A DNA stretch of 64,000 nucleotides from Opisthocomus hoazin (Eukaryota; Chordata; Aves; Opisthocomiformes; Opisthocomidae), in NCBI RefSeq assembly GCF_030867145.1, contig NC_134441.1, positions 8,974,992 to 9,038,991 of the forward strand. Direction: 5' to 3'. Every line of letters begins with the position of its first letter. Within the stretch, counting starts at the first letter, position 1. A program made the position numbers and the translations under genes. The notes below the pieces were generated by a model. It was not told the DNA's origin, did not search any database, and worked only from the letters and a program-made list of their open reading frames with translations. Of this stretch, positions 1 through 64,000 are shown piece by piece.

Positions 1-1217
1 GGGAGGAAGAGGAACTGAGGCTCAGTCTCTTGTGTGTCTTGATGGCATTACCCGGCTTCCACGGGAAGGCGAAAACAGTGCAATAAATGACAGCCATCGC
101 AGGGCTGGGGACTGGCACGCGTGGGGCCATGGCTGCGAGCACGGCCGTGGAAAGCGGAGCTGCCCCTGGGGAGCTCGCGGCTGGCCGGGCTCAGCTCCGT
201 CCTGGAGCCGGATGGAGAATTGGACAGATCTCTCTGTTCCTGCTGAATCATGATTTATAAATTAAGCACAGATGAAGCAATGCCGGGAGGCTGAGCCTTC
301 CCCATTTCAGAAAGAGCCTCACTTATAAATTATACATGTTTTAGTCTGAATGAAAATTGCTGTAGGACAGCATTTGGTCACAAACTGCAGGACTGGGTTA
401 TGCCAGCGGCTGTAACTACCAACTGTAAATATGCCAGAAAAATGGAGGTTTGCTTGAGAAAACATATTTAAAGCATTATAGACTGGCTCCAAAGGAGGAA
501 GCCTGTCAGAATAAATACTCCATGAATGCTGTGCCTGGAGCCCCGGGGAATATTATCCTTATATAAACGATTCCTACTCTTTAGGGAGAAACCACTGCTA
601 TTTTCCTTCAATTTTCTTAATTGCTGACAAGAGCGACTGTGTTAGCCCAGCAGAAACGCGCGTTTTCGAGGCCTTTGAAAGCTTTCCGCTCGTTGCTTTG
701 CAGTGCAGCCAGCGCTGGGGGGGACAGCGGCGGATGAAAGCCCCGTCTCCGCGCTGACCTTCCCCGGGGACTGCGCGCCCGTTGCCGCGCGTGGTCTGCG
801 TTGCGCCCGACACAGGCCGCTTCCCCAGAGCTGGGGCAGCTGCGCCGCGGCCGCGGGGCTCGCGCCGTGCGTGGCTGTGCTGCCCGGTGCCTGTGGCTGT
901 GCCGGGGCTCACCGCGCTGCCGCGGGGCTGGGGAAGGGCAGGCGATGCCTCCGCTCTCGCCGGGGTGGCTGCTGGGCGCAGCGGGATGGGGCTGCAGCCT
1001 GCGGTGTGCCGGCAGCCGGGCGCACGCTGCTCTGCACGCGCTGCAGCGTCGGCGCGGGGCGGGGGCTCGGGTGCACAGGGAGCGTGGGCTGGGTGGGAGC
1101 CGGGGAGCACCAGCTTGCCCTCCGCCGTGCCTGTGTGGGTGGATACTTCCAGCTCTTGTGCGTGCCAGTAGCATATGCCAGCATCTCTAATTTTGTCTTT
1201 CCTTTTCTCTGTGGCAG
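1..1217 (+). other. PLEKHA2 intron, with CpG-rich block
   Basis: No coding exon of PLEKHA2 is recognisable here, although the N-terminal half of its first PH domain must lie upstream of the window. The first 600 bases are AT-balanced. Around 650-1080 the sequence turns GC- and CpG-rich with many short overlapping open frames on both strands, which fits an intronic CpG island. The open frames here do not look like protein. Confidence 0.5.
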
Positions 1218-4200
1218 GTTAGCATTGCCACCCCGAAGCAGAAGCCGAAAACCCCGTTCTGCTTTGGTGAGTGAGCGCGTGGGACCTGCATCCTTCCCGT
1301 GTGTCCCGTTGTGCTGCGCTGTGCTGTGCAGTACAGGTTCTTTTTCCTGTTTAACGCCAGCATGAGCTGCTCTTGGTGGAAGGAAGGGGTGTTCTGTACC
1401 CAGCTCCCCCCCCTCGATGGCCTCAGCTCGACCCAGGCTGCAGCAACGCCTCGTGTGTGCACCACGAACGCGGGTTTGAAGCGGCAGAAATGGCAGCACA
1501 AGCACGTGCTTGTGCCAAGGGAACGGCGTTGCCTTTGCGGTGCTTTGGTACAAGGGGTGTAGCCCAGACAAAGACCCGAGCGCACGGCACATCCCCGCGC
1601 CGGGGTCTGCACCAGCGTTTCGGGTGAGGGGTAAAACCCAAGTGCGGAGCACAGGAGGTCCCAGGGGCCCTCAAACCCCTGTGCAAGGCGCTGGCTTCAG
1701 CACTGCAAGTCCTAGTTTGGGCCGTGCCACAGCCTTGGCTTAAGCCTGGCTCAGCCCTGCCCTCCCGACGCTCCGGTGTGGGGATGCACCCCACTGCCCG
1801 GGCCCCCCATCCGCGCCCCTCGGCCGCTTTTCCATGTGAGAGGTTACGAGACCGATATCTGGAAATGGCTCTGGGGCTGGGAGGTGGGAGATGTTGTCTT
1901 GTTCTTTTATTGTTTGATTTATTTTAATAACGCAAAGCACTGAATGGGGTTCCCTAACTCTTCTTTGTGTTCCCTCCTTTGACAGTTATCAATGCTTTAT
2001 CTCAGCGCTATTTCTTGCAAGCCAGCGATCAGAAGGACCTGCAGGACTGGGTGGAGGCGCTGAACCGGGCCAGTAAGATCACGGTGGGTGGCGTGATGCT
2101 CGTCTCTGGTGTTGCTGCGTCCTGCCTTGGGCCCCTCGATGAGCGCCCGGAGGAGCTGTGCTTTTCCTCCTTGCTGTGCTCTGCTCCTCCGCTGCCTCCC
2201 CGGTCCCACCCGAGGAGCAGCCGTGGTGGTGGCCGGGCTGTCCCCAGCCCCGGGCCAGGTCCATGCCAGGCTTGCCAGCCTTGCTTGTGGGTTGGTGCCG
2301 AGGCTGCACGGGGAAGCGCAGCGCTCGGCTGGTGGCTCCTGGAGCCAGCTCTGCTTTCGACGCACGCCTCGTTCCGCTGCTGGCTGCAGCGGCTGCGATA
2401 GGGAGCTGCAGCTCCCGAAAGCCCCTTGTTCCCAGGGCAGCGTGTCCCAGTCCCCCGGGCGGCCCCGCGAGAGCAGAGCCCGTGCACAGACACCCCGGGG
2501 ACGGCGTGCGGTTCTGCCAGCGCACGGGGCCGGGCGGGTTTGGATCCGAGGGATAGGTGCTGCGAGCAGAGGAGGACGTGCCGGCGGCGCAGCCTTTTAG
2601 CGTGCGGAGCTGGGTGTCTGCACCGTGTCCCTTTGCAAGGCTGGAGCTGCGTGGTGACCCGTCCCTGGGGTCTGGCTTCAGGCGGGGGGTGTTCCCTCCG
2701 CCATCCCCGGGGATCCCGGGTCGGATTTGCTTTGCTGCTCGTTGCTCGTGCACCTTTGCCCTCCCGGCCCAGCTGCTGGGGCCACGGCGGCTGCACCCTG
2801 GGGAGGTCCTGCGGGCACCATCCCCATCCCCGCCTGCTTCGGGGCCGTGTCCCGCCTGTCGCTCCTGCGGGCTGGGATGCCCCTAACCGACTCCTCGCAG
2901 CAGCAGTCAAAGGGCGTCTTTCTTGTGCTTCAGTTTACTCAATTTTTGTTCTTCGTGGAACGCTGGGGCTTGTGACGAGGCGTAGGAATGCCGTGCACTG
3001 CAGGGCATCGCGGGGCGGGTTGTGCCCGCCATCTCCTCTCATTTACTGGTGTGTTCATCTAACCGTAAACTGATGGCCGCTGACCCAGCCCTCGCGGCGT
3101 CCCTCGGCTGCCCGGTGCTCCTGGCGATGAGGGCTGCTGTCTGCTCCCTCGCTCGTGCGGCGCGAGCAGGAGCACCGGCTGCTTGCGCTGCGTTGGGGCT
3201 CGCTGGGCAGCGCTGGGGCTGCCGGGTTAGGGGCTCGCAGGGCGGCTGCTTCCCGGCCCCGGGATGGATGGGGGGTCCCCGTGAAAGGGTCGGGGGCACT
3301 GCGGGTGTCTCTGTCCCTGGCATTGGCAGTGTTGCCAGTGTTCCATGCTAGCAGGGCTTTGCTGGATCGTGCGCGGGTGCGTGTTGTTTGTGGTTTGTAA
3401 ACTAAATAGAAGGAAAAATCATGACGAACGGTTTAGGAATAGGGCCTATCAAATAGCTTTTTTCTTTGATTTCTTTGTTTAAAATCACTGGAGTGCTCTG
3501 TTCTAGTCCCTGTGGGAAACTCCTCTGCAAGACCAGACTTGGCTTGTATTTTCTTTTTTTATCTGCAAATACATTAAATGTGCCAACCTCTGCGCCTGAA
3601 GCCACCAAGCTGACTGCGCGGGCTCTGGCTTGTACCTTCGCTTCTATGGGTTCAGGTTGTACCAGCTGCAAAAAACCCACCGCAGACTGGGCAGGGGTGG
3701 TAACCAGCGCTGCCAGCGACGCTGGCCTGGGTGTCCCTCCAGGGTGACGGCGCGCAGGCAGCCCGTGTCGCTGATCTGCCGGCTGGCTGAGGCGGGAGCC
3801 GGTGCAACGGTAGGAAGGGATGCGTCTTCTGCTTCTGCAGCAAACCACGGTGATTTCCCTATCCCTCACCCCACTCCGCACCTTCCCCTAGGTCTCCCTT
3901 TGCCCCTTGATTTCCTTCAGGTGCTCCAAGTTGCAGCGGCTTCATCGCCTTGGCGTGGGTGGAGAGGCATGGAGGGGCATGGGGAGATGTTCCAGCTTTC
4001 GGTGGGGTTTGGACCCTGACCAGCCTCTGGCCTTCGAGGGTCTCCATCTGCTCGGGCTCTGCCGGGCTCGGGGGGCGGGGTGCATCCCACCAAGCACACC
4101 TACATGCAGTGTGTGTTCAGTGCCCGCTGCCGCCGGCCGAGCCACCCGCTGCGGGGGCACAGGAAGGACAGGCAGCGGTTCGGGGGTTGCTTCTGGCGCA

Positions 4201-7200
4201 GAGATCCAGGTTCAGCTTCCGCTTCTCACAGAGACTTCTCCTCTGCTCTTGGCAAATCGGTTCCTGCGTTTCCTCACCCTGCACGCTGTCTCTGTAGGTG
4301 TGTGGTGGGCTGGTGTGGCCGTGGCGAGGGACTCTGCTCAGCTCTGCAAGAGGAGGCTGGGGTGAGGCTGCCGAGCGGCTCCTTCCCCCGTGCACGCTGC
4401 CTGCAGAGAAGCAGCTCCTTCCCTCTGCCCGCGCCTGCAACGTCGCTGTGTCTGCCTTGTGAAACCGTTTCCTCCGGCCGGGCGTCCCGTGCCGGCGTCC
4501 CAGCCTCGCCGTGCTCCCGCCTCGTGCTTGCCTGGGTCCGGAGCTCCGCACAGGCGGCGTGGCCGTGGGGTCACCGGGATCTCGTCCTGGCGCAGCGCTC
4601 CTGGCCCGTGCTCCTCTCCTGCCCGCGGGTTTGTGAGGTCGGAGCACAGACCTCTGCCCCGCCAGGCTTCAGCCTGGACGTGAGTCCAGCCTCGGGGGAC
4701 CTCCGAGCGGCCGCGAGCCCTGCGCTGCCCAGCCCGCAGCCGACGCGCGGTGCGGCTGCTCGGAGAGGACCGCGCGTCGCTCCCTGCGCCGTCGGGAGGG
4801 ACGCAGGAGGGTGGGTTGGGGCCCGAGACCCCGGTGAATGGCATTAGAGAAGTGGAAGTGCAGACTTGGGAAGGAAAACTTGGAAACGTGCCTTGCTGTC
4901 CGAGGGAGGGAGCTGGGAGGGGGGAGGGAGGATGCCGGCGCTGCGAGCCGGGTCCCCACGGCGCAGCCTCTGCCCGGCCGGGCGTTGACGCAGGACGCGC
5001 GGGCGTTCAGCGTGTGAAATAGTGCCCGGCCGACTGCTGCGGTGCAGCTCAGCCTCGTTAGGCAGATGAAAACTCGTCATTCAGCTCTAGCTGTAAGTAG
5101 AGCGGGGACAATTAAAGGAGCAAGTGTCCCACAAAGGCATCGGGCCGCAGAGGCGAGTCGCAGGCTCCTGTGAGGTGATGCTTAATTATTCACCACCTCT
5201 CATCTCCCATCTCAGCACCTCCTGAAAACTGCCTGGGTGGGGCCCACACCCTCCTTAATTGGGGTGCCTTGTTCGTTTATTATTTTTTGAAAGGGACGCT
5301 GCTGCGTTAGGCTGGGAGGATGGAGACGAAGGTGCCTGGTGCAGGCGTGGGGCTGCCCAGCACGGTCGTGCCTGTGCCCTTCACCCCTTTCCTTCTCCCG
5401 TAGGTGCCGAAGGGCGGCAGCGTCCCACCAGCCACGGAGATCGCGAAGCCCCCAGTGCTGCCCCAGGCCCAGGAGAGGAAGCCCCAGGTGGCCTACAAAA
5501 CCGAGATCATCGGGGGGGTGGTGGTCCACACGCCCATCTCCATCAACCAGGTGAGCTGGCAGGATCCGTGCACCGACCCAGATCCCAGGGGTAAAATCCC
5601 TGCGACGTCAGCACCCCGCTTTGCTCTGTCTGTTCCCCGTGTTTTAAGAGCAGCTCCTAATTGGGATGAGCAGAAAAGGTGGCAGCTTTCTCCATGCGTA
5701 GCTGGGCGAGGGCATTCCCACCACACCCCGCTTTGATGTCCCCACACCTCGCTGCCGGGGGCCCTTCGGCGCGGGAGCCGGGCTTTGGGAGGTCCCTGCC
5801 GCTGGGGCTGGTGTCTGGCTGCTGCTGCCCTGCCAGCGCGGCTGTGCCGCCGTCGGAGCCGAGCGCGGCGGGGGTGGCTGCGTCGGCAGGTCGCGTGGTC
5901 CACACGCTGCTCAGGTTTCTGCTTTAGGAAGGAGGGCACGGGGAAGGCGAGTGTCGGGGTGCTGGTGTTCCTGCAGCACCCCGCTGTGCCCCGCAGCGCC
6001 GAGCGATGCTGTGAACGCGCAGCGGCGATGGGCTCCGGCGCTCCCTAACCCCGTGTCAGCAGCAGGACTTGTGGCCGGGGGTCCCCTGGCCCGGGGCGGG
6101 GGTCCGGGGAGGTCCAGCCCTTTGCTGGTTTGGGCTGTCGGGGAGGCTGGTTTGCGCTTTCATTTCTGGAAACCAGCTCGGTGCCTGCAAACCCTTCCCA
6201 CTCGGGGGGTATAAATAGCTGCGCTTCGCAGCCGGCAGCACCTCTGCTTTGTCTCGCTCTGAAGCGTGATGAGATGAGGGGGCGTGAGGAGGAGGAGGGT
6301 ACGATTCCGCTTGCCTTCCGGCCATCCCGCACCATCCACCCGCCCGTCCTGGGTCCAAATCCCCCATCGGGGTGCCCGGGCCCCCCGTTGCTGCTCCCCC
6401 CGGAGCAGCCGAAGGGGCTGACCCGTGCCAAGGCCGGCACCGTGTGCCGCAGCCGTGCACCCCGTCCCTCGGCACGTGGCCCTCGGCGTCTGCTCTGGCG
6501 CTGGGTCTCGCTTCAGCTCTCGTCGGTGGCCGCGCTGAAAACAGAGCAGAGAGACAGGTCGCTGCAGCGGTGTTTTGCTGGCGGGCGCTTTTAACGCTTC
6601 CCGGGGAGCGGAGGTGTGCGGGGTGCGGGGGCACGCGGGATCACCCGGGCTGCCGGCCATCCGGTCCCGGTGCTGCCGGACCCTCGGCGCCGTGCGTGGG
6701 GTGGGGAAGGGCAGGGCAGGCTGTGCCCCCTCCCCGCTGCCCCGCGTGCCGTGCGGCCGGCGGCATGGCTGCCTGCTTGCGGACCAGCGGCAGCCGCCAG
6801 CCCTGTGAGCTCTTTCTTTGCTGTTTCAGGGAGTTGAAGCTGCTCTTTCCTCCCGACTCTGAGCCTGCCTCCCTCTCCTCCCCTGCCACCGCTCCAGAGA
6901 GCCGCCAGCTCCCTCCGCAGCCCTCGCCCGATTCCTTGCTTTCACTGGGGGGGTTTCAGAGGTGGTGCGCCGGCCGCCGGACTGTTTTCCGCTCTCTTGC
7001 TGCTTGCCCCGTGTGAAATGGCTATTCCTCCGCTGCAGCTTCCTGGGCGCGTCCGTGGTTTCCTGGCTGTGCCCCGGCCGGCTGGCGCTGCCCTGCAGCT
7101 ACTCGGGGACCCCAGCGGGGACCCCCACGCTCCGGCTGCACCCCCAGCCCAGCCGGCAGCGTGGCCCCGGCCCCTGGGCCTAACGCTCCCAGCTGCAGCA

Positions 7201-10200
7201 GCATCCCCGTCGCTGTTGTGGACACGTCCGTCTGTAACGCTCGGCGCAGCCCGGCCCAGGGGAGCCGGTGGTTTCCTCTGCGCAGGGCTGGGGCCCTGCT
7301 CCGCTGCTCTCCCGAGGTGCTGGGCAGCAGCCCGGGGCCAGCCAGATGGCCGACGGCCTCTGTCCTGGTGAACCAGAGCAGCCTCTCGAAGGTGCTGGAA
7401 GGAGCAGCGCGGGCAGGTCGCTGGTTAACCGCACCGGCAGTCGCAGCGGCGCGGGTGCCATATAAGGCTGGCGGCAGCGAGAGCCACCCCGGCTGCCATG
7501 GCAATTCTCAAACCTCAGCGCGGAGCTGGAGGAAGGGGTTGGAGGGACGGGGGAAGGAGATGAGCGCAGATGTTTCACCTCAGCCATCCTCTGCGGTGCC
7601 AAGGGGGAAGGGAGGGTGCTGCCGGGGACGGGGCGGCGCGGGGAGAGGGGGTGACGCTGCGGCGGGAGGGGGTGCGGCCCCTGGGGTGCGCTGGGAGGTG
7701 CTCGGGGTGAGCCAGGGATGGGTGCTGGGCGCACGGCCACGTGCGCAGCCCATCCCTGCTCACAGCAGCAAGCATTGCGCGTGGGGAGAGACAGCCTGGG
7801 GTCAGGGGAAGGGGGATTTTTCTACCTGAACTCCAAACATTGCAGTTTCTTTCGGGAGAATTTGGCCGTGAAAATGCAGAGCGGAGACTTCGCAGCTTTT
7901 CCGAGTAGTTCGTTCCCATGATATATTGCCTGCTCCGGCTGGAAAGCATCGCTGCTTTCTGGCTTGGGTTTGTCTGGCTCCAGCTTCCAGCTGGCGGTTT
8001 TTGTTCTGCCTCCCTCTGCCAGACGAGAGGGCTCCTCGGGCCTCGCCTGTCGCCCGGGAAGGTCTGCGGTGCAGCCCAGTCACCTCTGGTGTTGCGGAAG
8101 CCAGGCAGATGAGGTCCTTCAGCTCCCCTGCTGCAAGGGGTTTTCCTCAGCACTCCAATTGCTTTTCTGTAGCCTTTCCAGTTTCTTAGCGTTGTTTTTT
8201 AGCACGTGGGTGCCAAAAGGGTGCATAGTACTCGGGCAGCCATCTGGAAAGCTTCATGCAATGAGAGAAGTCAGCTCTCGACGCTGGTTCATTCCCCTGC
8301 TCGTGTCCAGGCGTTGCAGTTGGCACTTGACACGCAGTGCTGTTCTCGGGGCTTGCTTCGGGCTGCTTCTCCCTCCAGCTCAGGTGTCCTGCCTTCCGGC
8401 AGGGAATCCCTCTCCCTGCTCTCCCCCTGCTCCCCCGTAACTCTGTGCTCTCCGGTTGCAGAACGGCGGGGACGGAGGGGAGGGCAGCGACGTGGCCGCC
8501 CACCCGCTCCTGCGGCGCTCGCAGAGCTACATCCCCACCTCGGCCGCCAAGCTGCCCGCCGGGCCCCCCGTCCTCAAGAGCGGCTACTGCGTGAAGCAGG
8601 GGAACGTGGTGAGTGCCAGGGACCCCCGTGCCGCGGGCAGTGGGGCAGCTGGGGCTGGCCGCTGCCCTGTGGGTCCGGGATGCTCCAGGGGTGCTCTGGG
8701 TGCTGGACCATGACAGCGTGGGGAGAGCGCCGGAGCCCAGCACTGAGCGGTTTCCTGCTCTCTCTTCCAGAGGAAGAGCTGGAAGCGGCGGTACTTCGTT
8801 CTGGATGAATTTTCCATCAGTTACTACAAGTGTGAGCAGGTGAGCAGCCCTTGCCTGGGACCGGCTGCTCCCCGGCGCAGGTCTGGGCCGCGGCCGTGCC
8901 AGCGCGGGGGCTCGGCGGGAGGCACATCCCAGCGCTGGCAGCCCCAGGGACCAGCCGAGCCCAGCGTTGTCCCCTCTGTCTCTGCAGGACAAGGAGCCCT
9001 TGCGTTCGATTCTCCTGCGGGACGTCTGCAAGACCCACGAGTGCCTGGTCAAGTCTGGGTAATGCTCTGGTCCGCGTTTCCCTGCCGTAGCCCCGCGTGG
9101 TGCTGGGGCCGGAGCAGCGGACAGGAGCTCCGGCTGCTCCGGGTGCTGGTGGGGAAGCAGCTCCCGAGGAGCGGGACCGGAGGAAGGCAGGAGGGAAACT
9201 CGGCTCCCTCCTTCGGGGAGCACAGAGGGCCCCGAACAGCGGCTGCTGCTGTGAGCTGGAGCCGGGCTGAGCTGGGCTGCCGCTCGCTTTTGTTTCAGTC
9301 CCATAACCTGAACATCGCCGCTTTGTTTTGCTTTTAAGAAATTTCTTCCCCTTCCGCTCCATGAGCGGGTCAGGGAGTGTGGCTGGATGCAGGATACTGT
9401 CCTGGTGCTGACAGCCAGCTCTGCGGGGCGGGCGTGCTCCCTCAGCTCTCCTGTCTCCGCGGATTGAGGAGTACGAGGCCCTGCGCAGTAAATAGCGTCA
9501 GGTGGCAGAGGAGCAAAGGTGTTTGTGGAGCAGCCCAAAGCCGTGTATAGGCCTTTTCCTTACGCTAGCACAAGTGGCTACACAGTGTCTTGGGAACAAT
9601 TTATTGCAGCTAACGTTGATAAAACCAAAGTAACTTGAAGATTTGCAATGAAAAATTAATTAAGAAAACAAACCTCTTTAGCTAGAGTACAAATATGATT
9701 TATTGATATATCTTTGAATTGTTTATTTTTAATAAGTAGTAGTTCACGTTTAAAATGAACTGTAGATCAGATGAATTCAGGTTGGGGGTGGGCGGTTGCC
9801 TGCAGGCAGCAGAAGCTGGAGTGTTTGTAGCTGAAGGTCTCTGGGGAGCTGGAGTTGTCTTCTCAAAGTCCCAGTGAGATCCAAGGGTTGCCTTGAGTAT
9901 GTTTTTCCCCAGCACACACTAGAGATGAGGGTAAACATGGAATTTTTCCATCCATGATGACTGCTGGGTAGTGACCGTCTCTTTCTCGCTGTTTCTAGTG
10001 ACCTCCTGATGCGGGACAACCTCTTTGAGATCATAACGGGCTCCAGGACCTTCTACATCCAGGTGAGGCAGCCGAGGCCGGTTTGCTTTTCTGGGCAGTA
10101 ACTTCAGCTCTCGACGGCTCATGGAAACGGGCTGTTCCCCAGCAGCCTCGCGGCCAGCGAACACGGGCGGAGGAGTCTGCGGCAGCTTCTCCCGGCGCCG

Positions 10201-11743
10201 GGCACGGGCAGCGAGGGAGAACTGCCGCGCGGTTTCACTTCTCCCCGTGGGCTTATTTATAATAGCGGCTATTTGTGGGAGCAGGAACAAGCAGAGACAA
10301 AAGCACAGGGCGATCCGATGAGCATTGCGCGGGCGCGGGGCTGTCTGCACCTCCCCGGCGCCGCAGATTTGGGCAGCCCTCCCTGCCCCGGGCAGGGGGA
10401 TGCAGTTGGTCTCCCCGCTGCGGCTGGGCTGGGCAGCAGCGGGTGGGAGATGCTGTGCGTGGTGCTCTTGGCATTGGCGACAGCCCTTGGTGCTTGCGAG
10501 CCCCCGGAGCAGCCAGCGCGCCGTGCCGTGCCATGCCGTGGGTGCTCGTGCCCACGCGCACGGGCGAAAGCCCCGACCCTGCTGCCCAGGCAGGCTCGTG
10601 GCAGGGCGCAGACCCCGGGGCTCTGCCGCTGCAGGGGCACGGCTGGTCACACCCCGGCAGCTTCATTTTTCCTTAAATTCTTTATCTATTCCTGTTATAA
10701 AAATGCGGTGTCTGGAGAGTAGCTCCCCTTCTGCGGGGGAGGATGGGGCGGTGCAGTGATTTTTAAGAAAGTGTAAATTAATAGCAAATCTACTGGGAAC
10801 CATGGGACCCGTCCGTCTGCGTGTGCGTGCGTCGCTGCGGCGGGGTCAGCTCGGGCTGCGCTGGGGGCTTGCGGCAGCGAGGTCTCACCAGGGCTCGTGG
10901 TGCGTTTCGCAGGCTGACAGCCCCGAGGAGATGCACAGCTGGATCCGAGCCATCGCAGCCGCAGTCCAGGCCCTGAAAACCCGCCCGAGGGTAGGTCACG
11001 TCCTTGCTGCTTCATATTTAGCATCAAATGAAGGTCGTGCCAACGTACCAGGTATTTGTTTAGTAGATTGTGTAAGTGCTTGGTTAGCCCGTTTCCAGGG
11101 CGAGATCCCTGCCCGCTCTGGGTCTGTTTGCCAGTCACGGGAAAAGTTTCCTTGAAAAAGATTGAGAAGTGAGGTTCAGTCGTCGAACTGAGCCTGCATG
11201 AACCCTGCTCTGCTCCGAGGCACGAGCGAGAGCCTGGCCGACGGCGAAGGGCCATTTAATTCAGACTTTGACTTCGCTTGGGGTTTTCTTCGCTTTCTGT
11301 AGAGCGTGTAAAGGGCCCGGTCCCGGTCCCCAGGGTTCTGCAGGTTGCTGGCAGCGGTTGCACACGCGAACACCGGACCCCAGCCGTGTCTGTCCTTGCA
11401 GGAAATGTCCTTCGTGAGATCCACGTCCATGGGCAGGCCCGGGGGCCCCTCGGCCCCCTCCCAGCAGCGGCAGGCGGAGGAGAGGAGAGCGCTCTGCAGA
11501 GCCCCCTCCACCTCCTCCTGGCAGCCCTGGACGCCGGTGCCGCCGGCCGAGGGGAAGCAGCCGGCGCTGGAGGAGGTGCCCGCGTCGCTGAGAGACTCGC
11601 TCTTCATGGCGGCCTTCGCCGAGCACGACGCTGGAGCCGTGCCGGGCATGCGCGTGCGGCACAAGTCGGAGCCGCAGCATCTCAAGGAGAAGCCGTTCGC
11701 CTTCGACCTGGACGATGAAAGCATCCGGACCTCCGATGTGTGA
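1218..11743 (+). CDS. PLEKHA2: PLEKHA2 (TAPP2), PH-domain adaptor, C-terminal 354 residues, 5' end outside window
   Basis: Nine exons were read: 1218-1266, 1986-2083, 5404-5550, 8462-8608, 8771-8839, 8988-9058, 9999-10062, 10913-10990 and 11402-11743 (TGA). All have GT/AG borders and the phases add up. The first two exons give the end of the N-terminal PH domain (VSIATPKQKPKTPFCF, then RYFLQASDQKDLQDWVEAL). The linker contains QVAYKTEIIGGVVVHTPIS. The second PH domain runs from KSGYCVKQGNVRKSWKRRYF to AVQALK; its K-x-x-W-K-R-R-Y-F basic pocket is the known PtdIns(3,4)P2-binding signature of TAPP proteins. The protein ends TSDV, a class I PDZ ligand; TAPP1 uses such an end to bind MUPP1. The human protein is about 425 residues, so roughly 70 N-terminal residues are missing from the window. 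The family role is recruitment to membranes after PI3K signalling, notably in B cells. The identification is firm; regulation is not visible. Confidence 0.95.
6210..6218 (+). promoter_or_regulatory. TATA-box-like motif in PLEKHA2 intron
   Basis: TATAAATAG stands alone inside GC-rich intron sequence between the exons ending at 5550 and starting at 8462. It matches the TATA consensus well, but no recognisable first exon follows, so a promoter role is only possible. Confidence 0.25.
7458..7467 (+). promoter_or_regulatory. CArG box (SRF-type site) in PLEKHA2 intron
   Basis: CCATATAAGG is a perfect CC(A/T)6GG element in otherwise GC-rich intron sequence of PLEKHA2. SRF binding is inferred from the motif only. 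Confidence 0.35.
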
Positions 11744-14700
11744 GTGGGCGCCGAGCCACCCCCAGCTCTGCGGGCTGCCTCCCCGCTGCCGGGGTCCGCG
11801 TGGGGTGGCTGCTCTCCGCGCCCCGGACCGAGCTCTGCCCTGGCACCAGCACAGGACCCGGCCGCCCCGTGTCCCGGCACCCAGCTCTGCCGGGGAGCGG
11901 GGCCCTGCCTGCTCCTGCCTTTCCCCGCGTGGCTCCGCGCTCCGGGAGCTGCCATCGCTCGCTACGCAGAGCGGGAAGCGCCGGACCCAGCACAGCCCGG
12001 ACGAGGGGGCTGCCTCTTCTGCAACTGCGTGATTTCCCCCAAAAACCAAGCCTGGAGGCAGCGGCAGGAGGTCTCGGAGGCGTGGAGGGGAGTGTGGCCA
12101 TTCTTGTGCTCAGAGAAACATTTTTCTCCCCTTTCCTGCTGCTCAGCCTTCCCCGGGCAGCGCCAGGGAGACGCCAGCCCGCAGCTGCCTGCCTGAGGAA
12201 CGTGCTGCCCCTGCGCGCTTTGACGGCTGTTTCCCAGGAGACCAGCTCGTTACGCTGCCTGACTAGTGACGTATCGACAGATCCCTGGGCTTGTCATGAC
12301 GTCTCTTTACACCCATGGCCACCGTTGGACCCCGGCACTGGCCGGCTCCCCGCGCAGCCCCTCCGAAGGGCTCACTGCCACTTCCCGAGCGCAGACCTGG
12401 GCAGGCAGCCGGGGCGGCGGGGCTCCCGGCACGGGAGGGTCCCAGCTACGGTGTCGGTTCTGCGCTGCGTATGTCTGGGCACCAGAAAGCCGTGCCCGGG
12501 TGGTGAAGTGCTTTTAGCATAAAGCAACGAAAGCCGAGCGTGTGAGTGAAACTGGGAAGACTTGTCCGGCCAACTCGCCTGCTGCCTGCCTCGAAACGAG
12601 CACGAGCCGATGTTCTCGATGCAGTGTGAACTCGTTGTGCACAGAACCCAGTCAGCTCCTGTAGGAGCTGTGACAAACAGCCTGCAGAAGACTCGGGTAT
12701 GCCCTAGGCAGTGGGGTGGTCTGCTGTCTTCGCCGCAAGATGCGTGCGTGGTCTGGGTTCCGAGCGAGGGCAGGCTGTGTTGGGGTGATGGCGTGAGAGC
12801 GGCAGCCAGCCCACCCTGCTGTAGGTGCTGCTTCTGCCTGGGTCTGAGGGCTGTCGTTCAGGCCTGGCTTACCCAGACCCAGCGTGGCAGAGCGAGCAGC
12901 GTTGGCTGCGGTGCTTGGGTAGGAAAGCTTTAGCCTGGAGTCGCATTAAGCTGAAGGGAGCAGGCTCCAGGCATGGCTGCGGAGGGGCCTGGGCCGTGCC
13001 GACGGGCACAGGGATCCGAAATGCGCCTGCCGTGTCCCAGCTGCGCTGCCGTGTCCCGCGTCGGACACCAGCGTGGCCTCTGCCATCTCGGCTGCGTGCC
13101 AGCCGATAAATCCGGGTGGCCGGAGCGGGAGCCGCATTGCGAGCGTGGCAGCACGTGGAGTGGCCTGGAGGTACCAAGGCTTCCCTTTACTGTGGGCTAG
13201 TTACCTTTCCTCTTTTTCTTCCCTTTCTCTTATCTTTTTGGCATTACGTGCTCTCTGCTCTGCAAAATCAGCTTAACGTGCTCCTCGGGAGCAAAAAATC
13301 TGGTTTGTCCCTGCCCTTTCCAGGTCTGCAGCTGCTCGGCAGCTGTGCTTCAGCCTAGCTCGGGCTCAGCCTGGGACTGAGCAGAGCTTTATCAGTTGAG
13401 CTCCGAGGCCTTGATTAGCCTAAAATTGGTGAGGTCTTAACAAGATTAAAATTGTGTCTTCCTGCATCGATCCCTGCAGTGTCAGAGGGGCCGCTCCTCC
13501 AGCTGCGCGGTGCCGGGGCAGGCACAGCTGAAGGTCCCTTGGTGCGGGACTGGGGCGGGGGTGTGATGGGGCACCCGAATTCAGGGGTAAGGGTGGCTCA
13601 GCGGGGGATGTGGAGGTGCTGGAGAACACCGAAACTATGGAAACGGTACAGGGTGAGTGTTAATATGTGTTATTTAATTGTAGAAACCTGGCTTATGCTG
13701 TTCCTTTTTCTTCTCCTTTTTGCTTTATTTGCACTAGTGTTTGAAATTATATTTTTTTTTTAGGCTGACTTGCTGTTTGGCTCATAACCTGGTGTTTCAA
13801 AAATGTTTTACTGATTTGGTAAGCCTATCAATCGTAGAGTCACAGCACTTGGTGACAGCGCTCTGACCTCGCCTCTGGAGAACACCAGATGCAGAGGGGC
13901 GATGGTTACTTTCTGCAGGGCTTCAAAACCACGGAGTACCGAGTGTTTCTGCTGCTTGGTAATTGCCAAGTTTCCTCGGGCCTGGGATGGTAAAGCAGAA
14001 GCTTGTTGCACAATTAGGGTTAATCATCCAGGAGGAGAAACTACCAGTGGCTCCAGCGCTATTGCAACATTCCTGTTTCTCATTCCCACCCTCCCCGCAC
14101 CCGCCAGAAGGCCGAACGTCGGAGGGGAACGAGCTCCAGACGCGCCCGTGATGCAGGTGGTTGCGGGGAGGAATTTCCCTGCCATCCCCAAGGACCAGGC
14201 ATGTGGAGCTTTGCAGTGTTGTTCTAAAGCAGACTGGTCTCCCCTGCGCCATGTGTTTGCCTCCCGGCTCTCCTGCGTGGGGATGAACGCGTCGCCCCGT
14301 GGCCGCTCCCCTTGAAAGCGAAGTGTGTGCGGTGGGGTTCCCCGCTGTTCCAGGGATGCGTGCAGGCTCCAGGCATCTTATGTGGGGAGAGTGGTGCGAG
14401 AGACGGGTTTGCTCTTTTCTGTGAAAGCTCCCCAGCGGTTTCAGGTGTTTCTGCGAGTGCTGGCTGTGGGTCTCAAGTGCTCTTAGGGCCGGGGTGCCTC
14501 GCGCGGGCGATGCTCCGTGACTCCGTGGTGTCGGTTACCCGCCTCCCACCCCTCGCCTGTAAATGCTGGCTGCAGGAGATGGAACGCCCTTTCCCCTCCG
14601 TGTTTTTAAATAAAGAAGGAAATCCCAGTTGCTTTTCCAGGCTGTCTGTTGGCATTGTGTAATTTGGGTAACGATTGCTGGGGGGTGTTGAACGCCATCC

Positions 14701-15172
14701 CCACTGGGGTGGGGGGACAGGGTGCAGCAGCGTGGGGGGCCCACGGGCAGGTGCTTGCCCCCATGCGAGGGGAGCAGCGATCGTCTGCTGGGGGTGCTGC
14801 ACGGAGCTGTTGGGGGTCCCTTGTGCCATGTGTACGGCCAGAGCCCCTCGGAAGCCCCTGCTGCAGAGCTGCAGCTGGCTGGGCTGCCCACCCCACGGCA
14901 CTCCGGCCAGCTGCACCGGGGAAAGCACTGAGTGGAGGGCGAAGGGTTTGTGATTTGGTTTGTCACTGCTAGAAAACGAGGGGACAGAGCCTCACGAGGC
15001 GAGAAGCATGCCGTGCCGCCAGGGCTGTGCGGGGCGAGGAACACGGCATGGGAGGGGAAGCCGTCCGTCTCCAGGCGCCGCGTGTTCCCCCGGCCTGCGG
15101 TACGGGTCTGGTTTTATTGCTGACGATGTTAAGACAGCTCCAGCTGTCCACAGGTAAGTGTGTCCCAATAAA
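11744..15172 (+). other. PLEKHA2: Probable PLEKHA2 3'UTR with poly(A) signals
   Basis: No gene was recognised after the PLEKHA2 stop. AATAAA occurs at 14609-14614 and again at 15167-15172. Either could end the transcript, giving a 3'UTR of about 2.9 or 3.4 kb, in keeping with the long 3'UTR known for the human gene. The end was chosen by signal only, without cDNA. GC-rich open frames of 70-260 codons in this stretch overlap each other and do not resemble proteins. Confidence 0.45.
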
Positions 15173-16808
15173 ACGCTTGGTTTAAGCTCTTTGTTACTTT
15201 TGTATTTTTTTCCCTTCCAACCTCAGTTTTCCTGGGAGAACTGCCTGAGCACGCTTCTTGCGGACAGGCGTGAAGCGGGCACCGGCGCTGCTGCGGCACG
15301 CGGGTAGGTTCTGGGTGTGAGAGGGGCCAAGTGCGTGGTGGCGGCGGTGGGGAAGCCACAACTGCCCTTGCCTGTCCAAATGTGCGGGCGGGAGGAAAGC
15401 TGTCGGCCCAGTACCCCTGGTGTTCCTCAGCGCCGTCCCTGGCAGCCCCGTACGCGGAAGGAATTCGAGGTCCCGCGGTTAGCTGCCAGCTGCCGGGCTG
15501 AGGGCACGGGGAGATGTGAATGACGATGGGCTTTTGTACATGGGAATCACTATTTTTTTTCTTTCTGGCTCGCTGTGTAATTCCACCCCCCCTTCCCCCA
15601 TGGGCTTGTCAGCCCCGTTGTTCCACCGGTCGGAAGAATGTGGTAGCTTCGTGATGAAGCCTCCCCCACCCCAGGGCCCTGAGACCTATTCAAAGCTGCC
15701 AAATTCAGATTACTCGTGACCTAAATGGGATATTAACCCCGTTCCCCGGAGAGGAGGAGTTGTTGCAATAAACCACAAACGAAAACTGGACTAGGCAGAA
15801 TTCCCGGCCAGACTGAACCCCGACGCAGCTCCGCTGGAGACAGCAGTAACGCAGGCAGGAATCAGCCAAACACAAACGGCTGCAGGGTCCGCGGTTTGCA
15901 GAACCGTGTGAGAATGGAGAGCGTACGTCAAACGTGACCGGACTTTTGCAGATACGGATTTTGTGTCTGGTCCTGGCTGTGACTTACTGCAGCTTCCTTT
16001 TCCCGTTTTTATTCAGACTGCATCTGGCGGGGCTTCCGCTTCTGCGTGCGTGGTTGCCTGAAGTTCCCACTCATTTCGGTACCGCACGCGCCCCGTGCCG
16101 GGGGCTGGAGCCAGGGGGTGACCAGCACGTGGACGGGAGCTGCCCCTCGGCATCTCCGACCCCTTCCCAGCTCTCTGACGGCTCCCGTCTGTTCCTGCAG
16201 CTCCGGGTGGAAGCGAGCCTTCCGTCACTCATGAGGCAAGGCTGGTGTTTAGCAGTTTTGTAAACACAAATGGTTACCAACAAACGGTTGTGGTTTTAAA
16301 GAATACAACTGTCCGGCAGCAGGGAAAGGGCATGCAGCCTGCTGCCATGGGCAGCACGGCGGAGTATGTCTTGAAAAGCACACCTGCTTACTGTGAAGGG
16401 CAGGGGACAGGAGGAGAAACAGGTAATTTTAAAACAACACGTGCTGGTTGCAGTGTCCTGTAGATGATGTTTCTGTAACAGGAGCATGGCAGGGAGAGTT
16501 ACATCAACAGACACAAGTGCTTCTTCTGAGAGGCCTGAACAGTAACTTTATTTGCTTTACTAACGTTCTCCAAAGGGTGCAGTTTCTACTGACCCTAACC
16601 CAGTGTCCCCTGCAGCCAGTGAACGTGGCTTTAGACAAATGCCGTGGAATCAGAGCTCACCACTTTGCCACACTCTCTGTAACATCGCGTTGGGTTACTC
16701 AGCCTGAAGCGTTTGCAGAGTCTGGTAACGCAAAACCACACGCTCGTGGCCTGCGTCTGTCTGCACTCCGCTAACACTGAGAGCGCACGCAGTCAGCGCC
16801 TCCCAGAC
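15173..16808. other. Gene-free spacer between PLEKHA2 and TM2D2
   Basis: I see no exon, RNA gene or clear repeat. In mammals HTRA4 lies between these genes; no serine-protease motif (such as GNSGGP) appears in any frame here or in 11.7-15.2 kb. A second minus-strand AATAAA (TTTATT at 16547-16552) is present. Confidence 0.4.
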
Positions 16809-16814
16809 TTTATT
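16809..16814 (-). promoter_or_regulatory. TM2D2: Candidate poly(A) signal for TM2D2
   Basis: TTTATT on the plus strand reads AATAAA on the minus strand, about 500 bp past the TM2D2 stop. If used, the 3'UTR contains the CR1 element at about 17022-17263 in antisense. Confidence 0.4.
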
Positions 16815-17021
16815 AAGATTTGTTTGACCACCTGTGTTTGCAAGGTCTGATTTCTTAAACTGTTGCCGCTTGGGGCGGGAATCCAGATTATTTTAAGCAA
16901 GCAAAACAGCTACCGGCCAATTTTGTGTCCCAGGTTTGTACAGAGGAGCTAACAAGAGTAACTGCTCTGCATGGGAAGTCACAGCTAGCTTCGTCAGTCC
17001 ACGTTCGTGCAAGACGGCAGT

Positions 17022-17263
17022 CTAAACTACAAGAGGGCAGATTTAGATTGGATATTAGGAAGAAATTCTTCACCGTGAGGGTGGTGAGGCCCTGGCCCAG
17101 GTTGCCCAGAGAAGCTGTGGCTGCCCCCTCCCTGGCAGGGTTCAAGGCCAGGTTGGATGGAGCTCTGAGCAACCTGGGCAGGTGGAAGATGTCCCTGCTC
17201 ATGGCAGGGGGGTTGGAACCAGATAATCTTTAAGGTCCCTTCCAACCCTTACCATTCTATCTC
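17022..17263 (+). mobile_element. CR1 LINE 3' end fragment
   Basis: This is a 5'-truncated CR1. It contains the typical 3' segment 'ttagattggatattaggaag', then 'gtggtgaggccctggccca', and ends with 'ggtcccttccaaccct' followed by 'accattctatctc'. The element is on the plus strand, opposite to TM2D2, and finishes about 51 bp beyond the TM2D2 stop codon. It resembles the copy at about 47.1-47.4 kb closely. Confidence 0.9.
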
Positions 17264-17313
17264 CAGCCCTGGGGACGCGCCGTCGGTCCCTCGGGGGGCC
17301 AGGGCCGCTGCCC

Positions 17314-18236
17314 TCAGTACACGGTGCACCAGTTGCTGCCGTCGCTGGGCATCAGCCCGCCGGTGATGAGCAGGATCAGGTCCACGAACCACCAGATCCC
17401 CAGGCCCCCCAGCGTCAGCAGCTTCCCCACGGCCGTCCCGGTGTGGCCCAGGCAGAACCGGTCCACGCCGAAGCAGCCCAGGAAGAAGGAGTAGAGCAGG
17501 GTGGTTATGAAGTAGTGCCCGGTGTACCTGGGGGGGGGGAGCGGCCGGAGGGGGGTCGGGCGAGGCCGGGGCCGCCCCCGGTGCCCCCCGGGGAGGCTCC
17601 CCGGCGGGCTGGGCCGGCGGCCGGCGGCGGGGCTCCCTCCCGCGGGGGCCGGGCGCGGCGCCGGGGCCGCCGGAGGGGAGGGGCCCGCGGAACGCGTCCT
17701 ACTTGAGGCAGGGCCGGCTGCCCCGCAGGAAGGCCCGCGGCTCGGCGCACTCGATGCCGTCCAGCGCCCGGCACTGCACCCGCGTCCGGTCCACCTCGCC
17801 GTAGGCCTGTCCGCCGAACTGCGGGCACGGCGGGCGCTCAGCCGCGGGCAGCGCGCCCCGCCCCGCCCGGCCCCGCCGCCCCGCACCTTCACGCAGCCGT
17901 GGCCCAGCTCCTGCTGCGCCGTCGCGTTCCCGCCGTGGTCCACCGGCTCCTCGCACTCCACGAACTCCTCGGGGCTGCGGGAAGGCGCGGGGGGGCGGTG
18001 AGGGCGGTCGGGGCGGTCAGGGCCGCTCCCCCCCCCCCGCCCGGCGCTCACAGGTAGGCGCAGAGCACCAGCGGCGCGCGCGGGTCGCCGTAGGCCCAGG
18101 CGGGCGGCCCCGGCGCGGTGCCGTTGGGGGCGGGGCCGCGCGAGGCGCCCTGCAGCAGCAGCAGGTTGCCGAGCAGCAGCGCGGCCTGCCCGAGCAGCAG
18201 CGCGTACCCCACCGGCCCGCCGCGCCGCGGCGCCAT
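17314..18236 (-). CDS. TM2D2: TM2D2, TM2 domain-containing protein 2
   Basis: Four exons on the minus strand: 18236-18052, 17974-17887, 17818-17703 and 17527-17314 (TGA). They total 603 nt, 200 residues, against 214 in human. The start [21 protein letters not shown] gives a signal/anchor segment. The lumenal part has two sequons (NGTA, GNATAQ) and the cysteine set of the family ([34 protein letters not shown]). The last exon holds the TM2 domain: a short loop with the conserved DRF motif ([13 protein letters not shown]) between two membrane helices, ending NWCTVY. Introns are only about 77, 68 and 175 bp. The frame stays open for about 270 codons upstream, so the start was chosen by homology and by the signal segment. 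TM2D proteins are conserved membrane proteins of poorly defined function, linked in Drosophila to Notch signalling and amyloid-related phenotypes. Confidence 0.95.
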
Positions 18237-19270
18237 GGCGGCACCCGCTGCTAGGGAACGCCGCGGCCGACCCGGCCTCCGGGGCGCGCCGCCGCCGCCG
18301 GCCAATGGGCGCCCGCCGCCACGCCCCTGGGGGCGGGGAGAAGGCGCCCGCAGCCAGTTAGAGCGGAGGCGGAAGGGGCTACGGGGGGCTGCGACGAAGT
18401 CAGGCGGAAGTGCGCGGCAGGCGAGCGGCCGATTGGCTGCCAGGGAGGCCTGCCGGCCTATAGGCGAGGGCAGGGGGCGGGGCACCTCCCGGCCCGCGGC
18501 TCCTCCGTGAGGCGCTTGCAGCAGCCCGTGGTCCCGGGATGCGCCGTGCTCGGCGTGAGTTGGTGGGGCGCAGAGGGGGGCGGCCCCGGGCCCCACGGCC
18601 AGGCCTCGCTGCCCCCCGCAGTGCCGGGCCGCCCGGCCCCGGGGGCGCCTGCGGGAGCACCGGGGCAGGCCTCGCCTCGGGCCCCGCCGCGCTGGTACGC
18701 TGCCCGCAGGGGGAGAGGAGAGGCTCCCCGGGCAGCTGGGGCTCGCTGGGCCGCGCTGGGGCTGCTCGGCCCCGGCGCGGAGAGCTGCCAGGGGCGGGGC
18801 GAGGGTTTCGGCCGAGCCAGGCCCCCAGTCCGCGGGCGGGGGTCTCGTGTGCCGGGCGGGGGGTGCCGCCGGTGGCTGCCGGGCTGCGCGGTGCTGCTGT
18901 CGGGGCCGGCGGGCTCGGCCGCTGGCTGCGGTGGGCAGCCGGCCCGCCAAGCCCCGCTTCAGCGGCTCGGAGGCTGCCGGGTGCCGTGGGAAGGTCACGC
19001 TGAGTGTGCGCCTTACCGGGGCGTCCCACCGCGCTGTCCCTGCCAAGCATCTCTGAAGTGGGCGTCAGTGGAACCGGTGCTTGAGGGCCCGGTGGTTCGG
19101 CCCTCACCACGTGGATTGCTGGGGGAGAGGTTGTGTCCGAAGGGGCTGGGAATGCTGTCGGAGGCGGCAGGAAGGGAATGCCGGCCTGGGCGGCAGCGGG
19201 TCGCGCTCCCAAGGGAGCTGCACGGCCGCGGGCTGCTGGAGGAGGCCTGGAGCCAGGAGGGGTGAATCCG
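18237..19270 (-). promoter_or_regulatory. TM2D2: CpG-island promoter of TM2D2
   Basis: Strongly GC- and CpG-rich sequence runs from the TM2D2 gene to about 19.27 kb. It contains a CCAAT motif near 18302, a GC box (GGGGGCGGGG) near 18329-18340 and an inverted CCAAT (ATTGG) near 18432, with no TATA box. Open frames here are products of base composition. A consensus splice donor on the plus strand (GTGAGT at 18555-18560) hints at a divergent transcript. Confidence 0.6.
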
Positions 19271-19367
19271 CCTCCGGTGCCTTGAGCTCCCCGAAGCATG
19301 ACTCTGGACGTCTGCTGAAAATAAATGGGGCTCAACCCCTTGAGCAAACTCCTCGTTAATGGGAAAA

Positions 19368-19480
19368 CAGGGAAGGGATCTTGAAGGTTGTCTAGACCAT
19401 CTCCCTGCCCAGGGGAGGAACTAGTCCTGCTCAGTCAACTAGCAGAACTGCCCTATCCCTTGTACAAATTGGGAGCCCCC
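19368..19480 (-). mobile_element. Degenerate CR1 LINE 3' end, minus orientation
   Basis: 'gggaagggatcttgaagg', then 'tgtctagaccatctccctg', then 'cccaggggaggaactag' reads as the reverse complement of a CR1 3' end (compare 'ccctgc...ctagatgac...aggtcccttcc'). It is diverged and short, and its boundary with unique sequence is uncertain. Confidence 0.5.
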
Positions 19481-22400
19481 TTGCCCAGCCTTGGCCCGGC
19501 TCTGTTTGCTCTGAGATCCGGTAGAACTGAGTGCTTTCTGGATGAGGCTTGGTGACAAATTGAAGAGAACGGCGCACTCGGCTAGATAGAGGTGGAGGGC
19601 TGGAGACCGGGATCCTGCTGCTGACCCTCTAAACCTGAACAAGCTGCTGCCTGTTTCCATCAGCTTTCTTCTGCCTCGTTTTTTGCTACCTCATTTCATC
19701 CCCCCCACAGCGTCTTGAGGCCATTAGATTGGAAGTGCCAAGCGTGGTTTGAGGCAGGTACGTGGCATTCATTAACTCCAGCTGGAAGCCAGGCAAAACA
19801 TGTAATTTGATAAGAATGTGTTTGGGAAGGAGCCATTACCAGGACTGGTAGGTGCCTGTCAGCCAGCAGTCACTGGTGTGGTGTTAATGAGTGTGCTTCC
19901 TAAGCCAGCTGGGCTGTTGCTGGTGATGTCAGTGAAGTCCTGGCTGCATCCAAAATCCTTAGTCTGTTTTATTTACAGTGCTTATGAGCAAACACATGCA
20001 CATGGTATGCGGAGAGGACGTGGGAGCCAGCAGGACTAAGGTTGGAGGGAGAACAAGACACGTCTGACTTTGCTATTTAAAACCACCGTTAGATGTTCAG
20101 CCAGTTTAGCTGGAGTCCTGATACCCTGCAGCCTGGCAAAGGTACCCGCTTGGCATTCACTGGGAGAGGGAGTGTCATGGCCAGCGCTAGCGTGAGGATG
20201 CCTGAGAAACTTCTTTTCTTGCTGGTTCTACAGCTTTGTTACAAAGAATTGTGAAAATAACTGACAAACAGCAGATGTCGTTTGGGGAATTCATTCTGTA
20301 TCCTCTCCCCTGGCCTCGCTGTCTGCCCGAGCGCGGTCTGGCTCGCTGCACCACAGCCCGGCAATGTCTGTCACCAGCTCACAAAGGGGCAGTGAACTCC
20401 GCTGGGTCCCACGTGTACGAGACTTATGCCCTGATACAGCGGACTGTACTGCCGCTCATGCTGTGCAGCAGCCTTGCTTCCTTTGGAAACCACTCTCAAA
20501 ACCCTGTAAAGCCTCCAGAGCGGATTGGCAGTGACCAAACAGACAGGAGGAAATGCCTCTTTCCGTGGGCTTTCCTTACCACTGCAGAGGAGATGCAGAG
20601 CTCCCAGTTACTTGCTGGTCGTTACATCTCAGACCCTGCACCGTCGCCTTCGCTGCGTTCCTTAGGGATGGGGCTGCTCTCATGTGGTCCCACCATCAAC
20701 CGGCGGCAGGAGGACTGTGTCCCTGCACTGCCAAAAGATGACGGAATGCTTTTCCTTGAAAAATGCCAAATTCCCCTCCCTTCCTCAGACATCGAATGAC
20801 GTCCTTTTCGGCATCTACCACATAAGCTTTGTTATCAGACTGGATACTGCTTTGCCTTTGGTGTAAATAGTTGGGTTTGCATCTTTTTGGCTCAGCAGCC
20901 GCATCAGCGAGTGATTTCAGCTGGACTGCCTGCCGTACTGCATGGCTTGCTCCTGGGGAAATGAGATGTCCAGCACACGTACTTGGTTTCCATTTGTGTA
21001 CGTTTTTTCTTAGTAAGTTCACTTCTTTGAGGTATTTCCTGTTGCTGCCTTTTATGCCTATTTAAAAGAGTATCACTCCTATTTAAAAGCCTTTGAAAGA
21101 ATGGAAATATCCTAATTTTAATGTGAAGTAATCTCTAAGACTCTTGTCTGCAATGGGTTTTCTCGTTTTGCCTTATTCTAATCATAAAGTCCATGCTGAA
21201 GACAAGCAACAGCCTGAATCCCAGTGCTTGCCTTTGAGGTTTCATTTGTGACTTCGGACGTTGCAGAGCTCCAGGACTTATTGGTTCGTTTCACCTGGTT
21301 CTTCTCCAAAAGCATCTTCCACCGTGTCTGAGCGATAGTTCTGCTGATGTGGGCGTTTTGGGTGTTTCAGCTGGCTGATAAGGTGAGCAGTTCAGCAGGT
21401 TTTTTGTTTGTGAAGTTGGCAGGTTTGTGTTTGACCCAGAGCCTGTGTTCAGGAGCTGTCCTAGCTTTCCTACACGTTTCTGGAGCTTCAGGGTGTGCTG
21501 TCTTCAATTCCTCGCCTTGCAAGGCTGCAGCAGTGGTAGTGAGTGACAGAGAGGAGTCACGGGAGGTGGATATTGCTCTTGCTAAATACGGACCTGGGAA
21601 TCTCGTGCCCCTCAGGCAGGAACCAGGGGATGATTCATGTTTGTGTGTTATTCGTACAGTGCGCAGTGGTATCCGTGTTTGATCCGTGGTATTACCACAA
21701 CCCATGGGAAGCCTCCTGTGTCATGGGTCGCGCCCAGCCTGTGAGGAGCACAGGGTATGACCTGGCTCAAAAGCTATGCACAGCTTCCGCAAGGGCTGGA
21801 GAGGTACAACCTCTGCGCTGTCTGTAGCACCGGGCGGGAACGAAATCCTCTGTCTCACCTTGCAGTATTACACAGTTTAGGGTGCCGGCTTCCTGTGTAG
21901 CTTTGTGGTTTGGGCTGTTAGGATATGTGAAAGTGGCCTCATAAAGTCGAGTTGTCACCTCCTTCCAACAGGAACGGGAGGTTTTCTGGTTGCTGGAGGC
22001 TGCGAGGGGGAAACCTGAGTCGCAGATCATCCTCCTACAGCTCCTGCGAGAATGGATGCAGAATTTTGGAATGCAGAGGGCCAAATGACTCTCTCTTATT
22101 AAAGTGTTCGCTGTAGCAACAGCGGTGTAAACCTCTTGTAAACTCTTCCAAGAACTCATCGTTGAGGGAGGGAAGACTTGCGCCAACGGCTCAGCCTGCT
22201 GTGTGTTTATTAATGGCATCTTTTGAATTATGTGTGTTCAAAAGCAATGTCTGAAACATCACAGATGTCAGTCAGACCCCTGTGAGTGCGACCTTGGGTG
22301 CGTGTGGATGCTTCTGGCTGACAGCGCTCGGAGGGCACGCGCGTCTCCTCATCAGCTGTCCGTGCTGATGAGGTGCGTGTGGCCTTCGGTGTGGGTCTGG

Positions 22401-22600
22401 CTCTGGATCTGCAGTGAGGTCTCTCGCTGCGTCTGTTGTGTTCAAGAGCAGCGACCTACTACGGAGAAGAACACGGAGACTCAAGAAGACCCGTGAAGTT
22501 CCACACCTGGGAAGCCAGGAGAGGTCATCGGTCTGTGGGAAGCTGTTGGTGACCCTGGATGCTGTTTGTCTGGGCTCCTGTGCGCTGGTGATCGCTGGCC
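19481..22600. other. Gene-free interval between the two CpG islands
   Basis: I see no recognisable exon. A 187-codon plus-strand open frame (20236-20799) and a 150-codon minus frame (21767-22219) have no family features, no repeats and no flanking promoter or poly(A) pattern; I treat them as chance. AT content is higher from 20.8 to 22.2 kb. Confidence 0.4.
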
Positions 22601-22639
22601 GGAGGGAGCTGCTCCATCACCTGCTCCGTGGCGTGGCTG

Positions 22640-23171
22640 GCGTGTCGCGCGTCGGTGGTTCCTCGTCTCCCGGGGAGGACGCGGTGCCCGGCGCAGGGCC
22701 GCGGGAGGGGTTTCGCGGGCTGGCGGTGGGCAGGGCAGCGCGCGTGGGGCGCGGGGCAGCGCGGCCTGAGGCCGCGGTTCGTTCCGGGGAGCGCTGGCGT
22801 GAGGCTGCGTTTCCCCGCGCCGCGGGTCTGTCACGCCGGCTTGTGGCGGCGAAGGGCCGAGGAGTGGCGGCGGCTGGGGCCCGTGCCGGCGCCGGTTCCC
22901 CTCGGCAGGCGCTTGCTTTGGGGCCCGCTCCCGGGACTCGGCTGGCTTCTCTCTAGGAAGCACCGGGAGCGTTACCGGGGGGCCCGGGCTGCGGCCGCTG
23001 AGGTGGCCGCGCGGGAGGGGGCCCGCAGCCGGGGGCCACCCCGCGTCCGGGCAGGCGGGCGGGCGGAGCGGCCCCGCCCCGGGGCGGCGGGGGGCGGTGC
23101 GGCGCAGGCCCCGGGCCGGCTCCATAAGGCCGCGGCCGCCGGCCGGACCCAGCGCCCAGCCGGGAGCGGCG
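22640..23171 (+). promoter_or_regulatory. ADAM9: CpG-island promoter of ADAM9
   Basis: The sequence switches to high GC/CpG near 22.64 kb and stays so to about 23.86 kb, around the first ADAM9 exon. GC boxes (CCCCGCCCCGGGGCGG) lie near 23071-23090, and a weak TATA-like CATAAGG lies near 23123, about 50 bp before the start codon. The exact transcription start is not visible. Confidence 0.55.
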
Positions 23172-52059
<28,888 letters not shown>

Positions 52060-54054
52060 CTTTTGGCTTCTTTGGGGCCTTCACGTGAGCTTGACCTGTT
52101 CACTGAGACAAAGCTGAAATTGCAGTTACCCTTCTTGCTTGCGTGGCCCGTGGTAATCCCGGAAAGCCCTCCTTCTGCAGCCTGGGGTAAGGCAAATGAG
52201 ATAGCGAAATGAGGAATGTAAAACTTCAAACTAAATATCTCTACCAAAGCTACAGGGACTGAAAACATCGAACCCGTTCTTAGATCTGTCCGAGCATTGT
52301 GGCTTTGTGAACTGCAGCAGGGCAGTGGAGCAGCCTGTGGTCGAATAATCTCTGAAGTACAGCACTTGGGAGTTGCTTTTGGTTTCCCCGTTTCTGTGGT
52401 GAGCCCTCATAATGAAATTGTCGGATTGGTTGTCGTCTTTAACGAAGAATTGAAGTAACCCATACTGTTTTCAAAACAAGGAAATCTGGCCAATCAATTT
52501 AAGATTCTTTTGCATGGACTGGAAAATGTTACCCATTCACACACTAATGGCACAAGAGAAGTAAGGTTATCAGTGTGCTTTTTCAGAGGAAGAGAAATAC
52601 ATTGTAAACATGTTTATGCATGTATATATGTGTATTGATGTGTAATAATGCACTTAAATTCTTACTTTCATGCTGACTGACACTAAGCTGTGCTATATGA
52701 GCACTAAGTTTGATGGTTTCAAATTAGTAATTGTGAGTTGCTAAATGAGAATCCTGTACTAATTTCCACTAATACCATGAATGGGTAATGAAAATAAAGG
52801 TACGAAAAGACATGGCCATATTTTGGTTTTAAAAACTGGGGGTGCTCTTAGGTTTTGATTTGTATCTGAAGACTGAGTAGCAGTCCCTGCAGAACACTGA
52901 GAAGCAAGCAAGGGTGGTCTGCCTAGACCGCCGGAGCTTCTCTGAGCACTTTAAACAGGAACCTGTTGGCTAATGCAACCTTTTCACCCCGTCCTCAAAC
53001 CTTTTTGGTGTCAGTCAGGATGCTTACAGGCTACCATGCGCTAGACTGGGCTGCTCTCCGTTTCTACACCACTGACTAGACTAGATTTTAAAAGTCTTTC
53101 TGAAGAGGAGTGTTTTGCACTTGGTGTGCTGGCCGAGGAGATCTGTTAATCGTGATGCTGTTGTGCCGTGGGTGGAAGCTGGATCCTGCTGGGCACCAGT
53201 GGATATCTGTTGCACAAACTTGCTAAAAGTGAAGCAAGTACTGAAAGGAGTGCTTGGCTTTCTCACTTTGTGCTAGCCACTGAGTACAAACTCTGTAAAA
53301 CCCCCAATAATATTGCCAAAAAAATATATTTTCCTCTGTAAATACATATATATGAATATATATAGTGTTTGCATTTGCAGTAATAAAATACTTGAACTCC
53401 TGTGGTTTCCCATAAACTTAGACTAAGATTTATAACACTATTAAAATGTGTAAAACGTCACCTAGAATATCAGCAGACGTATTGGTGGGGGTTTTCTGTT
53501 TGTTCCAAGTTACTCACTTCCTAATGTTTGTTGTCTTCTGCTCCGTTTGGGCTGTCCGTGAGGATGAGCTGTGCAGCCGACTGAGGCCGATGCCCGCGCC
53601 ACCGCCGCTCCGGGCAGCTCGCGGCCGGGGGGGACGAGAGGAGGGAATCGGGGGAGGGGTGTAATTAACTGTGTTTGAAGCTGTATGTGTGAACTAAAAC
53701 TATGCTGAAAACGGTGCCTTTTAATAGATACGGAGTTTTTATACTTCCAGCACGCGCATTGGCAATATTTGCAGGGGGTGGTGCAGGGCCGTGAGCATTG
53801 GTTTTTAGACGCGATCCTGGGCAAAGGAAATGGCTCGAACCGTGCGGGTGTCGAACGGTGGAAATGACTGCTGGCTCTTTCTCAAAGCGCACGCTGGTCC
53901 CTGTCCCCGAGCAGGTCTGGAGGCGGCGGCGGTGCCCGTGCCCGACGCGCCATCAGACCTTCGCCGCAGAACCGTCCCCGCGCGTCGCTCCGGTGCTGTC
54001 GGGTCCCGCGAAAGGGCTGCTCCGGCCCCTTTGTAAGAGCAAACGAGCAATAAA
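52060..54054 (+). other. ADAM9: ADAM9 3'UTR with three candidate poly(A) signals
   Basis: AATAAA occurs at 52793-52798, 53382-53387 and 54049-54054. The AT-rich stretch to about 53.4 kb looks like 3'UTR; the GC-rich part after 53.55 kb may be 3'UTR of a longer form or the start of the next promoter. The last signal is only about 140 bp before the next gene's start codon. No coding feature was recognised. Confidence 0.5.
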
Positions 54055-54130
54055 GAGCCGGTTTTGTACAAGGCGCTGGCGTCCGCCTCTGCTTTCCCGG
54101 GGGGCTGGCGGGGCCCAATGGGCGTGGTGG

Positions 54131-54184
54131 GGCCGTTACTGGGGGCAGGGTGGCCGTTACTGGGAGTAGGGTGGCCGTTACCGG
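54131..54184 (+). promoter_or_regulatory. Three MYB-like sites at 21-bp spacing, proximal promoter of the ADAM32-like gene
   Basis: CCGTTA (TAACGG on the other strand, a match to the MYB consensus YAACKG) occurs at 54133-54138, 54154-54159 and 54175-54180, each inside a 21-bp repeat of the form GTGGCCGTTACTGGGAGTAGG. The last copy ends 13 bp before the start codon at 54193. MYB binding is inferred from the motif only. Confidence 0.45.
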
Positions 54185-54192
54185 CTGCGGAG

Positions 54193-57192
54193 ATGGCGCT
54201 GGGCCGGGCGCTGCTGCCGTTGCTGCTGCTGCGTGAGTCTGGGCCGGGACCCCCTCACCCCCGCGCCCCTGCCCTGGGGCTGCCCCGCAGCACCGGCTCG
54301 GGCCGGGCTCAGCACCATGCGGGTCTCTCTCCCTCCCAGGCTGGCAGGCCCTGTCCCAGCTCACGGTCCCGGTGCGGCTGCCCGCCGGCGCGACAGCAGA
54401 GCCGGTACCTGGCGCCGGGGGTCTGCGGGCAGGGGGAGAGGTGTGGGCAGCAGGGCCCCGGCTGCGCGAGGAACTGCCGAGCTCCCGGCCCTGCAGCGCT
54501 TGTGTCTGGAGCTGCTGTTCCTGACTCTCCCTCTTTCTGCTCTCGGCTGCCCCAGGACACCGTGTCCTACGTCCTCAGCATCGCGGGGAGGCCACACACC
54601 CTCCGCCTGCGCCAGCAGTGAGTTGGGCCTGGCCGGCCCTGGCCGACGGTGGCGCGGGGACGGTGCTGGGCTGGGAGCCGGTGCTGGGCTGCGGGGCCAT
54701 CCTCGGCTGCGGGTGGTGGCTGGCGCGGCTCCTTGGGCTCTGCCCAGCCTCCGCGGATGCTGGGATCAGCGCGTCCCAGAGCCGTGGCGTGTGCTGCGTG
54801 CCGAAGGGTGGCCGGGGGCTGGAGGAGGCTTTGGGGGACGCTGGTGCCTGTGAGTCCTGAGGGCAGCGGGTGCGGCATCTGCCGGGGCAGCGGGGCTGGC
54901 TGCGGCACCTCGAATAAGCTCGAGAAACGGGGTAAGAGATACCATTTCTTTGAAGCGCGTCACTGTACACCTTTCTTTTGCAGTGTCTTTTTATCAGATG
55001 ATTTCACCGTTTACCTGTCTAATGAGATGGGATCCTCGCGCTCTGGTTCGCCCCGTGTCAAGGTAACCTCGGGCTGCGTTGGGGTTCCTGTCGGTGTGCG
55101 TCGCAGCGAGCCACTGCTGTCCCGTCCGGGCTGGGGAGCTGCCTTCCGGCCACGGAAGGGCTCCTTCCCCACTGTCGTGATGCAGGCAGGCTGCCACTAC
55201 CGGGGCTACGTCGAGGGCTTCCCCGGCTCGGCAGTGACCCTCAGCACCTGCACGGGCCTCAGGTACCCCACGGGCCCCTCCCCGCGCCGCCGTGCCCGTC
55301 GGTGCCCGGCAGCCTGGCCCGCGGGCGGCTGGGGCTGGGGCAGCCTCCGCGGCGGCAGATGGCGGTGGCCGATGGCCGGTGCTGTCCCCGCGGCAGGGGC
55401 CTGCTGCAGTTTGAGAACGTCAGCTACAGGATCGAGCCCCTGGGCTATGCTCCTGCCTTCGAGCACGTTGTGTACCGAGTGAGCGGCGAGGAGGCGGCGG
55501 GGTCCCTCTTGGCTGATGGCCCCCCCGAGAGCGGGCCAGGCGCGCCGGCAGCGGAGGAGATGGCGGACGCGGCGCAGGGAGACCAAGTGAGCGGTGCCTG
55601 TTCTCGCGGCGGTGCCGATGTCCCCGTCACGCGAGGAGGGCGCGATCCCGCGGGAAGCTTTGTCCGGCATCGTCCGGACGGACAGAGATGGGGGAAGGGG
55701 GACGTTGAGGAGTGCCAGTGCTTGCGATGGGGCGTCGCGTGGCTCGTTACTCACCTCGTGCCTAATGAGAGGCGTCACCAGCGAACGGCTACAAGATTTA
55801 ATGATGGATTTGTGAAAGCGGGGGTGTTTCTTCCTCCCGTGTGCAGGCGGTTGGCAGTGCTGTGCTGGCTGCTTCGGCCACGGGCCCGTGTGAGTGTCCC
55901 AAGGCCCCAGTGTTGGTCGCAGCCCAGAGGCGATGTTGTCAGCAGGAGGCTGCAGCCTTCTCCTAGGTGTTAATACACAGCTTTTGCTTTCTGCCCTGAA
56001 AACAGCATCAGCAGATGACGATGCCTTGCAGAGGGTTTAGTGACTCGAGAAGTCAGCATTTCTTACACCTCATGACTGAATTAGTGAAATGAATTTTTAA
56101 CAGTGAAGATTTTTTTTTCTAGTCAGTGTCCAGCTACCAGCGAGAGATGGGGAGAGATGGGGAGCAGTGTTCCTCAGCAGGGCTGTCACAGTGAGGAACG
56201 TGTTGGCGGGCAGGTGTGCAACAGCAACAAGAACTGCCACTGCGCCCCGGGCTGGAGCCCCCCGCGGTGCGAGGCGCGGGGCTCCGCCGTGGGCGGCAGC
56301 ATCGACAGCGCGCTGGGCCCCGGTGAGTGCCGCCGCCGCGGCTGCTGCCCCGCGGCCGTACCAGCGGCAGCTCCCACGGCCCCGCCGGCGGCCGCGCTGG
56401 GCTCGCAGCGGAGCGGACGGCCCGTGGCGTCGCCTGGCTCATGCCCGGAGCTGGGCTTTTGGTTCTCTCCCTAGATCACAATGCCAAAGGCTCTGCCCTG
56501 GCCGTGCTGAAGAACTGGCAGCTGCTGAGCTTCGGCATCCTCCTCCTCACCCTGGTCTGTGGCACCATCGTGACGATGAAGTGGAGACGGCTGAGAAGGT
56601 TCTGCGCAAGGAGGGGATCGCGGGCGGATGGGTAAGTTGGTGTTGGTTACCGAATGCAAATCCCACGCCCTGCGTGCGGGAGATGGGCAGGGAGCGTGGA
56701 ATTGCTCCAGGAGCTGGCGAGGGGGGTTTACAGCCTGGGCAGGGCAGGGAAAGTGGCACTTGGGAAACAGTAACTGTTTGCTGGTAAACTGGGAACTGTT
56801 TGTTGGTAAACTGGGAACTGTTTGTTGGTCTTCAGGGGAAGAAACTAACAAACAGGCGTCTAAAATACACAAACGTAGGAGAAGCAAAACCAAGGGTGGA
56901 TTTCCTGGCAGCAAGAGCATTGTCTGTGTGCAAGAGCCAGAGGAATTCGGTTTTCCATTTGCTAATTCCCGGGGAAAGCAAACTGTAAAAGGGGAGAAGT
57001 AGGAGTGGGAGAAGCTGCGGGCCCCGCAAGGCTGGAGAGCGGCGGCTGGCGCTGCCCGCGCGGGAGGAGAGCGCGGGGGCAGCGGGGCTGAGGCAGCACT
57101 CCTCGGCGGTGGAGCTGCGCGGGGACCCGGAGGGGAGCGACGGCCGGGACACGGAGCCAGAGCCGGACCTGGAGCCGGACACGGAGCCATAA
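54193..57192 (+). CDS. ADAM32-like gene lacking metalloprotease, disintegrin and cysteine-rich domains
   Basis: Exons read: 54193-54232 (signal peptide), 54340-54404, 54556-54617, 54984-55062, 55186-55262, 55397-55586, 56214-56322, 56475-56631, then either 56836-56848 (early TAA, 263 residues) or 57003-57192 (TAA, 322 residues, acidic end DTEPEPDLEPDTEP). The prodomain is ADAM32-type: DDFTVYLSNE, GCHYRGYVEGFPGSAVTLS, and LLQFENVSYRIEPL, which is close to human ADAM32. Exon lengths 79, 77 and 190 nt equal those of ADAM9 exons 4-6. The 627 bp after 55586 should hold eleven exons (protease to cysteine-rich) but shows none. Next comes half an EGF module (VCNSNKNCHCAPGW, four cysteines), a helix (LLSFGILLLTLVCGTIVTM) and a basic stop-transfer stretch. 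Joining 55586 to 56214 keeps frame. A stronger acceptor at 56123 would instead give a stop after 23 codons. It could be a working trimmed gene, a decaying gene, or an assembly collapse. Confidence 0.7.
56773..56829 (+). repeat. 22-bp tandem repeat, 2.6 copies
   Basis: Units starting at 56773, 56795 and 56817 (partial) read ACTGTTTGTTGGTAAACTGG plus GA, with one base difference in the first. The array lies in the last part of the ADAM32-like gene, just before the acceptor-like TTCAG at 56831-56835. Confidence 0.85.
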
Positions 57193-57232
57193 ACGGATAC
57201 AGACATGGAGCCAGGGCTGCGCCGCGGGCACT

Positions 57233-57238
57233 AATAAA
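57233..57238 (+). promoter_or_regulatory. Poly(A) signal of the ADAM32-like gene
   Basis: AATAAA lies 41 bp past the distal stop codon (57190-57192). Its position supports a real transcript end here and sets the 5' limit of the next ADAM relic. Confidence 0.55.
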
Positions 57239-57284
57239 GGCGTTGGGTGCAGCCATGTGTCCGCGCCGTGTGCGGGGCCGGCGG

Positions 57285-57714
57285 GGCCGTTACCGGTGCT
57301 GCGGGCAGTGCTGGGGCTGCTGGCCACACTGGGCTGGCGGCCGGGCAGGGCGGCGACGTGTGCTGTGCCGCAGGTAGGTTGGGGAGCCCAGCCCCACTCC
57401 CGCTCCCACCGGACCCTAATGCCCCTCTCCCCGCGGGCAGCGCGCCCGGACCTGCATCACCCCCATCGAGGGGACCCCCCCCACCATGCGCCGGTGGCAG
57501 CAGTAAGTGGGGGGCGGCGGGCAGCACAGCCCCTCGGCAGACCCCAGGGCTGTGCGGGGAGGGCCACTGCCTCGTGCGGTGACCACCGCGTGTGGCCGCG
57601 GTGCCAACGGCAAGGGTGGCATCGCCGTTCTGTGCATAGTTTGTGCCAGAGGCTGTCTGGTTCTACACCGATGGCCGAGGGGGGCTGGCAGAGGCCGAGC
57701 TGGCAGAGGTGGAG
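57285..57714 (+). pseudogene. Relic of another ADAM prodomain (tandem copy)
   Basis: GGCCGTTACCGG at 57285-57296 repeats the block at 54173-54184 just before the start of the preceding ADAM. The aligned start is GTG at 57308 (VLGLLATLGW against MALGRALLPLLLLRW), running to a donor at 57373. Exon 57441-57502 is 62 nt with the same end phase as exon 3 of the neighbour; RARTCITPIEGTPPTMRRWQQ's pattern I-x-G-x-P-x-T-x-R-x-x-Q-Q matches SIAGRPHTLRLRQQ. Exon 57640-57714 (FVPEAVWFYTDGRGG...AEVE) matches FLSDDFTVYLSNE...PRVK but is 75 instead of 79 nt, which breaks the frame against the previous exon. No ATG is available in the signal-peptide frame. Later ADAM exons are not recognised. It is most likely a pseudogene of the testis-type ADAM cluster. 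Confidence 0.6.
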
Positions 57715-59714
57715 GTAACACGCAGCCCTGCGTGCCGTGCCGGCACCTCTGGGGACAGAGCCGCTGTGGCAGTGCTCCGGGGGAGACGTGCGGTCACGTC
57801 CCCTCTGCAGCAGTGCTCTGCAAGGCCCCGTTCTCCCCCCAGACCTGCACCCCACAGAGATGCCCGTCTTGCTGTCCGTGCCCCCCCAGCCTTCCCTTCC
57901 CACGCACCCACGGCACCTCCAGCGCTGGCTCTCGGCACGGGCAGCTTTCTGCGCAGGCAGCACTCACGGTGCCGGTTTTCCCCCAGGAAACCCCTGTTTT
58001 GGCAGGTCCCGCTCAGAGCGTCCCGCGAAGCCCCCTCGGATGGGGGCACCCACCAGGCTGCTCCAGTGACCCCCAGCCCTGGGACCCTGCCCTGCCAGGC
58101 GCCGGCTGGGGCGGCTCTCGGCGACGCCATTGCTGCCGACGCACAGGAAGAGCGCGGGGCGGATGCTCGGTCCTCGCCGTGGCCGCAGGCTCCTTCCCAC
58201 TGGCGTGGGGCCGGCGGGAGGGTGGGCTGGGGCGGCAGAGGAAGCCGGGCTCATCAGAGCCGGCGCCATGCCAGGAAATCCCCCCGTGCCGATGGCCCCC
58301 TCCCCGCTCCGGTTGCAGCCCCGGACAGGCGGACGGTGGCACTCGCCCTTGGGTGGGCTCGGGGTGCCCTGCCCAGCTCCAGCACACCCCAGGAAACGAT
58401 GCCCCTCCAGCCTTTCCACGAGAGAGACCCGCACGGTTGTGCCCCCACCCTGGGGCCTCTTGGTCTCCGAGGTGCGGAGAGCAATCGGCGCCAGCACCGC
58501 GTCGCTGCGGCCCTGCGCTTCCCCGTGCCGCGATGGCGGCGGCAGCTGTCGCAGGGAGGGGACCGGGCTGCCGGGGGCACGAAGGCAGCACCGCGCTGAA
58601 ACGCAGGGCAGCAGCAGCCTCTGCCACGAGGTCCCGTTCAGCCCCGTCTCTTCTCCAGCCAGACGGCAGCACGAGCCTCGCCAGCACTGACCACCCGCAG
58701 GCAGGGAGTTCTGCTCCTGTGCACCGCTATGCAGTCAGCAGCCCGCGGACCCTCATCGTGAAGAGGACTAATTGCCCTCTGCGCATCACTGTCCGCTCTG
58801 CCTCCCTGGGAGTGGGTGCCTGCAGCGGCGGGCAGAGCACGGCGGGGGCTCCGGTGCCGGCCTGCCACCAGCACCCCGTTCACTACTGCCAGTTAGAGCC
58901 ATCGCTGGGGTCTCGCACTTTGTTTGGCACTGGGGATTTAACAGCAACGTCAGCTCACGTTCAGCGATTAGGCAGTTCCCTGGAAATGCAGATAAACCCT
59001 GAAGAGACACAAAAGGCGGATGACGGAGTTTCACTCCCTGCCATGCAGCTCTCACTTCTGCGGCAGCTGCTCTGGATGTGGCTCCCGCTGATTTATTTCA
59101 GCTGTGCTGGGCAGATTGTTAGCGCACACGTCAGCAGCCGCTCACGTGAGCCCGGCGCTGGGGATACCGTTCGTGCCTCGTGTATCGCTGCTGCGTGTAT
59201 CCCCTGGCCCTCCCAGGGCCACCAGCACCCGTCTGCCCTGCTGGGGTCGTGCCGCGGTGCGGGGTCCATGCCGCGTTCACAGCATGCCCGGGCTCTGCAG
59301 CCTCCAGCGAGGTGTGGACGGACGGTCCCGGGCTCTTGCAGGGTTCCTGCAGGCTGAGCGCAGCGCACAGGACGTGTTTGGTGTTGCTGGGATGCTGGGG
59401 AACCCCAGCTGCGGAGACGGCATCCCCGCGCTGCCGCCAGCCTAAAGCACCCTGGGCCGCCTCGTGGCAGCCTCCCATGGGAGCCGCGAGCACCCTGGGG
59501 ATCGATGTTTGCTCTGGGACAATGCCTTATCCGCAACCTTTACCCGTGTTTGCTCGGACCCTCTGGCCACTGGCGGCCGGGCCCCGCCTCCCCCCGGGCC
59601 AAGGTACGCGGCTGCGGCCGGGCGGACGGTGCTGGCTCAGCACATACCGGGAGCGGGCACCGGCGCGTCCCGCCAAGCCAGAGCGCGTCCGGACCCTGCG
59701 GCCAGCGCCCAGTG
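57715..59714. other. GC-rich spacer between ADAM relic and IDO2, no gene recognised
   Basis: The interval is GC-rich and open in several frames at once, including one plus-strand frame of 616 codons (57507-59357) rich in G, A, P, R, S and C. It has no domain, signal peptide or splice pattern I can recognise. Further decayed ADAM exons may be hidden here. A 5' noncoding exon or promoter of IDO2 is expected somewhere in it but is not identifiable. Confidence 0.4.
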
Positions 59715-63768
<4,054 letters not shown>

Positions 63769-64000
63769 GTAACGGCAGCCGGAGGGCAGCTCGCGTCCTC
63801 ACACCGCTGTGCACGCTTCAGCTCGTCGGATGCACTAGCGTAAACGTGCTCGCGCTTGGCCCATGGAGCATCTCGGAGGGACAGAGCAGGAGGAGGCAGG
63901 AGCAGCGTGGCGGGAGCTCGGTGCTCCCAGGATGACACGTGGGGTCTGAGCACCCAAACAGGCTCGGGGTAAAAGCGTGGGGTGATATGAGGATGAGCAG
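63769..64000 (+). other. IDO2: IDO2 intron 7, start only
   Basis: Intron after donor GTAACG. The exon that should encode DYVDP-type residues and the heme-binding C-terminal half is not within the window. Confidence 0.7.

What the first reader, a model, noticed from the sequence alone, without database searches (positions are those of the whole stretch)
54193..57192. A trimmed ADAM: prodomain joined in phase to half an EGF, membrane helix and tail, with no protease or disintegrin
The prodomain exons are well conserved, with exon lengths 79/77/190 identical to ADAM9 exons 4-6. In the 627 bp between exon 6 (ends 55586, phase 0) and the EGF exon (starts 56214, phase 0) there is no trace of the eleven exons that encode about 450 residues in ADAM9. 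Because both borders are phase 0, direct joining gives an open protein of 263 or 322 residues: a membrane-anchored ADAM prodomain. The EGF keeps four of the usual six cysteines. Human ADAM32 already lacks the catalytic histidines, so selection for the protease block was probably weak before the loss.
Basis: partly seen in the sequence, partly recalled or inferred. Interest (0 to 1): 0.82.

Follow-up and report, generated by a model that had tools for sequence, protein, structure and literature searches.

The report
Bird ADAM32-type gene missing its protease
In this bird genome the sperm-type ADAM gene next to ADAM9 has lost the whole stretch that codes for the protease, disintegrin and cysteine-rich parts, yet what remains still reads cleanly as a membrane-anchored leader domain; it may be a working leftover or a gene that died recently.

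Summary
At 54193-56631 eight exons with GT-AG borders join into one open frame: signal peptide, ADAM prodomain (Pfam 1.4e-10), part of an EGF, membrane helix. The block matching ADAM9 e7-e17 (11 exons, 452 residues) is absent from the locus. Searches of the own assembly (1.48 Gb, 415 contigs) show no second copy and no clear ADAM32/18-type protease. The prodomain groups with ADAM32/18/2, not ADAM9; position favours ADAM32, sequence does not separate the three.

Corrections: the 322-residue form has no credible splice acceptor; 263 residues fits. The acceptor before the EGF exon is the weakest of 24 scored; a stronger in-phase site lies 87 nt upstream. A third ADAM relic (one recognisable exon) follows at 57.4 kb. 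A rooster sperm proteome lists an ADAM32-like protein whose database model is 82 kDa, so the trimming is probably not shared by all birds.

Most likely: a genomic deletion inside a dispensable sperm ADAM. Whether the remnant works is open: frame, codon composition and conserved residues favour function or very recent death; the weak acceptor speaks against. New variant of a known kind.

The parts
54193..54232 (+). E1: start codon and first part of signal peptide
   Evidence: donor GTGAGT; frame open
54340..54404 (+). E2: end of signal peptide, start of prodomain
   Evidence: acceptor score 9.7
54556..54617 (+). E3: prodomain, 62 nt (ADAM9 e3 has 65)
   Evidence: profile i-E 0.2
54984..55062 (+). 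E4: prodomain, 79 nt
   Evidence: profile i-E 0.16
55186..55262 (+). E5: prodomain, 77 nt (CHYRGYVEG...STCTGLR)
   Evidence: profile i-E 2.8e-9
55397..55586 (+). E6: end of prodomain and acidic/Pro-rich linker, 190 nt, no cysteine (no cysteine switch)
   Evidence: profile i-E 8.8e-10
55587..56213 (+). Intron 6, 627 nt, phase 0/0, where ADAM9 has exons e7-e17 (452 residues)
   Evidence: no similarity to the rest of the window below E 0.4
56127..56213 (+). Possible 5' extension of E7 (29 codons, phase 0, no stop, two Cys) using acceptor TTTTTTTTTCTAGTCAG
   Evidence: score +5.6 against -3.4 for 56214; such a site lies upstream of 255 of 9274 AGs in the window, 37 of 828 in 53.9-60 kb; against: GC3 0.55, not alike e17, lowers the EGF match
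56214..56322 (+). E7: C-terminal part of EGF (four Cys), 109 nt
   Evidence: profile i-E 1.9e-11
56475..56631 (+). E8: membrane helix and basic cytoplasmic start
   Evidence: profile i-E 0.0022
56836..56848 (+). Most credible last coding piece (ends GGRN, stop), giving 263 residues
   Evidence: acceptor +4.5; only this site and 56743 (0.0) score above 0 in 56632-57190
57233..57238 (+). AATAAA, likely poly(A) signal
57441..57502 (+). Exon 3' of a third ADAM copy, 62 nt, with splice borders
   Evidence: 40 of 62 identical to E3, next best plus-strand window in 64 kb 34; local blastn E 6.5e-6
57640..57714 (+). Possible exon 4' of the third copy, 75 nt; in the frame that resembles exon 4 it would not join exon 3' in phase
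   Evidence: read by eye with borders; NOT found by the profile nor by DNA similarity to E4
34662..49824 (+). Neighbouring ADAM9, exons e3-e19 assembled in one open frame, [12 protein letters not shown] in e11; used as yardstick
   Evidence: further ADAM9 matches at 33.1 and 51-52 kb; exon 1 not located

Best explanation
This is the bird's sperm-type ADAM gene (ADAM32 by position; ADAM32/18/2 group by sequence) after a genomic deletion inside the gene. The deletion removed the exons between two phase-0 introns, so the two ends remain in one frame. If transcribed and spliced, the product is a type I membrane protein of 263 residues (292 if the stronger acceptor at 56127 is used): signal peptide, ADAM prodomain without cysteine switch, furin site or protease, a partial or rebuilt EGF, a membrane helix and a short basic tail. 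Shown: the architecture, the open frame, the absence of the block from the locus, and no clear ADAM32/18-type protease found elsewhere in the assembly. Inferred: deletion of an ancestral full gene; a tethered prodomain that still folds and could act in trans on other ADAMs in the secretory pathway of germ cells, as chaperone or inhibitor. Not shown: transcription, the 55586/56214 junction, selection after the deletion.
For: Open eight-exon frame with all splice dinucleotides; Pep_M12B_propep 1.4e-10; codon periodicity, 0 of 5000; 23 of 25 columns invariant in the five other prodomains kept, in line with the other rows of that test (23 of 24 to 23 of 27); prodomain split from ADAM9 at 98/98. 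Block absent from 53.9-64 kb and from 40 kb starting at window position 63009. Own-genome Reprolysin search: 23 matches, on this contig only ADAM9 and a locus at 5.52 Mb; 22 of the 23 places lie in the 20 sequences (some overlapping) compared, and in all 20 an ADAM9 query scores above ADAM32 and ADAM18, though only 36 to 35 in L013/L040. Control: exon-size pieces of recalled human ADAM32/2/18 score 54-59 bits to the Reprolysin model, so such an exon should have been seen. DNA 55350-56520 has one full copy. ADAM32-like protein in rooster sperm, database model 82 kDa (PMC8063615, table row). Rough neutral half-life of the intact frame 3.2 Myr.
Against: No transcript, no second species, no reads. 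The E7 acceptor is the lowest of 24 scored (-3.4; 31% of 828 AGs do as well). A further ADAM copy beside it is reduced to one recognisable exon, so the cluster is decaying. For ADAM1-3 the disintegrin domain is said to be what sperm-egg binding needs (review passage), and it is gone here. The propeptide search of the genome missed the window's own multi-exon ADAM9 and this gene, so that search says little. The neutral half-life rests on recalled rates; the ADAM32 position argument rests on recalled human gene order.
Confidence: 0.45

Rival explanations
1. Recent pseudogene: the same deletion, but the remnant is no longer spliced or translated and its open frame is inherited from the full-length gene.
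For: Weak E7 acceptor; a neighbouring ADAM copy reduced to one recognisable exon; [quoted passage not shown] a frame can stay intact for some 3 Myr by chance.
Against: An old pseudogene is unlikely to keep the frame (P intact 0.12 at 10 Myr, 0.014 at 20 Myr under the assumed rates); no stop, frameshift or lost splice dinucleotide in E1-E8; a better in-phase acceptor exists at 56127.
Confidence: 0.42
2. Assembly collapse or a haplotype-specific deletion: the protease exons exist in the animal but not in this sequence.
For: GC-rich bird regions are hard to assemble (general knowledge); no reads could be inspected.
Against: No N in the window or in the 22 loci counted; contig of 9.52 Mb; no clear orphan ADAM32/18-type protease on other contigs, no unassigned Disintegrin or ADAM_CR match examined pointed to one (those places were not all compared); one full DNA copy.
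Confidence: 0.08
3. Chimera between tandem paralogs: the head of one sperm ADAM joined to the EGF and tail of another by a deletion that ran from gene to gene.
For: Head scores highest with ADAM32 (284) and ADAM18 (280), tail with human ADAM9 (166), window ADAM9 (155), then ADAM18 (119); the locus holds a further ADAM relic.
Against: Tail tree is unresolved (60/50) with long branches, so no switch of affinity is shown.
Confidence: 0.12

Closest known systems
ADAM32 (with ADAM18 and ADAM2, testis pseudopeptidase ADAMs)
   Same: Prodomain sequence; position after ADAM9 (human order recalled); no cysteine switch (human rows recalled)
   Different: Lacks pseudopeptidase, disintegrin and cysteine-rich domains and two EGF cysteines
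ADAM9 (intact neighbour in the window)
   Same: Exon plan outside the missing block; E4-E6 lengths 79/77/190
   Different: ADAM9 keeps [12 protein letters not shown] and all domains; its prodomain forms a separate branch (98/98)
Domain-losing snake venom metalloproteinase genes (PMC4926149, passages seen)
   Same: ADAM relatives that evolve by losing whole domains; a prodomain-only case is recalled from Brust et al. 2013, which was not held and not read
   Different: The losses in the passages seen are of cysteine-rich and disintegrin domains; here the middle, protease included, is lost and the membrane anchor kept
ADAM9/10/17 prodomains as inhibitors (PMC4848645, passage seen; PMC5355436, passage seen)
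   Same: A prodomain acting apart from its own protease
   Different: Those are released or recombinant, not a separate membrane-anchored gene product

Membership tests
ADAM family | Reprolysin-type prodomain | tested here: met
   PF01562 1.4e-10, 42.1 bits over cut-off 23.7
ADAM family | Metalloprotease or pseudoprotease domain | tested here: not met
   Absent from the locus; no clear ADAM32/18-type protease elsewhere
ADAM family | Disintegrin and cysteine-rich domains | tested here: not met
   Absent from the locus; the genome searches list on this contig only ADAM9 and the 5.52-Mb locus
ADAM family | Membrane-proximal EGF and membrane helix | tested here: inconclusive
   E7 and E8 found by family profile; E7 has four Cys and Pfam EGF_2 at 15.8 bits is under the cut-off 22.1, ADAM9's own EGF scores 28.4
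ADAM32 orthologue | Groups with ADAM32 rather than ADAM9 | tested here: met
   98/98 split, but ADAM32/18/2 not resolved from each other; human rows recalled
ADAM32 orthologue | Directly downstream of ADAM9, same strand | tested here: met
   the human gene order itself is recalled
Functional protein-coding gene | Transcribed, spliced, under purifying selection | not testable with these tools
   No RNA and no other bird genomes available here
Pseudogene | Disabling mutation in the remaining exons | tested here: inconclusive
   No stop, frameshift or lost splice dinucleotide in E1-E8; weak E7 acceptor

The most novel reading that the evidence does not exclude
A retained gene for a membrane-tethered ADAM prodomain: a protein made only of the inhibitory and chaperone part of a metalloprotease, anchored by its own helix, with the EGF rebuilt from intron sequence (six cysteines through the acceptor at 56127), regulating other ADAMs in trans in bird germ cells.
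Probability: 0.25. Interest if true: 0.75.

Novelty: new variant of a known kind. Interest (0 to 1): 0.42.

Why it matters
If kept by selection, it would be a natural stand-alone, membrane-anchored ADAM prodomain, which would test whether prodomains have a function apart from their own protease. If not, it documents how a sperm ADAM cluster erodes in one bird lineage while chicken appears to keep a full-size ADAM32-like protein in sperm.

Tried and rejected
The 322-residue tail: acceptor at 57003 scores -14.7; no acceptor leading to stop 57192 scores above 0. Homology of the 87-nt extension to ADAM9 exon e17: not significant, 849 of 4000 random pieces, and 594 of 1500 with two or more Cys, score as high; the extension also lowers the Pfam EGF_2 match, E 3.4 against 0.018. 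Loss of the cysteine switch as a sign of adaptation to trimming: rejected, since the recalled human ADAM32/18/2 lack it too. Chimera of two paralogs: tail tree unresolved. PDB sequence search: no ADAM among 3 hits, best E 0.28. Exon 4 of the third copy: seen by eye only, not borne out by profile or DNA similarity. Nine paper searches showed no description of such a gene in the titles and abstract starts listed; PMC4290089 has no mention of ADAM in its main text.

Full report
What is there. The window has no N. ADAM9 lies upstream on the plus strand: e3-e19 (34662-49824) were assembled in one open frame with [12 protein letters not shown] in e11, with further matches at 33.1 and 51-52 kb; its exon 1 was not located. 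Downstream, 54193-56631 holds eight exons with AG/GT borders and matching phases that join into one open frame of 259 codons plus two bases. Pfam finds the reprolysin propeptide, E 1.4e-10. E4, E5 and E6 have the lengths of ADAM9 e4, e5 and e6 (79/77/190). Between E6 and E7 lie 627 nt, phase 0 on both sides, where ADAM9 has 11 exons for 452 residues.

Is the block gone? For the missing block it gives one minus-strand hit at E 1.7; the reversed control gives 3.9 and 4.7. A search with the window's ADAM9 alone is less sensitive (it finds E5, E6 and E7 below E 0.05, not E3, E4 or E8) and gives 0.94 for the block, 0.82 in the reversed control. The recalled human ADAM9 against the whole window gives no match for the block below E 1 outside ADAM9. 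Four 10-kb loci from window position 63009 to 39 kb past the window's end hold no ADAM exon (best E 1.3).

The own genome. G000 has 1.48 Gb in 415 contigs, the window being C28:8974992-9038991. The searches gave 16 propeptide, 23 Reprolysin, 16 Disintegrin and 14 ADAM_CR matches. As a control, the window's ADAM9 appears in the last three but not in the propeptide list, which also misses the gene in question; that search is blind to prodomains cut into small exons. On C28 the last three list only ADAM9 and a locus at 5.52 Mb. Twenty sequences (19 fetched loci, several overlapping, and the window's ADAM9), holding 22 of the 23 Reprolysin places, were compared with human ADAM9, 32, 2, 18 and the window's ADAM9. 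In all 20 an ADAM9 query scores above ADAM32 and ADAM18, but in L013/L040 only 36 to 35; the C7 gene (L009) fits ADAM2 and ADAM9 alike (324 and 322), but it keeps a zinc motif, HELGHALGMRHD. Sensitivity: exon-size pieces of recalled human ADAM32, ADAM2 and ADAM18 score 54-59 bits to the Reprolysin model, like ADAM9's own exon at 54.7. A search with the trimmed protein finds its own exons and only weaker ADAM relatives. DNA 55350-56520 has one full copy; two short matches (74% and 83%) fall on the EGF exon of other loci. Collapse is thus unlikely, though reads were not available.

Which ADAM? In the prodomain tree the gene sits with human ADAM32, ADAM2 and ADAM18 against both ADAM9s, support 98/98; the three are not separated. 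Pair scores are ADAM32 284, ADAM18 280, ADAM2 268, human ADAM9 244, window ADAM9 230. The EGF-membrane part scores best with ADAM9 (166 human, 155 window), then ADAM18 (119), ADAM32 (110) and ADAM2 (91); its tree is unresolved. Position right after ADAM9 favours ADAM32; the human order is recalled. PF05154 (TM2, 6.1e-18) supports TM2D2 upstream, and an IDO-like exon near 63.65 kb (PF01231, E 0.001, under the cut-off) supports IDO downstream.

Splicing. With simple recalled frequency tables the E7 acceptor at 56214 scores -3.4, the lowest of 24 (17 of ADAM9, 7 here; ADAM9's lowest is -0.9); 31% of 828 AGs in 53.9-60 kb on both strands do as well. At 56127 lies a site of +5.6 with a T-run and a branch-like TTTTTAAC, in phase and without stops. 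Such a site lies upstream of 255 of 9274 AGs in the window, 37 of 828 in the GC-rich part, and 0 of 23 other exons. A second AG four bases before it (56123, +3.6) is out of phase. The extension would add 29 residues with two cysteines, making six. Against it: its GC3 is 0.55 while E7's is 1.0, it does not resemble exon e17 (849 of 4000), and it does not improve the EGF match. The last exon is most credibly at 56836 (+4.5), giving 263 residues; the site for 322 residues scores -14.7.

Alive or dead? For: codon-position GC contrast 0.303, reached by 0 of 5000 sets of blocks from 57.8-63.4 kb; 23 of 25 columns that are invariant in five other prodomains are kept, the other rows keeping 23 of 24 to 23 of 27. 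Both could be inherited from before the deletion. A rough neutral model with recalled rates gives the frame a half-life of 3.2 Myr, P intact 0.12 after 10 Myr and 0.014 after 20 Myr. So the gene is either kept or dead only recently. Against: the acceptor, and a third ADAM copy at 57.4 kb of which only exon 3 is recognisable (62 nt, 40 of 62 identical to E3, next best plus-strand window 34; local E 6.5e-6). A possible exon 4 of 75 nt at 57640-57714 would not join it in phase, but I saw it by eye only; neither the profile nor DNA similarity to E4 picks it out.

Literature, passages only. A rooster sperm proteome lists ADAM32-like XP_024998701.1, molecular weight 82 kDa, among proteins that differ between the F and SF animals (PMC8063615). 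The weight belongs to the database model and its chicken locus was not checked, but it suggests that the trimming is not shared by all birds. [quoted passage not shown] One study used reptile Adam32 and avian Adam18 sequences as outgroups (PMC9275260), so an ADAM18-type orthologue stays possible. PMC3434135, a survey of duplication and loss in fertilisation genes, showed nothing on this gene in the passages seen.

Judgement. The anatomy is firm; a deletion in an already dispensable sperm ADAM is the simplest origin. I put a still expressed trimmed gene and a recent pseudogene at about equal odds. The proposed role, a tethered prodomain acting in trans, is inference from what other prodomains do.

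Noticed in passing
window 57441-57502 (and perhaps 57640-57714): A third ADAM copy directly after the trimmed gene, recognisable by exon 3 alone (same length and splice borders); a possible exon 4 is seen by eye only.
   Followed up: yes
window 63502-63646: A (CTCTC)n array of 29 units lies directly before an IDO-like exon and may serve as its pyrimidine tract.
   Followed up: no
L025 (G000:C7 about 34.759 Mb): An ADAM with 585 codons open in one stretch, HELGHALGMRHD present, whose frame changes in the cysteine-rich part; its prodomain is 42% identical to the trimmed gene's.
   Followed up: partly
G000:C13 27.351-27.358 Mb (L010, L011): Two tandem ADAM genes with long open stretches (657 and 438 codons), apparently intron-poor.
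   Followed up: no
window 26913-27776: A 287-codon open frame that recurs in similar form beside the C7 ADAM; looks like the end of a CR1-type retroelement (recalled); Pfam gives no match.
   Followed up: no
window 54131-54181 and 57285-57304: A 21-nt repeat (GGCCGTTACTGGGAGCAGGGT, 2.4 units) precedes the start codon of the trimmed gene; a similar GGCCGTTACCGG lies before the third copy's exon 3.
   Followed up: partly
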